From positions 62,001-126,000 of the forward strand of contig JADLDB010000179.1 in the NCBI GenBank assembly GCA_020846875.1: a DNA stretch of 64,000 nt, given 5' to 3'. The notes beneath the pieces are model-generated. The model saw only the letters and a list, made by a program, of their open reading frames with translations. It was not told the DNA's origin and ran no database searches. This document shows, in pieces, positions 1-64,000 of the stretch (positions are counted from its first letter, which is position 1; each line of letters begins with the position of its first letter). Made by a program: the position numbers and the translations under genes. This DNA comes from Myxococcales bacterium. GTDB taxonomy: Bacteria; Myxococcota; Myxococcia; Myxococcales; Myxococcaceae.

Positions 1-1
1 C

Positions 2-571
2 GGCGGTGGCGGTGGCGGCCCGGGGAGCGACGGCGGGACGGACGCCGGCTGCACCGAGGCGGGGAAGAGCCCGGCCAACCTGGTGCAGAACCATGCGTTC
101 GAGTGTGGCGGGGCGTCGGTGGCCGAGTGGGCCGCGGTGTACGGCACGCTGGAGTTTCCGGCGGGTGAAGGGCGGAGCGGGACGCGCGCGGCGAAGTTGA
201 CCTGCGACTCGGGCGGGGCGCGCTTCACCTACGTGCCGGCGCTGGTGGCCGACGGAGGACAGAAGACGTACTGCGTCACCGCCTGGGCGAAGGGGACGGC
301 GCCGTACATGCGGATTCGGGTGCTGCGGGACGAGGGCGGCGGGGGCTTCACCAACTTCGAGTTCAACTCGCCGGTGCCGGGGAGTTGGGAGCGGGTACCG
401 CCGAGCATCACGCTGCAGGTGCCCAACGCGGGGAGCGCGAAGCTGCAGTTGGTGTTCGAGCTGCAGACGACCCGGGGTGACGGGCAGAACGCCAGGCCAG
501 GGGACGTGCTGTACGTGGATGACGTGGATGCGTGGGAGTCTGCGTCGGGCCGGTGTGACGAAGTGAGGTGA
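2..571 (+). CDS. Surface lipoprotein C-terminal part with carbohydrate-binding-like domain (5' partial)
   Basis: The 5' end lies outside the window; the frame is open from the first bases and closes with TGA. The visible 189 residues begin with a Gly-rich run and an Asp/Gly segment, the flexible linker typical behind the lipobox of myxobacterial surface lipoproteins. A beta-rich domain of about 150 residues follows, opening with NLVQNHAFE and closing with a VDDVDAW strand. That pattern resembles CBM4/9-like jelly-roll carbohydrate-binding modules. No catalytic domain is visible, so a ligand-binding or adhesion role is inferred. A GTG at position 83 could be taken for a start, but the in-frame linker upstream of it argues that the gene continues to the left. 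Confidence 0.6.
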   Translation, partial: GGGGGGPGSDGGTDAGCTEAGKSPANLVQNHAFECGGASVAEWAAVYGTLEFPAGEGRSGTRAAKLTCDSGGARFTYVPALVADGGQKTYCVTAWAKGTAPYMRIRVLRDEGGGGFTNFEFNSPVPGSWERVPPSITLQVPNAGSAKLQLVFELQTTRGDGQNARPGDVLYVDDVDAWESASGRCDEVR

Positions 572-669
572 CGGCGGCCTCGAGGGAGCGGTGCGGGCGA
601 TGGGGTCGCTCACCCTGCCGAAAAGCCGCCAGCCCCTCGCCCCATCGGCGGGTCCTCAGGGCGCGAAGT

Positions 670-735
670 GGAGCACCAAAGTTGCTGCCTCCAGGGGGGG
701 ACGGGGGTCTCCCAGCAGAGCACCAAAGTTGCTGA
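670..735 (+). repeat. 66 bp repeat element, left copy
   Basis: This element has two copies of the 16 bp sequence GAGCACCAAAGTTGCT (first copy complete, second copy at its right end) separated by a G-rich spacer containing GGGGGTCTCCCAGC. A second element with the same architecture lies about 360 bp to the right in inverted orientation; by eye about 59 of 66 positions match. It sits in the gene-free stretch between the lipoprotein and the MarR-like gene. Confidence 0.8.
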
Positions 736-893
736 CTCGCGCCTCAGTGGACACTCCTGACGCTCCACCACCTTCATCCTCCGAGCACTCCGTCGCCCCG
801 GACGTCCTCCACCGGCGCCGCAAACCCAGCCGTTCCGCCCGCCCCGCGGCCCGACCTTTCCGACGGCCGCGGCGCGGACCATCTGCTCTTCCC

Positions 894-1090
894 TCAAGGT
901 GTCGCCAGGCCCTGGGCTGTGATTTCCAACGGCAGCTCCTCGTCCTTCGTCACGTTGACGAGGTGCTCCCGGAAGCGCTCGAGCGACGGGCCCACCGAGC
1001 GCGCCTGACGGGAGCCTTGGGGTCTGGACCGAGAGGGGGAGCCGGCTTCGGGGTGGCACGTGGTGGTCAGTTCAGCGGCGGAAGCAGTGG
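894..1090 (-). pseudogene. C-terminal remnant of an unidentified protein
   Basis: On the minus strand one frame gives a plausible protein-like tail containing SVGPSLERFREHLVNVTKDE and ending ITAQGLATP before a TGA. Composition and codon choice look like the end of a real protein. There is no convincing start codon, and upstream the frame runs straight into the right-hand repeat element. It therefore looks like the last 50-60 codons of a gene whose front was removed when the repeats were inserted. Family not recognised; this could also be a chance open frame in high-GC DNA. Confidence 0.3.
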
Positions 1091-1732
1091 GAGCAACTTT
1101 GGTGCTCCGCTGGGAGACCCCCGGCCCCCCCCGGAGTTGTCAACTTTGGTGCTCCCCTCGACGCCTGCCCCTGGGAACCTGGCGTGCGAGTCGAGGGGCT
1201 GGTCGAGCTGGGCAGCGCCGTCAGCCCCTTCCGTGGCCAGCTCCTTCAAGGAAGGCCTCCCATCCATCCGCACCTCGGCGTGCCGTACCGAATACGGCAC
1301 CGTCACGCCATTTACCCACGCGCCGTCCTGCGGACGATTCACCAGCACCGCGACGACGCGCATCAGGTCGGCCTCGAGCCGCGGGACGTCGACTCGCCGC
1401 CCCATCATGCTCACCCACTCATCGAACACGGCGCGCAAGCGCTGCCCGCGCTGGTGTCCTTGCTGGGTGAGCGACCACCGCAGCGCGTTCGTCCCGTGGC
1501 CCACGCCCTCGACCAGCCCACGCGCCTCCAACCCCTGGAGCGCCCGATGCAACTGCTGCCGCGCCCGGCCCGACTGCACGCCGAGCCAGCTCGCGCCCAC
1601 CGGCTCGTTCGCCTCGACCATCAACATGAACGCCCACAGCTCCTGCTGTGACAGCTCCCACGCGCGGGCGACCCGCGCAAGCACGGCGTCCATGGCGGTG
1701 AGCGACTGCCTCGCTGAGATGAAGAGGTGCAT
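1067..1732 (-). CDS. MarR-like winged-helix transcriptional regulator
   Basis: This is a 221-residue protein whose first ~100 residues fit a winged helix-turn-helix of the MarR type: a helix with LSQQELWAFMLMVE, a recognition-helix region GRARQQLHRALQGLEARGLVE, and a wing ending in SLTQQGHQRGQRL. This predicts a DNA-binding repressor or activator acting as a dimer; the ligand is unknown. The ATG is preceded by a strong GAGGGGGA ribosome-binding site. The last ~29 residues (from about 193) are encoded by the right-hand 66 bp repeat and sequence beyond it, so the original C-terminus has probably been replaced. The gene points away from the beta-barrel gene only by strand spacing; both are on the minus strand with 61 bp between them. 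Confidence 0.6.
   Translation of the reverse strand: MHLFISARQSLTAMDAVLARVARAWELSQQELWAFMLMVEANEPVGASWLGVQSGRARQQLHRALQGLEARGLVEGVGHGTNALRWSLTQQGHQRGQRLRAVFDEWVSMMGRRVDVPRLEADLMRVVAVLVNRPQDGAWVNGVTVPYSVRHAEVRMDGRPSLKELATEGADGAAQLDQPLDSHARFPGAGVEGSTKVDNSGGGRGSPSGAPKLLPLLPPLN
1092..1157 (-). repeat. 66 bp repeat element, right copy (inverted)
   Basis: This is the inverted counterpart of the left element, with the same 15-16 bp terminal motif twice (CAACTTTGGTGCTC on the plus strand) and the same G-rich core. It overlaps the 3' end of the MarR-like gene and supplies coding sequence for its tail. The two elements bracket about 360 bp that holds only a gene remnant, like the terminal repeats of a small non-autonomous mobile element. 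Confidence 0.8.
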
Positions 1733-1793
1733 TCCCCCTCATCTCATACGGGTCTGACATCCAACGGCCGCACGGCCGCGGAGCGGCTACCGC

Positions 1794-2402
1794 CTACAGG
1801 TACGCCTGCACGCCGGCGTGGAACTCGACGCGGCCGCTGGGCGCGATGCCCCGCCAGTAGTCGGTGAAGTAATACGTGTAGTCCGCGCCCACCACGAGCG
1901 CGACCCGCGAGGCGATGGGCTGCACGTAGGCCGCGCCGGCCAGAATGCCCACGCCCGCCTGCGGCACCAGAGGAATCGGCACCCCGAAGCGCAGCTGGAG
2001 TTGGTCGATCGGCCGCCACCGCGCGCCCGGCGTAATCTCGAACAGCGAGACCGCCACGGGGCTCGGCGAGAAGCGAATGGTCAGGCGCGCGTCGATGTCC
2101 AGCGAGAGCCGGGGGAGGATGAGGTACCCGACGCCACCATTAATCCCCAGCCCGATGTACGCGCCCGTCGAGGTCCCGCCGAGGTTCACCGCCCCGCTGA
2201 AGTCGAAGGTGACGCCCCCGCGCACCACGAACTTCGACTTGTCGATGATGGAGGCGTGGGTCTCCTCCTTCGTCTCCGCGGCAGGCGCGGGCGGCGTGCC
2301 CTCGGCCGGAGGAGACTCCACCGGCGTCGGCGTGACGGGCGTCATCTGCGCCAGGGACAACGACGAGCACAACCCCACCGCCACCGCGAGCACGTTTCTC
2401 AT
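1794..2402 (-). CDS. Outer-membrane beta-barrel-like protein
   Basis: This 202-residue protein has an N-terminal signal peptide (MRNVLAVAVGLCSSLSLAQ), then a Pro/Glu-rich low-complexity stretch to about residue 55. After that come alternating hydrophobic strands (for example ARLTIRF, VALVVGADYTYYF) ending in an aromatic/hydrophobic C-terminus, VQAYL, as in small outer-membrane barrels. No enzyme motif is present. The start chosen is the ATG that places the signal peptide first; an in-frame upstream extension is Arg-rich and unlikely. It follows the Skp-like gene by 34 bp on the same strand, which suits a chaperone-substrate operon for envelope proteins. Confidence 0.6.
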   Translation of the reverse strand: MRNVLAVAVGLCSSLSLAQMTPVTPTPVESPPAEGTPPAPAAETKEETHASIIDKSKFVVRGGVTFDFSGAVNLGGTSTGAYIGLGINGGVGYLILPRLSLDIDARLTIRFSPSPVAVSLFEITPGARWRPIDQLQLRFGVPIPLVPQAGVGILAGAAYVQPIASRVALVVGADYTYYFTDYWRGIAPSGRVEFHAGVQAYL

Positions 2403-2436
2403 GGCGGGGCACTCTGTCACCGCCCAGCGGGAGCTG

Positions 2437-2982
2437 CTACTTCTTCGGCGCGGGCGCGGCCGCACCCTTGTCGCCGCTCTTGTGCTGCGCGTTGTACATG
2501 CGGATGAGCTCGTTGGTCAGGTCCAGCGACGGCGGCGCCCAGGCCAGCCCCGAGCTCGAGCGGTCGAACACCATCGTCAGCCCCTCGCGCTGGGCGATCT
2601 GCCCCAGCAACTGCTCCAGCTTGGGGAAGATGGTGGCCAGCTCCTTGCGCTCACCGTCGGCGACTTCTGCCCGCAGCTTCTCGGCCCGCTGCGCGAAGTC
2701 GAACGTCTTCTTCTGCAGCTCCATCTCCTTCGCGTCGCGCGCCTTCTCGTCCATCATCGAGCGCTGCTTCTGGAAGGCCTCCACCTCGGCCTTGATGGCC
2801 GCCTGCTCCGCCTCGAAGGCCTTCTGCTTCTGGTCCGCCATCCTCTGCAGGCGGGCCTTGGCGGCCTTGCCTTCCTCCACCTCCATCACCGCACGCTGGA
2901 TGTCCACGTACGCTGCCTTGAAGTCCGCGGCGTGGGCGGCCGAGGCGACGAGCAACGCGGCGGCGATGAGCGACTTCGACAT
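2437..2982 (-). CDS. Skp/OmpH family periplasmic chaperone
   Basis: This 181-residue protein has a cleavable signal peptide (about 18 residues, ending AAHA). The Skp/OmpH pattern follows: a first strand AAYVDIQRAVMEVEEGK, a long charged coiled coil (about residues 36-125, rich in K/E/Q and Met), and a closing segment with GLTMVFDRSSSG. Skp trimers hold unfolded outer-membrane proteins in the periplasm. A Lys/Ala/Pro tail ends the protein. Length matches the family. It lies directly upstream of a predicted barrel protein on the same strand. Skp-like proteins are abundant in myxobacteria, so I do not assign the symbol firmly. Confidence 0.85.
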   Translation of the reverse strand: MSKSLIAAALLVASAAHAADFKAAYVDIQRAVMEVEEGKAAKARLQRMADQKQKAFEAEQAAIKAEVEAFQKQRSMMDEKARDAKEMELQKKTFDFAQRAEKLRAEVADGERKELATIFPKLEQLLGQIAQREGLTMVFDRSSSGLAWAPPSLDLTNELIRMYNAQHKSGDKGAAAPAPKK

Positions 2983-3069
2983 GACGGTGTCCCTTTCGTT
3001 CCCTCCGGTGGTGGCACCGGGGCTTTTCCGCGGCGGCCCTTACCGCCTGTCGGCGCCAGACGGAAGCAC

Positions 3070-3091
3070 CCTTTCGCTTGTTCAGCGAAGG
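3070..3091 (-). terminator. Hairpin after the malic enzyme gene
   Basis: Just past the malic enzyme stop codon the minus strand reads CCTTCGCT, a 5-base loop, and AGCGAAAGG: an 8 bp stem with one bulged base. No T-tract follows, so it may be a Rho-assisted or weak terminator, or an mRNA-stabilising hairpin. Confidence 0.4.
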
Positions 3092-3096
3092 CGTCG

Positions 3097-5391
<2,295 letters not shown>

Positions 5392-5551
5392 GGTGGAGCC
5401 ACCGTGCTCCTGCCGCGCGCGCTCGTCGAGGAGAAAGCGCCCCTCGCCATCAGCGCAGGTGATGAGTGGGGTCCGCCTGCGACGCTCGGTGGCTGCCGTG
5501 ACGCGGGCTGGGCGTCGCCTCGAGCCGCAGTCGGTGGAACGTCGGCTCGCG

Positions 5552-6508
5552 TCAGGGCATCGCGGCGGGCCGAGCCTCGACCGAGGCTGGCCAGGAGACG
5601 TGGGTGAGTTCTTCCGAAGCGCCCCACAGGCGCCCCGCCACCTCCTCGTCCTTCGACGCCTTGTTGGAGTCCACCCGCTTCGGCCAGCCGAAAAACTCGA
5701 GGAGGCCGTCAGGCCCGTAGTACTCGCCGCCGCGCGCCTCGGGGCTGGTGGCCGCGTACAACTGTGGCAGCGCCCCCTGTTCGGGCGACATGCCCAGGAG
5801 CGCATTGCCCGCCTTCATCAGCCAGGCGCCGAGGCGCGAGCCGGTGAGGCGAGGCCCCACGCCCTGGAGGTTGGTGGCCGCGTAGCCCGGGTGCGCCGCC
5901 AGCGACAGCGTCTTGCAGCCAGAGGCGCGCAGCCGGCGCTCCAGCTCGTACGCGAAGAGGAGGTTGGCCAGCTTCGCCTGGCAGTAGGCGGCCCACGGGG
6001 CGTAGCGGCGCTCGCCCATCAAGTCGTCGAAGGCGACGCGGCCCCAGCGGTGGGCGTTGGAGGCGACGGTGACGACGCGCGGGGCCGGCGCCGCCTCCAG
6101 TGCGGGCAACAGCCGCAGCGTCAGCGCGAAGTGCCCCAGGTGGTTGGTGCCCAGTTGCGTCTCGAAGCCGTCCTTCGTCAGCGCGCGGGGCAGCGCCATG
6201 ACGCCGGCGTTGTTCACCAGCGCGTCGAGGCGCGGGTGCTGCGCACGGACTTCGGCGGCGAAGCGGGCCACCGACGCGAGCGAGGCGAGGTCCAGCGCGC
6301 GCACCTCCAGCCTCGCGGCGGGGACGGCCGCCTTCACCGTGGCCACCGCGGCCTCGGCCCGGCCCTCGTCGCGGCAGCCCATCACCACCGTGGCGCCCTT
6401 CGCCGCCAGCGCCTGCGTGGAGGCCAGCCCCAGCCCCGAGTTGGCGCCCGTCACCACCATCACCTTGCCGGTTTGGTCCGGCATTTCCGCTTCCGTCCAG
6501 CGCGCCAT
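5552..6508 (-). CDS. Short-chain dehydrogenase/reductase, retinol-dehydrogenase-like
   Basis: This 318-residue Rossmann-fold NAD(P)-dependent oxidoreductase has the cofactor motif TGANSGLG (about 20-27), an NNAG motif (LVNNAGVM), an active-site serine in VASNAH and the catalytic pair YCQAK. The overall pattern, including [16 protein letters not shown] and [13 protein letters not shown], resembles the WWOX/retinol-dehydrogenase-like branch of SDRs. The substrate cannot be told from sequence. The start is uncertain: Met at 6508 is used. An internal ATG before PDQTGK has a better GGAAGCGGAA site upstream, and another lies at 6523. It is divergent from the BrkB-like gene. Confidence 0.85.
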
Positions 6509-6597
6509 GGAGCGCCGACTCATGCGACGGGTGGCGCGGCGACGCAACAGAATCGCGCGCGGGCGACGCGTTTGGTGACAAGTTCTTCGGTTGGGAC

Positions 6598-7440
6598 ATG
6601 GAGCGCCAGGACGAGAGCGCGAAGGCGGTGCTGCGCCGGGTGGCGGGCCGCGTCTTCTTCGGCCCGGTGCTGGACTACGGCGCGCAGCTGGCCTTCTACG
6701 CGGTGCTGTCGCTGGTGCCCTTCCTGGTGGTGCTGACGTCGGTGGCGGCCTTCGTGCCCAGCGCGGACACGGTGCAGCGGTTGCTCGCGCGGGCGCAGAC
6801 GGTCATGCCCGAGGAGGCGTACCGGTTGGTGGCGCGGGTGGTGGGCGACGTGGTGGAGGGCCGCAGCGCCACCCTCTTCACCCTGGGCCTGTTCACCGCG
6901 CTGTGGAGCGCCTCCCGCGCGGCCAACGCCCTGCGCAAGGGCCTCAACGCCGCGCACGGGGTGGACGACGGGCGCTCCTGGGCGCGCAGGCAGGTGGTGG
7001 CCATCGCCTTCACGGTGGGTGGCGCGGCGCTGCTCGTCTCTTCGGTGAGCGCGACGCTGGTGGGCGGGCGCGCGGTGGAGGCGGTGGCTGGGGCGCTGGG
7101 CGTGGGCGTCGCGCAGGAGGTGCAGGCCTGGGGCCTGGTGCGCTGGCCGCTGGCGGTGCTGTCGGTGGGCGCGCTGGCGGCGCTCTGCTTCCGGGTGCTG
7201 CCGGACCTTCGCCCGAGGCCGCGGGCGGTGGCGTGGGGGGCGCTGGTGGCGACGGGGCTGTTCCTCGCCAGCGGGCTGGGCCTGTCCTTCTACACGCGGC
7301 ACTTCGCCCGCTACGGCCTCACCTACGGCTCGCTGGCGGGCGGCGTGGTGCTGCTGCTGTGGGCGTGGCTGTCGGCCATCGCCTTCCTGGTGGGCGGCGA
7401 GGTGACGGCGTGTTTCCCCGGCGCCCGGCCACGAAGGTGA
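6598..7440 (+). CDS. YihY/BrkB family inner-membrane protein
   Basis: This 280-residue integral membrane protein has about six hydrophobic segments: LAFYAVLSLVPFLVVLTSVA, LFTLGLFTALWSASRAANAL, IAFTVGGAALLVSSVSATLV, WPLAVLSVGALAALCF, AVAWGALVATGLFLASGLG and GVVLLLWAWLSAIAFLVGGE. The AFYAVLSLVPFL start, YGSLAGGVVLLLWAW and GGEV signature near the end are the hallmarks of the YihY/BrkB family (once mis-annotated as ribonuclease BN). Function in bacteria is poorly defined; envelope transport is assumed. It stands alone on the plus strand between minus-strand genes and ends 19 bp before the stop of the convergent small zinc-ribbon gene. Confidence 0.85.
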   Translation: MERQDESAKAVLRRVAGRVFFGPVLDYGAQLAFYAVLSLVPFLVVLTSVAAFVPSADTVQRLLARAQTVMPEEAYRLVARVVGDVVEGRSATLFTLGLFTALWSASRAANALRKGLNAAHGVDDGRSWARRQVVAIAFTVGGAALLVSSVSATLVGGRAVEAVAGALGVGVAQEVQAWGLVRWPLAVLSVGALAALCFRVLPDLRPRPRAVAWGALVATGLFLASGLGLSFYTRHFARYGLTYGSLAGGVVLLLWAWLSAIAFLVGGEVTACFPGARPRR

Positions 7441-7459
7441 GGCTGGGGCGGGACCGCGC

Positions 7460-7681
7460 TCAGACGCTCAGCGTCGGGTCATCGATGTCGAGGGGCCCCT
7501 GCGGCGGCCCAAGAGGGATGGCGCACTGGTCGCACATCCAGAAGCCAAGCAGCATGCCGTTCTCGCCGGTGGCGGTGTAGGTGGAGCCGGGCAGGTCGGG
7601 CGCCTCTTCCTTCTTGCAGACGAGACAGGCGACGGCGGCAGGGGCCTTCTTCTCGGGGGACTTCTTCTTCTTCGCGGCCAT
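7460..7681 (-). CDS. Small zinc-ribbon-like hypothetical protein
   Basis: This 73-residue protein has a Lys-rich start (MAAKKKKSPEKK) and two CxxC pairs, CLVC and CDQC, about 30 residues apart, which would suit a structural zinc site. The middle is neutral with GENGMLLGFWMCDQC; the acidic C-terminus is DIDDPTLSV. The gene begins 18 bp after the lytic transglycosylase-C39 gene on the same strand, with an AAGGAGA ribosome-binding site just after that gene's stop, so the two are probably co-transcribed. The function is not recognised. Confidence 0.65.
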   Translation of the reverse strand: MAAKKKKSPEKKAPAAVACLVCKKEEAPDLPGSTYTATGENGMLLGFWMCDQCAIPLGPPQGPLDIDDPTLSV

Positions 7682-7699
7682 GGGGCGTCAGTCTCCTTC

Positions 7700-9082
7700 T
7701 CAGCCCACCGAGATGCACCACCCGCCGTTGGGGTTGGAGCGGATGAAGTGGGCCATCTGCGCGGGGGTGATGGTGCGCACGTTCTGGTCCGCCGGGTCGC
7801 GCACGATGAAGTTGCCGCGCTCGTCGAGGCCGGCGACGGTGACGTAGTGGCCCGAGGTGCGGGCCTCGTTCTGGTGCGGCGGCATGGCGTGGTAGTCGCC
7901 GTTGGCCACCAGCAGCTTGCCGGCGCGCAGTTGCTCCTTCATCCACTCCACGTTGGGGCCGGGGCCCTTCACGGTGGCCTGCTTCCCGATGGCCCGCGCC
8001 ATGGCGACGATGCCGTTGACGGAGGTGCCGTTGCTGCCTGTGCCGCCGAACTTGCCCAGGTGGTTGATGAGCTGCGCGTCGGCCATGTTCCCGCCGTAGC
8101 CGAAGGCGCGCGCCACCATGGCCATCGAGGTGGGGCCGCAGTTGGCCGCGCCGTTCCAGTAGCCGCGCTCGGCGCCCACCGGCCGGTACTGGTTGATGTA
8201 CGGAACCTTGTAGTTGCCGACGGACGGCTTGTCGTCGTCCACCTGCTGCACGGGCGGCGGCTGCACCGACACCGGCGGCTTCTGCGAGGGCGTGAAGTGC
8301 GAGCCGCCGATGGCCGGCAGGCGGATGGTGTCGCCCGCGTAGATGAGGTTGGGGTTGGTGATCTTCGGGTTGAGGGCCTGAATCTGGTGAATGATGTCCC
8401 AGTGCGAGCCCTTCATCCCCTGGGCCTTCAAGCGGCTGGCGATGGCCCACAGCGTGTCGCCGCGCTGGATGTGGTAGCTCTCTCCGGCGGCCACGGCGCC
8501 TGACGGCGGCGCTGCCGGCTGCGTCCTCGGCGGCTGCTGCGACGGCGTGGACGGGCCAGAGGGCGGCACCTCGGCGCCCGGCGGCGTGCGGCCTCCCGGG
8601 AAGAGCCTGGCGATGTGCGCGCGGATGAGCGACTCGTAGTGCCGGCCGCGGGAGTCATTCATCGCCCCCGGCCCCCGGTGCCACGCGCGCGCCGCGGCGA
8701 AGGCGCTGCCGTACTGGCGGCTCATCTCGCCCAGCTTCTTCGCCAGGTACTCAATCTGCTTCTCCGGCGGGATGGTGGCGGCGCTGGAGCCGCGGCCCAC
8801 GCGCGTGCCGCTCCAGCGCTCGAAGTCGGGGAGCAGCCCGTTGTCGTCGAGGCCGATGAGGCCGTGCCCGGTGCCGTCGCGGTGCACCTGGAAGTTCTTG
8901 AAGCCGGACTCCTGCATGAGGATGCCCGCCATCACGTGCGGATCCGCCCCGTACTGCCGCGCGTACTGCTCGATGTACGGCCAGCACTGCTCGAAGGACA
9001 GCTGGGCGTTGCGGGCCTGGTTGAGCGGCGCGGCGACGCGGGACGAGACCTGCTGCTGGCGGACCGGCGAGATGGAAGTCAT
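7700..9082 (-). CDS. Fusion of lytic transglycosylase, LysM and C39-like cysteine peptidase
   Basis: This 460-residue protein has three recognisable parts. Residues ~30-160 resemble an SLT lysozyme-like domain: YGADPHVMAGILMQESGF with Glu58 as the likely acid, then GHGLIGLDD. After a Pro-rich linker, residues ~200-260 form a LysM peptidoglycan-binding module (YHIQRGDTLWAIAS, ending GDTIRLPAI). Residues ~300-460 form a papain-like C39-type domain with Cys in NCGPTSMAM (~313), His in GHYVTVAGLD (~411) and Asp in IVRDPAD. It would cut glycan strands and probably peptides at the cell wall. No signal peptide is visible, so export would need another route. The first Met is used. Confidence 0.85.
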   Translation of the reverse strand: MTSISPVRQQQVSSRVAAPLNQARNAQLSFEQCWPYIEQYARQYGADPHVMAGILMQESGFKNFQVHRDGTGHGLIGLDDNGLLPDFERWSGTRVGRGSSAATIPPEKQIEYLAKKLGEMSRQYGSAFAAARAWHRGPGAMNDSRGRHYESLIRAHIARLFPGGRTPPGAEVPPSGPSTPSQQPPRTQPAAPPSGAVAAGESYHIQRGDTLWAIASRLKAQGMKGSHWDIIHQIQALNPKITNPNLIYAGDTIRLPAIGGSHFTPSQKPPVSVQPPPVQQVDDDKPSVGNYKVPYINQYRPVGAERGYWNGAANCGPTSMAMVARAFGYGGNMADAQLINHLGKFGGTGSNGTSVNGIVAMARAIGKQATVKGPGPNVEWMKEQLRAGKLLVANGDYHAMPPHQNEARTSGHYVTVAGLDERGNFIVRDPADQNVRTITPAQMAHFIRSNPNGGWCISVG

Positions 9083-9238
9083 ACGGGGATTGTCCGGAGG
9101 AGGAAGGAGACGTTTCGGCCCGGTGGATCAGCGGCTTACGGGACAGGCACCGGGGGAAAAGCGGAGCGAAATTCGGACGGACTGTCCAGCGCGTTGACAA
9201 GGCGTGTCTGCCCGGGTCCGTGGCGGAGCTGCCGGGCC

Positions 9239-10060
9239 TCAAGGGGAAAGAAAGGCTGTCACCTCGTCCAGCACGCGCGGGCACTGGGAATCGAGCACCA
9301 CGAGGTGGTCCGAGTCCTCGAGCTCGACCAGGCGCTTCTCGCCGCGCAGGCCGTCGTGCAGTCGTCGGGCCCCCGACGGGTCCACCACCGTGTCCTTCGC
9401 GCCCTGAAGGAGCAGCGTCGGGGCGGTGACACGCCCCACGTCGGTGAGGACGTGCCGGGCCAGCACCTTCGCGCTGCGCGCCGCGTCCAGGTTCATCGTC
9501 TGAAAGGGCAATACCGCGCTCACCTCGGCGCGGCGGCGTGCGTCGCGCAGCGGGGGAGGACGCCTCGGCACCTGAGAGAGCCACGCGAAGCCGTCCAACA
9601 GCGCCTCAGGCCGCCACGGCAGGAGCGCCGGCTTGAAGATGTCCACGAAGGGCGCCAGCAACACGAGGCGGCCGGTGAGAGGACGCAACTCGGCCACGCG
9701 CAGCGCCACCATCGCTCCGGTGGAGAAGCCGATGAGGTGCACCACGGGCAGGCCGGCGTGGCTCGAGCTGCCGCCTCCCGCGACAGGGGGGGCTCGGCCT
9801 CCGGAGGCCTCCTGCGCGAGCGCGTCGACCTCGGCGTCCACCGCCGCCACCCAGTCCTCGTGGCGCGAGGCGGGCATCCACCGCGACGGCGCCGTGTGTC
9901 CCGGAAGGTGCAGCGCGCGCACGGTGAAGCCGAGCCGCGCGTGCAGCGCCTCGCCCAGCCACTGCAGCTCATAGGTGCCGCCGCCCAGGCCGTGCACCAG
10001 CAGCACCGACGCACCGCGACCCGGCAGCGTGAAGCACTCGTTCCCCAGCGGCCGACTCAT
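9239..10060 (-). CDS. Alpha/beta hydrolase (carboxylesterase/monoacylglycerol-lipase-like)
   Basis: This 273-residue alpha/beta-hydrolase fold protein has an oxyanion-hole motif HGLGGGTYE (23-31) and a nucleophile elbow GFSTG with Ser113. The acid is Asp223 in LQGAKDTVVD and the catalytic His is His252 in EDSDHLVVLD. The triad is therefore complete. The pattern HGLGG plus SDH resembles Est30-type carboxylesterases and lysophospholipases. No signal peptide is seen, so it is probably cytoplasmic. It stands between the peptidase fusion and the metallophosphoesterase, all on the minus strand, with gaps too wide to insist on an operon. Confidence 0.85.
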   Translation of the reverse strand: MSRPLGNECFTLPGRGASVLLVHGLGGGTYELQWLGEALHARLGFTVRALHLPGHTAPSRWMPASRHEDWVAAVDAEVDALAQEASGGRAPPVAGGGSSSHAGLPVVHLIGFSTGAMVALRVAELRPLTGRLVLLAPFVDIFKPALLPWRPEALLDGFAWLSQVPRRPPPLRDARRRAEVSAVLPFQTMNLDAARSAKVLARHVLTDVGRVTAPTLLLQGAKDTVVDPSGARRLHDGLRGEKRLVELEDSDHLVVLDSQCPRVLDEVTAFLSP

Positions 10061-10115
10061 CGACGGGCCTTACCTCTCCGGACGTCCTCGACTCGCTTCC
10101 GCGGGGTGCTGGGCC

Positions 10116-10655
10116 TCATCCCGGCAGCCACGTCTTTCCCGTCTCCGCGTCCACGTGCGACAGGGCCACGCCTCCGCGGGTCACCTCCATCACCCCGAAG
10201 AGGATGGGCAACTGGAAGCGCCGCGGCCCGAGGCTGCCCGGGTTGAAGAGGGTGAGCCCCTGCTCCTGGGTGAGGAAGGGCACATGCGAGTGGCCGCAGA
10301 CGATGAGCCTCGCGCCGGCCGCGCGCGCCCGCTTCGCCGCGTCCGCCCGGATGCGCGGGCCCGCCACCGCGATGTGGGTGAGCAGCAGCGTGAAGGCCGG
10401 CCTCCCCGCCTCGGTGAGGGTGAGCTCCAGCACGTCGGGCAGGTCCTTCGCCCTCACGTCGATGTTCCCCCGCACCGCGTGCACCGGCGCGATGGCCGCC
10501 AGCGTGTCCAGCACCGACAGGTCGCCGATGTCGCCGCCGTGGAGGATGACGTCGGGCTTCTCCTGCGCGAGGTGCGAAAGCCCCTGCCCGTCGGGCTTCG
10601 AGTGGGTGTCCGCCACCAGGCCCAGCCGCAGGCCTCCGTCGGCGCGCAGCGGCAC
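10116..10655 (-). CDS. YfcE/MJ0936-type metallophosphoesterase
   Basis: This calcineurin-like phosphodiesterase carries all metal-binding blocks of the YfcE group: LVADTHSK, ILHGGDIGD, VRGNID, LLTHIAV and VCGHSHVPF, ending with FNPGSLGPRR. The expected product is a two-metal phosphodiesterase of about 170-180 residues. The start is not certain: the GTG before PLRADGGLRLGLVADTH is used because the family begins with the first metal strand. The frame stays open 15 codons further upstream. The gene is divergent from the membrane kinase gene. Confidence 0.85.
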   Translation of the reverse strand: MPLRADGGLRLGLVADTHSKPDGQGLSHLAQEKPDVILHGGDIGDLSVLDTLAAIAPVHAVRGNIDVRAKDLPDVLELTLTEAGRPAFTLLLTHIAVAGPRIRADAAKRARAAGARLIVCGHSHVPFLTQEQGLTLFNPGSLGPRRFQLPILFGVMEVTRGGVALSHVDAETGKTWLPG

Positions 10656-10864
10656 CGTGGCGCGGGCGGTGGTGAGGCGAGGTGGACGGCGGTGGTGCAC
10701 GGCCAGAGGACATAGCGGGAGCGGACGGCCTGCGCCTCACCGGCGTGCTGGGCGGGCCTTCCCCCGCACAGCGGCGGCTGCGTGGGCGCCGACGCCTCCT
10801 TCCCGACTCCTCGATGGGCCCGGGCGGTACCTCTCGTGGCGGCGATGAGGCAGGCTGGGCGTCC

Positions 10865-12790
10865 ATGAGTCTCCTCGAAGACGACGCGCTGGCCGCCACC
10901 CAGACCTCCGCCGGCAGCTCCGGCAGCGCCCCGGGGCCGGTCGACCCCCGCCCTCCCACCCTCGACGGCCTCAACGCGAGCGATCGCCTGGTCCGCAGGC
11001 ACCGCCTCGGCAAGGGCGCGATGGGCGAAGTGGTGGCCTGCGAGGACAGGAACCTCGGCCGCACGCTGGCGCTGAAAGCGGCCCTCAAGAAGGACCCGGC
11101 GGCGCTGGAGCGCTTCCTGCGCGAGGCGCGCATCCAGGGACAACTGGAGCACCCCAACGTGGTGCCGGTGCACGAGCTGGGCGCCGGCGAGGACGGCACG
11201 CCGTACTTCACCATGAAGCGCGTGCGCGGCGTCACCCTGGCCGAGGTGCTGCGGCTGTTGGCGGCGCGCGACGCCACCACCGCGACCGAGTGGCCCCTGC
11301 GCAAGCTGCTGGGCGCCTTCCAGGAGGTGTGCCGCGCGGTGCACTTCGCCCACTCCCGCGGGGTGGTGCACCGGGACTTGAAGCCCGCCAACGTGATGCT
11401 GGGCGACCACGGAGAGGTGTACGTCCTCGACTGGGGGGTGGCCCGCACCACCGGCGAGGCGCAGCCGGACTCAGGGCCCGACTTCGCGCCGCTCGACGTG
11501 ACGCCCGGCCACACCAGCGCCGGCGCCGTCATCGGCACGCCCGGCTACATGGCCCCGGAGCAGACGCAGGGCCGGGTGGCCACACCGAAGTCCGACGTGT
11601 GGGCGCTGGGCGCCGTCCTCTTCGAGGTCCTCACCCTGGAGCCCCTGGTGAAGGAGCGCGCGGCCGTCGCGGCGATGCTGGAGACGCAGCAGGGCGTCAC
11701 CGCCGACGCCCACGCCCGCGCCCCGGAGAAGGACGTGCCGCCGGAGCTGTCCCAGGTGTGCCTGAGGGCCACCTCGTCCTCACCCGAGGAGCGCCCCACC
11801 GCCCAGGAGCTTCACGACGCCGTGGAGGCGGTGCTGGCCGGCCAGCGCGACGGAGAGCTGCGCGCCCGCATCGCCCGGGGCCACGCCGACGCCGCGGCAA
11901 GCGCCGCCGCCCGCGTCTTCGCCGGTGGCGCCGACGCGCTGGAGGCCCGCCGCGAGGCGATGCAGCAACTGGGGCGCTGCCTGGCGCTCGAGCCGGACAA
12001 CGCCGCCGCGCAGGCCACCTTCGTGAAGCTGCTGGCCACGCCGCCCTCCCAGGTCCCGCAGGCGGTGCAGGGCGACCTCGACGACACGCACGACCGGGCG
12101 ATGCGGCGCGCGGCGAAGAACTCCGCCTGGGGCTTCTCGCTGATGTTGCTCGCCGGGCCGGCCCTCCTCCTCATGGGCATCGCCCGCCCGCTGCTGCTCG
12201 CCGCGATGGCCGCCGCGGTGCTGGTCGCCGTGGTGGTGTCGTGGCTGGAAAGCAGGAACCTCAACCCGACGCGGCTCAGCAGGCGCCTCGCCATCGTCGC
12301 CTCCCTCGCCACCGTGGGCCTGTCCGGCGTCATCTTCGGGCCCTTCATCCTCGTGCCGGCGCTGTTGCCCGCGGTGCTCTTCTCGCTGCTGATGTGGGCG
12401 CGCGCCGAGGACCGGCCCCTCACCCTGGCGGCGGGCGCCGCCACCATCCTCATCCCGGTGGCCGGCTGGGCGCTGGGCCTCTTCGCGGCGCCGTACCGCT
12501 TCACCTCGGAAGGGATGTTGGTGGTGCCCTACCTGACGAAGGCCTTCCCGCCCGGCCTGACGCTCGTCCTGCTGGGCGGCGTCATCCTCGGCAACTTCGT
12601 CGTCAGCGCGACCAACGCCATCCGCCTGCGCAACAGCCTCGACGACAGCCAGCGCGCGCTCGCCCTGCAGGGGTGGAACCTGAAGCAGATGCTGCGGACG
12701 CCAACGCCCGCGAAGGTGGAGGACGCCGCCCCAGGCTGCCCGTTGACGGACGCCCTCCTCCCCAGCCAGCCGCGCGGACAGGAGCCCTGA
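10865..12790 (+). CDS. Membrane-anchored Ser/Thr protein kinase
   Basis: This 641-residue protein has a Hanks-type kinase domain over residues ~42-330: G-loop GKGAMGEV (49-56), the ATP-binding Lys in LALKAAL (71), HRDLKPANV (about 169) and activation segment GTPGYMAPEQ. The metal-binding DFG is replaced by DWG, which keeps the essential Asp. A short alpha-helical TPR-like stretch follows (LEARREAMQQLGRCLALEPDN). Then come about six hydrophobic segments (roughly residues 425-605) that place the kinase at the inner membrane, facing the cytoplasm. The start is the ATG before SLLEDDALAATQT; the frame is open upstream but its sequence is not protein-like. The neighbours give no clear substrate. 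Confidence 0.88.
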   Translation: MSLLEDDALAATQTSAGSSGSAPGPVDPRPPTLDGLNASDRLVRRHRLGKGAMGEVVACEDRNLGRTLALKAALKKDPAALERFLREARIQGQLEHPNVVPVHELGAGEDGTPYFTMKRVRGVTLAEVLRLLAARDATTATEWPLRKLLGAFQEVCRAVHFAHSRGVVHRDLKPANVMLGDHGEVYVLDWGVARTTGEAQPDSGPDFAPLDVTPGHTSAGAVIGTPGYMAPEQTQGRVATPKSDVWALGAVLFEVLTLEPLVKERAAVAAMLETQQGVTADAHARAPEKDVPPELSQVCLRATSSSPEERPTAQELHDAVEAVLAGQRDGELRARIARGHADAAASAAARVFAGGADALEARREAMQQLGRCLALEPDNAAAQATFVKLLATPPSQVPQAVQGDLDDTHDRAMRRAAKNSAWGFSLMLLAGPALLLMGIARPLLLAAMAAAVLVAVVVSWLESRNLNPTRLSRRLAIVASLATVGLSGVIFGPFILVPALLPAVLFSLLMWARAEDRPLTLAAGAATILIPVAGWALGLFAAPYRFTSEGMLVVPYLTKAFPPGLTLVLLGGVILGNFVVSATNAIRLRNSLDDSQRALALQGWNLKQMLRTPTPAKVEDAAPGCPLTDALLPSQPRGQEP

Positions 12791-13013
12791 GACGGCGACG
12801 CCCAGGCCTAGCCGGGGCGCGGACCAGCGCCAGCCGGAAGGCCGCCCGCCGCGCTCGAACGCGACGCCTGCCAGCGCTCTCGGGCGGCCGCCCTGGGGTG
12901 GACGTCCCTCGTCGTGACCCGGCGGTCCTTTGACTGTGGAGAGTGGCTGCCTTCGAGTTTGCCCGGAAGTAGCCGAACCAGCCCCCCGGCGCGCGTGCTA
13001 GCTGCTCCGGCCC

Positions 13014-14483
13014 ATGACACGCGCCCTCGCACTCCTGGCCGTCGTCCTCGCCGCCTGCGCCACCGCGCCGAAGCTGCCCGACGCGAAGCTGCTGCCGCCC
13101 GCCCGCCTCGCCCAGCCGCTGGCGCCTTCCGCGGCCGCGCCGTCCCACCCGCCGACGCTGCTCAAGAACGCCACCGTCTTCACCGCCACCGGCGCGGTGT
13201 ACCCGAAGGGCCACGTGCTGCTCGTCGACGGGCGCATCGCCGAGGTGGGCGAGGGCGACGGCGTGGCGCCTCCGGGCGCGCTCATCATCGACGCGCAGGG
13301 CGGCTTCATCACCCCCGGCCTCATCGACACCCACTCGCACATGGGCGTGTACCCCCTGCCCGGCACCATCGCGCACGAGGACGGCAACGAGATGACGGCG
13401 CCCGTCACCTCCCACGTCCGCAGCGAGTCCGCCTTCTGGCCGCAGGACCCGGCGCTGTGGCGCGCCCTGGCCGGCGGCGTCACCACCATTCAGGTGCTGC
13501 CCGGCTCCGGCAACGTCATCGGCGGGCGCAGCTTCGTGGCCCACCTGGTGCCCACCGCCACCTCCGCACGCGCGATGAAGCTGGCCGGCGCCCCCGAGGG
13601 CCTCAAGCTGGCCTGCGGAGAGAACCCCAAGCGCTTCTATGGCTCGAAGGGCCAGCAGCCGATGTCCCGCATGGGCCTGGTCGCCACCCTGCGCGCGTCC
13701 TTCCAGAAGGCGGAGGAGTACCGCCGCGCCCGCGCCCGCTACGAGCGCGACCTCGCCGCGTGGAAGGAGCGCCACGCCCAGAAGGAAGGCGCGCCTGCGC
13801 CCCCGACGCGCCGCCCCGACGGGCTGCCGGACGACCCACCCGAGCCGCTGCCGCGCGACTACGCCCTGGAGACGCTGGCCGAGGTGCTGGACGGCAAGGT
13901 GCTGGTGCACAACCACTGCTACCGCGCCGACGAGATGCACCAGGTGCTCGACCTGGCGCAGGAGTTCGGCTTCCGCGTGCGCTCCTTCCACCACGCGGTG
14001 GAGGCCTACAAGCTGGCCGACCGCCTAGCGAAGGAAGGCACCGCCGTCAGCACCTGGGTGGACTGGTGGGGCTTCAAGATGGAGTCCTTCGACGGCGTGG
14101 CGCAGAACGTGGCGCTGCTGCACCGCGCGGGGGCGAGGCCGATTCTCCACTCCGACTCGGCCGTCGAGGTGCGGCGCCTCAACCAGGAAGCCGCCAAGGC
14201 GCGCACCGCCGGCCGCCGCTTCGGGCTCGACGCCGACGACGACGAAGTCCTGCGCTGGGTGACGGCCAACCCGGCCTGGGCGCTCGGACTGGAGGACCAG
14301 TTGGGCACCCTGGAGAAGGGCAAGCGGGCCGACGTGGTGGTGTGGGGCGCGCACCCGCTGTCGGTGTACGCGCTGACCAGGCAGGTCTTCGTGGACGGGG
14401 CCCTCGTCTACGACCGCGCGAAGCACGCCCCGCCCTTGAGCGACTTCGAGCTCGGCTTCGTCGACGGGAAGGAGCTGCCGTGA
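13014..14483 (+). CDS. Amidohydrolase lipoprotein, metal site intact
   Basis: This 489-residue protein begins with a lipoprotein signal (MTRALALLAVVLAAC, Cys15), so it is expected on the periplasmic or outer-membrane surface. The amidohydrolase pattern is clear: a beta-sandwich segment LLVDGRIAEVGEGDG, metal ligands in PGLIDTHSHMG (HxH near 106), further His in VHNHCYRADE and SFHHAVEA, and the Asp in LHSDSAVE. It closes with LGTLEKGKRADVVVW. This places it with imidazolonepropionase-like amidohydrolases, often secreted dipeptidase-like enzymes. A charged insert between residues ~235-285 (RRARARYERDLAAWKE) is unusual. The stop overlaps the next gene's start (GTGA), which indicates translational coupling. 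Confidence 0.88.
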   Translation: MTRALALLAVVLAACATAPKLPDAKLLPPARLAQPLAPSAAAPSHPPTLLKNATVFTATGAVYPKGHVLLVDGRIAEVGEGDGVAPPGALIIDAQGGFITPGLIDTHSHMGVYPLPGTIAHEDGNEMTAPVTSHVRSESAFWPQDPALWRALAGGVTTIQVLPGSGNVIGGRSFVAHLVPTATSARAMKLAGAPEGLKLACGENPKRFYGSKGQQPMSRMGLVATLRASFQKAEEYRRARARYERDLAAWKERHAQKEGAPAPPTRRPDGLPDDPPEPLPRDYALETLAEVLDGKVLVHNHCYRADEMHQVLDLAQEFGFRVRSFHHAVEAYKLADRLAKEGTAVSTWVDWWGFKMESFDGVAQNVALLHRAGARPILHSDSAVEVRRLNQEAAKARTAGRRFGLDADDDEVLRWVTANPAWALGLEDQLGTLEKGKRADVVVWGAHPLSVYALTRQVFVDGALVYDRAKHAPPLSDFELGFVDGKELP

Positions 14484-15721
14484 GCGCGCTCTGCCTGGTG
14501 GTGTCGGTTGCCCTCGCGCAGGTGGCCGTCGAGCACGTGCGCGTCGAGGTCGGCGACGGCACGGCGCTGGACGACGTCACCGTGGTGGTGTCCGGCGGCA
14601 AGGTGCAGGCGGTGGGGAAGGACGCACCCGTGCCCGCCGCCGCGAAGAGGGTGGACGGCCGGGGGAAGGTGCTGACGCCGGGCTTCATCGAGGTGCACAG
14701 CACGCTGGGCCTCAAGGAGGTGGAGCTCGAGCCCTCCACCGTGGACGACGGGCTGCCGGCCAGCCGCCCCGAAGGCCTGCTGGTGCCCGGCTACCGCGCG
14801 GCCGACGGCTTCAACCCGCAGTCGGTGTGGATTCCGTGGGTGCGCGAAGAAGGCCTCACCAGCGTGGTGGCGGCGCCGGTGCACGGGCTGTTGGCGGGCA
14901 CGGGCGTGTGGGTGCCTCTCACCGGCAAGCTGGAAGCGATGCCCGACCCGAAGGCGCCGGTGGCGATGTTCGGCGCGGTGGGCCAGGGTGCGGCGGAGGC
15001 GGCGGGCGGCGCGCGGGGTGGCGTGTGGCTCAAGCTGCGCGAGGCCTTCGCGGACGCGCGTGCGTACGGGAAGAACAAGGCCGCCTGGGAGCAGAACCGC
15101 TGGCGTCCGCTGTCGCTCTCGCCCGTGCACCTCGAGGCGCTCCAGCCGGTGGTGCAGGGCAAGCTGCCGCTGGTGCTGGACGTGCACCGCGCGTCGGACG
15201 TCCTCACCGCGCTCGCCTTCGCGAGGGAGGAAGGAGTGAAGCTGGTCATCCTCGGCGGGACGGAGGCGTACCTGGTGGCCAGGCAGGTGGCGGCGGCGAA
15301 GGTGCCGGTGGTGTTGGTGCCGTCCGAGCAGGTGCCAGGCAGCTTCGAGCAGCTCCACGCGCGCGACGACGCGGCGGCGCTGCTGGCGAAGGCCGGGGTG
15401 CCGCTGGTCATCGGGTGCAGCGACTTCCAGAAGCGGCGGCTGCGGCAGGAGGCGGGCCTCGCGGTGGCGTACGGCCTGGAGCGCGGCGCGGCCCTGGCCG
15501 CCATCACCCTGGGGCCGGCGAAGGCGCTGGGCCTGGACAAGGACGTGGGCACGGTGGCGCCGGGGAAGCGGGCCGACGTGGTGCTGTGGAGCGGCGACCC
15601 GCTGGAGCTCTCCTCCGTCGCCGAGCGCGTCTTCATCGCGGGAGAAGAGCAGCCGAAGGACACGCGGCAGCGCGCGCTGGTGGAGCGCTACCTCAGCCGC
15701 ATTCCGGCGGCGAAGCGCTGA
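14480..15721 (+). CDS. Amidohydrolase-like exported protein with degenerate metal site
   Basis: This 413-residue partner of the preceding gene starts at a GTG that overlaps its stop codon. It has a short signal peptide (SALCLVVSVALAQ). The amidohydrolase frame is retained (VVVSGGKVQAVGKD, VLTPGFIEVHSTLG, closing GTVAPGKRADVVLW). The HxH motif, however, is reduced to VHS, and the later His position reads GGTEA. Only isolated candidates remain (LDVHRASD, IGCSDFQ). It is therefore probably catalytically weak or a structural partner. Paired secreted amidohydrolases in tandem are known in other bacteria; a heteromeric complex with the upstream enzyme is inferred. Confidence 0.82.
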   Translation: MSALCLVVSVALAQVAVEHVRVEVGDGTALDDVTVVVSGGKVQAVGKDAPVPAAAKRVDGRGKVLTPGFIEVHSTLGLKEVELEPSTVDDGLPASRPEGLLVPGYRAADGFNPQSVWIPWVREEGLTSVVAAPVHGLLAGTGVWVPLTGKLEAMPDPKAPVAMFGAVGQGAAEAAGGARGGVWLKLREAFADARAYGKNKAAWEQNRWRPLSLSPVHLEALQPVVQGKLPLVLDVHRASDVLTALAFAREEGVKLVILGGTEAYLVARQVAAAKVPVVLVPSEQVPGSFEQLHARDDAAALLAKAGVPLVIGCSDFQKRRLRQEAGLAVAYGLERGAALAAITLGPAKALGLDKDVGTVAPGKRADVVLWSGDPLELSSVAERVFIAGEEQPKDTRQRALVERYLSRIPAAKR

Positions 15722-15938
15722 GTGGACCGCTTCCCAGGCCGTGTCGCCGGATCGCCAGAAAGAATCCTCCGCGTCGCGCTGCGCTGGCTGGGCGGGAGGA
15801 GGCCGCCACCCGTGAGTTGCTCTCGGCTAGGTGCACCAGCGCCGTGGAGGTGAGGGCAGCTTCGGTGAGCTGCACCTTGCCGCTGAGGAGGCCTCAACCA
15901 TCGCTGTGCCGCGCCTCGGCGGCCGCGAAGCAACCCTC

Positions 15939-18242
15939 TCACTGCACGTCGCACACCAGGTCCAACCCCGGCGTCGAGCCGCACCGCGTGGTCAGCACCG
16001 TCGACGAGGTGATGGTGATGCGCGTCTGCGACTGGCCCGTCCCGTTGGGAATCTGAAAGGGCGCGGAGGTGACGGTGGCGGTCGCTGGGTCGGTGCCGCT
16101 CAAGATGAGGTTGGGGAGCTGCTGGTTCCACGTCTGGTACGAGTCCCCCAGGCCGCTCGCCGGCACCGGCCCGCAGCCCGAGTTGCAGGTGACGTTGCCG
16201 AAGGCGTTGTAGCCGGTGGCGCAGCCCGGCCCCATCGCGGTGCGCGCGGTGACGAAGTTCCAGCTGTTCATCCCGTTGGGCGGCGGCGCGCAGGAGCCCC
16301 AGGTGATGGTGGTGGTGCCCAGCGTGCCGGTGGCGTTGGAGGCGCAGCTGCGCGTCAGCGTCGCCGCGTGGTTGGTGCAGGCCGCGTCGCCGCCGCCGCA
16401 GTTGGACAGGCCGGGCGTCATCAACCCCACGCTGTGGTCGACGTTGGCGGTGAGGTTGGCGCCCATCGTCTGGTTGAACTCCAGGGGGAAGTAGAACTCC
16501 ACCAGGCGCACCGGCCCGGGGCCCGGATTGCCCATGCCGTCGTTGGTGTAGCGCAGGCGCAAGAAGCCGTTGGTGAAGGGGGCGCCTCCTGACGGCGGCG
16601 GCCGGCTGAAGGGCGTGGAGTCGCCCATGCCCGCGAAGGCGGGCGTCGTCGCGTTGTCGCCCAGGTTGGTGAAGGTTTGGTTGCCCAGGTTCAAGAAGGT
16701 GCCGGTGATGGCGAACTGCCCGCGCACCCGGTACACCACGTCGGTGTAGGTACCGCAGGTGCCGACGCAGGTGGGCGCCATGCTCCAGGCCCCCGACGCG
16801 CCGCAGGTGGGGTTGGGGCCCACGCGCCCGAAGCCGGAGTTGCAGGTGTAGCTGGCGGTGGCGCCGAAGGTGGTGGTGGCCGCGCCGCCCGCGCCGCCGC
16901 TGACGGTGGGCGTGCCCGCGTTCGCCACCACCGGCGGCGTGCCGCAGTCCACCGGCGCGCAGGTGGGCGCGGCGCCGGAGAAGGTGCCGTTGGCCTGACA
17001 GGTGCGCGTCGCGGGGCCCGTGAGGCTGTAGCCCGGGTTGCAGGCATAGGTGACGGCGTTGCCGAAGGTGGCCGTGGCGGACGACACCGAGCCATTCGCG
17101 GGGGCGGTGGCCCCGCTGCACGTCACCGGCACGTCGCAGTTGGTGCCGGACCAGCCCAGGTCGCAGGTGCCGCAGCTGTAGCCCCCCCCCATCGGGGTGC
17201 AGCCTGCGCTGTGGACACACGGGTTGGGGGTGCAGCCGGACGCCATGGTGCAGGTGGGCGCGGCGCCGCTCCAGGTGCCGTCGGCCTGGCAGGTACGCGT
17301 CGCGGCGCCGGTGAGGAAGAAGCCGCCGCTGCAGGAGTAGGTGGCGGTGTCGCCGGTGACGCCCATGGTGCGGCTGACGGCGCCGTTGGCCGGCGCGGTG
17401 AGGTTGGGCGCGCAGGGGTTGGGCGCGCAGGTGGGCGCGGTGCCCGAGAAGGTGGCGTCGGCCTGGCAGGTGCGGGTGGCGGCGCCGCTCAGCGTGTAGC
17501 CCGCGTCGCAGGCGTAGGTGACGTCCAGGCCGAAGGTGGCGCTGCCGGCGGACACCGTGCCGTTGGCGGGAGCCACCGCGCCGGTGCAGGTGATGGCGGT
17601 GTCGCAGTTCATCCCCGTCCAGCCCAGCTCGCAGGTACCGCAACGGTAGTCCGTCGCGCCCACCGGGGTGCAGCCCGAGGAGTGGACGCAGGGGTTGGGC
17701 GTGCAGCCGGTGCCCACGGCGTCGCAGGTGGGGGCGGCGCCGCTCCAGGTGCCGTCGGCCTGGCAGGTGCGCGTCAGCGCGCCGCTGAGGGTGTAGCCCG
17801 TGCCGCAGGCGTAGGTGGCGACGTCGCCGTAGACGCCGGCCGTCCGGTCCACGGTGCCGTTGGCCGGCGCGGTGAGGTCCGGGCTGCACGGCACCGGCAC
17901 GCAGGAGGGAGTCGCGCCGCTCCAGGTGCCGCTCGCCTGGCAAGTGCGGGTGGCGGCGCCCTGCAAGGTGAAACCCGTCGCGCAGGTGTACGTCACCGTC
18001 GTCCCGACGCCGCCCTGGCCCGCGGGCGAGACGCTGCCATGCAGAAGCACGTCGGGCGCGCAGAGGACGGCCGCGCACTTCGCGCCGTCGCCCGTGAAGC
18101 CGGTGTTGCACACGCAGGCCTCGCTGATGCACGAGGCGTTGACGTCACAGCCGCCGGCGCAGGTGGACGACGGACTCGAGCCACAGCCAGAGAAGGAGAC
18201 GACGAGGGCCGCGGCGAGCGCGGGCAGCCAACGAGACGACAT
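15939..18242 (-). CDS. Lipoprotein with EGF-like and six Sushi (CCP)-like modules
   Basis: This 767-residue lipoprotein has Cys20 in VVSFSGCG. The Cys-rich body is built of repeats. A short EGF-like unit (CDVNASCISEACVC) is followed by six complement-control-like modules of about 55 residues, each with a core like YxCxxGYxLxGxxTRTCQ and ending APTC. Two EGF-like spacers are interleaved (CTPNPCVHSSGC..CGTCELGWTGMNC). The last ~220 residues form a separate Cys-containing beta-rich domain. Such modules act in protein-protein or cell-cell contact in animals; a surface adhesion role is inferred. The ATG follows a GGAGG site by six bases, and a strong hairpin with a T-run lies just upstream. Confidence 0.85.
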   Translation of the reverse strand: MSSRWLPALAAALVVSFSGCGSSPSSTCAGGCDVNASCISEACVCNTGFTGDGAKCAAVLCAPDVLLHGSVSPAGQGGVGTTVTYTCATGFTLQGAATRTCQASGTWSGATPSCVPVPCSPDLTAPANGTVDRTAGVYGDVATYACGTGYTLSGALTRTCQADGTWSGAAPTCDAVGTGCTPNPCVHSSGCTPVGATDYRCGTCELGWTGMNCDTAITCTGAVAPANGTVSAGSATFGLDVTYACDAGYTLSGAATRTCQADATFSGTAPTCAPNPCAPNLTAPANGAVSRTMGVTGDTATYSCSGGFFLTGAATRTCQADGTWSGAAPTCTMASGCTPNPCVHSAGCTPMGGGYSCGTCDLGWSGTNCDVPVTCSGATAPANGSVSSATATFGNAVTYACNPGYSLTGPATRTCQANGTFSGAAPTCAPVDCGTPPVVANAGTPTVSGGAGGAATTTFGATASYTCNSGFGRVGPNPTCGASGAWSMAPTCVGTCGTYTDVVYRVRGQFAITGTFLNLGNQTFTNLGDNATTPAFAGMGDSTPFSRPPPSGGAPFTNGFLRLRYTNDGMGNPGPGPVRLVEFYFPLEFNQTMGANLTANVDHSVGLMTPGLSNCGGGDAACTNHAATLTRSCASNATGTLGTTTITWGSCAPPPNGMNSWNFVTARTAMGPGCATGYNAFGNVTCNSGCGPVPASGLGDSYQTWNQQLPNLILSGTDPATATVTSAPFQIPNGTGQSQTRITITSSTVLTTRCGSTPGLDLVCDVQ

Positions 18243-18250
18243 GCAACCTC

Positions 18251-18275
18251 CGAAAAAGGTACGGCAGCGTACCTT
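18251..18275 (-). terminator. Hairpin with T-run just upstream of the Sushi lipoprotein start
   Basis: On the minus strand AAGGTACG, loop CTGC and CGTACCTT form a perfect 8 bp stem followed directly by TTTTTCG, a textbook intrinsic-terminator shape and rare in DNA this GC-rich. It lies between the frameshifted small gene and the Sushi lipoprotein gene, ending about 10 bases before the latter's GGAGG site. It could end transcription of the upstream gene, or act as an attenuator or operator for the lipoprotein gene. Confidence 0.6.
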
Positions 18276-18418
18276 CAGCCCCACGGGGCCTCTGCACCAT
18301 TTCGATGACAGACGTCAGCCATCTCCGGAAGGGACGGCCCCTTACCGGTTGACGCTCACCTTCACGCAGGTGACGGGCGTCTTGGGGCGGTCGGCGTCGT
18401 CCTCTCGGGCGGGTGAGG

Positions 18419-18756
18419 TCAGGAGCGGGACAGCTCGTCGAACTTCATCGGCGCGGTGTACGCGCCGTCGCCGGGCCGCGCGGGGACGAAGCCGCCCGTC
18501 AGCACCTTCTTCAGCACCACCTCGCCGCTCTTCAATTCGATGGCGGTGTAGGTGAAGGGCGGACGTTCTTCACCTCGAACTGCCGCGCGATGTCCGTCTT
18601 CTTCGGCGCCTTGCCTGAAAACTCCAGCGCGTCGCCGGCAATCAACTCCAGCGCCTTGTGCTTGATGGCGTCCAGGCGCGCCTGCGGTGAGGCGGTGCGG
18701 CCCTGGACCTGCGCGGTGGGGGCAGGCTGCGGACGGCTGGCGACTCGGCTGACCAT
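18419..18756 (-). pseudogene. Small conserved-looking gene split by a one-base frameshift
   Basis: The ATG start has a GGAG site 8 bases upstream and opens a frame of 74 codons ending in the junk-like tail PSPTPPSN. Up to residue ~67 it reads as a normal protein (LDAIKHKALELIAGD, KKTDIARQFEVKNVRP). The next frame then continues equally well (PPFTYTAIELKSGEVVLKKV, ..YTAPMKFDELSRS) to its own stop. Adding one base near 18555-18562, in a run of three G on the plus strand, joins the two into a single ~113-residue protein. The cause may be a true mutation or a homopolymer read error. The family is not recognised. It begins 87 bp past the giant protein's stop, on the same strand. Confidence 0.6.
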
Positions 18757-18843
18757 GTGGACTCCAGGGGACGGCGAGGTGGGCGACCCTTACCACGGCC
18801 GCGGCGCGAGGGCGGTGTGGCTCTTCGCGCCCTCGCGCGACGT

Positions 18844-21800
18844 TCAGCCCCCCTCACTATGAACCTCTTCCCCGATGGGGGAAGGAGAGGAACGGGGCTC
18901 GAGCAGCTTCGGGTTGGCGGCGAGGTGACCGGCCAGGGCGAGGAGCAGCTCCGCCTCGTGCGCGTCGGTGAGGTGGTGAAGCGCGCGGTTGACGGCTCCG
19001 TACACGGCCGCCACCAGCGTGAAGAGGCGCTCCGGCCGGCTGCGGTACTCCACCAGCGCCCGCCGCACCGCCTCGTCGTCGGGGTCGAGCAGCGCCAGCT
19101 TGCGCTTCGCGTCGTAGCGCAGCGGCGTCTTCCCGCCGGCGCGCGAGAGGCGCACGTCGTCCAGTTCGTCCGGTGTCAGGCGTCCCAGCGCCCCGGCCCG
19201 CAGCAGCCGCACCTCGCGCCGCAGCCGCTCGAGGCCCGCCCACTCCGGCGTGTCCTTCGGGGGGTCCGCCTCGGCCCGGCGCGCGCGCCACTCGGACAGG
19301 TCCTCGATGCGCTCCACCTGTCCGTCACCCAGCGCGCGGGCCAGCGCCTCCAGCCAGGGCTCGTAGAGCGCGTCCGCCTCCAGCACGAAGGCCTCGCCCA
19401 CGTCGGGCGCGAGCAGCCGGCGCTTGAGCACCGCCACCTTCCCGCGCCTCAGCACCTCGTCGGCCACGGCGCGCAGGGACACCGCCCGCCCCTCGACGGT
19501 GTGGAAGAGGGGTGCCCGGGAGAGGGACGCGGCCACGCCGGTGAGGCGATCCAGGTGGGCGGCGCTCTTCACGCCCTGCTCCCGCAGGAACTCCAGCGCC
19601 CGCTGCCGGGCCACGCCGCGGTGCGCCGGGGGCAACGCGCCCGCCTGCTTCGCCAACTCACCGAAGACGGACTCCAGCGCCTGCCGAATGGCCGTCACCT
19701 GCGCCGGGGTGGGGCGCGCCTCCGTCCACTCGGCGTTGACGGGCAGGCCCTCCACGTCCAGCAGCGCGGCCACCGAGGACGGCCCGCCCACCTCCACCGC
19801 GCCCACCTCCACGCCCTCGCGCGCCAGCCGCACTTCCCATGCCCCCTCGGCCAGCGGCAAGGCCACCTGTCCCTTGAGCCCCGGCGCCTGCACGTCCACC
19901 CGCAGCAGCGCCTGGCCCGCCCACGTCAGGGAAGCCAGCCGCCGCGCTCGACGCGAGGCCTCCAGCGCCTGCGCGCGCGTGAGGTCCTCCGTCACGTCCT
20001 CGGAGGTGAGGCCCGCCGCCAGGAGCGCCTCCAGGTTGTCGCGCGAGGCGGCCAGCACCAGGGCGCCCGCCGGCGGCTTCCCCGTCGCGGCCACCGCCAC
20101 CCGCCGGCTGCGGGAGTGCTCCGCCAACACCTCGCCCAGCGTGGCCGGCGCCCCGTCGAGGCGCGCGAAGAGGGGCAGCCCCGGCAGCGCCGCGGCCACA
20201 GGCCCCACGTCGCGCCTCCACCGCAGCGCCGCCAGCGCCCAGGGCCGCCAGCCTGCGCTGCCCAGCCCCCGGGTGAGGCGCCGGGCCAGCAGCACCTCCA
20301 GCGCCCGGTCCACCTCGGCCAGCACGTCGCGGAAGGCCTGGTTGCGCACCGCCTTCGTCCAGTCGGCGTTGGGCCGCAGCGCGTCGCAGTTGATTTCCGC
20401 CAGGCCGCCCACGGGATGGTCCGCCCAGTAGTGCTCGAGGGGCGTCATCTCGTGCAGCAACTGCACGTCCAGCCGGCCGAGCGGCTCGTCGGACAGCACC
20501 ACCTCGCCCTGCACCGCGCCTCCGGCGACGGCTTCCCTCCAGGGGCTGTCAGACGCGACGCGCAGGCCTTCCTGCTTGCGACGCCCGCGCACCGTGTCCG
20601 CGTGCTCCAGCTGTGGCGTCACGTCCACCAGGGGCAGGGACAGCGCCCTGGCCAGCGCCAACTCCCCCTCGCGCGGGCGCCACACCTTCGTCCCCTCGTC
20701 GAGCAGCGCGCCCTTCCGTTCGGCGTACGGCACCCGTGCCTTCTTCTTCGCCTTCTTGCCCGAGGAGGCCGGCAGCAGGTCAGCCAGGGAGAGCGGCGTG
20801 CCCGCCGTCGTCTCCAGCAAGGCGCACCTCGCCAGCCGGTGCTGCTTCTTCCGGCCCGCCACCCAGAAGAGGAGCGCCACCGCCTCGGCCTGGGCGTGCC
20901 ACCGCGCCTCGACGTCCAGGCTGTCCCAGCGCGCCGCCACCTCGTCGGCCAGCTCCTCTCCCACCCGCAGCACCTCGGAGACGAGCGCGTCGTACACCGC
21001 GTCCTGCACCACGCCGCCGTGCCCGGCCTGCGGCGTGAGGAGCTCGCAGTTGACGGCCGCGGCCAGGGGCGAGGGCAGCGCGCCCTGGAGCGCGCAGAGG
21101 GGTTTCCTCTCGGTGAACAGCTCGAGTCTCCCCTGGAGGCCGGCGGAGAGGACGACTTCTCCCGAGAGGGAGGCCGTCGCCAGCTTGCGGCGCCAGGCAA
21201 AGCTCCCCGGAAGGCTCACCTCCTCGACGGCGGCCAGCTTCGCCCGGCGGGCCCTCGCCTCCACCTCGGCGCGCAGCGCAGAGGCCACGTTGCGCACCGC
21301 GCGGAAGCGCACCAGCGCGGCGCGCACGTCGGAGTCCGAGGCCGCCACCACCGGCGTCTGGTCGGGCAGCGCGCCCTTGACGTCTTCGTCGGTGAAGCAC
21401 ACGGCGTCCCGCGCCTCGAGGATGTCCACGGAGGCCCACCCGCCGTCACTCAAGGGCCAGCCCGCCCAGGCGCGCAGGCGCGAGGCCAGGGCTTCGGGCG
21501 CGCCCACCTCCCCGCGGCTGGCCAGGGCGAGGAAGAGGACGCGGCGGAAGTCGGGCTCGGCGGCGCGCCGGAGCGCCTCGTCCAGCAGCGCGCACTCCGC
21601 CGCCAGCAGGGCCTCGCCCAGGCGGGTGCGCACCTCGGCCGGGAGAAAGGTGGCGCCGGGCTCGACGCCGTCGACGTGCGCGAAGGCCACCGACGGCAGC
21701 CGCGACGGCAGCGTCTCCACCAGCAACTGTCGGCCCTCCACCAGCACCTCCACGCGGCAGGTGCGGGAGGTGCCCTGGACGCCGTAGTGGAGCCGCACGC

Positions 21801-24399
21801 CTTCGGCCGCCCCCGGCGCCTGCGGCTCGGCCCCCGCGGGCAGCCGCCCGTCGTGCACGGGGCGGGCGAGGAAGCGCCGGCGGGCTTCGAAGCGATTCAA
21901 GTCCGGCTCCGCGTCCTCCGCCTTGAGGCCGGTGAGGTGAGAGAGCAGCTCCGCGCCCTGACCGTCCGCCAGCACCACCAGCAGGTTCGCCGGCACGCGC
22001 GCGAGGCCCTGTCCCAGCACCCGCAGGTGGCCTGCCGCCGCCACCTCTCGGCGCAGTTGCTCCACGGTGCACGCGCCGGCGGAGGTGGCAAAGCGCAGGG
22101 CCACCTCCACCGCCCGGCCCGCACCGGAGGTGGCCGGCGAGGCGGACAGCGCGTCCTTCGCCCAGCGCGCGAGGTAGTCCCGGCCGGCAGGAGGCACCGC
22201 ACTCCAGTCACCGAAGCGCTGCACCACCGCCTGGGCCAGCGCGCCTTCTTGCGCCCGCACCACCGCCACCACCCGCGTGAAGGCCCCGTCCCGCACCGCC
22301 TTTTCCCAGCGCTCGTCGGGCTTCAACTCCGGGCAGTCCGCCGCGGCGCGCAACTGCGGCAGGGTGGACGGCACCAGCGCCCCGTCGAGGCGGAAGCCGT
22401 CGCGGTACAGGGCGATGAGGCGCTGCGGGCCGGACGGCGCCGCGAGGCCCACCTCCCCCGTCACGCTCCCCTCTGAGAAGGGCACCACCACCAGGCACCC
22501 GTCCAGGCGCGCCTTCTCCTTCTCGCGGAGGCGCCGGCGCACCTCGCGCTCGTGCAGGAGCCGCCCCGCGACGTCCTCCAGGGGCGCGGGGCCCAGGGCC
22601 TTGAGGAGCGCGTGCTCGTCCTGCGACAACTGCAGCACCGGCTCGCCGCTCAGCAGGGGCCAGGTGAAGGACTCGGTGACGTAGCGCCACGGTCGCACCT
22701 TCTCCAGGCGCTCCAGTGACAGGCGCTCCTCTCCCCCCACGGTGCGGAAGAGGGGCGCGCGCCGGAGCGCCGCCGGCAGCTCGCGCTTCTTCTCCCGTCC
22801 CAGGCGCACCAGCAAGTCCCTCGCGTGGGCCAGCACCCCCTCGGACAGCGGCCCCTTCCCGGACACCTCGCGGAGGATGGCGTCCTCCGCCGCCTCGGCC
22901 ACCGCGCGGGTGACGAAGCTGAACAGCTTCTTGCTGGGCACGTCCTGCCAGGACTGCTTCGGCAGCTCCTTCTTCAGGTTGACGACGGCGCGCAGGCGAA
23001 GGGGCGCCAGCGACGGCACGTCGCCCTGCTGCAGGAAGCGGCCCGCGCACAGCAGCCGCACGAAGGCGCCCCAGGCGCGGTGGTGCAGCGCCACCTCGCC
23101 GTCCACCTGCGGCGTGTCCAGCCTCACCCGCGCGAAGACGTCTTCGTCCGGGGCCAGGGCCGCCTCCTCCTGCGGCTCAGCCAGCCAGGCCTTGCGATTC
23201 TCCGCCGCGCGCCGGTTGCGCTGCACCTGCTCGGCCACGTCCACCTGCCGGGCCTCGGGCAGCAGCTTCGTCCACGCCTGCGGGTGCAGCACGGTGGGCC
23301 GCGGGTAGCTGCCTTCGGGGTAGAGGGAGTGCGCCACGTGCAGCGGCCTGCCGGCCTTCACCTCGGCCTTCACCTCCGCCACCGAGAAGCGCTCCCCTGA
23401 GGGGCCGGGGAGGACGGGCGCCTCCTCGAGAATGGCGCGGGCCTCCTGCGACGTCTCCTCGGACAGCAGGCGGGCCACGAAGTCCTCGCGCAGGGCGTCG
23501 TCGGGTACGTCCTTGAGGCGCTGCACCTGCCGGGACAGGGCGTCGAGCGACAGTTGCTCCAGGGCGGCCCGCGCGGCCTTGAGGCCCTCGTCGCTGTCCA
23601 CCACGTCGCTGCCCGAGGCGTTGGTGCGGAAGCCGTCGCCGCGGAGCCACGCCTGCAGTTGGAGCCCCGGAAGAATGGTGAAGCGCGTCGCCACCGCCAC
23701 CCCCAGCACGTCCAGCGTCAGCTCGGTGACGTCGGGCTGCGCCTCGGGCACCACCGCCGTCACCTCGACGCCGGCCGCCGTGCGCTGCTGGCGCTGGCCA
23801 GGGGTGGCCTCCTCCAGCCAACGGGGTGGGGCCACCTTCCGGCCGTTGAGCTGCAGCGTCCCGTCGAAGCGCCCGCACCTGGCGCGAATCGCCGCCGCCT
23901 CGGGCGCGCCCCGCAGCACCGCCGCCGCCACCCGCCAGCCGAGGGCCTTGCGCAGCGCCAGGTGCGTGCCGGTGCGCTTGGGACAGGGCGCCACCTCCAC
24001 CTCGCCGCCGGCCAGCAGGGTGACGCGCAGCTCGTCGCTCTCCACCACCAGGCGCTTCGCAGGCACGCCCAGCGCGCCGGCCACCCCCAGGCCCAACAGC
24101 CGCGCCCGCCGCGTCTCGGGGGTGACGCCGGCCACCAGCCCCTGGGACAGGAGGTCCTTCATCACCTCCGCCGGGAAGGGCCGGCCGTCGAACGTCACCT
24201 CCACGTCGTCGGCGTCGGTGCGCACGTCCAGCCGCTTCGCGCCGGACAGCGCGGCGGCGCGCAGCACCTCCAGCACCCAGTGCGAGGGCTCCGCGAAGCG
24301 GTGGTCCTTGAGGCGCTCCAGCGCGCGCTTGCCGTCGATGCGGAAGCGCCCTTCAGCCACCTTCTCGGCGGCGCCGCGCAGCTCGTGCTCGAGGCTCAT
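18844..24399 (-). CDS. Giant repeat protein with degenerate HSP90/GHKL-like N-terminus
   Basis: This 1851-residue protein has no signal peptide or membrane segment. Residues ~35-150 follow the layout of a GHKL/HSP90 ATPase domain: a helix SHWVLEVLRAAALSGAKRLDV, a strand with DVEVTFDGRPF, LLGLGVAGALGV and RTGTHLALRKAL. The Asn and Asp of the N-box are Ala48 and Leu51, so ATP turnover is unlikely. From about residue 430 to 1700 six similar modules recur every ~214 residues. Each starts with a GEV-L strand and then xxLxPxxxWxxAVxxxAF; several are preceded by an APLFxTxxGxxxSL unit. It lies 122 bp after the HSP90-like ATPase gene. The start is the ATG with GGAGG upstream; an in-frame GTG 12 codons earlier is possible. 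Confidence 0.8.
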   Translation of the reverse strand: MSLEHELRGAAEKVAEGRFRIDGKRALERLKDHRFAEPSHWVLEVLRAAALSGAKRLDVRTDADDVEVTFDGRPFPAEVMKDLLSQGLVAGVTPETRRARLLGLGVAGALGVPAKRLVVESDELRVTLLAGGEVEVAPCPKRTGTHLALRKALGWRVAAAVLRGAPEAAAIRARCGRFDGTLQLNGRKVAPPRWLEEATPGQRQQRTAAGVEVTAVVPEAQPDVTELTLDVLGVAVATRFTILPGLQLQAWLRGDGFRTNASGSDVVDSDEGLKAARAALEQLSLDALSRQVQRLKDVPDDALREDFVARLLSEETSQEARAILEEAPVLPGPSGERFSVAEVKAEVKAGRPLHVAHSLYPEGSYPRPTVLHPQAWTKLLPEARQVDVAEQVQRNRRAAENRKAWLAEPQEEAALAPDEDVFARVRLDTPQVDGEVALHHRAWGAFVRLLCAGRFLQQGDVPSLAPLRLRAVVNLKKELPKQSWQDVPSKKLFSFVTRAVAEAAEDAILREVSGKGPLSEGVLAHARDLLVRLGREKKRELPAALRRAPLFRTVGGEERLSLERLEKVRPWRYVTESFTWPLLSGEPVLQLSQDEHALLKALGPAPLEDVAGRLLHEREVRRRLREKEKARLDGCLVVVPFSEGSVTGEVGLAAPSGPQRLIALYRDGFRLDGALVPSTLPQLRAAADCPELKPDERWEKAVRDGAFTRVVAVVRAQEGALAQAVVQRFGDWSAVPPAGRDYLARWAKDALSASPATSGAGRAVEVALRFATSAGACTVEQLRREVAAAGHLRVLGQGLARVPANLLVVLADGQGAELLSHLTGLKAEDAEPDLNRFEARRRFLARPVHDGRLPAGAEPQAPGAAEGVRLHYGVQGTSRTCRVEVLVEGRQLLVETLPSRLPSVAFAHVDGVEPGATFLPAEVRTRLGEALLAAECALLDEALRRAAEPDFRRVLFLALASRGEVGAPEALASRLRAWAGWPLSDGGWASVDILEARDAVCFTDEDVKGALPDQTPVVAASDSDVRAALVRFRAVRNVASALRAEVEARARRAKLAAVEEVSLPGSFAWRRKLATASLSGEVVLSAGLQGRLELFTERKPLCALQGALPSPLAAAVNCELLTPQAGHGGVVQDAVYDALVSEVLRVGEELADEVAARWDSLDVEARWHAQAEAVALLFWVAGRKKQHRLARCALLETTAGTPLSLADLLPASSGKKAKKKARVPYAERKGALLDEGTKVWRPREGELALARALSLPLVDVTPQLEHADTVRGRRKQEGLRVASDSPWREAVAGGAVQGEVVLSDEPLGRLDVQLLHEMTPLEHYWADHPVGGLAEINCDALRPNADWTKAVRNQAFRDVLAEVDRALEVLLARRLTRGLGSAGWRPWALAALRWRRDVGPVAAALPGLPLFARLDGAPATLGEVLAEHSRSRRVAVAATGKPPAGALVLAASRDNLEALLAAGLTSEDVTEDLTRAQALEASRRARRLASLTWAGQALLRVDVQAPGLKGQVALPLAEGAWEVRLAREGVEVGAVEVGGPSSVAALLDVEGLPVNAEWTEARPTPAQVTAIRQALESVFGELAKQAGALPPAHRGVARQRALEFLREQGVKSAAHLDRLTGVAASLSRAPLFHTVEGRAVSLRAVADEVLRRGKVAVLKRRLLAPDVGEAFVLEADALYEPWLEALARALGDGQVERIEDLSEWRARRAEADPPKDTPEWAGLERLRREVRLLRAGALGRLTPDELDDVRLSRAGGKTPLRYDAKRKLALLDPDDEAVRRALVEYRSRPERLFTLVAAVYGAVNRALHHLTDAHEAELLLALAGHLAANPKLLEPRSSPSPIGEEVHSEGG

Positions 24400-24521
24400 C
24401 GGCCGCGCCCTCCCCGTGGCCGGCGAAGGTACCACCTCCCGGGCGCCAGCCGACGTTGGTCGTCAGGGGCTTGCGGCGCTTCGAGGCCGGCGGGCTGCGC
24501 TTGCCGTCAGCAACGGGGAGC

Positions 24522-26087
24522 TCAGCGCAGGGCCCTCGTGGTGAGGGCGCGGTCCACCTCCTCGGTGAGGCCCCCGCCGGCCACCAGCACGCAGCGCGCC
24601 AGCAGCAGCGACGCCAGGCGGGGCGCGGAGTGGAACAGCGCCGCGGCGGCGGCCACCTCCGCGTGCCGGGCGTTGAGGCACAGCAGCGGCGGGCCCTTCG
24701 CGAAGACCGACGCCCGGGCCACCCCGGCGCGCACCGGCACGCCCGGAGTCTCCACCCGCGCCCAGCGCTCCTCGGCCAGCGCGCCGAAGAGCCGCGCCAC
24801 CAGCACCCCGCGCGTCGCCGCCCCGCCCAGGCGCAAGGCCTCGCCCAGGGCCTCGAGGAAGACGGCGGGGGCGGCGCTGCCCGGCGGTTCGGCGAAGGTG
24901 AAGACGTCGTCGGCGAGGACGACGGACTTCGCCGAGAAGGCGAGCGCCAGCGCGTTGGCCAGGGCTTCGCCTGGGGTGGCCTCCAGCACCAGGACGCCGG
25001 CGGACGAGAGGCGCTGCGTCACCGCCGTGGCGGAGGGAGAGACGAGGAGGGCGCTTTCCTTCGCCACCACCCGGGCCACGTCCTTGAAAGGCGCCGCGCC
25101 CCCGCCGGCCAGCCGGTACCACAGGCGGGAGGCGTCCGCTTCGGCGCGTGCGTAGTGAAAGAGGAGCTGCCAGTCGGCGGCGCCGTCGGGGCGGAGCGCG
25201 GCCTTGCGGCTCTCCTCGGGCAGCGCCTGCTTCAAGGGGCCCTGCACCAGCACGGCGGCGAGGCCCTGCACCTTGGCGAAGTGCCTGTCCCGCCGCACGT
25301 TGTCGCGGGTGAGGGTGTGCTCCAGGTAGCGGCTCACCACCCGCACCGTCACGCGGGGCACCAGCGGCTCCTGCGTCTCCAGCAGGGTGAGGCCCCGGTT
25401 GTAGAAGCCCGTCCACGGGGGCTCGGTGCGGGCGGGCCCGGCGACGACGTGCGTGCCTTCCTCCCGGTGCTCCACCTGGAAGGGCGCGTCCACCGACACC
25501 TCTTCACGCACTGGCGAGGGTGAAGGCGCGGCGCTGCCGTCGGCGGGGCCCGCGGTGAAGGCCACGTCTGCCTCGGAGTAGCGGCACCACTTCTTCACCG
25601 CGGCGAGGCTCTGGCGGACGAAGTCGTCGTACTCCGCGGCGGTGGCGTGCTTGTGGAGGGTGACGCGGGTGCCTTCCAGCGGCTCGGGAGAGGCGAGCAA
25701 TTCCCAGCTTCGGTCCTGCTTGAAGAGGACGCGCCAGGACTCGCCGTCGCGGCCGGTGTCCACCACCACCGCGTCGGGCCGGCAGGCGAAGACGCTGACG
25801 AAGCCGATGCCGAACTTCCCAATCTTGGTGAGGTCGTTTTCCTTGGTGCTGCGGAACTTCGTCACCAGGTAGTTCTCGATGAGGTTCCGGTTCATCCCTT
25901 CGCCCCAGTCGGCGACGGCCGCGGTGAGCAGGCCCCTGTCCTTCCCGGGGCGAAACGCCAGCGCCACCTCGATGCGCGAGGAGCCCGCGTCGATGCTGTT
26001 CTGAATCAGCTCCCGGTAGAAGGCGAAGGGGTCCGTGAACTGGTGGACGAGGTCTTCGACGACGTCCTCGGCCTGGGGCGCGCTCAT
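24522..26087 (-). CDS. HSP90-like GHKL ATPase
   Basis: This 521-residue cytoplasmic protein has a complete ATP-binding Bergerat fold: N-box FYRELIQNSIDAGSSRIEV (Glu26, Asn30, Asp33), G1 box VADWGEGM (60-65), the lid region FRSTKENDLTKIGKFGIGF (G2, Gly90-Gly95) and a GTRVTL motif near 155. The segment VVSRYLEHTLTRDNVRRDRHF after residue 260 resembles the middle region of HSP90 proteins. At 521 residues it is shorter than HtpG (about 620). The rest (~320-521) is helical and Ala/Leu-rich without known motifs. It precedes the giant repeat protein on the same strand, so the two probably work together. The ATG before SAPQAEDVV is chosen; the open frame upstream is Arg/Pro-rich. Confidence 0.85.
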   Translation of the reverse strand: MSAPQAEDVVEDLVHQFTDPFAFYRELIQNSIDAGSSRIEVALAFRPGKDRGLLTAAVADWGEGMNRNLIENYLVTKFRSTKENDLTKIGKFGIGFVSVFACRPDAVVVDTGRDGESWRVLFKQDRSWELLASPEPLEGTRVTLHKHATAAEYDDFVRQSLAAVKKWCRYSEADVAFTAGPADGSAAPSPSPVREEVSVDAPFQVEHREEGTHVVAGPARTEPPWTGFYNRGLTLLETQEPLVPRVTVRVVSRYLEHTLTRDNVRRDRHFAKVQGLAAVLVQGPLKQALPEESRKAALRPDGAADWQLLFHYARAEADASRLWYRLAGGGAAPFKDVARVVAKESALLVSPSATAVTQRLSSAGVLVLEATPGEALANALALAFSAKSVVLADDVFTFAEPPGSAAPAVFLEALGEALRLGGAATRGVLVARLFGALAEERWARVETPGVPVRAGVARASVFAKGPPLLCLNARHAEVAAAAALFHSAPRLASLLLARCVLVAGGGLTEEVDRALTTRALR

Positions 26088-26385
26088 CGGCCTGTCCTCA
26101 CGCCCCGCAGGCCTCGTCGAAGGACGGCGCGCTGAAGAGCGCGAGGACGAGGGCGCGGGCGCATGGACCATCGAGGGCATAGCCCAGCCAGAGCGGCAGC
26201 GGACACCTCTGGCAAGGCCTTGGGTTCCCCGCGGGCGCGCGAACGGGAAGTTCTCCTCCGGCCGCTGCCCAGCCTCGCGGCGGCGCAGAACATGAAGGCG
26301 CAGCGGCAGCAGGCCCCCCCAGACGCAGAAGCCGATGGAGCTGCTCCAGAAGCAGCCGGAGGCCCAGCCGCAGCAGCGCCCGTCG
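26088..26385. other. Intergenic region upstream of the HSP90-like gene
   Basis: About 300 bases between the aldehyde dehydrogenase stop and the HSP90-like start. Several frames are open but give Arg/Pro/Ala-rich translations without a ribosome-binding site. I see no gene, repeat or clear terminator here. It may hold the promoter for the HSP90-like/giant gene pair. Confidence 0.4.
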
Positions 26386-28014
26386 TCAGGCCGCGCCCGG
26401 CGTCATCACGTCGAGCGCGGCCGCCTCGGGCGACTGCACCAGCACGGGGCGGCTGAAGGCCAGCAGCGCCTCGCGCAGGGACAGCGTGCCGAAGCCGGAC
26501 TTGTCGGTGGCGGTGAAGCCGAAGGAGTCGGGCCCCCGCTGGCAGACGTCGTTGTAATTCACCCGCGCCACGAAGCGGGCGAAGGCGCGCACCAGGGGCG
26601 CCGCCGTGTCCAGCGGCCCCCACACCGCGGCCTGCTGCCCGTAGGGAGAGCGCCGCTGCCAGTCCAGCACCTCGCCGGCGTCGTCGAAGACGGCCACCGC
26701 CAGCACGGGGCCGAACTGCTCCTCGTGGAACAGGCGCATCCCTTCCTTCACCGGGTACACCACCGCCGGGCGCATCAGCGAGAAGGTGCCCTTCCCGCCG
26801 CCCTCGTTCACCACTCTGGCGCCCTTCGCCGCCGCGTCGTCGAGCAGCTCCCGCATCCACGGCAGCTTGGGCTCCTCGGGCAGGGGCGTGGCGGTGACGC
26901 CTTCGTCCCACGGCATGCCCACCTTGAGCGCCTGGGTCTTCGCCGCCAGCTTCGCCACGAAGGCGTCGGCGATGGAGCGGTGGACGAAGACGAGCTTCTC
27001 GGCGGTGCAGCGCTGCCCGTTGAAGCCCAGCGCGCCCTTCACCAGCGCGGTGGAGGCGGCGTCCAGGTCCGCGCCGGGCAGCACCGCGGCCACGTTCTTC
27101 GCGCCCAGGCCCAGCACCTTGTGCAGGGTGATGGGCACCGGGTGCGTCTTGAGAATCGCGTTGGCCGCCCCCTCGCTGCCGATGAAGGCCAGCACGTCGA
27201 TGACGGCCGACGGGTTGCCGTGCAGGTCCTTCTCCACCCCGCCCATCACCGCGGGGATGACGACGCGCCCGTCGCCCGGAAGGAGGCTCACCACGCCCCG
27301 CGGGAAGCAGTCGCGGAAGGCCTCCACCAGCACCAGGTTGGCCAGCACGCCGAAGCGAGGCGTCTTGGCCAGCACCACGTTGCCCATCAAGAGCGCCGGC
27401 ACCACCGTGGTGAGGAACTCGTTCACCGGGTAGTTGAAGGGCGCCACGCACAGCACCTTGCCCAGCGGGCGGCGGGTGGTGCGCGCGTGGTGCTTCTTCT
27501 GGCCGGCGGTCCCCGTCTGCAGCGTGAAGTCCTCGTCGTGGAGGCGCTTCAACTCCGCCAGCGTGTCGTGGATGTACTCCACGCTGCGCGTCACCTCGTC
27601 GCGCGCGGAAGGCCAGGCCTTGCCGATTTCCCACATCAACAGGGTGGCGATGTCGTCCGTCTTCGCCTCCACCGCCTTCGCGAAGCGCTCCACCGCGCGG
27701 GTGCGCTGGGAGAAGGAGGCGGCCGGCCATTCCCCCTCGCCCTGCTTCCAGGCGCGGGTGGCGGCGGCCACGGCGGCCTGCGCTTGCTCGACGGTCAGCA
27801 TCGCCTCCTCGCCCAGCAGGGTGGGCGCGAGGCCCGCGGCGGAGCGGGTGGCGAGGCGGCTGGTGACGGGGCGCGCGCTGCCCGCGGCCTCGCGGATTTC
27901 TCCGTCCACCAACCAGCGGGGCCGGTGCGCCTCGGGCTTCACCCGCACCCTCTCGGGCAGCGCGTCGGCGGTGGGGAACAGCGAGGCGAGCGCGGCGTCT
28001 TCCCAGGGGCTCAT
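26386..28014 (-). CDS. Aldehyde dehydrogenase family protein (GapN-like)
   Basis: This 542-residue NAD(P)-dependent aldehyde dehydrogenase has the cofactor-site segment VLCVAPFNYPVNEF, the catalytic Cys in GFNGQRCTAEKL (near 335) and the late motif EEQFGPVLAVAVF. NYPVNEF and GQRCTA are typical of the non-phosphorylating glyceraldehyde-3-phosphate dehydrogenase (GapN/ALDH11) branch. An N-terminal extension of about 60 residues precedes the core. Oddly, the ELGG motif holding the general-base Glu reads GLGAKN (about 303), so the usual Glu is missing. The enzyme may use another residue or have changed function. The substrate is not certain. The gene lies between the histone-fold gene and the HSP90-like gene, on the same strand. 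Confidence 0.85.
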   Translation of the reverse strand: MSPWEDAALASLFPTADALPERVRVKPEAHRPRWLVDGEIREAAGSARPVTSRLATRSAAGLAPTLLGEEAMLTVEQAQAAVAAATRAWKQGEGEWPAASFSQRTRAVERFAKAVEAKTDDIATLLMWEIGKAWPSARDEVTRSVEYIHDTLAELKRLHDEDFTLQTGTAGQKKHHARTTRRPLGKVLCVAPFNYPVNEFLTTVVPALLMGNVVLAKTPRFGVLANLVLVEAFRDCFPRGVVSLLPGDGRVVIPAVMGGVEKDLHGNPSAVIDVLAFIGSEGAANAILKTHPVPITLHKVLGLGAKNVAAVLPGADLDAASTALVKGALGFNGQRCTAEKLVFVHRSIADAFVAKLAAKTQALKVGMPWDEGVTATPLPEEPKLPWMRELLDDAAAKGARVVNEGGGKGTFSLMRPAVVYPVKEGMRLFHEEQFGPVLAVAVFDDAGEVLDWQRRSPYGQQAAVWGPLDTAAPLVRAFARFVARVNYNDVCQRGPDSFGFTATDKSGFGTLSLREALLAFSRPVLVQSPEAAALDVMTPGAA

Positions 28015-28023
28015 GTGGTGCCT

Positions 28024-28063
28024 GCTTCTCGGGCCGTCATTGACGCGGCCCTCCAGGAGAAGC
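28024..28063 (-). terminator. Two-tier hairpin between the histone-fold and aldehyde dehydrogenase genes
   Basis: An outer stem GCTTCTC/GAGAAGC encloses an inner stem GGGCC/GGCCC with a 5-base bulge. It ends about ten bases before the aldehyde dehydrogenase ATG and lies ~50 bases past the histone-fold stop (both minus strand). A terminator for the histone gene or a 5'-UTR control hairpin for the dehydrogenase are both possible. No T-tract is present. Confidence 0.4.
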
Positions 28064-28113
28064 GCGCGGCGCCGCGAGGAAAGCCGCGACGCCGCGCACG
28101 AAAGGACGACGGC

Positions 28114-28314
28114 TTACGACAGGATGAAGTCGTGGGAACGGACCGTCTTGCGGCCGTTCTCCTTCGCGCGCTTGGCCGCCTGCTGCAGGAGCCAGTACAC
28201 GTAGGCGTTCAGCCCGTTCAGCGCGTCACCGGCGACGTTGCAGTCGGCGTCCTTGAGGACGGACTTCGCCTTGCTCGCAATCACCAACGGCTCCTGCTGC
28301 TTCTTCGCGGCCAT
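28114..28314 (-). CDS. Bacterial histone-fold protein
   Basis: This 66-residue basic protein fits one complete histone fold: helix 1 LVIASKAKSVLKDAD (10-24), long helix 2 AGDALNGLNAYVYWLLQQAA (28-47 and on to ~53) and helix 3 after GRKTVRSHDF (54-63). The RKTV-x-x-x-D ending is the diagnostic loop and helix of archaeal and bacterial histones (the Bdellovibrio Bd0055 group is the best-known bacterial case). Like those it has no tails beyond MAAKKQQEP. It probably dimerises and binds DNA. A strong AAGGAG site lies six bases before the ATG. It stands alone between two minus-strand genes with a hairpin after it. Confidence 0.8.
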   Translation of the reverse strand: MAAKKQQEPLVIASKAKSVLKDADCNVAGDALNGLNAYVYWLLQQAAKRAKENGRKTVRSHDFILS

Positions 28315-28383
28315 CGACGTCTCCTTGTGGGTGGTGTGGTGCTCGTCCCGAAGGAGGCCCCCCGGGGCACGCGAGGCCTAGCG

Positions 28384-28405
28384 AAAACGGGCGCGGCTGT
28401 CCCGT
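28384..28405 (-). terminator. Hairpin with T-run after the PqqD-like/TPR gene
   Basis: On the minus strand ACGGG, a nine-base loop and CCCGT are followed by TTTT (CCCGTTTTCGC). It lies 45 bases past the stop of the PqqD-like/TPR gene, in the right place to end its transcript before the histone-fold gene. Confidence 0.5.
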
Positions 28406-28449
28406 GAATCGTGCAGCGGAGGCTTCTTTCGCGCAGCGGGGCGGCGGCG

Positions 28450-29403
28450 CTACTTGCGGCCGTTGGCGGCGCGCGGCGGCTCGGGGAGGTCGAGGCTCTT
28501 GAGCACCTCCGACACCCGCCACTGGGACGGGCGCACCACGTGGGCGGTGGGGCCGACCTCGCCGGGAAGAGAGTCCGCGCGCACCGGCGGGATGCGCGGA
28601 GGCGGCGGGGGCGCGCCGTGGAGCGACTCGAAGCTGACGCCTGAGAGCTGGCCCTCGAGGCAGCCGCGCACGTCGTCGAGCAGCGAGCTCGCCTCGGACA
28701 GCTTCGGGTCGATGCTGAGCAGCTCCTCGAGGTACGAGATGGCCTCGGTGTACTGGCCGGCGCGCGCGTGCCCGACGGCGCAGTTGAACATCTCCGTAAG
28801 CTCCGGCGACCAGGCGGGCCCGGCCACCTTGCGCGCCGGTGGGGGCGTGGGCGTGGCCGCCGGCCGCCGCTCGAGCAGCCCCAGCGAGTCGAGCTGCTGG
28901 AGGTAGGTCTCCAGCGTCTCCCGCGTGACGCGCAGGCCCAGGCGCTCGGCGGCCGCCCTCACCTGCTCGAGCGTGTGGTGGCCGTCGAACATCCGCGCCA
29001 CCGTCAGCTCGAACTCGAAGAAGGTGAAGCTGTGGCCGGAGCGCAGGTCCCGCACCTCGACGTGCCCGGGGCGCGGCGCCTTCTTCACCGACAGCTCGCT
29101 GCGCAGCCTCGGCTTGGGCTGCGTCGCCTTCGACTGGGTGACGGGCCGCGGCGTCGGCACGCCCTCCACCTCCAGGAAGCCGGCCGCGGCGAGGCGTCCC
29201 AGCACGGCGGACAGTTGGGCCCGCGAGAGCTGGAGGCCCCCCTCCAGCAGCTCCGCCGTCCTCCCTCCGGTGCCCATCGCCTGCAGCACGGACACCTCCG
29301 TCTGCGTGAGGGGAAAGGTGCGCCCGGAGGCGCCGTCTGCGAGGTGGGGCGGCACCGCATGGGGCCGCAAGGCGATGCCAGGCTTGAGGCGGAAGGTGCG
29401 CAC
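28450..29403 (-). CDS. Protein with two winged-helix/PqqD-like domains and a TPR-like region
   Basis: This is a protein of about 317 residues. Residues ~1-85 look like a small winged-helix (FPLTQTEVSVLQAMG, then LSRAQLSAVLGRLAAAGFLEV). Residues ~105-180 resemble a PqqD-type domain (VEVRDLRSGHSFTFFEFELT, MFDGHHTLEQVRAAAERLG, LQQLDSLGLLE). Residues ~200-255 form a TPR-like pair with EAISYLEELLSIDPKLSEA. The Pro-rich end has PPPPPRIPPVR. PqqD-like domains bind peptides or sit at the front of membrane proteases and transporters; here it is soluble, so a scaffold role is inferred. The start is uncertain: GTG at 29403, with a TTG six codons earlier also possible. Neither has a good ribosome-binding site. 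Confidence 0.65.
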   Translation of the reverse strand: MRTFRLKPGIALRPHAVPPHLADGASGRTFPLTQTEVSVLQAMGTGGRTAELLEGGLQLSRAQLSAVLGRLAAAGFLEVEGVPTPRPVTQSKATQPKPRLRSELSVKKAPRPGHVEVRDLRSGHSFTFFEFELTVARMFDGHHTLEQVRAAAERLGLRVTRETLETYLQQLDSLGLLERRPAATPTPPPARKVAGPAWSPELTEMFNCAVGHARAGQYTEAISYLEELLSIDPKLSEASSLLDDVRGCLEGQLSGVSFESLHGAPPPPPRIPPVRADSLPGEVGPTAHVVRPSQWRVSEVLKSLDLPEPPRAANGRK

Positions 29404-29566
29404 GGGGGCGTGAAGGAGCAAGGGGCGCGCCCGAGGGTGTCCAGGTCAACCCGGCGGGTTTCTTCGGCGGAGAGGCGGCCGTCCCGGGTCATTCCCCACG
29501 GCTGGGTCGTAATCAACCCCTGTATTCCCCCTACCCTCGCTGTGGGCGGGAGTGCGCAGCGCGCCG

Positions 29567-30682
29567 TCAGCGAGCGCGCACGAGGCAGCCAGGCGCGACG
29601 ACTTTCACCTGGGCTTCGAGGCCGGGCGTGCAGATGAGGCGGCGCTCCCGGAAGGCGCGGACGCCGCGGCGGAGCAGCGGCTCAGGAAGCACCGGGGGGT
29701 GGCCCCAGAGGTCCACGCACCTCGCGGCGCGGACCGACTCACCGGCGCGCTCCAGCACCAGGCTCAGCACCCCGCCGCCCGGCCCCAGAGCGCCGCCCAG
29801 CGCGTCCGCAAGCGAGAGGACGGAAGAGGCGCCACCAACCGCGCCGGGCTGCTGCAAAGCCCTGCCGCGCGCTGCTGCCTGCGCCGGCTGCGCGGGTGGC
29901 GGAGGGGAGGAGCCAGGGGGGCGACCTGGCGGCGCGGCGGCCTGGTCCTCCGCCGGCCCACGCGGCAGCCGAGGCACTGCCGACGAGACGAACGGCCCCA
30001 GCACGCCGCGCTCCACCTCATGCACGGTGACGCCGGCCGCGCGCTCGAGGGCCGGCCACGCGGCGGACAACGCTGCGTTCGCCGCCACGTCGGCCAGCGC
30101 GCGGGCGAGCGGCTCGGGCACCGTCGCCTGGTCCTGCCGGTCGAGGGGCAGCGGCCGATTCCCCGCCTGCGTCAACTGCACGGTGAGCCGCAGCCACAGC
30201 CCGTCGGGCCGGGTGGCGTCGTGCGCCAGGAGGAGCCGGAGGCGCCTGCCTTCGCGCCCCATCAGCCGCGCGCTGGTGCGGCTCACCGGAGGCAGCTCGG
30301 TGGCCGCCAGCGCCACGTGGTAGCTGGAGGACGCGCGGGTGGCCTTCGCCCGGTGCGAGGCGAGGAAGGCGCGCACCGCCTGCTGGTGCGCCAGAAGCCG
30401 GGCCAGCAGGCGCCCCACCGGCAGCCCCGACGCGCGGTGCACCTCCACCGCCGGAGGGCCCGCGCGGGGCCGGGCGCGGCCGAGGAAGGCCAGCAGGTCC
30501 AGCACCGGCCGGGGCGGAAGGAAGAGCGCCCCCGGGCGCGCCACGGTGACCAGCGCCGCGAGCTGCGCGAGGTACGGCCCCGCCTCCTCGGGGCTCAGCT
30601 TCACGACTGGCTGCGGACTCGCCACGGTCAGCGGCGCAGTCTGCCGTCTCGCCTCGCCGGGCGGGAGACGTTTCACCTGCAC
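29567..30682 (-). CDS. Hypothetical protein, Ala/Arg/Leu-rich
   Basis: This frame encodes 371 residues starting from a GTG. It has consistent high-GC codon use and a well-ordered middle (for example PVSRTSARLMGREGRRLRLL, LTVQLTQAGNRPLPLDRQDQ), then a Pro/Gln-rich linker near residues 245-285. It ends CTPGLEAQVKVVAPGCLVRA. No signal peptide, membrane segment or known motif is seen. The start overlaps nothing; cysE begins 30 bases away on the other strand, so the two are divergent. An inner GTG (before ASPQPVVKLS) is an alternative start. The family is not recognised. Confidence 0.5.
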   Translation of the reverse strand: MQVKRLPPGEARRQTAPLTVASPQPVVKLSPEEAGPYLAQLAALVTVARPGALFLPPRPVLDLLAFLGRARPRAGPPAVEVHRASGLPVGRLLARLLAHQQAVRAFLASHRAKATRASSSYHVALAATELPPVSRTSARLMGREGRRLRLLLAHDATRPDGLWLRLTVQLTQAGNRPLPLDRQDQATVPEPLARALADVAANAALSAAWPALERAAGVTVHEVERGVLGPFVSSAVPRLPRGPAEDQAAAPPGRPPGSSPPPPAQPAQAAARGRALQQPGAVGGASSVLSLADALGGALGPGGGVLSLVLERAGESVRAARCVDLWGHPPVLPEPLLRRGVRAFRERRLICTPGLEAQVKVVAPGCLVRAR

Positions 30683-30712
30683 CGGCTCCGGGGTAAACCT
30701 CCGTCAAGCCCG

Positions 30713-31558
30713 ATGACGCACGTGCCCGACACCCTGCTGGAGCGCCTGCTGGAGGCCCGCAAGAAGCACCACCTGCCGTCCCAGGTGCGCCCGCTGGCCC
30801 AGGCCTTCGCGCCACAGTTGCTGGGCGTGCTCTTCCCCCACTTCGCCGCCTCGGTGGTGTGCAGCGAGGACGCGGTGACGGAGGACGTCATCGAGCTGGG
30901 CGAGTCGCTGGCCCGCCTGGAGCGCAGCATCGCCACCCTGCACGAGACGATGCCCGAGAAGCTGGTGGAGCGCTTCCTCGCCGCCCTGCCGGAGGTGCAC
31001 GCCCGCCTGGAAGAAGACGCCCGCGCCATCTTCGACGGCGACCCGGCGGCCAGGTCCATCGATGAGGTCATCCTCACCTACCCGGGCTTCTACGCCCTGG
31101 CCCTCTACCGGCTGGCGCACGCGCTCCACCGCCTCGGCCTGCCGCTGCTGCCCCGGCTGCTCACCGAGCACGCGCACGAGAAGACGGGCATCGACATTCA
31201 CCCCGCGGCCACCATCGGCCGCCGCTTCTGCATCGACCACGGCACCGGCATCGTCATCGGCGAGACGTGCGTCATCGGCGACGACGTGAAGCTGTACCAG
31301 GGCGTCACCCTGGGCGCCGTCACCGTAGAGAAGGCGCTCGCCGACAAGAAGCGCCACCCCACCCTGGAGGACGGCGTCATCATCTACGCCGGCGCCACCA
31401 TCCTCGGAGGCGGCACCGTGGTGGGGAAGAACTCCATCGTCGCCGGCAACGCCTTCCTCACCGTCTCCGTCCCGCCCAACAGCATCGTGTCCCGCCGCAG
31501 CGAGGTCCGCCCCCGCAGCACCACCGCCACCCTCGAAGAGCTCGACTGGGTCATCTGA
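30713..31558 (+). CDS. cysE: Serine O-acetyltransferase
   Basis: This 281-residue enzyme of cysteine biosynthesis makes O-acetylserine from serine and acetyl-CoA. The N-terminal helical region contains YPGFYALALYRLAHALHRLG. The left-handed beta-helix follows from about residue 160: GIDIHPAATIGRRFCIDHGT, with the catalytic His in DHGTG, then VIGETCVIGDD and hexapeptide turns up to ILGGGTVVGKNSIVAGN. The C-terminus is DWVI: a terminal Ile, the residue that in serine acetyltransferases docks into the active site of O-acetylserine sulfhydrylase. cysK follows 75 bp downstream, so the two form an operon and probably the cysteine synthase complex. The ATG follows the frame's first credible protein sequence. 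Confidence 0.95.
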   Translation: MTHVPDTLLERLLEARKKHHLPSQVRPLAQAFAPQLLGVLFPHFAASVVCSEDAVTEDVIELGESLARLERSIATLHETMPEKLVERFLAALPEVHARLEEDARAIFDGDPAARSIDEVILTYPGFYALALYRLAHALHRLGLPLLPRLLTEHAHEKTGIDIHPAATIGRRFCIDHGTGIVIGETCVIGDDVKLYQGVTLGAVTVEKALADKKRHPTLEDGVIIYAGATILGGGTVVGKNSIVAGNAFLTVSVPPNSIVSRRSEVRPRSTTATLEELDWVI

Positions 31559-31575
31559 GGTTGCCAGCCGGGCCC

Positions 31576-31595
31576 TCATCCATTAGAACGGATGA
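31576..31595 (+). promoter_or_regulatory. Small inverted repeat between cysE and cysK
   Basis: TCATCC, the loop ATTAGAAC and GGATGA form a perfect 6 bp stem in the gap between the two cysteine genes. This patch is less GC-rich than its surroundings. It could be a regulator site or part of a promoter for cysK; the stem is short enough to occur by chance. Confidence 0.3.
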
Positions 31596-31633
31596 ACTTC
31601 CACTCAAACGGACGTCCCACCTGGAGCCCTGAC

Positions 31634-32545
31634 ATGCGCGCCGCCACCATCCTCGACACCATCGGCAACACCCCCCACCTCAAGCTGAACCGGCTGTTCG
31701 ACGCGAAGTACGAGGTGTGGATCAAGCTGGAGCGGGCCAACCCGGGCGCGAGCATCAAGGACCGCATCGCGCTGGCGATGATTGAGGACGCGGAGAAGCG
31801 GGGGCTCTTGAAGAAGGACTCGGTCATCATCGAGCCCACCAGCGGGAACACCGGCATCGGCCTGGCGATGGTGTGCGCGGTGAAGGGCTACAAGCTGGTG
31901 CTGGTGATGCCGGAGTCGATGTCGCTGGAGCGCCGGAAGGTGATGGCCGCGTACGGGGCCACCTTCGACCTGACGCCGCGGGAGAAGGGGATGAAGGGGG
32001 CCATCGCGCGGGCCCAGGAGCTGCTGGCCCAGACGCCCAACGCGTGGATTCCCCAGCAGTTCGAGAACGAGGCCAACGTGGAGGTGCACCGGCGCACCAC
32101 CGCGCAGGAAATCCTCAGGGACTTCCCCGAGGGCCTCGACGTGCTCATCACCGGCGTCGGCACCGGCGGGCACATCACCGCCTGCGCCGAGGTGCTCAAG
32201 GCGAAGTGGCCGAAGCTCCAGGTGTTCGCGGTGGAGCCGTCGAAGTCGCCGGTGCTGTCGGGCGGAGAGCCGGGGCCGCACCCCATCCAGGGCCTCGGCG
32301 CGGGCTTCGTGCCGAAGATTCTCAAGAAGAACTACGACGGCGTCTTGAAGGTCGAGCACCCCGACGCCTTCGAGATGGCGCGGCGCGCGGCGCGGGAAGA
32401 AGGCCTCTTCATCGGCCCGTCCTCGGGCGCGTCGCTGCAGGCGGTGAAGCAGAAGCTGCCGGAGCTGCCGGCGGGCACGCGCGTGCTCACCTTCTGCTAC
32501 GACACCGGCGAGCGCTACCTGTCGGTGGACGGCTTTCTGCCCTGA
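31634..32545 (+). CDS. cysK: Cysteine synthase (O-acetylserine sulfhydrylase)
   Basis: This 303-residue PLP enzyme would join sulfide to O-acetylserine to give cysteine. The PLP lysine is Lys42 in [11 protein letters not shown], the substrate/phosphate loop is TSGNTG (69-74), a second phosphate loop is [17 protein letters not shown] and the C-terminal segment has [29 protein letters not shown] at the start is standard for the family. The ATG with GGAG ten bases upstream is chosen over an earlier ATG that would add 14 unconserved residues. It is paired with cysE. Confidence 0.95.
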
Positions 32546-32633
32546 AGCACCCGGGCGGCGCTGAGCGGCACTTCGGGGTTCCCTTCCCCGCGGGCTCGGG
32601 CGTAAACAGGGCTCTCCTTCGGAGGGGACCCGC

Positions 32634-33275
32634 ATGTACACGCAGACCATCCAGCACCTGCGCGGCGAGGTGGAGGCCGTCTCGACCTTCCACACCGCGC
32701 TGGCCCGCCTGGGCCGCCTGGCCGACACCCGCGCGCCCACCGCCTGGAGCGGCCCCCTCCTGGACGAGATTGAGGACGCGGTGGACGAAGACGGCAGCTA
32801 CAGCCGCGCCGCCATCGACGAGCTGCGCAAGCGCGCCGCCAACGCCCTGGCCAACCAGTACCGGGTGGTGGCCGCCACCATCGACGCCTTGAGTAACGGG
32901 CGCCAGGCCGAGCTGCGCACGCTGCTGGGCAGCGCGCTGGCCACCGGCACCGGGAACACCACCATCCTGCAGAACGCCAACCCGGCCGGCGTGCTCAGCA
33001 CCCTGGTGCGCTCGGGCGAACTGCGGCTGGACCTGGCGCAGCGCGCGGTGCAGGTGGTGCGGACCGCCCTCGACGTGCCCGCCCCCGCCGCGAGGAAGCC
33101 TGCGAAGGCGGCCGCGAAGAAGCCGGTGAAGGCCGCGACAAAGAAGAAGGCCCCGGTGAAGGCGAAGCCGGCGGCGAAGAAGAAGGCCCAGGCGAAGGCG
33201 ACGAGCGCCCGGCGCGTGAAGAAGAAGCCCGCGGCGAAGGCCAAGAAGGCCCCGGCGAAGAAGTCGAAGCGCTGA
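32634..33275 (+). CDS. Protein with histone H1-like Lys/Ala-rich tail
   Basis: This 213-residue protein has two parts. Residues 1-143 are a helical, mildly acidic domain (LLDEIEDAVDEDGSYSRAAI, then ALANQYRVVAATIDALSNGR) of unknown fold. Residues ~145-213 are a highly basic tail of KPAKAAAKKPVKAATKKKAP-type repeats, like the C-terminal tail of eukaryotic H1 and of bacterial H1-like proteins such as HctA or AlgP. Such tails bind DNA or other polyanions in the nucleoid. A GGAGGGG ribosome-binding site precedes the ATG. The LEA14-like gene starts 10 bp downstream, so co-transcription is likely. Confidence 0.75.
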   Translation: MYTQTIQHLRGEVEAVSTFHTALARLGRLADTRAPTAWSGPLLDEIEDAVDEDGSYSRAAIDELRKRAANALANQYRVVAATIDALSNGRQAELRTLLGSALATGTGNTTILQNANPAGVLSTLVRSGELRLDLAQRAVQVVRTALDVPAPAARKPAKAAAKKPVKAATKKKAPVKAKPAAKKKAQAKATSARRVKKKPAAKAKKAPAKKSKR

Positions 33276-33285
33276 AAGAGGCACC

Positions 33286-34119
33286 ATGAGACGAGTCGTC
33301 CCGGTCCTCGTGCTGTCCCTCGCCGGCCTCGCCCCGGGCTGCAAGCTGCTGGAGGACTTCTTCAAGACGGCCTTCCAGCAGCCCTCCTTCACCTTCAAGG
33401 ACGTGGCGCTCACCGACATCTCCCTCGGCGGCCTCACCCTGGACACGGTGTGGCAGTTGGACAACCCCAACTCGGTGGGGCTGTCGCTGGCGGCGGTGGA
33501 CTACGCCTTGTTCATCGACTCCAAGCAGGTGCTGGCGGGCGCTCCGGCGCAGGGGCTGCAGATTCCGGCGAAGGGCTCGACGGACCTCCACTTCCCCGCG
33601 GGCATCAAGTTCCTCGACCTGGCGGGAGTCGTGGAGACGTTCCTCACCAAGGACAACGCCTCGTGGCGCGCGGAGGGCAGCCTGGGCCTGCAGACGCCGG
33701 TGGGCATCATCAAGCTGCCGCTGGCGAAGGAAGGGACGTTCGAGGTACCCAAGGTGCCGCAGGTGGCCTTCGGCAACCCGCGGGTGTCCAACGTGACGCT
33801 GCAGGGCGCCACCATCGAATTCCCCCTCACCGTCACCAACCGCAACACCTACGCGCTGCCGATTGGCGGGGTGACGGGCACGGTGTCGCTGGCCGGTGCG
33901 CCGCTGGGCACCCTGTCCACCGGCAACCTGGGGGCGATGGACGGCAAGGGGACGCGCCAGGTGGCGCTGCCCCTCTCGGTGAACTTCTTCTCCGCGGGCC
34001 TGGCGGTGGCCAGGGCGGTGCAGGGGAACAACGCGCAGGTGTCCTTCAACGCGCAGGTGCAGTCGGGGGCGACGGCGCTGCCGCTCAAGGTGGACCAGTT
34101 GGTCAACCTGGTGCGGTGA
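33286..34119 (+). CDS. LEA14/WHy-domain lipoprotein
   Basis: This 277-residue lipoprotein has its lipobox at LAPGC (Cys19). The body fits two LEA type 2 (WHy) beta-sandwich units. The first has FKDVALTDISLGGLTLDTVW followed by QLDNPNSVGLSLAAVDYALF; the second has FPLTVTNRNTYALPIGGVTG. The N-P-N-x-x-x-L-x-L pattern is the hallmark. In bacteria these proteins sit in the envelope and are linked to desiccation or stress tolerance, though their exact role is unclear. Its stop overlaps the next gene's ATG (TGATG), indicating coupling. Confidence 0.82.
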   Translation: MRRVVPVLVLSLAGLAPGCKLLEDFFKTAFQQPSFTFKDVALTDISLGGLTLDTVWQLDNPNSVGLSLAAVDYALFIDSKQVLAGAPAQGLQIPAKGSTDLHFPAGIKFLDLAGVVETFLTKDNASWRAEGSLGLQTPVGIIKLPLAKEGTFEVPKVPQVAFGNPRVSNVTLQGATIEFPLTVTNRNTYALPIGGVTGTVSLAGAPLGTLSTGNLGAMDGKGTRQVALPLSVNFFSAGLAVARAVQGNNAQVSFNAQVQSGATALPLKVDQLVNLVR

Positions 34120-34607
34120 TGGTGCTGCTGCGCGTGCTGCTGGCGGCGTGCGCGGGCCTGGCGGCGGTGGGCTTCTCGCGCGCCGCCCCGTCCGCGTGGC
34201 TCTCACAGGGCGCCACCGGCGCGGTGGGGGCGCTGTTCTGCGTGCTTGCGCTGCAGCTCAAGGGCCTGCCGAAGGAGCGCCTCGCCCAGGTGGGAGGGGC
34301 GCCCCTGTCCCTGGCGGGCGCGACGGCCGGGGTGGGCGTGGTGGCGGGCGCGGGGGAGCTGCTGCTCTCGCGGGGCCTCACCTCTTCCACGGCGATGCTG
34401 GCCGGGCCGGTGGCGGTGCTGGGAGGGGTGCTCCTCGCGGTGTCGGCGCTGCGGCTGTCGACGGCACTGGAGGCGAAGCGGGTGCTGCGCGCGGTGGCGC
34501 TGCTGTCCTTCCTGGCGGCCGCGGCCACCACGATGCTGCTGGCCCGCACCTGGGCGCTGCTGCCTGCCCTGCCCGGCGTGGAGACGCGGCCGGCCCGGGT
34601 GGGCTAG
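34119..34607 (+). CDS. Small multi-pass membrane protein
   Basis: This 162-residue, very hydrophobic protein has about five membrane segments (LLRVLLAACAGLAAVGF, ATGAVGALFCVLALQL, LAGATAGVGVVAGAGELLL, LAGPVAVLGGVLLAVSAL and VALLSFLAAAATTMLLAR). There are no conserved polar residues pointing to transport or catalysis. The ATG overlaps the stop of the LEA14-like lipoprotein gene, so the two are translated together and may act as an envelope pair. The family is not recognised. Confidence 0.65.
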   Translation: MVLLRVLLAACAGLAAVGFSRAAPSAWLSQGATGAVGALFCVLALQLKGLPKERLAQVGGAPLSLAGATAGVGVVAGAGELLLSRGLTSSTAMLAGPVAVLGGVLLAVSALRLSTALEAKRVLRAVALLSFLAAAATTMLLARTWALLPALPGVETRPARVG

Positions 34608-34684
34608 CCCCCCTCAGGCCAGCCTGGGCTGTCGCGCGCCTTGTCCCATGCCTGGGCCCTGCCCCTCTGCTACCTTCGCGCGCC

Positions 34685-36844
34685 ATGTCCGACGCTGCTG
34701 ACAAGCCTTCCTTTGCCGACAAGGTCCGCTACCAGGTCGACCGCTTCCTCTCGTGGAGTCCCATGGCCCGCTTCGTGGGCCTCTTCGGGCTGTCCTTCCT
34801 CCTCGTCAGCTTCTGCGCCACCCTGGCGGTGCTGGTGATGCCCCCGGCCGAGGACGGCAACAAGGTCGAGTTCCTCGAGGCGATGTGGTGGGCGATGACG
34901 CGCGTGGCCGACGCCGGCACCATGGGCGGCGACTCCGGCACCTGGGTCCGCTTCGTGGCCACCCTGGCCACCCTCTCGGGCGTGGGCGTGGTGGCGCTGC
35001 TCATCGGCCTGGTGTCCTCCACCATCGGGGACAAGCTTGAGGACCTCCGCAAGGGCAAGTCGCCCGTCATCGACGAAGGGCACACCCTCATCCTCGGCTA
35101 CGGCGAGAAGGTGTTCGCCATTCTGCGTGAATTGCGCGAGGCCAACTCCAACCAGAAGCACGCGTCCATCGTCATCCTCTCCACCACCGAGAAGGAGGAG
35201 GTGGAGACGGCGGTGCGCGAGCGGATGCCGGACATGCGGACGACGCGGGTGGTGGTGCGCCAGGGCAGCCCCTACTCGGTGCACGACTTGCGCAAGGTGG
35301 GCGCGGGGCGCGCCAGGTCCATCATCATCCTCTCGGAGACGACCGCGGAAGGCGAGGACACGCCGGGCGCCGCGGACATGGGCGCCATCAAGACGCTGCT
35401 GGCCCTGCGCCGCATCCCCGGGGCGCTCACCAACAACCACGCGGTGGTGGAGCTGGTGGACGCGGACCGACGCCCCGTCGTCGAGCAGCTCGGCTCCGGC
35501 GGCGTGGAGGTGGTGGCGATGGGCGAGACGCTGTCGCGGATGATGGTGCAGACGGCGCGGCAGAACGGCCTGGCGGCGGTGTACCGCGACCTCCTCACCT
35601 ACGAGGGCAGCGAGTTCTACTTCCGCGGCTTCCCCGAGCTGACCGGCCGCACCTTCGGCGAGGCCCAGTGGAAGATGAAGGACGGGGTGGTGTGCGGCGT
35701 CCGCAAGCACACCACCGGGCAGCCGCTCATCAACCCGCCCATCGACACCGTGCTGGAGACGGGCGACGAGCTGCTGGTCATCGCCGAGGACGACGACACC
35801 TTCAGCCTGTCGGCGCAGCACGCCCCCGAGCGCCCGCCGGGCTTCACCGGGCCCACGCCCATGCAGCGCAAGCCGGAGCGGCTGCTGGTGTGCGGGATGA
35901 GCCCCCGCCTCGGGGTGATGCTCAAGGAGTTCGACAACTACGTGCTGCCCGGCAGCGAAGCCTGGCTGATGCCCGGGCAGGGGGTGGAGGAGTTCGGCGA
36001 CTTCATCAAGTCCGAGGTGGGCAGCCTGAAGAACCTGAAGCTGAAGCACGTCGACGGCGACCCCACCATGCCCGACGCGCTCAAGCGGGTGGTGTCTTCC
36101 GACTTCGCGGTGGCCATCGTGGTGGCCGACGACGACAGGGACGAAGAGGAAGCCGACGCGCGCACCGTCATCACCGTGCTGCTGATGAGAGACCTCTTCC
36201 GCAACCTCGGCGAGAAGAAGCCGCGCATCATCAGCGAAATCCTCGACCCCAGGACCAAGGACCTGCTGGAGCAGGACTACGGCGCCGACTTCGTGGTGTC
36301 CTCGGAGATGACGTCGATGTTGATGGCGCAAATCTCGGAGCGCCGCGAGCTGAACGCCGTCTTCGCCGACCTCTTCCAGTCCGAGGGCAGCGAGGTGTAC
36401 CTGAAGCGGGTGGCCTGCTTCTGCGTGCCGGCGCAGATGGTGTCGTGGCTGTCGGTGCAGAAGGTGGCGCAGGAGCGCGGCGAAGTCGCGCTGGGCTACG
36501 TGAAGGCCAGCCAGCCGCCCGTCATCAACCCGCCGCAGCTCGAGCAGCTCGTCTTCACCGCGGACGACCGCATCATCGTGCTGGCGGACGACGACAGCGA
36601 GGCGCCGGGCGACGAGCGGGGAGGCGAATTGAAGGAGCCCCCGTCGGCGCCCCTGGCCCACGCGCCGCCGCAGGCCGCCGCGCCGCAAGCCCGCCCCAGC
36701 GACCGCACCCCCGCGCCGGGTCGCTCGCCCCTGTTGCCGCCGGAAGGGCCCCGCCCACCCGAGGCGAAGGTGGTGTCCGCCGGGCCGCGCGTCACCGGCC
36801 CCAGCACCACCCCGCGCTCTCCCTTACCGCCGAAGAAGGGCTGA
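34685..36844 (+). CDS. CASTOR/POLLUX-like ion channel with NAD-binding RCK-type domains
   Basis: This 719-residue protein has a first membrane helix (FVGLFGLSFLLVSFCATLAV), a pore-like segment with MWWAMTRVADAGTMGGDSG (~66-84) and a second helix (LATLSGVGVVALLIGLVSS). A large cytoplasmic part follows, with two RCK-like halves: HTLILGYGEKVFAILREL and RLLVCGMSPRLGVMLKEF open each Rossmann unit. AD-AGTMGGDSG instead of a K-channel TVGYG filter is the pattern seen in plant CASTOR/POLLUX and their bacterial relatives. A Pro-rich tail (~620-719) is added. It is probably a regulated cation channel. The kelch gene starts 10 bp downstream. Confidence 0.85.
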   Translation: MSDAADKPSFADKVRYQVDRFLSWSPMARFVGLFGLSFLLVSFCATLAVLVMPPAEDGNKVEFLEAMWWAMTRVADAGTMGGDSGTWVRFVATLATLSGVGVVALLIGLVSSTIGDKLEDLRKGKSPVIDEGHTLILGYGEKVFAILRELREANSNQKHASIVILSTTEKEEVETAVRERMPDMRTTRVVVRQGSPYSVHDLRKVGAGRARSIIILSETTAEGEDTPGAADMGAIKTLLALRRIPGALTNNHAVVELVDADRRPVVEQLGSGGVEVVAMGETLSRMMVQTARQNGLAAVYRDLLTYEGSEFYFRGFPELTGRTFGEAQWKMKDGVVCGVRKHTTGQPLINPPIDTVLETGDELLVIAEDDDTFSLSAQHAPERPPGFTGPTPMQRKPERLLVCGMSPRLGVMLKEFDNYVLPGSEAWLMPGQGVEEFGDFIKSEVGSLKNLKLKHVDGDPTMPDALKRVVSSDFAVAIVVADDDRDEEEADARTVITVLLMRDLFRNLGEKKPRIISEILDPRTKDLLEQDYGADFVVSSEMTSMLMAQISERRELNAVFADLFQSEGSEVYLKRVACFCVPAQMVSWLSVQKVAQERGEVALGYVKASQPPVINPPQLEQLVFTADDRIIVLADDDSEAPGDERGGELKEPPSAPLAHAPPQAAAPQARPSDRTPAPGRSPLLPPEGPRPPEAKVVSAGPRVTGPSTTPRSPLPPKKG

Positions 36845-36854
36845 GCAGGACGCG

Positions 36855-38027
36855 ATGGCTCGCCGCTGGGCGCTCGCGGTGTGCCTCGTCCCCGCGCTGG
36901 CCTTCGCCCAGGGGCGCGTCGCGGCCGCGGGGGCGCTGGCCTTGCCCCGCACCCACCACACCGCCACGGCGCTTCCGGACGGGCGGGTGCTGGTGGTGGG
37001 CGGGCGCGCGGCCGACGGCCTGTCCACCCTGACCTCGGTGGAGGTGTACGAGCCGAAGAAGGGCGCCTGGCACCCGGGCCCGCCGATGAAGGTGGGGCGC
37101 TCGCACCACGCGGCGACGCTGCTGGCGGACGGGCGGGTGCTGGTGACGGGCGGCACCACCCACCAGGCGGCGGAGGGCGGCTACCGCTTCGTGGCCATTC
37201 CCCAGGCGGAGGTGTTCGACCCGGTGAAGGGCGCGTGGACGGCGGTGGCGGACCTGGCCGAGGCGCGCAACGGGCACACCGCCACCCTCCTGGACGACGG
37301 CACGGTGCTGGTGGTGGGCGGGGCGCGGGAGCAACGCACGCACCTGGCGTCGGTGGAGCGCTTCGACCCGAAGACGGGCGCGTGGCGCACCGAGAAGCCG
37401 CTGGCCACGCCGCGCTGGCTGCACGCGGCGGTGCACCTGGCCGACGACAGCGTGGTGGTGGTGGGCGGGCGCAGCAACGCGCGCCAGGGAGGCAAGGGGC
37501 CGGGCGTGTCGCTGGCCGGGGTGGAGCGCTTCGTGCCGAGGGAGGGCGCCTGGGAGGCGGCGCCGGCCATGTCGGAGGAGCGGCAGCGCGCGGGCATCGC
37601 GGTGCTGGCCGACGGGGAGACGGTGGTGGCGGCGGGCGGGCAGACGGCCACCTCCAGCACCAACTACGCGGAGACGTGGACGCCGGGCGCGCCGGAGTGG
37701 GTGCCCCTGCAGAACCACCTGTCCACCTCGCTGTCCGGGCACACCGCCACGCGGCTGCCGTCGGGGGACTTGTTGGTGGTGGGCGGCGAGCCTCCCAACG
37801 CGGTGGACACGGGCCGGGTGCAGCGGTGGGTGGCGGTGACGAAGCAGTGGTGCCTGGCGGGGCAGTTGGCGGCGGCGCGCAAGCTGCACTCGGCGACGCT
37901 GCTGCCCGACGGCAGCGTGCTGGTGGTGGGCGGCACCTCGTCGGGCGTGCCGGAGAAGACGGCGGAGCGCTGGTACGACGCGAAGGGGAAGTGCGAGGAG
38001 CCGCCGGGCGTGACGTTGGGCTGGTGA
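36855..38027 (+). CDS. Exported kelch-repeat beta-propeller protein
   Basis: This 390-residue protein has a signal peptide (ARRWALAVCLVPALAFAQ). The body is made of six or so kelch units of about 50 residues. Each carries HT/HxATxLxDGxVLVVGG and then a VExFDPxxGxW strand, for example HTATALPDGRVLVVGGRA and HTATLLDDGTVLVVGGAREQ. This predicts a closed beta-propeller in the periplasm or outside the cell, usually a binding scaffold. Myxobacteria hold many such proteins. It begins 10 bp after the channel gene on the same strand and converges with the histidine kinase gene over a hairpin. Confidence 0.88.
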   Translation: MARRWALAVCLVPALAFAQGRVAAAGALALPRTHHTATALPDGRVLVVGGRAADGLSTLTSVEVYEPKKGAWHPGPPMKVGRSHHAATLLADGRVLVTGGTTHQAAEGGYRFVAIPQAEVFDPVKGAWTAVADLAEARNGHTATLLDDGTVLVVGGAREQRTHLASVERFDPKTGAWRTEKPLATPRWLHAAVHLADDSVVVVGGRSNARQGGKGPGVSLAGVERFVPREGAWEAAPAMSEERQRAGIAVLADGETVVAAGGQTATSSTNYAETWTPGAPEWVPLQNHLSTSLSGHTATRLPSGDLLVVGGEPPNAVDTGRVQRWVAVTKQWCLAGQLAAARKLHSATLLPDGSVLVVGGTSSGVPEKTAERWYDAKGKCEEPPGVTLGW

Positions 38028-38037
38028 CGCGCGCCTT

Positions 38038-38057
38038 CCCTCTCCCCCAAGAGAGGG
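38038..38057. terminator. Bidirectional hairpin between convergent genes
   Basis: CCCTCTC, loop CCCCAA and GAGAGGG form a 7 bp GC-rich stem in the 32 bases between the kelch stop (plus) and the histidine kinase stop (minus). The location suits a terminator serving both genes, though no T-run is present on either side. Confidence 0.45.
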
Positions 38058-38059
38058 GC

Positions 38060-39229
38060 CTATTCCGAGGCCGCGTCGGACGCCGGCGCCACCACCGGTG
38101 CGGGCGGCAGCACCACGCGAAACACCGCGCCCCCGTCGGCGCCGGGCTCGAAGTCGATGCGGCCGCCCGCGGCGCGGACGATGTCGGCCACCACCGACAG
38201 CCCCAGCCCAGTGCCCTGTCCGGCGGGCTTGGTGGTGAAGAAGGGCTTGAAGAGGCGGTGGCGCACCTCCTCGGGGACGCCGGGGCCGTTGTCGGCGACG
38301 CGCAGCAGGGCCCAGCCGTCGCTGGCCTCGGAGAGGGAGAGGTGCACGCGGCCGTCCCTCTGGGCGGCGGGGATGGCCTGGGCGGCGTTGACCAACAGGT
38401 TCACCACCACCTGCTCGAAGCGGGTGGCCCAGCCGGACACCCTCGGGGCGGGGCCGGCGTCCACCTCCACGGCGATGCGGCCGCGGGTGGCGTGGCAGGC
38501 CAGCGTCACCGCGCGGGAGACGACCTCCGCGAGGTCCACCGTGGACGGCGCGCCCAACTCCCGGCGGGCGTACAGCTTCAAGTCGCCGGCGATGGTGCGC
38601 ATGCGCTGGGTGGCTTCCCGCCCCTCGGCGGCGGCGTCGATGCAGCGGTCGAGGCGCTCGGCGGCACGGCCTCCCAGTTGGGGCCGCAGGCGCTCCAGCT
38701 CGGCGGCGAGGTACTCGAAGTTGGACAGGGCGGCCGCCAGCGGGCTGTTGAGCTCGTGCGCGACGCCGGCGGCCAGGGTGCCCAGGGTGGCGAGGCGGTC
38801 CGCGTGGTTGAGCAGCGCGTCGAGGCGGCGGCGCTCGGCTTCGAGGCGGGCGCGGTCCAGCAGGCCTTCGAGGCGCTCGCGGATGGTGCGGAACTCGAAG
38901 GGCTTGGAGAGGACGTCGGTGGCCCCGGCGCGCAGGGCCGCCACCGCGCTCTGGGCGTCGAGGAAGGCGGTAATCATCACCACCGGCACGTCGGGCTGCG
39001 CGTCCCGGAGGTCGGCCAGCAAGTCGATGCCGCTGCCGTCGGGGAGGTTCTTGTCGACGAAGGCGGCGAGGAAGCGGCGTTGGTGCACCAGCGCGCGGCC
39101 CTCGCCCAGCGTGCCGGCCTGCAGCGCGATGAGGCCGCTGCGCTCGATGACGCGGGCCAGGAAGACGCGCACCATCGGCTCGTCGTCCACCACCAGCACC
39201 GCGCCGCCGCCGTCCGCCCCCTCGACCAT
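38060..39229 (-). CDS. Receiver domain-histidine kinase (hybrid, receiver first)
   Basis: This 389-residue cytoplasmic two-component protein starts with a receiver domain: acidic pocket VVDDEP (15-17), phospho-acceptor Asp59 in VDKNLPDG, Thr87 in MITAF and Lys109 in LSKPFEF. After a short coiled coil comes a HisKA domain with His158 in AAGVAHELNSPL. The ATP-binding part has LLVNAAQAIPAA (N-box), VADNGPGVPEE (G1), FFTTKPAGQGTGLGLSVV (F and G2). All catalytic residues are present. No sensor or membrane domain exists, so an outside kinase probably phosphorylates the receiver. The start is the ATG before VEGADGGGAVLVVDDEP. The cognate output protein is not next door. Confidence 0.92.
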   Translation of the reverse strand: MVEGADGGGAVLVVDDEPMVRVFLARVIERSGLIALQAGTLGEGRALVHQRRFLAAFVDKNLPDGSGIDLLADLRDAQPDVPVVMITAFLDAQSAVAALRAGATDVLSKPFEFRTIRERLEGLLDRARLEAERRRLDALLNHADRLATLGTLAAGVAHELNSPLAAALSNFEYLAAELERLRPQLGGRAAERLDRCIDAAAEGREATQRMRTIAGDLKLYARRELGAPSTVDLAEVVSRAVTLACHATRGRIAVEVDAGPAPRVSGWATRFEQVVVNLLVNAAQAIPAAQRDGRVHLSLSEASDGWALLRVADNGPGVPEEVRHRLFKPFFTTKPAGQGTGLGLSVVADIVRAAGGRIDFEPGADGGAVFRVVLPPAPVVAPASDAASE

Positions 39230-39312
39230 GAGGCGAAGCGTAGCAGCGGGGGCCGGCGCGGCGACAGGTGCCGTGAGGGCAAGCCCGTGGCGTGCGGGGG
39301 CCGGCGGGGCCT

Positions 39313-42300
39313 TCAGCGGCGGCGCCGCCACCCCAGCAGCGCGAGGAAGGTGAGCGCCGACAGCGGCTCCACCGCCGTGCACCCGCAGCCACCCTTCGGC
39401 GCGGGCTCCACCGACACCCCCACCAGCGCGGGCGCGCTGTCCAGCGTCGCGTCCTTCACGGTGAGCGAGAAGGTCAAGTCCAACACCACCTCCGCGGGCG
39501 GCGCGGTGAAGGCCGGGGTGGCCGTGTCCGCGCCCTCCAGCGTCACCGGCACGCCGTCCACCTGGGTCCACTGGTAGCGGAGGACGTCGCCGTCGGGGTC
39601 GCTCCCGCTGCCCGCCAGCGTCGCCCGCGCGCCCGCCTTCACCGTCTGCTTCGAACCGGCGTCGGCGGTGGGCGGCCGGTTGACGTTGCGCACCGTCACG
39701 GTGACGTCGTCGAAGTCCGTGCCGCCGTTGCCGTCGTCCACCGTCACCCGGAAGCCCAGCACCTCGCTGTCCGTCACCTCCGGCGTGGTGAAGGTGTCTC
39801 CATTCCTCAACGGCACCGGCGTGCCGGACGTCTGCAGCCAGGTGAAGGTCAGCGTGTCGCCGTCGGGGTCCGCCGCGCTCCCCGGAAGCAGCGTCACCTG
39901 GGTGCGCTCGTCCGTCACCACGTTGCGGGTGCCCGACAGGGTGGGCGGCTTGTTGGCGCAGCGGCCCCGGTGCGCCACCACCTCGGTGAAGGGCGTGCCG
40001 GTGAGGCCGGTGAAGGCCACGTCGTCGATGGTCCACCCTTCCCGCTCGCCGCTGGAGTCCATGCCGAGGCGCCAGCGCACCCACAGCGTCTGCCCCGCGT
40101 ACTGCGTCCCCAGACTCACCGTCACCGGGGTGATGGCGGCGCGGCTGCCGCGGAAGGCGTCTTCCCCGGCCAGGGGGTTGGCGGTGCCCGCGAGCAAGGG
40201 CCCGTCGTACGTCGGCGAGAGGGCGCTGCCCGGAATGGGCGCCCAGTCCACGCCGTTGGTGGACACCTCCAGCCGGCCGCCGTCGTAGAAGGGCCCCGTC
40301 GCCCCGCCCGCCTCGAAGGCGTAGGTGTGGCGGAAGGTGAAGGCCAGGGGCCCGCTGCCCACCTGCAGGGCCGGCGTCACCAGCGCGTGCGAGCCCTCCA
40401 CCGCGCCGTCGCGCCCCCGCATCTGGTGCGACAGGGGATTCGTCGCGCGGATGAGGAAGGTGTGCGCCCAGGGGATTCGCGCCTCGCGCTGCGTCGTCCA
40501 CCCCACCCCGCCCGCCTCGAAGCCCTCGGTGGCCGAGGGCAGTGCGTCGGTGTGCAGCCGCAGGGTGTGGCTCAGGATGAGCGGCTGCGTGGCCAGCGCC
40601 GCGTCGGACAGGCGCACGTCCACCGGCGCGGCCAACGGGTCCACCACCCCCGTCAACGCCACCGGCGCCGTCACCGTCACCGTGGTGAAGGGGTCGCTGG
40701 CAGGCACGGCCAGCGGCGAGGCGGGCAGGCTGAAGAGGTTGGTGATGGTGGCCAGCGACAGGCGGGTGTTGGTGAGGCGGGCGGTGCCCACGTTCATCAG
40801 CGTCACCGTCAGCGTGCCCGTCTCGCCGCTGTCCAGCACCCCGTCGTCGTCGCAGTCGCCGGGGGTGTCGTCGACGGTGAGGCTGACCAGCTTGTACAGG
40901 CCGCCCGCGGCGGTGAAGTCCTCGGACAAGGGCGTGTTGGTGGTGCTGCGGTTGTCCGGCGCCTGCGCCAGCACGCCGAAGCCGCGCCGCGCGAAGGCCT
41001 GCATCACCAGCGGGAAGTCCTCGCTGGGGCTGGACGCGGCCACCACCGCCAGCAGCGCGTCGCGCGCCTCGAGGAAGGTGGGCATCGGCGGGGTGGCCTT
41101 CAAGGACGCCACCAGGTAGCGGGCCATGCGGCTTCGCGCCTCGTCGAAGGTGAGGCGCCCGGAGTTGAGGAGCGCCGCCTGCACCTCCCACAGCGCGCTG
41201 GCCCACACCTCGCCTGCGTTGTGGCCCTCGGCGTTGTCGAGGGGAAGCCCGCTGGCGCGCGGCACCGTCAGCGGGTCGGGCAGGGGCACGTTGGTGCCCA
41301 CGTGCCGGTACGTCAGCGGGTCCTTCAGGAAGTCGGTGGACAGCGGGTAGCGGCGGAAGCCGAAGTACCAGGACTGGTTGGGCGCGCCGAGGAGGTCCAC
41401 GCCGCCCGAGGCGAAGGCTGCCCCCATCACGTACACGCCGCCCCAGGTGGAGTTGCCCGCCACCTGCGTGTCGGACGCGCGCAGCAGGGCCCACAGCGCC
41501 ACGAAGTCGCTCCAGCCCTCCGAGAGGCCGCTGCCTGCGGTGTTCCACAGGGCGTAGCCGTCGCCGGCGCCCACCGTCCGCTCGGCCAGCGCGTGGGTCC
41601 ACTCGTGCACCACCACCCCGGTGTCGAGCGCCACGTCGCGCCCCACTCCGGGCGGGCGCTCCAGCGTGACGGTGACGGACTGCCCAGCGTCCAGCGCCTC
41701 GAGGAGGGGCGCGCTCAGGGCCGCGGTGGCGAAGTGGGCCGGCGGCCAGCGCTGGCCCTCCACCCCGCGCGTGGCGGTGTCCGGGAGGAGCGCGCCCACC
41801 GCGCCGGCGTCCATCACCCGCGCCAGGGTGGGGAAGGCCCCGCAGCCGGCGACGCTGACGTAGAGGACGCGCCCGGCCAACTGGTCGCGGTTGAGCCAGT
41901 CCGCGCAGCCGGTGAAGCCGCCGTCGGCCGTCACCGGCACGGCCACCTCGCCCGTCACGTTCCACACCGCCTCGGGCGCGCCGATGAAGTCGGCGGGGAA
42001 GGCGCCGGCGTCGGGCGCGGCGACGGTGACGCGGCTGGGGCGGTTGGCGCGGAAGGGGTGGAGCTGCAGGCGCGGCGACTCGCCGTCCGCCCAGGTGGTC
42101 ATCGAGGCGTTGTCCACCGTCAGGTAGTCGTGCACCTCCACCAGCATCGGGTCGCCGCCCACACCGCCGCGGCCCTTGTTGTCCTGCTGCGCGTTGCCCG
42201 CCGCCTCGTCGAAGCCGTAGTCGTAGAAGACGTCGTGCAGCCAGTTGGTGACGAAGAAGGCGTGCGTGGCCGAGGCGTGCCGCTGGGTGACGGAGGCCTC

Positions 42301-43503
42301 GAGCGGCTGGCCGAGGTCGTAGGTGTAGTCGAAGGCGCCCGGGGCGCTGAGCGGCACGCGCACGTCGGGCACCTCGCGCCACGGCCGGCCCGCGTCGTCG
42401 AAGCCTCCGTCCGGCACCCCGCCGTCGGCCAGGCGCGGCAGCCCCGCGTCCGGCCAGTTGAGGCCGTTGGGCGGGAAGAGGTCGGCGTAGGCGCGCGCGT
42501 TGTTGCCTTCGAGGTGGGTGGCGCCCGCGGGCAGCCAACTGTCGCCGGTGGAGAGGCCGGCGTGGTCCAGCGTCACCAGCGGCGGAGAGACGAAGGCCGG
42601 GCTGTAGCCGTCGGGCAGCCCGGTGGGGTGCGGGCTGCCCACCTCGCCGGACGGCCCTTCCAGCGGGGCGAAGGGCGCGCTCGTCTGCGCGTACGCGCGG
42701 TAGCCGTGGGTGGCCGAGGACGTGCGGCTGACGCGGGAGAGGAGCGCCCCGTCCACCGCGGAGACGACGAAGCCGTGCGCCAACACCTCGGCGCCGCTGG
42801 CCACGGAGACCTCCAGCTGCCAGGCGGGGACGAGGCGCTCCGGAGTGACGTAGTACGCCTTCCGCGCGCGCGGCGGCTGGGTGAAGAGGCCGCCTGCGGT
42901 GCCGTGCCACCCCCAGCCCGCCTCGCTCACCCGCAGGAGCGGCAGCTCCTCCGCCTCGGGGAAGCTGCCGGTGAGGTCCATGGCCGCGATGGCCAGCGCC
43001 GTCTGGGCGGTGAGGGAGAAGGTGGGCGCGGCGTCGGGCAGCGGCGCGAGGTGGCCGCTGAGGGCGATGAGCTCGTAGCCGGGCGTCATCACCGCGGTGA
43101 GGCGCTCGCGGACGACGGGCAGGCCGTGCACGCGGCGGGCGAAGGAGACGAGGACGGCGCCGGTGCCGAGGTCGTGCGTGGAGGCGACCTCCAGGGCGGC
43201 CACCTGCGCGAGGGAGAGGCGGTAGGCGGCGGCGTGGCGGGCGAGGTGGTTGCGGGCGGCCTCCGCGGCGGACAGGCCCACCTCGCGCGGGGTGCGCGCC
43301 CCGGGGAAGCGCTCGGCCCACAGGAATTGGGGCACGCCGAAGCGCGGCTCCACGGAAGTGACGTGGCTGCGGGCGAGGACGGCGAGGCCTTCGGGAGCCT
43401 GGCCGTCTTCCAGCGCCAGCGCGCGGGGGCTCGCGTGGAAGGCATCGTACGAGGTGGGCGCTTCGCTGGCGGCCAGGCACACCAGGGCGGCGGTGAGCAG
43501 CAT
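39313..43503 (-). CDS. Secreted M36 (fungalysin) metallopeptidase with PA domain and MYXO-CTERM-like tail
   Basis: This 1396-residue exported protease has a signal peptide (MLLTAALVCLAASEA) and a propeptide to about residue 240. The catalytic domain has the zinc motif HEWTH (about 633-637) and the third ligand in LSEGWSDF. A protease-associated (PA) domain is inserted before it (near 500-590, around GRVLYVSVAGCGAFPTLARV). After the catalytic part come a CARDB-like beta domain (VDDTPGDCDDDGVLDSGE), a jelly-roll unit and two Ig/PKD-like repeats (SGSDPDGDVLRYQW). The tail GGCGCTAVEPLSALTFLALL-GWRRRR matches a MYXO-CTERM sorting signal: Cys, membrane helix, Arg cluster. It is probably surface-sorted, serving protein digestion or predation. 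Confidence 0.92.
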   Translation of the reverse strand: MLLTAALVCLAASEAPTSYDAFHASPRALALEDGQAPEGLAVLARSHVTSVEPRFGVPQFLWAERFPGARTPREVGLSAAEAARNHLARHAAAYRLSLAQVAALEVASTHDLGTGAVLVSFARRVHGLPVVRERLTAVMTPGYELIALSGHLAPLPDAAPTFSLTAQTALAIAAMDLTGSFPEAEELPLLRVSEAGWGWHGTAGGLFTQPPRARKAYYVTPERLVPAWQLEVSVASGAEVLAHGFVVSAVDGALLSRVSRTSSATHGYRAYAQTSAPFAPLEGPSGEVGSPHPTGLPDGYSPAFVSPPLVTLDHAGLSTGDSWLPAGATHLEGNNARAYADLFPPNGLNWPDAGLPRLADGGVPDGGFDDAGRPWREVPDVRVPLSAPGAFDYTYDLGQPLEASVTQRHASATHAFFVTNWLHDVFYDYGFDEAAGNAQQDNKGRGGVGGDPMLVEVHDYLTVDNASMTTWADGESPRLQLHPFRANRPSRVTVAAPDAGAFPADFIGAPEAVWNVTGEVAVPVTADGGFTGCADWLNRDQLAGRVLYVSVAGCGAFPTLARVMDAGAVGALLPDTATRGVEGQRWPPAHFATAALSAPLLEALDAGQSVTVTLERPPGVGRDVALDTGVVVHEWTHALAERTVGAGDGYALWNTAGSGLSEGWSDFVALWALLRASDTQVAGNSTWGGVYVMGAAFASGGVDLLGAPNQSWYFGFRRYPLSTDFLKDPLTYRHVGTNVPLPDPLTVPRASGLPLDNAEGHNAGEVWASALWEVQAALLNSGRLTFDEARSRMARYLVASLKATPPMPTFLEARDALLAVVAASSPSEDFPLVMQAFARRGFGVLAQAPDNRSTTNTPLSEDFTAAGGLYKLVSLTVDDTPGDCDDDGVLDSGETGTLTVTLMNVGTARLTNTRLSLATITNLFSLPASPLAVPASDPFTTVTVTAPVALTGVVDPLAAPVDVRLSDAALATQPLILSHTLRLHTDALPSATEGFEAGGVGWTTQREARIPWAHTFLIRATNPLSHQMRGRDGAVEGSHALVTPALQVGSGPLAFTFRHTYAFEAGGATGPFYDGGRLEVSTNGVDWAPIPGSALSPTYDGPLLAGTANPLAGEDAFRGSRAAITPVTVSLGTQYAGQTLWVRWRLGMDSSGEREGWTIDDVAFTGLTGTPFTEVVAHRGRCANKPPTLSGTRNVVTDERTQVTLLPGSAADPDGDTLTFTWLQTSGTPVPLRNGDTFTTPEVTDSEVLGFRVTVDDGNGGTDFDDVTVTVRNVNRPPTADAGSKQTVKAGARATLAGSGSDPDGDVLRYQWTQVDGVPVTLEGADTATPAFTAPPAEVVLDLTFSLTVKDATLDSAPALVGVSVEPAPKGGCGCTAVEPLSALTFLALLGWRRRR

Positions 43504-43579
43504 GGAGGTCTCCGCGGGAGGACGAGGCGAGTGAGCCTAGTCTTGCTCGAGGGAAGGCAGCGGGCGAAAGGTCTTCACC

Positions 43580-43774
43580 GTGCCCCTCGCGGCGGTGCAC
43601 CGGGGCTTCGGGGCCGCAGGTCCGAATGTGATGGCTCTCGTCCCGCCGCCCAACACCCACCTCACCAGCTTCCACGGCGTCTTCGCTCCCACGCCGCCCT
43701 GCGCCCCCTGGTGGCGCTGCGGCCGACAAGACGCGCGGTACCGGGCGCTCCTCGCGACCTTCGCGCCGCCCTGA
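43580..43774 (+). pseudogene. Fragment of an IS91-type (Y2) transposase
   Basis: In the 346 bp gap between the M36 peptidase and the phospholipase-like gene, one plus-strand frame contains ALVPPPNTHLTSFHGVFAPT. This is a close match in layout to the conserved ALVPPPRxHLxRxHGVxAPN block near the end of IS91-family transposases. Only about 64 codons survive, without a proper start, catalytic tyrosines or element ends. The segment ends at TGA. It marks an old insertion that has decayed. I base this on recall of the family motif, not on a search. Confidence 0.55.
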
Positions 43775-43808
43775 GCCGGGGCGGCGCGGCGCCTGCGCCA
43801 TTGCAGTG

Positions 43809-43826
43809 GACCGCGGCGCCGCGGTC
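43809..43826 (-). terminator. 18 bp perfect palindrome downstream of the phospholipase-like gene
   Basis: GACCGCGGCGCCGCGGTC is a perfect palindrome lying 24 bases past the stop of the minus-strand three-gene set. As RNA it would fold into a 7 bp stem with a 4-base loop. It suits an end-of-operon hairpin but lacks a T-tract. Confidence 0.4.
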
Positions 43827-43849
43827 GTCGCCGGCGGACCTCGAGCGCC

Positions 43850-46579
43850 TCAGTGTGCGGTCAGCGTGAAGTCGGGCAGCGGGTCCGTTCGCCCGAGCGT
43901 GTAGCGCCAGAACTCCTTGTCCGGAGACTCCTGGCGCGGGCGCAGCGTCGCCGACAACGCCAGCTGCTTCTGCGGCGTGCTCGGGCAGACGGGCCCACCT
44001 TCGGTGTAGGTCGACTCGTAGCGGGCGCCGCCCGGGCCCGGGTTGCAGACCAGGGTCATGGTGGTGCTGCCCCAGCTCGCGAGCGTGTTGGCGGCGCAGA
44101 AAGGATCGATGCCGCCCAGCGACGCCGAGGCGACCTGCGCGCCGCCCAGCGCGACGATCTTCAGCGTGTTGGTCCCCGACACCGACGCGCCGCCGAAGTC
44201 GCTCCCGATGGTGAAGCCTCCGACGCCGCTCCACGGCGCGGTCACCTTGCCGTAGCTGTATTGCTTGCTCGGGCGCAGGTCGCACATCGGCTGCGACGCG
44301 GGCGAGATGCAGCCGCCGACCGCCAGCCATGGCACCGGCTGATCGCCGGGCACCGAGCAGCCCACGTCGGTGGCGACCTGCGCCGCCGGCTTCCGGTCGA
44401 ACAGTGGCCACATCACCAGCCGCACCAGGTACAGCGCGCCCGACGTCGTCCAGATCGCCAGGTGCGTGCTCTCGGACGCCAGCAGCGCGTCCTGGTCGGC
44501 GCGGATGAACTCGCTCAAGTGCACCGTCAGCGTCAGCGGCACCTCGCCCGGCGTGGGTGAGTCTGTTGCGGTGTCGGCGCGGAAGAAGCGCGCGACGTCG
44601 GACTGGACGAGCCCCGGGGGCGCCGCGCCGAAGGTCGCCGAGGTGGGCCAGCGTGGGGCGTTGAAGTCCGGCAGCGTCCCGGTGGCGGGGATCCACGAGC
44701 CCACGGCGAGCCCCGCGAGGTGCACGTCAGCCGCCGCCGCCGCCTTCACCCGCGCGTCAGCGGGATCGCCCAGCAGGTCCACCCACGGCGCGAACAACTC
44801 GACTGACAGGCGCAGCGACTGGTCGAACGGCTGCCGGACGGACACGGTCACCGACTCGTCTCCGCACGCGTTGGAATCGCACGTCGTGGTGCGGGTGACC
44901 GGCGCGGTCAGGTCCGTTAACTCCAGCTGCCGCACGACCGGGAAGCCGTTGGGGATCGGCACCCCGAAGGTCAGCGGCGTGCGCACCGCGTTGCCCAGGT
45001 GCGCCTTCACCACCACGGCCGAGTAGCTGGCGGCGGACAACAGGCCGCGCTGCTTCGCGGTGATGGTGAAGGGCAGCGACTCGGCCATCGCCCCCGGCGC
45101 CACCGACGTGTCGGTGGAGAAGGTGATCGCAATCGGCGCGTTCATCGGCGCCCCGGCCTGCTGCGGCACGTTGAGGGCGAGCAACTGCGCGTCGTCGAGC
45201 TTCCAGGTGACGGCGTACGCGGTGCCTGACTGCGCGAGGTTCCACAGGCGCACCTTCGCGCGGGTGAGCGGCTCGGTCGGATCCGGCACCACCTCGGCCC
45301 GCGCCGCCGGCAGCATCAACGGCAGCACGCTGCGCGCGTAGCCCAGGGCGTGCTCCAGCAACGGCGGCGCGTAGTCGGCCCAGCAGGCCGCGTCGATCCG
45401 GTTGTTCATGGTCGCCACGTTCGGCGAGTTCACGTCGTTCGGCTGGAAGGTGAGTTCGTCGGCCTCGAAGTGCATCAGCTTCGGCAAGCTCAAGGACGGC
45501 GCGACGGAGGCCCCGTAGTACGCACTGGCGCCGTTGGGCGGCTGGTAGCGCGGCCAGGGGAAGGCGTCGAAGCCGACGTTCCACATGTACGGGATCGTCG
45601 AGAAGTACGCCTGCACGCCGTACACGTCCTTCACGTTCCACGCGAGGAAGTTCGCCTGCGTGTACTCGCTGATGCCCGGCGGCTCGGTCGTCGACAACGT
45701 GACGGCTGGCGAGGTCGAGTACACGTCGCGATCCCAGAAGCCCGCCAGGCCCTTGTCCTCGATGTACTTGAGGGGGAAGGTGGTCCACTCGCCCGGAGGG
45801 ATGTCCTTCAGCGTGGCGAGGTGATCCTTCACGTACTCCTCTTCGCCGTCGCCGGGGTGCGGCAGGTCGCGCGCGTGATCGGGCACGGTGTTGTCTTCGA
45901 TGAGGTGCATCACCTGGCCCGCGGCGCGCAGCGCGCTGGAGAGGCCGGACTCGCGGCGCTCCTGCGTCTTCTCCAGGTAGAAGCGCTCCATCGACTCGCC
46001 GACCGCGGGCCAGCCCCAGTAGTTCGTGTCGCCGCCCGAGTTCGCGCCCATCACCCACTGGGTGGTGCTGATGCCCGAGCGCAGCAGGTCGACGTAGGGC
46101 TGGTGGCTGGCGTTGTTCGCCGCGTTCCGGGTGATGCCGCTGTACCCGCCGCCCGCCCTGCGCGCCCCGATGGGGATGTGGAAGTGGTTCACCGCGCGCA
46201 GCCCGCCCCACCGCGTCGCCTGCGTGTAGTTCTCGAAGCCGTCCTCCCAGAGGCCGCCGCGCGCGGTCCACCGCCACGCCGTGTGCCGCTCGGTCGGCGC
46301 GTCGGTCGGCTTGTCGGCGGAGTACCAGCACGTGTTGCCGAAGCACGACGGCTGGCTGAAGGGCACGCCGCGCAGGAAGCGGTACTGCCCGTCGTTCAAG
46401 TACAGCACCCGCGACAGGTACCCGTCGGGCGTGGTGACGGGCTGGCCGCCGCGCTGGAACGCCGGCCACTCTGTCTTCTGGAACACGGCCTTGTTGAAGA
46501 CCTCGTGCGTCTCGGCCCAGTAGCCGAGCGCGGGGGCGGCGACGAGCGCGACCAGGCCGAGCGTGTGCGAGCGGCGCAT
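43850..46579 (-). CDS. Exported zinc-dependent phospholipase C / S1-P1 nuclease-like protein
   Basis: This 909-residue protein has a signal peptide (MRRSHTLGLVALVAAPALG). The mature start, YWAETHEVFNKAVF, fits zinc phospholipase C and S1/P1 nucleases, whose N-terminal Trp and nearby His bind zinc. A second zinc-site segment is AAGQVMHLIEDNTVPDHARD (~220-240), with VNHFHIPIG before it. The rest, from ~430, is beta-rich with no catalytic motif and probably serves for binding. The substrate, phospholipid or nucleic acid, cannot be decided. The ATG overlaps the stop of the PKD lipoprotein gene (TGATG), so they are translationally coupled; a GTG one codon upstream is also possible. Confidence 0.75.
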   Translation of the reverse strand: MRRSHTLGLVALVAAPALGYWAETHEVFNKAVFQKTEWPAFQRGGQPVTTPDGYLSRVLYLNDGQYRFLRGVPFSQPSCFGNTCWYSADKPTDAPTERHTAWRWTARGGLWEDGFENYTQATRWGGLRAVNHFHIPIGARRAGGGYSGITRNAANNASHQPYVDLLRSGISTTQWVMGANSGGDTNYWGWPAVGESMERFYLEKTQERRESGLSSALRAAGQVMHLIEDNTVPDHARDLPHPGDGEEEYVKDHLATLKDIPPGEWTTFPLKYIEDKGLAGFWDRDVYSTSPAVTLSTTEPPGISEYTQANFLAWNVKDVYGVQAYFSTIPYMWNVGFDAFPWPRYQPPNGASAYYGASVAPSLSLPKLMHFEADELTFQPNDVNSPNVATMNNRIDAACWADYAPPLLEHALGYARSVLPLMLPAARAEVVPDPTEPLTRAKVRLWNLAQSGTAYAVTWKLDDAQLLALNVPQQAGAPMNAPIAITFSTDTSVAPGAMAESLPFTITAKQRGLLSAASYSAVVVKAHLGNAVRTPLTFGVPIPNGFPVVRQLELTDLTAPVTRTTTCDSNACGDESVTVSVRQPFDQSLRLSVELFAPWVDLLGDPADARVKAAAAADVHLAGLAVGSWIPATGTLPDFNAPRWPTSATFGAAPPGLVQSDVARFFRADTATDSPTPGEVPLTLTVHLSEFIRADQDALLASESTHLAIWTTSGALYLVRLVMWPLFDRKPAAQVATDVGCSVPGDQPVPWLAVGGCISPASQPMCDLRPSKQYSYGKVTAPWSGVGGFTIGSDFGGASVSGTNTLKIVALGGAQVASASLGGIDPFCAANTLASWGSTTMTLVCNPGPGGARYESTYTEGGPVCPSTPQKQLALSATLRPRQESPDKEFWRYTLGRTDPLPDFTLTAH

Positions 46580-48201
46580 CACCAGCCGCCCTTCGCGAGG
46601 CCGGACAGCACGCGTCGCTCGAGGCGACCAGCGCCGGCGACGTAGACGACCGGGACCAGGTCGACGCCCGGGCGGCGGCCGCGCTCGGTGCGGAACAGCG
46701 TCGCCGCGGCGTCCACGCAGGCCGTCTCCGCGGTGAACGGCAGCGTCACCTCGCGCACCGGCCGGTCCTTGATGAAGAACTCGCGCAGCGCCCCCGCGGC
46801 GTCGACGCCCACGCGGTAGGGGAAGGGCTCGCCGGCCTTGCGGGCCACGAGATCTCTCCAGCCGTTCGAGGCACCGAGGGGCACCCAGCCGCTGGGGTCC
46901 TTGATCCGCGCCTCGTCACCGGCCCACACCACGCCCACGCCGCCGGTGGTGTCGGTGAGGAGGTCGGCCGCGCAGCGGAGCGCGGTGGCGCCCGGCACCT
47001 GCGGGCCTTCTTCCTGGCACGCGCGCGGGCTGCACGCCTTGACGGCGCCGCCCTCCAGCACCGTGAGGGTGGGTGCGGCCGGATCTTCGAAGAGGCCGCC
47101 GTCGGGCGCGTACGACAATTCGCTGCTGTCCACGCACAGCCCCTGCAGCGCGGTGAAGCCGCCCAGCACGCCGGCGTCGGCGAACGTCAGGTCGAGTGTC
47201 CCGTCGGGCGCGAAGCGGCGCACCGAGTCGGCGGTGGCGACCCACACGCGCCCGGCGCCGTCGCCCGCAAGGCCACGCAGCTCGCCGAGGCCCCGCAGGG
47301 CGAAGCGCGGCGTGAGCGCGGCGTCGAAGACCTTCACGCCCTCGTCGTCGGCCACCAGCACCAGCCCGGTGCCGGCCAGCTCGTCCGTGGGCTCGCCCTC
47401 GAGCACCAGCCGCCCGTCGGCGTTGCGTCGCCAGGTGTGGTGCGGCAGCGCGGGCACCACGCTCAGCCAGCGGGCGTGGGCGGCGATGGTGGTGCTGTGC
47501 GTCGCGGGCGCCTCTTCCAGCGCCGTCACCGTCGTGACGCCGTACACCCAGCGGCCGTCCAGCTTCGTGCGCACCAGGACGCGGTGCTCGCCGGGCGCCG
47601 CGTAGGTGTGCGTGGCGGACTTCCCTTGCTCGTCGAAGACGCCGTCGGCTTCGAAGTCGAACTGCCAGCCCGGCGCGTCGGACGCGGCGCGAGGCGCGAA
47701 CTCCACCGCGAGCGGCGCGAGGCCCGACGCGGGGCGCGTCACCACCGTCACGGGCACCGAGCCCACCGCCTGCCCGGTGACGTCGAGGGTGATCGGGTCG
47801 ACCTGGCCTCCGCCGATGGGAACCGGGAGCAGCGTCAGCGTGGTGACGCCCTCGGCGAGCGGGACGCGCGGCGCGATGAAGCGGCCGCCTTTGGTGGTCA
47901 CCACCGGCACCGACGGGGCGCCCACGTGCCCGGTCCCCGCGTAGAAGCCGTCCACTGGCGCGCCCATCACCAGCACCGCCTGGAACTTCGTCGGGTCGAA
48001 CCAGCCGGTGACGGACACCCACATGCCCGAGAGCGTCTCGCCCGCCTTCGGTTGCTCGATCAGCACGCCCGTGGGGCCGAGGTCCGCGGGGCGCGCGTCC
48101 TCCAGCGAGCCCAGGTCGCCCTTGCAGGAGCAGCCGTGGAGGCCCAGCGCGGCGAGCAGCAGCAGCAGGGGGCCGCGAGACGATCGAAGTGCGTGGGTCA
48201 T
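46579..48201 (-). CDS. Lipoprotein with PKD-like domain
   Basis: This 540-residue lipoprotein has its lipobox at LGLHGCSC (Cys24). Residues ~45-150 form a beta-rich region (GVLIEQPKAGETLSGMWVSV). A PKD-like domain follows at ~155-220: PASGLAPLAVEFAP, FDFEADGVFDEQG, THTYAAPGEHRVLV, the classical D-G-D-G and THTY pattern. The rest resembles propeller strands (VWVATADSVRRFAPDGTLDL). It probably binds a ligand at the cell surface. It lies 16 bp after the Cys-rich lipoprotein gene and overlaps the phospholipase-like gene, forming one operon. The start is the ATG directly before the signal sequence. Confidence 0.75.
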   Translation of the reverse strand: MTHALRSSRGPLLLLLAALGLHGCSCKGDLGSLEDARPADLGPTGVLIEQPKAGETLSGMWVSVTGWFDPTKFQAVLVMGAPVDGFYAGTGHVGAPSVPVVTTKGGRFIAPRVPLAEGVTTLTLLPVPIGGGQVDPITLDVTGQAVGSVPVTVVTRPASGLAPLAVEFAPRAASDAPGWQFDFEADGVFDEQGKSATHTYAAPGEHRVLVRTKLDGRWVYGVTTVTALEEAPATHSTTIAAHARWLSVVPALPHHTWRRNADGRLVLEGEPTDELAGTGLVLVADDEGVKVFDAALTPRFALRGLGELRGLAGDGAGRVWVATADSVRRFAPDGTLDLTFADAGVLGGFTALQGLCVDSSELSYAPDGGLFEDPAAPTLTVLEGGAVKACSPRACQEEGPQVPGATALRCAADLLTDTTGGVGVVWAGDEARIKDPSGWVPLGASNGWRDLVARKAGEPFPYRVGVDAAGALREFFIKDRPVREVTLPFTAETACVDAAATLFRTERGRRPGVDLVPVVYVAGAGRLERRVLSGLAKGGW

Positions 48202-48217
48202 GGGGGGCCTCGAGCGT

Positions 48218-49444
48218 TCACCAGGGGCAGCGGAAGCCGTCGACGCACACCACGCCGGCGGGAGAGGCACAGCAGAGCTGCGCGAGTTCATCGCACGCCG
48301 CGCACGGGCACGCGGTGCAGCCCAACGCCGGGCGGACCTCCGCGCACGACATGCTGACGCACACCTCGCCGGCGCCGCAGGGCTGGTCGCACCCGCCGCA
48401 GTGCGCCGGATCCATCGAGGTGTCGGGGCAGGAGGCGCCGCACGGCTGGACGATCAGCCCGCAGGTGGCGGTGCACGCGCCGCCGCTGCACATTTGTCCC
48501 GCCGCGCACGCCTGCGCGCACCCGCCGCAGTTCGCGCCGTCCGTCTGCAGGTCGACGCAGGCGCTGCCGCAGCGCGTGGTCCCCGGAGGGCAGGTGCAGG
48601 CGCCCGCCTGGCAGACCTCGCCGCCGGGGCAGGCCTGGCCGCAGCCGCCGCAGTGGCGCGCGTCGAGGGTGACGTCGACGCACCCGTCGCTCGCGCAGGT
48701 GGTGCTGCTCGTCGGGCAGGCGCACGTGCCCGCGGCGCAGACCTGTCCGGTGCCGCAGCTGTCGCACGACGCGCCGCAGTGCCGGGGATCGACGGCGGTG
48801 TCCCAGCAGCGCCCGTCTCCGCACGCGTCGGCGGCGTTGTGCGTGCAGGTCGCGACGCAGCTTCCGTCGTCGCAGTGCTGGCCGGCCGAGCAGGTGGTGG
48901 TGCAGTCGCCGCAGTGGCTCGGATCGAAGCGGGTGTCGGTGCACGCGCCGTCGCACGCCGTGCGCCCCTGGCCGCACGTGCAGGCGCCGTCGCGACAAAA
49001 AGCGTCGGTGTCCTGGCAGGGCATGAAGCAGGCGCCGCAGCTGAGCGCGCTCTGGCGGGTGTCGAGGCAGACCGCGCCCGAGCAGAGCTCTCCGCGGCCG
49101 CCGCAGCTGCACTCGCCGGCGATGCAGGTCGTGCCCGGCGGGCAGAACGCGCACGTCGTGGGCGTCGCGCAGCGCCCGGCTTCGCAGGACTGGCCCGACG
49201 CGCAGGCGCGGTTGCAGCCGCCGCAGTGCTGCGCGTTGCTCTGCACGTCGACGCAGTCGCCGCCGCACGCCACGTCGGGGGCCTCGCAGGAGGCGCCGGG
49301 CCCGTCGAGACAGGTGAGGGTGCTGGGGTCGCACGACATGAGGCCGGGGCAGCGGCCCTCGAAGTCGCACGGGAAGACTTCGGTCGCGCCTCCGCACGCG
49401 AGCAAGCTCGTCGCGAGAAACAGGAGTGCCCGTGTGCGCCTCAT
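48218..49444 (-). CDS. Cysteine-rich repeat lipoprotein
   Basis: This 408-residue lipoprotein has its lipobox at SLLAC (Cys17). About 60 cysteines are arranged in seven units of the type CGxxCVDxxxDxxHCGGCxxxC, for example CVDVQSNAQHCGGCNRAC and CTDTRFDPSHCGDCTTTC. They are separated by shorter GQxCxxGxCxC knots. This Stig1/EGF-like pattern is typical of myxobacterial secreted proteins and implies a disulfide-stabilised rod. It probably extends from the outer membrane. The ATG before RRTRALLFLATSLLAC is used; the open frame continues upstream without protein character. It is the first gene of a three-gene set with the PKD lipoprotein and the zinc phospholipase-like enzyme. Confidence 0.85.
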   Translation of the reverse strand: MRRTRALLFLATSLLACGGATEVFPCDFEGRCPGLMSCDPSTLTCLDGPGASCEAPDVACGGDCVDVQSNAQHCGGCNRACASGQSCEAGRCATPTTCAFCPPGTTCIAGECSCGGRGELCSGAVCLDTRQSALSCGACFMPCQDTDAFCRDGACTCGQGRTACDGACTDTRFDPSHCGDCTTTCSAGQHCDDGSCVATCTHNAADACGDGRCWDTAVDPRHCGASCDSCGTGQVCAAGTCACPTSSTTCASDGCVDVTLDARHCGGCGQACPGGEVCQAGACTCPPGTTRCGSACVDLQTDGANCGGCAQACAAGQMCSGGACTATCGLIVQPCGASCPDTSMDPAHCGGCDQPCGAGEVCVSMSCAEVRPALGCTACPCAACDELAQLCCASPAGVVCVDGFRCPW

Positions 49445-49616
49445 CCGGTCCCCCCTGCCGCGACCTCGGCCAACCGCCGTGATGGCGGCGCAAGTCTGCG
49501 CGTTGGCTGTGCCTGGCACAAGCCCTGTCGCCTGCAGGCTGGCCACCCGCGAGAAGCGACGGCGGATGGCGTCGGGCACCGCGGCGCCCGCCTGGTAGCC
49601 GAGGTCGCCCGCGCCG

Positions 49617-50333
49617 CTACTCGCACCCCACCTCGACGAAGAGGCAGCCGCCCGGGCAGCTCCACTGCATGCGGGGCGCGCCGGTGAAGAGGTCCTTCCC
49701 CACGCACAGGCCGTCTACGCCGGCGAACTCCCCGAAGGAGTCCTCGGCGTCGAGGTCCCACCAGCGGCCCACCACCCCGCCGTCGCCGTCCGTCACCACC
49801 CAACTGCAGTCCGGCTGGCGGGAGGCGAGCCACGAGGTGCCGGCCACCGGGCCCTGCGCGCAGGTGGAGGCGGAGACCTGCAGCGTGCACGCGAAGAGCG
49901 CCGAGCAGACAGACGGCGCGCACCGCGTGGACACCGGCTCGGTGCACCCCAGGCAATAGCCTCCGTCCTCGCGGGTGCAGGCGCGGCCTCCCTGACACTC
50001 GGTGACGCAGCGGTGGTTGATGCAGCTCGCCGAGGGCGTTCCGCTGCAGAAGGGGAAGCCCGCGTCGAGGGGCACGCAGTCGGACGCGCGCGTGCACTCG
50101 GGCCCGCCGCCGCCGGTGCCACCACCCAGCCCGCCACCGGTGCCCAGCCCGCCGCCGGTGCCACCACCCAGCCCGCCGCCGGCGCCACCACCCAGCCCGC
50201 CGCCGGCGCCCCCTCCGGACGTTCCGCCTCCGCCCGCACCGCCGCCGCTGCCGGCGTCGCCCTCACTCACCGGCAAAAAGCACTGACAGGACGCGGCGAC
50301 CGCGAGCACCCACACCAAGAGGAGTCTGCGCAC
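49617..50333 (-). CDS. Lipoprotein with long Gly-rich linker and Cys-rich domain
   Basis: This 238-residue lipoprotein starts at GTG with a strong GGAGGGG site a few bases upstream. The lipobox is AVAASC (Cys16). Residues ~25-80 are almost only Gly with Ala/Thr/Leu, made by repeated GGGLGGGTGGG units. Then comes a Cys-rich head (CTRASDCVPLDAGFPFCSG, CINHRCVTECQGGRACTRED) resembling the small disulfide domains of other myxobacterial lipoproteins. A further beta-rich region ends CPGGCLFVEVGCE. The linker would hold the head away from the membrane. No enzyme motif. It is divergent from the giant kinase gene. Confidence 0.8.
   Translation of the reverse strand: MRRLLLVWVLAVAASCQCFLPVSEGDAGSGGGAGGGGTSGGGAGGGLGGGAGGGLGGGTGGGLGTGGGLGGGTGGGGPECTRASDCVPLDAGFPFCSGTPSASCINHRCVTECQGGRACTREDGGYCLGCTEPVSTRCAPSVCSALFACTLQVSASTCAQGPVAGTSWLASRQPDCSWVVTDGDGGVVGRWWDLDAEDSFGEFAGVDGLCVGKDLFTGAPRMQWSCPGGCLFVEVGCE
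50115..50215 (-). repeat. Tandem DNA repeats coding the Gly-rich linker
   Basis: Short units such as CCACCACCCAGCCCGCCGCC recur four or five times with one- or two-base changes and code for GGGLGGG-type linker in the lipoprotein on the minus strand. Such runs change length easily by slippage. It is within a gene, not an independent element. Confidence 0.7.
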
Positions 50334-50510
50334 CGCCCCTCCGCTTCCCGGCCCGGCAGGAGGTTCTACGCCAACCCCGCCCCGTCTGCGCCACGGGCAC
50401 TTCCGCCGCACCGGCCCGCCCGCGCAGTTCTGCCCGCACTGAAAGCGGGACAGACTTCCCCGGAAACTCCCGCCCCCGGGGTTCCCCCGAACGAGGTACC
50501 CTTCCCCTCG

Positions 50511-53500
50511 GTGGTTGGGGACTTTCGACTCGCCTTCGACTCGGCCGAGGACCTCCAGCGCGCCTGGGAGGACTCGCTGTACAGGGGCGAGGCCTTCGTG
50601 CCGACTCAAGAATCGCCGCTGCTGGGCGCCAGTCTTCAGGTGTGCCTCGCGGTGACGGGCCTGGGGGAGGTGGTGGTGGAGGCCGAAGTCCTGAGCCTCG
50701 AGCTGGACTCCGCGGACCGCCCGGGCATGCGAATCAGCCTCGGCCCCGAGGGACGAGAGGCGCTCCGGCAGCTCGCCGCTTCCCTGCCTGCGCCCGCCGA
50801 CGACACCGCACGCCGGGTACCCCTGGCCGCCACCGGCACCATTCCCCAGCGCCCCGACGTGGCCGCCGCGGACACCCTGCCCCACGGCAGCCACGCCCAC
50901 TTCAAGCCGGGGGAAGTCATCGGCGGCCGCTTCCAGGTGGAAGCCCTCATCGGCGAGGGCGGCATGGGCGAGGTGTACCGGGCGGTGCACGTGTACCTGA
51001 AGCGGCCCGTCGCCTTGAAGACGCTGCAGAAGAAGCTGCTCTCGGACCAGGAGGCGTGGACCCGCTTCCAGCGCGAAGCCGAGCTCGTCTCTCGCCTGGA
51101 GAGCCAGCACGTGGTGCGCGTCTTCGACTTCGGCCGCCTCGACGACGGGCAGCCCTTCATCTGCATGGAGTTCGTCGAGGGCGAGGGTCTCGAAGCGGTG
51201 CTGGACCGCGGCCCGCTGGAGCCTTCTGAGGCCGTCACCCTGCTGGAGCAGGTGGCCGAAGGCCTGTCCGAGGCGCACGCGCTGGGCATCGTCCACCGCG
51301 ACTTGAAGCCGCCCAACATCATGCTTGGCCGGCGGCGCGACGGGCGGAAGCTGGCCAAGATTCTCGACTTCGGCATCGCCCGCGTCGCCACCTCGGGGCA
51401 GAAGCTGGAGCGCCTCACCGCCACCGGCATGGTGGTGGGCACGCCCGCCTACCTCGCGCCGGAGCAGGCCCTGGGCAAGGACATCGACGCCCGCACCGAC
51501 ATCTACGCGCTGGGCTGTGTGGCCTACGAGATGCTCACCGGCCGCCCCCCCTTCAAGGCCGACGCCATCGGCGCGCTGCTGCTGATGCACCTCAACGAGG
51601 TGCCGCGCCCGCTGGAGGCTTTCCGCCCGCAGCTGGCGCCCCTCGCCGGACTCTCTGAGGCGGTGCGCAAGGCGCTGGAGAAGGACCCGGCGCGCCGCTG
51701 GCAGGCCGTGGAGGACTTCACCCGTGCGCTGCGCGACGGCCTCCTCCCGAAGAAGGGCCGGCCCGTGCCGAGGCAGAAGGCCACGCCGTCTCCCGAGGCG
51801 TCCACCGACACCTGGGAGGTGGAGAACCTCCCCGTCATCACCGCGCCGCCGCCCGGCCAGGAGCCGCCCGACAGCGGCACGCCCGAGGCCCTCCCCCGCT
51901 CTTCACCGGCGCGGCCCGCGGCGCCGCTGCCCCGCATCTCCGCGCCCTCGCTGCGCGACGCGGCTCCTCCGCCGCGCTCCTCGGCGCCGCCGCCCCAGGC
52001 GTCTCCTTCGCGGACGGCCTACGGCTCCCCGCCCTCGGGCGCGCTGCCCCCGCCGCGCTCCTCGGCCCCCTCGCTGCCGCGCGCCTCCTCGCCGCCGCGC
52101 AGCTCGCCTCCCCCTTTCGGCGCCATCGAGCGCAGCGACGCGCTGGACGGGCGCCTCGGCCGCCTGGGCGAGACGCTGGCCAACCTGAACTTCGCCCTCT
52201 CTCCCGAGCGGGTGGCGGCGATGGAGAAGGCGCGCGCCGCCGTCCCCGAGACGTCCACCATCGGCTGGGTGCTGGTGGCCGAGCCATTGCGCACCACCCA
52301 CACCCAGCCCGCCTACGCCTCGCTCCTGGCGCTCGCGGTGGACGTGGCGACGGTGTGGGGCGGCGCGCTGGACAAGGTGGACGAGAAGCTCTTCACCTTC
52401 CTCTTCGTGGGCGCGGGCAGCCAGGCGCGCGCGGTGCTGGCAGCCACGGAGATTCGCGAGCGCATCGAGGTGATGCTGGACGGCGCGCCCACCGACGCGC
52501 CGGTGTTCCGCCTCGCGCTGGGTGGCGGGAAGATGACGCCGCCGCAGGAAGGCCCGCTGGAAGGCGAGGTGGTGCAGGGCGCGAAGGACCTGGCCGGGAA
52601 GGCGGGTCCGGGCCAGGTGCTGCTGCCTTCGTCCTTCGCCAACGCGGTGAGCGACCTGGTGGAGACGCAGGCCGCCGGCGACGCGGTGGCCATCGTGGAG
52701 CGCAGGCCCTTCCCCAACCGCCCGGTGCCGGTGGTGGGCCGCGACTTGACGTTGAATGCCTTGTCCGAGCGGCTGGCCGCGCTGGCCGAAGGCACCCCCC
52801 CGCCGATGGTGGTGGTGGGGCCGCGGTTGTCGGGGCGCAGCACCATGGCGCAGGAAGCCATCTCGCGGGCGCGCGCGAAGGGGCTGGTGGTGGGCTTCTC
52901 GCAAGGCACCCGCAGCCTGGCCGGCCTGCCCTACGCCGCCTTCACCGACGTCATCTGCCAGTTGTGCAGCGTCGTCCCCAACCAGCGCTTCACCGCGCTG
53001 GCGCCGGTGCTGGAGCGGCTCCAGCTCACGCCGGGCGAGCGCGAGGCGGTGCTGCTGCTGACGCAGGTGAAGCCGCCCCTTTCGCCCTTCACTCCGAAGC
53101 AGGCGGTGCACGTGCTGCGGCGGGTGCTGGAGGCGGGCAGCGGCGGGCGGCCGCGGGTGCTGGTGTTCGACGCGCTGGACGCGGTGGACGAGGCCAGCGC
53201 CGAGGCCTTCCGCGAGCTGTGCGTGACGAAGGCGCGCGGCGAGCTGGTGCTGGGCTTCACCTCCCCGGAGCAGGCGGACCAGTGGCTCTCCGACGTCCCG
53301 CAGGCGCCGCTGCCGTTGCTCTCCTCCGCGGACGTGGGCCGCTGGCTGGCGGCCTTCCTCGGGCACGCGGCGCCGCGAGAGCTGCAGGTGTCGCTGGAGG
53401 CGCGCTCGCGGGGGCTGCCCGGCCTGCTGGTGGAGTGGACGCTGCTGGCGGTGGAGCGCGGGCTCCTTCGTCCCCGCGGCTCGGGTCTGGCGCTGGAGGG

Positions 53501-54773
53501 CGCGCTGCCGGCGGTGGAGGGCGAGGCGCTGCCGGCGGAGCGGCTCAAGGCGCTGGGCGCGCGGGTGGCGCGGCTGGTGGAGGCGACGGCGGCGCTGGGC
53601 GACGCGGCCGACACGGCGGTGCTGGCGCGCGTGCTGCCGGGGGCCTCCCAGGCGACGTGGCAGCGGCTGCAGGGCACGCGGCTGGTGAAGAGCGCGGGCG
53701 GGGCACGGGTGGTGCCAGGCCAGCCGGGGCTGGAGGAGGTGGCGCTCAAGGCGCCCATGGCCCGGCGTCCGGCGCTGTGGCACCGGCTGACGGCGGCGCT
53801 GGGGGAGACGGTGAAGAAGGCGCCCATGGAGTGGCTGCGGGTGGCGCGGCTGGTGGACACGGTGGCGGAGCCGTCGCGCGCGGCGCAGGCGTGGCGCACG
53901 GCGGCGGCGGTGGCGCTCAAGGTGAGGAGCCCCCTGGGGCTGATGCACGCGCAGGCCGGCTGGGCGGAGGCGCTGGGGCGGCTGTCGGACTCGGACACCC
54001 CGGACGCCACGCGGCTGCGGCTGGAGCTCCTGGCGCGGGCGGCGGCCAACGCCTTCGTGGTGCGGGACACGGAGCGCGCGCGGACTCTCATCGACACGGC
54101 CAACGAATTGGCGCAGCGCGAGCAGGTGGGCGCGCCGGAGCACTTCCTGTTGGCCTCGCGGCTGCATCGCTCGCTGGGGCGCCCGGAGTTGGCGCAGGAG
54201 GCGCTCTCGCAGGCGCTGACGCTGGCGGGGCGGGGCCCGGCGGCGGCGCTGTGCCTGGCCGAGGTGGGCGACGTGAAGGAGAGCGAAGGGGACATGGCCA
54301 GCGCGGCGCAGGCGTACGAGCAGGCGCTGCCCCTGGCGGACGCGGCGGCGCCGCTGGCGGTGTGGCACGGGGAGCTGGACTTCCGCGCGCGGGTGGAGAC
54401 GCGGCTGGCCGGCGTGTTGATGGTGCTCAAAGACGAGCGCGCGAAGGCGCTGTTGTCCACCAGCCTCGGACGGTGGCGGGCCGCGGGGGCGCCCCTGTAC
54501 GAGGCGCGGGTGCTGGCCAACCTAGGGACGCTGTGCGTCGCCGGTGGGCAGCTCAACGACGCGGCGGCGCTCTTCGGCCAGGCGGCGGCCACGGCGGAGG
54601 CGGCGGGCGACTTTCCCTTCCACGCGCGGCAGTTGGTGTCGCTGGCGCGGGTGCAAGCGCGCGCGGGAAGTCCGCAGACGAAGCAGACGGCCGCGACGGC
54701 GCGGACCCTGGCGATGACGCTGGGCTGGGACGAGGGCCGCAAGCAGGCCGAGGCGCTGCTGCAGTCGGAGTGA
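50511..54773 (+). CDS. Giant sensor kinase: PilZ, Ser/Thr kinase, cyclase-like, ATPase and TPR-like regions
   Basis: This protein of about 1420 residues has five regions. Residues 1-95 are PilZ-like (GEAFVPTQES, ending GMRISLGPEGREAL), the fold that can bind c-di-GMP. Residues ~140-420 form a complete Hanks kinase: GEGGMGEV, VALKTL, HRDLKPPN, LDFGIAR and GTPAYLAPEQ. A Pro/Ser linker leads to a degenerate nucleotide-cyclase-like domain (~580-740, WGGALDKVDEKLFTF, AKDLAGKAGPGQVLLPSS). A STAND-like ATPase has GPRLSGRST, where Lys of the Walker A is Arg, and VLVFDALDAVDE. Helical TPR-like repeats end the protein (~1100-1420). It is cytoplasmic. GTG at 50511 is the best start, though its ribosome-binding site is weak. 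Confidence 0.85.
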   Translation: MVGDFRLAFDSAEDLQRAWEDSLYRGEAFVPTQESPLLGASLQVCLAVTGLGEVVVEAEVLSLELDSADRPGMRISLGPEGREALRQLAASLPAPADDTARRVPLAATGTIPQRPDVAAADTLPHGSHAHFKPGEVIGGRFQVEALIGEGGMGEVYRAVHVYLKRPVALKTLQKKLLSDQEAWTRFQREAELVSRLESQHVVRVFDFGRLDDGQPFICMEFVEGEGLEAVLDRGPLEPSEAVTLLEQVAEGLSEAHALGIVHRDLKPPNIMLGRRRDGRKLAKILDFGIARVATSGQKLERLTATGMVVGTPAYLAPEQALGKDIDARTDIYALGCVAYEMLTGRPPFKADAIGALLLMHLNEVPRPLEAFRPQLAPLAGLSEAVRKALEKDPARRWQAVEDFTRALRDGLLPKKGRPVPRQKATPSPEASTDTWEVENLPVITAPPPGQEPPDSGTPEALPRSSPARPAAPLPRISAPSLRDAAPPPRSSAPPPQASPSRTAYGSPPSGALPPPRSSAPSLPRASSPPRSSPPPFGAIERSDALDGRLGRLGETLANLNFALSPERVAAMEKARAAVPETSTIGWVLVAEPLRTTHTQPAYASLLALAVDVATVWGGALDKVDEKLFTFLFVGAGSQARAVLAATEIRERIEVMLDGAPTDAPVFRLALGGGKMTPPQEGPLEGEVVQGAKDLAGKAGPGQVLLPSSFANAVSDLVETQAAGDAVAIVERRPFPNRPVPVVGRDLTLNALSERLAALAEGTPPPMVVVGPRLSGRSTMAQEAISRARAKGLVVGFSQGTRSLAGLPYAAFTDVICQLCSVVPNQRFTALAPVLERLQLTPGEREAVLLLTQVKPPLSPFTPKQAVHVLRRVLEAGSGGRPRVLVFDALDAVDEASAEAFRELCVTKARGELVLGFTSPEQADQWLSDVPQAPLPLLSSADVGRWLAAFLGHAAPRELQVSLEARSRGLPGLLVEWTLLAVERGLLRPRGSGLALEGALPAVEGEALPAERLKALGARVARLVEATAALGDAADTAVLARVLPGASQATWQRLQGTRLVKSAGGARVVPGQPGLEEVALKAPMARRPALWHRLTAALGETVKKAPMEWLRVARLVDTVAEPSRAAQAWRTAAAVALKVRSPLGLMHAQAGWAEALGRLSDSDTPDATRLRLELLARAAANAFVVRDTERARTLIDTANELAQREQVGAPEHFLLASRLHRSLGRPELAQEALSQALTLAGRGPAAALCLAEVGDVKESEGDMASAAQAYEQALPLADAAAPLAVWHGELDFRARVETRLAGVLMVLKDERAKALLSTSLGRWRAAGAPLYEARVLANLGTLCVAGGQLNDAAALFGQAAATAEAAGDFPFHARQLVSLARVQARAGSPQTKQTAATARTLAMTLGWDEGRKQAEALLQSE

Positions 54774-54807
54774 CGCGGGCTGCCTCGAGGAGGTGCGCCT
54801 CGCTCCC

Positions 54808-56814
54808 TCAAGGACAGGCGGCGAACGCGTCCGCGTTCCTCGGCGCCACCACCGGCGCGCCCGTCAGCGCGGACTCGAAGAAGCACGCGTACTGGTACTG
54901 CGCCTCCGCCTGGCGGAAGACGACGAAGTGTCCATTCGTCCCGGGCGCGGCCTCGTGCTGCACCACCGCCAGCGTCACGCCGCTCCGGTTTCCGGACAGC
55001 GGCGGCGTCTTCACCTCCCCGCCCACCAGCGCGAGGGACTGGGGCAGGTCCGTCTCCACGGTGGGCGCGGCGACGTCCATCCGCGCCGACACCGCCAGGG
55101 CCGACACCATGCGCGGGAGGTAATACGTGTCCACCACCCCCTCGAGGAGCAGCACCGAGGCCGGCGACGCGCGGGTGGAGGAGTCCCTCGCCCACAAGGG
55201 CGCCTGGTTCATCGGCTCGATGGGGTCCCACAGCGTGGCGGCCAGCGAGAGGACGGGGTCGAAGAGGTCCACCTCGTCGCTCGCCGCGTAGCCCAGCACG
55301 CCCTTCACCAGCTCCGCGCTGGACGGCGTCTGCTTCAGCACCAGGTTGTACAGCCAACTGCCGCCCGCGCCGGACAGGGCGCCCGCGGTGAAGCCGTCGT
55401 CGGAGGCGAGGATGGACGCCGCCACCACGCTGCCCGTGGAGTGCCCGTGCACGAAGAAGCGCGCCGGGTCGAAGGACACCGCGCTGGCCAGCGCGTCGGG
55501 CACCAGCGCGCCGGGTACGTCGAGGCCCCTGGCCAGCGTCACCAGCACCTCGTACTCCGCGGCCTGCTGCCGGTGGTTGTCGCGCACCGAGACGGGGTTG
55601 AAGATGTTGTAGAAGTGGAAGCCCGAGGTGTCGCCCGAGGGCGAGCGCGGGCCGCTCAGGTTGGCGTCCACGCACAACGTGGCGATGCCGCGCGCCGCCA
55701 GCACCCGGGCCAGCCCGTTGCCGCTGCCGCCCACCATCTCCAGCCAGTCGCCCCCGGAGCCCGGCACGTGGAAGAGGAGCGGGAAGCCGCCGGCCGGCAT
55801 CGCGCGGCGCGGGACGGTGAGGGCGAAGCGGATGACCTCGGTGGCCTGCACCTGCGGGACACCGTCCGGGCTGAACAGCATTTCTCCGCCCTCACCGGCG
55901 AGGTACGGCTTGGGCCCCCGCTGATAGAGCGGCACCTCCACGTGGCCCTCCAGCACCGTGTAGCCGGGGTAGCTGGCCAGCACGGCGAGGGCGCCCACCA
56001 GCGGGGCCGGCCGCGCGCGCGCCGCCTGGGCGATGGCCTTCAAACGCGCGTGGTGCGAGCCGGTGCGGAAGACGGTGGCGGCCACCACCTCTTCGCGGGC
56101 ACGTCCCTGCGCGGCGAGGAGCGCGTCGAGGCGCGGCAGCTGTGCGCGCAGCGCCTGGCTCCGTGGGCCGGAGGGCGCCGCGTCCTCGAGGAAGGCGGCG
56201 CGTCGCAGGGGCAGCCCCTTCGTGTCTTTGAGCGCGCGCGTCAGCGCCGCGACGTACCAGGTGGCGGGCTCCAGCACGTGGCCCTGGCGGGGCAGCGCGA
56301 CGAGGAGGTGCGCCGGAGAGAAGGTCTCCGCCGCGTCCTTGAAGCGGACCTCCAGCGGGATGAAGGCGCCGTAGCCGGGCGAGGCCTCGTCGACGTTCAC
56401 CAGCACCACGGCGCTGTCCCAGGACTGGCTGGCCGTGGGCGTCTGCGGCAGGGACGAGGCGTCGACGGGCCCGGAGAGGGGAAACCACACCGCGCTGCTC
56501 CGCCCGAAGCCCTCGCCCAGGGTGTCCAGGGCGTCGACGTAGCGGCGGGCGACGGTGCTGTCCTTCGTGGGGAAGTCCTTCACCTCCACGGTGCCGTCGG
56601 CGCGCAGCCGGCCGGCCGCGGGGAAGGGCGCCTCGAAGAAGCGGCCGTCGGGCGAGAGGAGCGCCGTCACCTCCGACACCGCCTCCGGCACCGGGCCACA
56701 CGCGGCGAGGAGGAGCAGGAAGAGGGTGGGAAGTGGCCGCGACGAGAGGGCCGGCGCCGAGGCCTGCGCCTGACGGCAGGGGAGGTCCTGGCGTGGCACG
56801 CGAGAGGCCCTCAC
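54808..56814 (-). CDS. Lipoprotein alpha/beta hydrolase
   Basis: This 668-residue protein is translationally coupled to the upstream gene: its GTG overlaps that gene's TGA. The signal has RPLPTLFLLLLAACG with a lipobox Cys near 38, a rather long n-region; a GTG five codons further in is an alternative start. The C-terminal half is an alpha/beta hydrolase with oxyanion region LLFHVPGSGGDW, nucleophile GHSTGS, and late candidates LLEGVVDTYY and GTNGHFVVF for Asp and His. The N-terminal half is beta-rich (FFEAPFPAAGRLRADG) and typical of secreted bacterial esterase/lipase-like proteins. The substrate is unknown. Confidence 0.78.
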   Translation of the reverse strand: MRASRVPRQDLPCRQAQASAPALSSRPLPTLFLLLLAACGPVPEAVSEVTALLSPDGRFFEAPFPAAGRLRADGTVEVKDFPTKDSTVARRYVDALDTLGEGFGRSSAVWFPLSGPVDASSLPQTPTASQSWDSAVVLVNVDEASPGYGAFIPLEVRFKDAAETFSPAHLLVALPRQGHVLEPATWYVAALTRALKDTKGLPLRRAAFLEDAAPSGPRSQALRAQLPRLDALLAAQGRAREEVVAATVFRTGSHHARLKAIAQAARARPAPLVGALAVLASYPGYTVLEGHVEVPLYQRGPKPYLAGEGGEMLFSPDGVPQVQATEVIRFALTVPRRAMPAGGFPLLFHVPGSGGDWLEMVGGSGNGLARVLAARGIATLCVDANLSGPRSPSGDTSGFHFYNIFNPVSVRDNHRQQAAEYEVLVTLARGLDVPGALVPDALASAVSFDPARFFVHGHSTGSVVAASILASDDGFTAGALSGAGGSWLYNLVLKQTPSSAELVKGVLGYAASDEVDLFDPVLSLAATLWDPIEPMNQAPLWARDSSTRASPASVLLLEGVVDTYYLPRMVSALAVSARMDVAAPTVETDLPQSLALVGGEVKTPPLSGNRSGVTLAVVQHEAAPGTNGHFVVFRQAEAQYQYACFFESALTGAPVVAPRNADAFAACP

Positions 56815-57350
56815 CACTCGATGTCGTAGTGATGGATCGCCGGCTCGAGCACCTCCTTCACCACGCGGCCCTGCTTGGCCAGCGCGAAGCCGGTGTCGAA
56901 GAGGCCGTGCCACACGGTGCTCAGCACCTCGGGGACTGGCTCGGGGAAGAGGAAGCGAACGTGGCCGCCGCCGCCCTTGGGGTTGCACGCGAAGCTGCTG
57001 CGTACGTTCTGCACGCCGGGCTCGAGGAAGGTCGGCAGGTGGGCCAGCAGCGCCGCCGCGGGCGTCCGGGTGAAGGCGAGCAGCACCGACGCCAGCGGCT
57101 TCACCAGCGGCCCCATGCGGGAGCCGGAGGTATGGACGTTGGTGCACGAGACGACCGCGCGCCCGTGGAGCGCTTCGTAGGCCACCAGCACCTGCGCGAA
57201 GTCCGGGCCTGGCCACCAGCGCTGCGCGCTGGGGTCGTCGAGCAGCCTGCGGGTGGGGTCCTCGAGGCCGGCGCGGAGCGCCTCGAGATGTCCGAAGTGC
57301 CGGAGGCTTTGCGCGAAGGCGGTGAGGTAGGTCGCGTTCACCATCCACAT
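56811..57350 (-). CDS. Hypothetical cytoplasmic protein coupled to the lipoprotein hydrolase
   Basis: This 179-residue protein has no signal peptide or membrane segment. It is compact and aromatic-rich, with strongly ordered blocks (VSCTNVHTSGSRMGPLVKPL, VQNVRSSFACNPKGGGGHVR, WHGLFDTGFALAKQGRVVKE). It ends AIHHYDIEW. The overall look recalls small myxobacteria-specific paralogous families, but I cannot name one. Its stop codon is overlapped by the start of the lipoprotein hydrolase gene, so the two products are made together. ATG chosen as the first Met; an in-frame Met two codons later is also possible. Confidence 0.65.
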   Translation of the reverse strand: MWMVNATYLTAFAQSLRHFGHLEALRAGLEDPTRRLLDDPSAQRWWPGPDFAQVLVAYEALHGRAVVSCTNVHTSGSRMGPLVKPLASVLLAFTRTPAAALLAHLPTFLEPGVQNVRSSFACNPKGGGGHVRFLFPEPVPEVLSTVWHGLFDTGFALAKQGRVVKEVLEPAIHHYDIEW

Positions 57351-57435
57351 GGCGACGGTCTACACGGCCCGTGTCGGGGTCGATAGAGGAAGCCGCCCGA
57401 AGAGGCCCCCGGCAGACGGCGCGCCCTGGGCGGAA

Positions 57436-57600
57436 CTACTTCGCGGGCGGCAAGAGGACGCGGTCGATGACGTGCACGATGCCGTTCCCCGCGCGGACCG
57501 AGGCGACAATCTTCGCGTCATTCACCCAGGCCTGCCCGCCTGCTTGCTTCGTCCTGAAGCGTGTCCGCAACGCAGAACCTGCGCCGCCACCACTGCGTCA
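57436..57600 (-). pseudogene. C-terminal remnant of a fasciclin-domain protein
   Basis: In the 339 bp gap before the small acidic gene, the minus strand encodes AWVNDAKIVASVRAGNGIVH then VIDRVLLPPAK and TAG. This is the conserved end (H2 box) of a fasciclin/beta-Ig-h3 domain, where the usual form is xxSNGVIHVIDxVLLP. In frame upstream only about 15 more codons are open before a stop, and the rest of the ~130-residue domain is absent. It is thus a truncated adhesion-domain gene, probably left by a deletion. Confidence 0.6.
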
Positions 57601-57689
57601 CGGCACGGCGTGCGCGTTCACCCGCGACGGGGGCTTGCGCGGGGCTGTGCCCGGTGTGCTATCGATCTCCGCGTTTCACGGGAGGCGGC

Positions 57690-58067
57690 ATGAGCACGAC
57701 GGCACTCTCACTCGAGGCGCTCTTCGGGGACCTGAACCTGGACCTCGAGCCCGAGCTGCCCGCGGACCTGGAGCGGCACCTCGCCGACTCCCCACCGCCG
57801 GCGCCCGCCGCCACCGCCTTCGCCGCCGACGCCGAGGCCGCCCTGGACGCGCTGGGCTTCACGCCCGCCTCCGCGCTGTTGTCCGACGCCGACGCCCGCT
57901 CGCGGGCCACCCAGCCGTACGACTTGACCCACGGGGAGTTGGCGCAGACCGTGTCGATGTGGGGCGACGACGAGCGCTTCTCGGCCATCAGCACCACGCC
58001 GGTGGCCCTGGACGACCTGCCGGAAGACGCCTACCCGACGCAGTTCACCCTGCTCGAGCTGGAGTGA
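57690..58067 (+). CDS. Small acidic hypothetical protein
   Basis: This 125-residue protein, rich in Asp/Glu/Ala/Leu, has LEALFGDLNLDLEPELPADL near the start and a centre with AQTVSMWGDDERFSAI. It ends LPEDAYPTQFTLLELE. A perfect GGAGG site stands four bases before the ATG. No signal peptide, membrane segment or Cys. It may be disordered in its Ala-rich middle. It leads a plus-strand run with the HAD hydrolase (48 bp gap) and a kinase gene, so it could be an operon partner. The family is not recognised. Confidence 0.6.
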   Translation: MSTTALSLEALFGDLNLDLEPELPADLERHLADSPPPAPAATAFAADAEAALDALGFTPASALLSDADARSRATQPYDLTHGELAQTVSMWGDDERFSAISTTPVALDDLPEDAYPTQFTLLELE

Positions 58068-58115
58068 ACCTTCAAAGGGCCACCCGCCCGCGACCGGTGG
58101 TAAGGACGAGGCCCC

Positions 58116-58994
58116 ATGGCCATTCGCCTCGTCGTCACCGACATGGACAACACGCTGTACTCGTGGATCGACTACATCGTCCCGGCCGTGGAGGCGATGG
58201 TGGACGCGGTGGTGAAGGCCACCGGCTTCCCGCGCCTCAAGGTCGTCCAGTCCTTGAAGGCCGTGTACACGAAGTACGAGTCCAACGAGTACCCCTTCGC
58301 CCTGCAGGAGTCCTCCCTCTTCCAGGACTTCCCCGAGTTCGGCAGCTTCGACAAGCTGGTCATCGAGCCCGCGCGCATGGCCTTCTCCGAGGCGCGCCGC
58401 AAGTACCTGCGGCCCTACAAGGGCGTGGTGGAGACGCTGGCCGCGCTCAAGGAGCGGCACGTCTTCGTGGTGGCGCTCACCGACGCGCCGCGAAACCCCG
58501 CCGAGCAGCGCGCGCGCCGCATGGGGCTCGACCAGCACCTCACCGCCCTCTACACCATGCCGGGCTTCCAGTTTCCCCGCACCGCCGAGGGCGAGGCGCT
58601 GGTGGCGCCGGACATCCTCCACAAGGAAGAGAAGGGCGACTACCGCGCGGCGTGCCCCGTCTTCGAGCTGCCCCGCGAGTGGGAGAAGCCCAACCCGTCC
58701 GGCCTGCAGAAGATCCTCGGCACCTACGGCCTGTCCCCGAAGGAGGTGCTGGTGGTGGGCGACTCGCTCAAGAAGGACGTGGCCATCGCCAGGGAGCTGG
58801 GCTGCCACGACTGCTGGGCGGAGTACGGCACCTACGTGTCGCTGGAGTACCGCGAGCGGCTGGACATCATCTCGTCGACCGCCATCACCCGGCGCCACGC
58901 GGCGTCGGTGTTCGAGACGGGCCCGCAGGCGAAGCCGTCGCACACCCTGTCCAACTACGGCCGGCTGCTCGAGCTCGTCGACGCGCTGGCGTGA
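58116..58994 (+). CDS. HAD-superfamily hydrolase
   Basis: This 292-residue hydrolase has all HAD motifs: the nucleophile block VTDMDNTLYSW (Asp9, Asp11), motif II VVALTDAPRNPAEQ, a Lys in WEKPNPSGLQK and motif IV VLVVGDSLKKDVAIARELG. A cap region of ~80 residues lies after motif I (LKAVYTKYESNEYPFALQES). Phosphatase activity on a small molecule is likely; the substrate is not apparent. NEYPFAL and the cap are unlike common phosphoglycolate phosphatases. It precedes a kinase gene by 50 bp on the same strand. Confidence 0.88.
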   Translation: MAIRLVVTDMDNTLYSWIDYIVPAVEAMVDAVVKATGFPRLKVVQSLKAVYTKYESNEYPFALQESSLFQDFPEFGSFDKLVIEPARMAFSEARRKYLRPYKGVVETLAALKERHVFVVALTDAPRNPAEQRARRMGLDQHLTALYTMPGFQFPRTAEGEALVAPDILHKEEKGDYRAACPVFELPREWEKPNPSGLQKILGTYGLSPKEVLVVGDSLKKDVAIARELGCHDCWAEYGTYVSLEYRERLDIISSTAITRRHAASVFETGPQAKPSHTLSNYGRLLELVDALA

Positions 58995-59044
58995 AGCCGG
59001 CGAAGGGCGCTCCACGGCAATGCGCGACGGCGTAGAGTCCCGTC

Positions 59045-60169
59045 ATGGCCCGCCCCCCACCGCCGCCCCTGGCCGAGGGCACGCAGCTCAAGGACTACCG
59101 GCTGGTGCGGCGAATCGGCACCGGGGCGATGGGGGAAGTCTACGAGGCGGTGCACTCCGTCATCGGCCGGAAGGTGGCCATCAAGGTGCTGCGCATCGGG
59201 GTGGACGAGGCGCTCAACGCGTCCCGCCGGCTCCTGGAGGAAGCGCGCGCCGTCAACGCCATTCGCCACGCGGGCATCGTCGACGTCTTCGACGTGGGCG
59301 TATACGGGGAGCGCCGCCCCTACCTGGTGATGGAGCTGCTCGAGGGCCGCACCCTGAGTGAGCGCCTCAAGGCCGACGGGCCGCCGCCGCTGCACGAGGC
59401 GCTGGCCATCCTCGAGGGGGTGCTGGGCGTGCTGGCGGCCGCGCACCGGGCGGGCGTCATCCACCGGGACTTGAAGCCCAGCAACGTCTTCCTCCTCAAG
59501 GGCCGCGAGGGCGCCGCGGCGGTGAAGCTGCTGGACTTCGGGGTGGCGCGCCGGGAAGGCCGCGAAGAGGCCCTCACCGGCCCGGCGATGGCCGTCGGCA
59601 GCGTGGGCTTCATGGCGCCGGAGCAACTGCAGGGGCAGGCGGTGCCGGCGAGCGACCTCTACGCGGTGGGGTGCCTGGCCTTTCAGCTCATCGCCGGGAA
59701 GGCCGTCTTCCCGCTCAAGAACATCCCCGAGGCGGCCCGGCGCCACCTGCTGGAGCCGGCGCGGAAGCTGCGCACCGTGCGCCCGGACACAGCCCCGATG
59801 CTCGAGGCCTGGGTGGATATGCTGCTGCAGAAGGACGTGGCCCAGCGCCCCCGCACCGCCGAGGCCGCCTTCAACGCGCTGCGCGCGGTGCAGCACGAGC
59901 AGAGCGAACCCAGGACGGAGCCGTCGCTGTCCAGGGACCCGGCGCTGCTGAGCGTCATCCGCGCGCACAAGAAGACGGACCTGGTGCCCGCCTTCGAGCC
60001 GCCGTCCGGGGCGAAGTCCGTCACCACCGAGCCGGTGCGGCCCGTCGTGCCGTCGAAGCAAGCCGGCCCCGTCCCGCACCCGCCCATCGACGAGCGGCCC
60101 ACGGTGGTCGCCGGGAAGGACGACGACGAGGACACGCTGGACGGGAACAAGACGCTCGTCGACACCTGA
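59045..60169 (+). CDS. Ser/Thr protein kinase (soluble)
   Basis: This 374-residue Hanks-type kinase has a G-loop with GTGAMGEVYEAV, the catalytic Lys in VAIKVLRIG, HRDLKPSNVFL, LDFGVARREG and a shortened activation loop with GSVGFMAPEQ. The kinase domain ends near residue 280. The last ~90 residues are Pro/Thr-rich, with TEPVRPVVPSKQ and the acidic end DDDEDTLDGNKTLVDT. No membrane segment exists, unlike the first kinase of the window. The acidic Thr-rich tail could be an FHA-domain docking or autophosphorylation site. Substrates may include the neighbouring HAD or small acidic protein, but this is only positional. Confidence 0.92.
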   Translation: MARPPPPPLAEGTQLKDYRLVRRIGTGAMGEVYEAVHSVIGRKVAIKVLRIGVDEALNASRRLLEEARAVNAIRHAGIVDVFDVGVYGERRPYLVMELLEGRTLSERLKADGPPPLHEALAILEGVLGVLAAAHRAGVIHRDLKPSNVFLLKGREGAAAVKLLDFGVARREGREEALTGPAMAVGSVGFMAPEQLQGQAVPASDLYAVGCLAFQLIAGKAVFPLKNIPEAARRHLLEPARKLRTVRPDTAPMLEAWVDMLLQKDVAQRPRTAEAAFNALRAVQHEQSEPRTEPSLSRDPALLSVIRAHKKTDLVPAFEPPSGAKSVTTEPVRPVVPSKQAGPVPHPPIDERPTVVAGKDDDEDTLDGNKTLVDT

Positions 60170-60202
60170 CCTGGGCCAGTGCTGCTGCTTCTGGCTGAGT
60201 GA

Positions 60203-61684
<1,482 letters not shown>

Positions 61685-61688
61685 CGCT

Positions 61689-62993
61689 TCAGCGCGCCTC
61701 CAGCAGGTTGGACTCCAGCGTCTTCGCCTCGGCGCCCATCGCGTCGCCAGGCCGCGCGGCCTTCTTCACCTCGCGCGCGAGCTCCAGCGCCCGGTCGTGC
61801 TTGCCCAGCCGCGCGTACGCGAGCGCCAGGTTGTAGCGGGGCCGCAATTCGGCCTTCGGCGCCAGGGTGGCCGCCTTCTCCAGCAGCTTCACCGCCTCCT
61901 GGTGCTTCTCCTTCACCGTGGACTGCACCAGCAGCGCGCCGAGGTTGGCCAGCGGCTTCCACTCTTTGGGCGCCAGCACCATCGCCTGCCGGTAGGCGGC
62001 CTCGGCCTTCGCGTCGTCCGGCACCGCCTCGTAGAGGTTGCCCAGGTGGAAGTGCGCCTCCCAGCTCTTCGGGTTGCGCTTCAGCGCCTCCTTCGCCGCG
62101 CGCTCGCTGCCCTCCACGTCCTTGTCGAGGAGCAAGAGGCCCGCCAGGTTGAGCCACCCCTGCTGGTGGTCCGGCACCACCTGGAGCTCCCGCTTCACGT
62201 AGGCCACCGCCGCCTGGGTGTCGCCCTCCATCATCGCCGCGGCCAGCGCCTTCTCCAGCAGCACCGGGTGGTCGCCGCACGCCTCGAGCCCGTCGTCCAG
62301 CGCCGCCCGCGCCCCGCCCAGCGCCTTCTGCGCGAACAGCACGTCCGCCAGCGTGGCCCACGCGTCCAGCTTCCTGGGCGCCAGCTTCGCCGCGCGCTCA
62401 AGCGCCTTCACCGCCTCCTTCCCCTGGCCCGCCTTCTGGTACGCCACGCCCAGCGCGAGGAAGGCGTCGGCGTTGCCCTTCTCCAGCCCCGCCGCGCTCT
62501 CCAGCAGCGTAAGGCCCTCCTCCAGCTTGCCCAGCGCCGCCAGCACCCGCCCGAGGTTGAAGACGCACAGGAAGACGTCCCCCGAGAGCTTCGCGCCCTT
62601 CGCCAGGTTGGTGAGCGCCGGCTTCTCTTCCCCCAGCGCCTCGTGCACCAGGCCCAGCAGCGTCCAGGACAGCCCCGCGTCCGGCGCCAGCCTCGTCGCC
62701 GCGAGGGCGTGCACCTTCGCCGAGTCCCGGTCGCCGAGGAAGAGGGCCAGCCGCGCCAGCCCGAAGTACGTCTCGGGCAGCGAGGGGTTCCGGTCCAGCA
62801 CCGCCTCGAAGCAGGCGCTCGCCTCGTCGAGCTCCCCCGCCCCAAGCGCCGCCTCGCCGCGCGCGAGCAGCTCCTTCGTCTCGTGCGCCGTGCCCGCCTT
62901 CGCTTCTGCTTCCGCGAAGAGCGCCTTCGCCTCGTCGTACTTCCTCGCCTTCAGCTTCTCGAAGCCCTTCTCGGACAGCGGGTCGCGCGCCAT
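61689..62993 (-). CDS. TPR-repeat protein
   Basis: This 434-residue soluble protein is made almost wholly of tetratricopeptide repeats, about ten or eleven units of 34 residues. Examples are SWTLLGLVHEALGEEKPALT, AFLALGVAYQKAGQGKEAVK, AWATLADVLFAQKALGGARA and WEAHFHLGNLYEAVPDDAKA. The A-x-x-x-L-G-x-x-Y/A-x-x-x-G pattern with a Pro near each end is clear. Such superhelices hold protein partners. No catalytic domain or signal peptide is seen. The start is the ATG before ARDPLSEKGFEKL; the open frame beyond it reads Arg/Val-rich and is the shadow of the divergent gene. Confidence 0.88.
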   Translation of the reverse strand: MARDPLSEKGFEKLKARKYDEAKALFAEAEAKAGTAHETKELLARGEAALGAGELDEASACFEAVLDRNPSLPETYFGLARLALFLGDRDSAKVHALAATRLAPDAGLSWTLLGLVHEALGEEKPALTNLAKGAKLSGDVFLCVFNLGRVLAALGKLEEGLTLLESAAGLEKGNADAFLALGVAYQKAGQGKEAVKALERAAKLAPRKLDAWATLADVLFAQKALGGARAALDDGLEACGDHPVLLEKALAAAMMEGDTQAAVAYVKRELQVVPDHQQGWLNLAGLLLLDKDVEGSERAAKEALKRNPKSWEAHFHLGNLYEAVPDDAKAEAAYRQAMVLAPKEWKPLANLGALLVQSTVKEKHQEAVKLLEKAATLAPKAELRPRYNLALAYARLGKHDRALELAREVKKAARPGDAMGAEAKTLESNLLEAR

Positions 62994-63160
62994 GGTGGCC
63001 CGGGAGTGTGGCACCGCGTGGTTTCCTTGCAAGTGCCCGACATCAATGCGTTTCTCGTGGGGACGCGCCCTGTCACCCTGCTTTCCACGGCCCGCACACA
63101 ACGGCCCACCCTCACCGGCGAGAATCCTTTCAACGTCGCACCTCTTTGGGAGAAAACCCG

Positions 63161-64000
63161 TGTCCCGCATCGACCGCCCGTCCACCAAGCCCGCCGCCCC
63201 GAAGGCCAGCGCACCCCGCCACCAGCCCACCAAGCGGGTGGCGCAGGACATCGCCCGGCTGAAGAAGGCGAAGAACGCGCAGGTGACGAAGGCGGAGGAC
63301 GGCCGCGCCACCAGCCTCGAGCGCACCACCACCCGCAAGGACACCACCACCACCTCGCGCCTCGACGAGCGCCAGGGCCACCTGCTGGAGTCCACCTTCG
63401 AGTACTCGAAGTCCACCAGCAAGCCGGGCCTCGAGCGCGAGACGACGTACCAGAACAACACCGACATGCTGGGCCGGCGCTCCTCCGCGGCGCGCACCGA
63501 GACGACCCGCGAGCTGGAGAACGGCCGCGAGTCGAAGGCCTCCAGCAAGACGACGGACATCTGGGGCACCACCCAGCAGCTCACCGAGACGAACAAGGAG
63601 CTGTCCTTCGAGAACGGCTCCGAGACGTCCAACCGGCGCCTCTCCCGCGACTCGCGCGGCAACCGCCTCACCTCGTCGGACGTGACGCGGGTGGAGCAGC
63701 AAGGCAAGTCCGTCGTCACCACCAACGCCAAGCGCGAAGTGGGCAGCGAGCGCAACACCGCCTCCAGCACCACCTGGGAAGACCAGGTCTTCCGCCTCAA
63801 CGACACGGTGGACTGGAAGAAGACCGACAGCGTCGGCAAGAGCTACCTCAAGGAGACGGAGTACGACGCGTCCCGCATCCAGGCGAAGGCGGACAAGGTC
63901 GGCAACGCGGTGGACAAGGTGCTGGGGTGGCTGGGCCTCGAGCCGAAGGAGTGGAAGAGCGAGGTGCCCGCGGACCGGATGAAGGAGGTCGCCTGGCACG
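63161..64000 (+). CDS. Thr/Ser-rich charged repeat protein (3' partial)
   Basis: A GTG with a GGGAG site eight bases upstream opens a frame with no stop to the window end (280 codons). After a basic head (SRIDRPSTKPAAPKASAPRH, LKKAKNAQVTKAE) the sequence is a weakly periodic chain rich in Thr, Ser, Glu and Arg, for example LERTTTRKDTTTTSRLDER and AARTETTRELENGRESKASS. Alternate residues are polar, as in a fibrous beta or beta-helical chain. Near the end LNDTVDWKKTDSVGKSYLKE leads to a helix with VGNAVDKVLGWLGLEP. No signal peptide. The family is not recognised; the C-terminal part, outside the window, may name it. It is divergent from the TPR gene. Confidence 0.7.

What the first reader, a model, noticed from the sequence alone, without database searches (positions are those of the whole stretch)
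18844..26087. Paired HSP90-like ATPase and giant repeat protein: a candidate undescribed machine
An intact HSP90-type GHKL ATPase (Asn30/Asp33, DWGEG, GKFGIGF) is followed on the same strand, 122 bp on, by an 1851-residue protein that seems to carry a dead version of the same ATPase fold plus six large repeats. The layout recalls eukaryotic sacsin (HSP90-like units plus very large repeats) split over two genes. Neither chaperone co-factors nor restriction genes are next to it, so the role (chaperone, stress or phage defence) is open.
Basis: partly seen in the sequence, partly recalled or inferred. Interest (0 to 1): 0.8.

Follow-up and report, generated by a model that had tools for sequence, protein, structure and literature searches.

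The report
Split Hsp90-like machine with giant partner
Myxobacteria and a few other bacterial phyla carry a conserved gene pair (an active Hsp90-like ATPase plus a giant partner with a dead Hsp90 ATP site and a string of extra Hsp90-middle-like units) that is found together with a third unknown protein in every pair-bearing myxobacterial genome tested, and looks like an undescribed ATP-driven chaperone-type machine.

Summary
On the minus strand, a 521-aa GHKL ATPase (24522-26087) is followed 122 bp on by an 1851-aa protein (18844-24399). An AlphaFold2 model of giant residues 1-1090 (pLDDT 90) matches Hsp90/TRAP1 N plus middle domains over residues 6-391 (VIA Z 16-19). The ATP-site Asn and Asp are absent in all 38 giants inspected; all motif residues are kept in 78 of 78 ATPases. 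After this dead N-M module come six ~215-aa repeats, profile-related to the giant's own middle domain (P 7.5e-14). Of 80 related loci (Myxococcota, Elusimicrobiota, Eremiobacterota and others), 72 of 76 testable ones keep the giant beside the ATPase (67 downstream, 4 upstream, 1 fused). Some lineages add an AAA ATPase and a coiled-coil protein. I read it as a hetero-oligomeric Hsp90-like clamp with a repeat-extended client or scaffold arm. Complex formation and biological role are inferred, not shown. Neighbours and mobile-element searches give no support for phage defence.

The parts
24522..26087 (-). Active Hsp90-like GHKL ATPase, 521 aa (upstream gene of the pair)
25638..26045 (-). GHKL ATP-binding (Bergerat) domain of the ATPase, residues 15-150
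   Evidence: HATPase_c_3 39 bits, residues 26-109; Hsp90 N domain by phmmer; motif residues 78 of 78
24930..25475 (-). Middle-domain-like region of the ATPase, residues 205-386, with putative catalytic Arg261
   Evidence: matches the repeat profile, P 1.2e-7; R261 invariant
18844..24399 (-). Giant partner, 1851 aa, no Pfam/NCBIfam/PADLOC match
23875..24399 (-). Dead GHKL (Hsp90 N-like) domain of the giant, residues 1-175; Asn and Asp of the ATP site replaced
23143..23796 (-). Hsp90 middle-like domain of the giant, residues 202-419
   Evidence: VIA alignment of model residues 6-391 to Hsp90/TRAP1 N+M; repeat profile P 7.5e-14
22501..23118 (-). Repeat 1 (residues 428-633)
21820..22476 (-). Repeat 2 (residues 642-860)
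21187..21774 (-). Repeat 3 (residues 876-1071)
20533..21180 (-). Repeat 4 (residues 1074-1289)
19900..20529 (-). Repeat 5 (residues 1291-1500)
19240..19893 (-). Repeat 6 (residues 1503-1720)
18844..19239 (-). Conserved C-terminal region of the giant (residues 1721-1851); a 36-column piece resembles the C-terminus of the ATPase
   Evidence: alignment; hhalign P 2.1e-5, column-shuffled controls 0.55 or worse
29567..30682 (-). Third component (gene C), up to 371 aa; start codon uncertain; no Pfam match
   Evidence: family profile hit E 4e-43 at 29600-30613; translation; co-occurrence

Best explanation
A two-chain Hsp90-type machine. The small chain is a catalytically competent Hsp90-like N-M ATPase. 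The giant begins with a complete Hsp90-like N-M module whose ATP site is dead, followed by six more middle-domain-like units. Most likely the two N-M modules pair as an asymmetric heterodimer (or higher oligomer): ATP binding in the small chain closes its N domain onto the dead N domain, an arginine of the middle domain (R261) assists hydrolysis, and the cycle moves the long middle-domain array of the giant, which serves as an extended client-holding or scaffolding arm. Gene C is an obligate partner, perhaps a client adaptor or co-chaperone. Some lineages add an AAA ATPase and a coiled-coil protein. Shown: fold of the giant's first half (predicted model), dead versus intact ATP sites, repeats, genomic linkage, co-occurrence with C. 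Inferred: physical heterodimer, clamp cycle, client binding, role of C.
For: Adjacent in 72 of 76 testable loci, often with a 4-bp overlap, one fused. Present in the same 8 of 60 close relatives. ATP-site residues invariant in 78 ATPases, and the key Asn and Asp absent in 38 of 38 giants. Profile homology of the two modules P 5.8e-20. AF2 model pLDDT 89.6 with Hsp90/TRAP1 as all listed Foldseek hits (E 2.8e-17) and VIA Z 19.3 over 349 residues, rmsd 6.0. Repeats related to the giant's own middle domain, with the same strand-helix order in the model for the repeats it covers. Gene C present in 16 of 16 pair genomes and 1 of 179 others, P 1.5e-22. ATPase and giant distances co-vary, Mantel r 0.84.
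Against: No complex prediction or biochemistry could be done. The Mantel correlation is expected from shared descent alone, and the Fisher test ignores relatedness of the genomes. Three Eremiobacterota loci and one myxococcal locus have an ATPase without a nearby giant, so the ATPase can probably act with other partners. The C-terminal similarity that might mediate pairing is weak (P 2e-5, 36 columns). pTM of 0.47 says that the relative domain placement in the giant is not determined. Repeats 4-6 and the ATPase itself were not modelled.
Confidence: 0.5

Rival explanations
1. An anti-phage or other biological-conflict system, like the GHKL-containing Tiamat (TmtA) protein: the ATPase senses infection and the giant plus C execute a response.
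For: Weak PADLOC TmtA matches to the GHKL part of the ATPase. Patchy presence (16 of 195 Myxococcota genomes) and several copies in some MAGs fit conflict systems. An associated AAA ATPase and coiled-coil protein in some lineages.
Against: No nuclease, HEPN, toxin or other effector domain found by Pfam in the giant or C. The giant has no PADLOC match. Of 94 neighbouring genes, the recurrent PADLOC matches are mainly generic kinases. No match to the ATPase or giant on plasmids, and only one weak phage-contig match for the ATPase.
Confidence: 0.15
2. A MORC/MutL-like DNA clamp: the GHKL-S5 pair closes around DNA for genome maintenance rather than around proteins.
For: MORC2 ATPase is among the structural matches of the giant (Z 15.8-15.9); MutL profiles match the ATPase weakly. 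One lone ATPase is followed by a DEAD/Lhr-type helicase.
Against: Hsp90s score as high or higher and align both N and the full middle domain to residue 391, MORC2 only to about 317. No DNA-binding domain or nuclease found by Pfam.
Confidence: 0.12
3. A client-specific assembly factor, such as a dedicated scaffold for one large envelope or motility complex, rather than a general chaperone. Same clamp mechanism, narrow client.
For: Restricted and patchy phyletic spread; tight link to one unknown partner, gene C; four pair-bearing genomes have canonical HtpG as well, so it is not simply an HtpG substitute.
Against: No constant client gene beside the operon apart from C, D and the AAA protein; other neighbours are diverse.
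Confidence: 0.2

Closest known systems
Hsp90 family (HtpG, TRAP1, cytosolic Hsp90)
   Same: N-terminal GHKL ATPase plus middle domain in both chains; catalytic Arg position in the middle domain; the giant's residues 6-391 superpose on the Hsp90 N-M
   Different: Two different chains, one with a dead site; six extra middle-like units; no Pfam HSP90 (PF00183) match; no recognisable Hsp90 C-terminal dimerisation domain; a third co-occurring gene C
Sacsin (SIRPT/SRR repeats, PF25794 SACS domain)
   Same: Sacsin-type GHKL N domain (ATPase 30 bits, just under the Pfam cut-off; a relative in L064 is above it) followed by an Hsp90-middle-like part; giant size. PMC9880540 describes the Hsp90-like N and middle parts of sacsin
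   Different: Sacsin has three Hsp90-like ATPase modules in one chain with DnaJ and HEPN domains (PMC3710099); here one dead N, repeated M only, a separate active chain, and no HEPN or J domain
Prokaryotic MORC ATPases in restriction systems (PMC2292703)
   Same: GHKL + S5 module
   Different: No restriction genes found; the fold match extends through the whole Hsp90 middle domain; giant repeats
Tiamat (TmtA) defence protein
   Same: GHKL domain in a large bacterial protein; weak PADLOC match to the ATPase
   Different: Single gene (own knowledge); the giant has no TmtA match; no defence context found

Membership tests
Hsp90 family (PF00183 / HtpG) | GHKL ATP site with Glu, Asn, Asp, Gly-rich loop | tested here: met
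   in the ATPase, 78 of 78 rows; lost in the giant, 0 of 38 with the Asn or Asp
Hsp90 family (PF00183 / HtpG) | N plus middle domain fold | tested here: met
   giant model residues 6-391 vs TRAP1/Hsp90, Z 16-19; ATPase by profile only
Hsp90 family (PF00183 / HtpG) | Match to the HSP90 family profile | tested here: not met
   no PF00183 hit for either protein nor anywhere in the genome
Hsp90 family (PF00183 / HtpG) | C-terminal homodimerisation domain | tested here: inconclusive
   none recognised by sequence; the C-terminus was not modelled; weak shared C-terminal piece
Sacsin family | SACS-type GHKL domain above the Pfam cut-off | tested here: inconclusive
   30.4 bits vs cut-off 32.8 for the window ATPase; 38.8 for the L064 relative
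Sacsin family | Repeats that each contain the GHKL N domain | tested here: not met
   single N domain; the repeats are middle-domain-like
Sacsin family | DnaJ and HEPN domains | tested here: not met
   no Pfam match in the full window giant or in the N-terminal parts of 37 relatives
Tiamat (TmtA) | Full-length TmtA profile match | tested here: not met
   only the GHKL part of the ATPase matches, E 4e-8; the giant has none
Prokaryotic MORC / restriction systems | Genomic association with restriction-modification genes | tested here: not met
   scan of 94 neighbour genes found no restriction set among the common families
Anti-phage defence system | Protection against phage | not testable with these tools
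   needs plating assays

The most novel reading that the evidence does not exclude
A new class of Hsp90 machine: an obligate hetero-oligomer in which a catalytic N-M subunit works with a pseudo-ATPase giant carrying a chain of extra Hsp90 middle domains (their number differs between lineages), plus a dedicated partner C of unknown fold. It would be an Hsp90 that grew by repeating its client-binding domain.
Probability: 0.5. Interest if true: 0.88.

Novelty: new variant of a known kind. Interest (0 to 1): 0.77.

Why it matters
Known Hsp90s are homodimers of one chain, and bacterial Hsp90 (HtpG) is a single modest-sized protein (own knowledge). A conserved bacterial system with separate active and dead Hsp90 modules and tandem middle domains would show how the Hsp90 cycle can be split between subunits and how client-binding surface can be extended. 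It would also give a tractable bacterial relative for thinking about giant Hsp90-like proteins such as sacsin. Neither the giant nor gene C matches any Pfam family, so this is unannotated biology, and it is present in cultured genera (Nannocystis, Polyangium, Enhygromyxa, Plesiocystis).

Tried and rejected
Plus-strand ORFs over the same region (e.g. 18757-22476) rejected as shadows on codon GC. Direct profile comparison with the shallow alignments A2 and A3 was not significant; it became so with deeper alignments. HtpG replacement hypothesis: the own genome lacks PF00183, but 4 of 16 pair genomes have it against 81 of 179 others, P 0.19, so no exclusion is shown. Mobile-element origin: no plasmid hits, one weak phage-contig hit. 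Fold of C: no Foldseek match at E<=0.001; VIA top rows are T-fold enzymes at Z 5-6, below what I would call a relationship. D and AAA components were not found in this genome, without a positive control in that search. Literature searches found no description of the pair, but the library is open-access only. The first adjacency tally used ORF ends and was too strict; it was redone with alignment coordinates. An all-ORF neighbour comparison timed out and was replaced by called genes.

Full report
What is there. The two genes are real and lie on the minus strand: ATPase at 24522-26087 (521 aa), then 122 bp, then the giant at 18844-24399 (1851 aa). Third-position GC is 0.95 in both frames. The giant has no paralogue in its genome. 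Pfam, NCBIfam and PADLOC give no family for the giant even at E<=5; the ATPase matches HATPase_c_3 (39 bits) and, below the cut-offs, the sacsin GHKL domain models.

Pairing. In 60 close relatives the giant and the >50%-identical ATPase occur in exactly the same 8 genomes and side by side. A scan of 84,980 species genomes with the ATPase alignment gave 174 relatives; the best 80 loci come from Myxococcota (including cultured Nannocystis, Polyangium, Enhygromyxa, Plesiocystis), Elusimicrobiota, Candidatus Eremiobacterota, an Oligoflexia MAG and a Lujinxingiaceae MAG. With alignment-based coordinates, 67 loci have a giant directly downstream, 4 upstream, 1 (L076) has both in a single 1919-aa ORF, and 8 have none; 4 of those 8 stop at a contig end. 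So 72 of 76 testable loci keep the giant. Many pairs overlap by 4 bp. L076 could be an assembly frameshift rather than a true fusion. L092 has two giants in a row and L090 three. These 80 are the closest relatives; the remaining 94 were not examined.

Active and dead copies. Across 78 ATPase rows the Glu, Asn, Asp, DxGxG, glycine-loop, Thr and middle-domain Arg positions are invariant. In 38 giants the Asn position is never Asn (mostly Ala) and the Asp position is never Asp. Deep profile comparison aligns ATPase 8-357 with giant 25-363 at P 5.8e-20, against at best 0.04 for column-shuffled controls. The giant profile built without any ATPase also picks up ATPase ORFs at 20-64 bits.

Structure. 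An AlphaFold2 model of giant 1-1090 has mean pLDDT 89.6 and pTM 0.47, meaning well-folded domains with undetermined relative placement. All 50 listed Foldseek hits are Hsp90s (E 2.8e-17 for TRAP1). VIA aligns residues 6-391 to the N plus middle domains of TRAP1, Hsp90 and HtpG at Z 16-19 and rmsd about 5-7; MORC2 follows at Z 15.9 but only to residue 317. The rmsd is large and identity 12-17%, so this is a fold-level statement.

Repeats. Self-comparison shows a period of about 215 residues (P down to 3e-19), and a repeat HMM places six units at 428-633, 642-860, 876-1071, 1074-1289, 1291-1500 and 1503-1720. The repeat profile matches the giant's own middle domain at P 7.5e-14 and the ATPase middle region at 1.2e-7, and in the model the modelled repeats show the same order of strands and helices as the middle domain. 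Related giants are 806-1910 aa long with 2 to 8 matched stretches of this kind, some of them partial and some of them the N-terminal middle domain itself. That the repeats are Hsp90 middle domains by structure was not searched separately.

A third component. Four of the close homologous loci share an unknown protein of ~290 aa beside the ATPase. Across 195 Myxococcota genomes this family is in all 16 with the pair and in 1 of 179 without it (Fisher P 1.5e-22, which ignores relatedness). In this window it is the minus-strand ORF 29567-30682, separated from the ATPase by an aldehyde dehydrogenase and a MarR/TPR gene on the same strand. A relative folds confidently (pLDDT 93) but has no convincing structural match, and none of 24 members matches Pfam. 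In Elusimicrobiota, Eremiobacterota and some Myxococcota the order is coiled-coil protein D, C, AAA ATPase, ATPase, with the giant after it where one is present; D and the AAA protein were not found in this genome.

How it probably works. The combination of an intact and a universally dead Hsp90 N-M module, encoded together, argues for an asymmetric Hsp90-type clamp in which only one side burns ATP and the other carries the working surface. The six added middle-domain-like units suggest an extended client or scaffold arm, since the middle domain is a main client-contact region in Hsp90 (established knowledge). C would be an adaptor. The heterodimer, the cycle and the client role are inference.

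Defence. The patchy spread and multi-copy MAGs could fit a conflict system, but a scan of 94 neighbour genes shows no defence enrichment beyond mainly generic kinases, plasmids lack both proteins, and no effector domain is seen. Canonical HtpG is absent from this genome but present in 4 of 16 pair genomes, so simple replacement is not shown.

Known work. Sacsin has Hsp90-like N and middle parts (PMC9880540) and HEPN and DnaJ domains (PMC3710099); prokaryotic MORCs sit with restriction genes (PMC2292703). I found no paper describing this pair. It works like an Hsp90, but I do not file it as Hsp90 or sacsin: the family profile of the one and the repeat plan of the other were tested and not met.

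Noticed in passing
window 15939-18284 (-): A protein with six Sushi/CCP domains (PF00084, E 3.5e-60), a module type usually associated with animal complement regulators, next to the giant but not part of it.
   Followed up: no
L064, L066, L069 (about 5167-10581): Eremiobacterota operon D - C - AAA ATPase - Hsp90-like ATPase without a giant, followed by MreB-type genes.
   Followed up: partly
L083:3574-5589: Lone ATPase followed with a short overlap by a DEAD/Lhr-like helicase instead of a giant.
   Followed up: no
L090:1651-9001: Three giant-type ORFs in tandem upstream of one ATPase.
   Followed up: no
whole genome G000: No canonical HSP90/HtpG (PF00183) found in this genome, rated 100% complete; 85 of 195 Myxococcota genomes have one.
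   Followed up: yes
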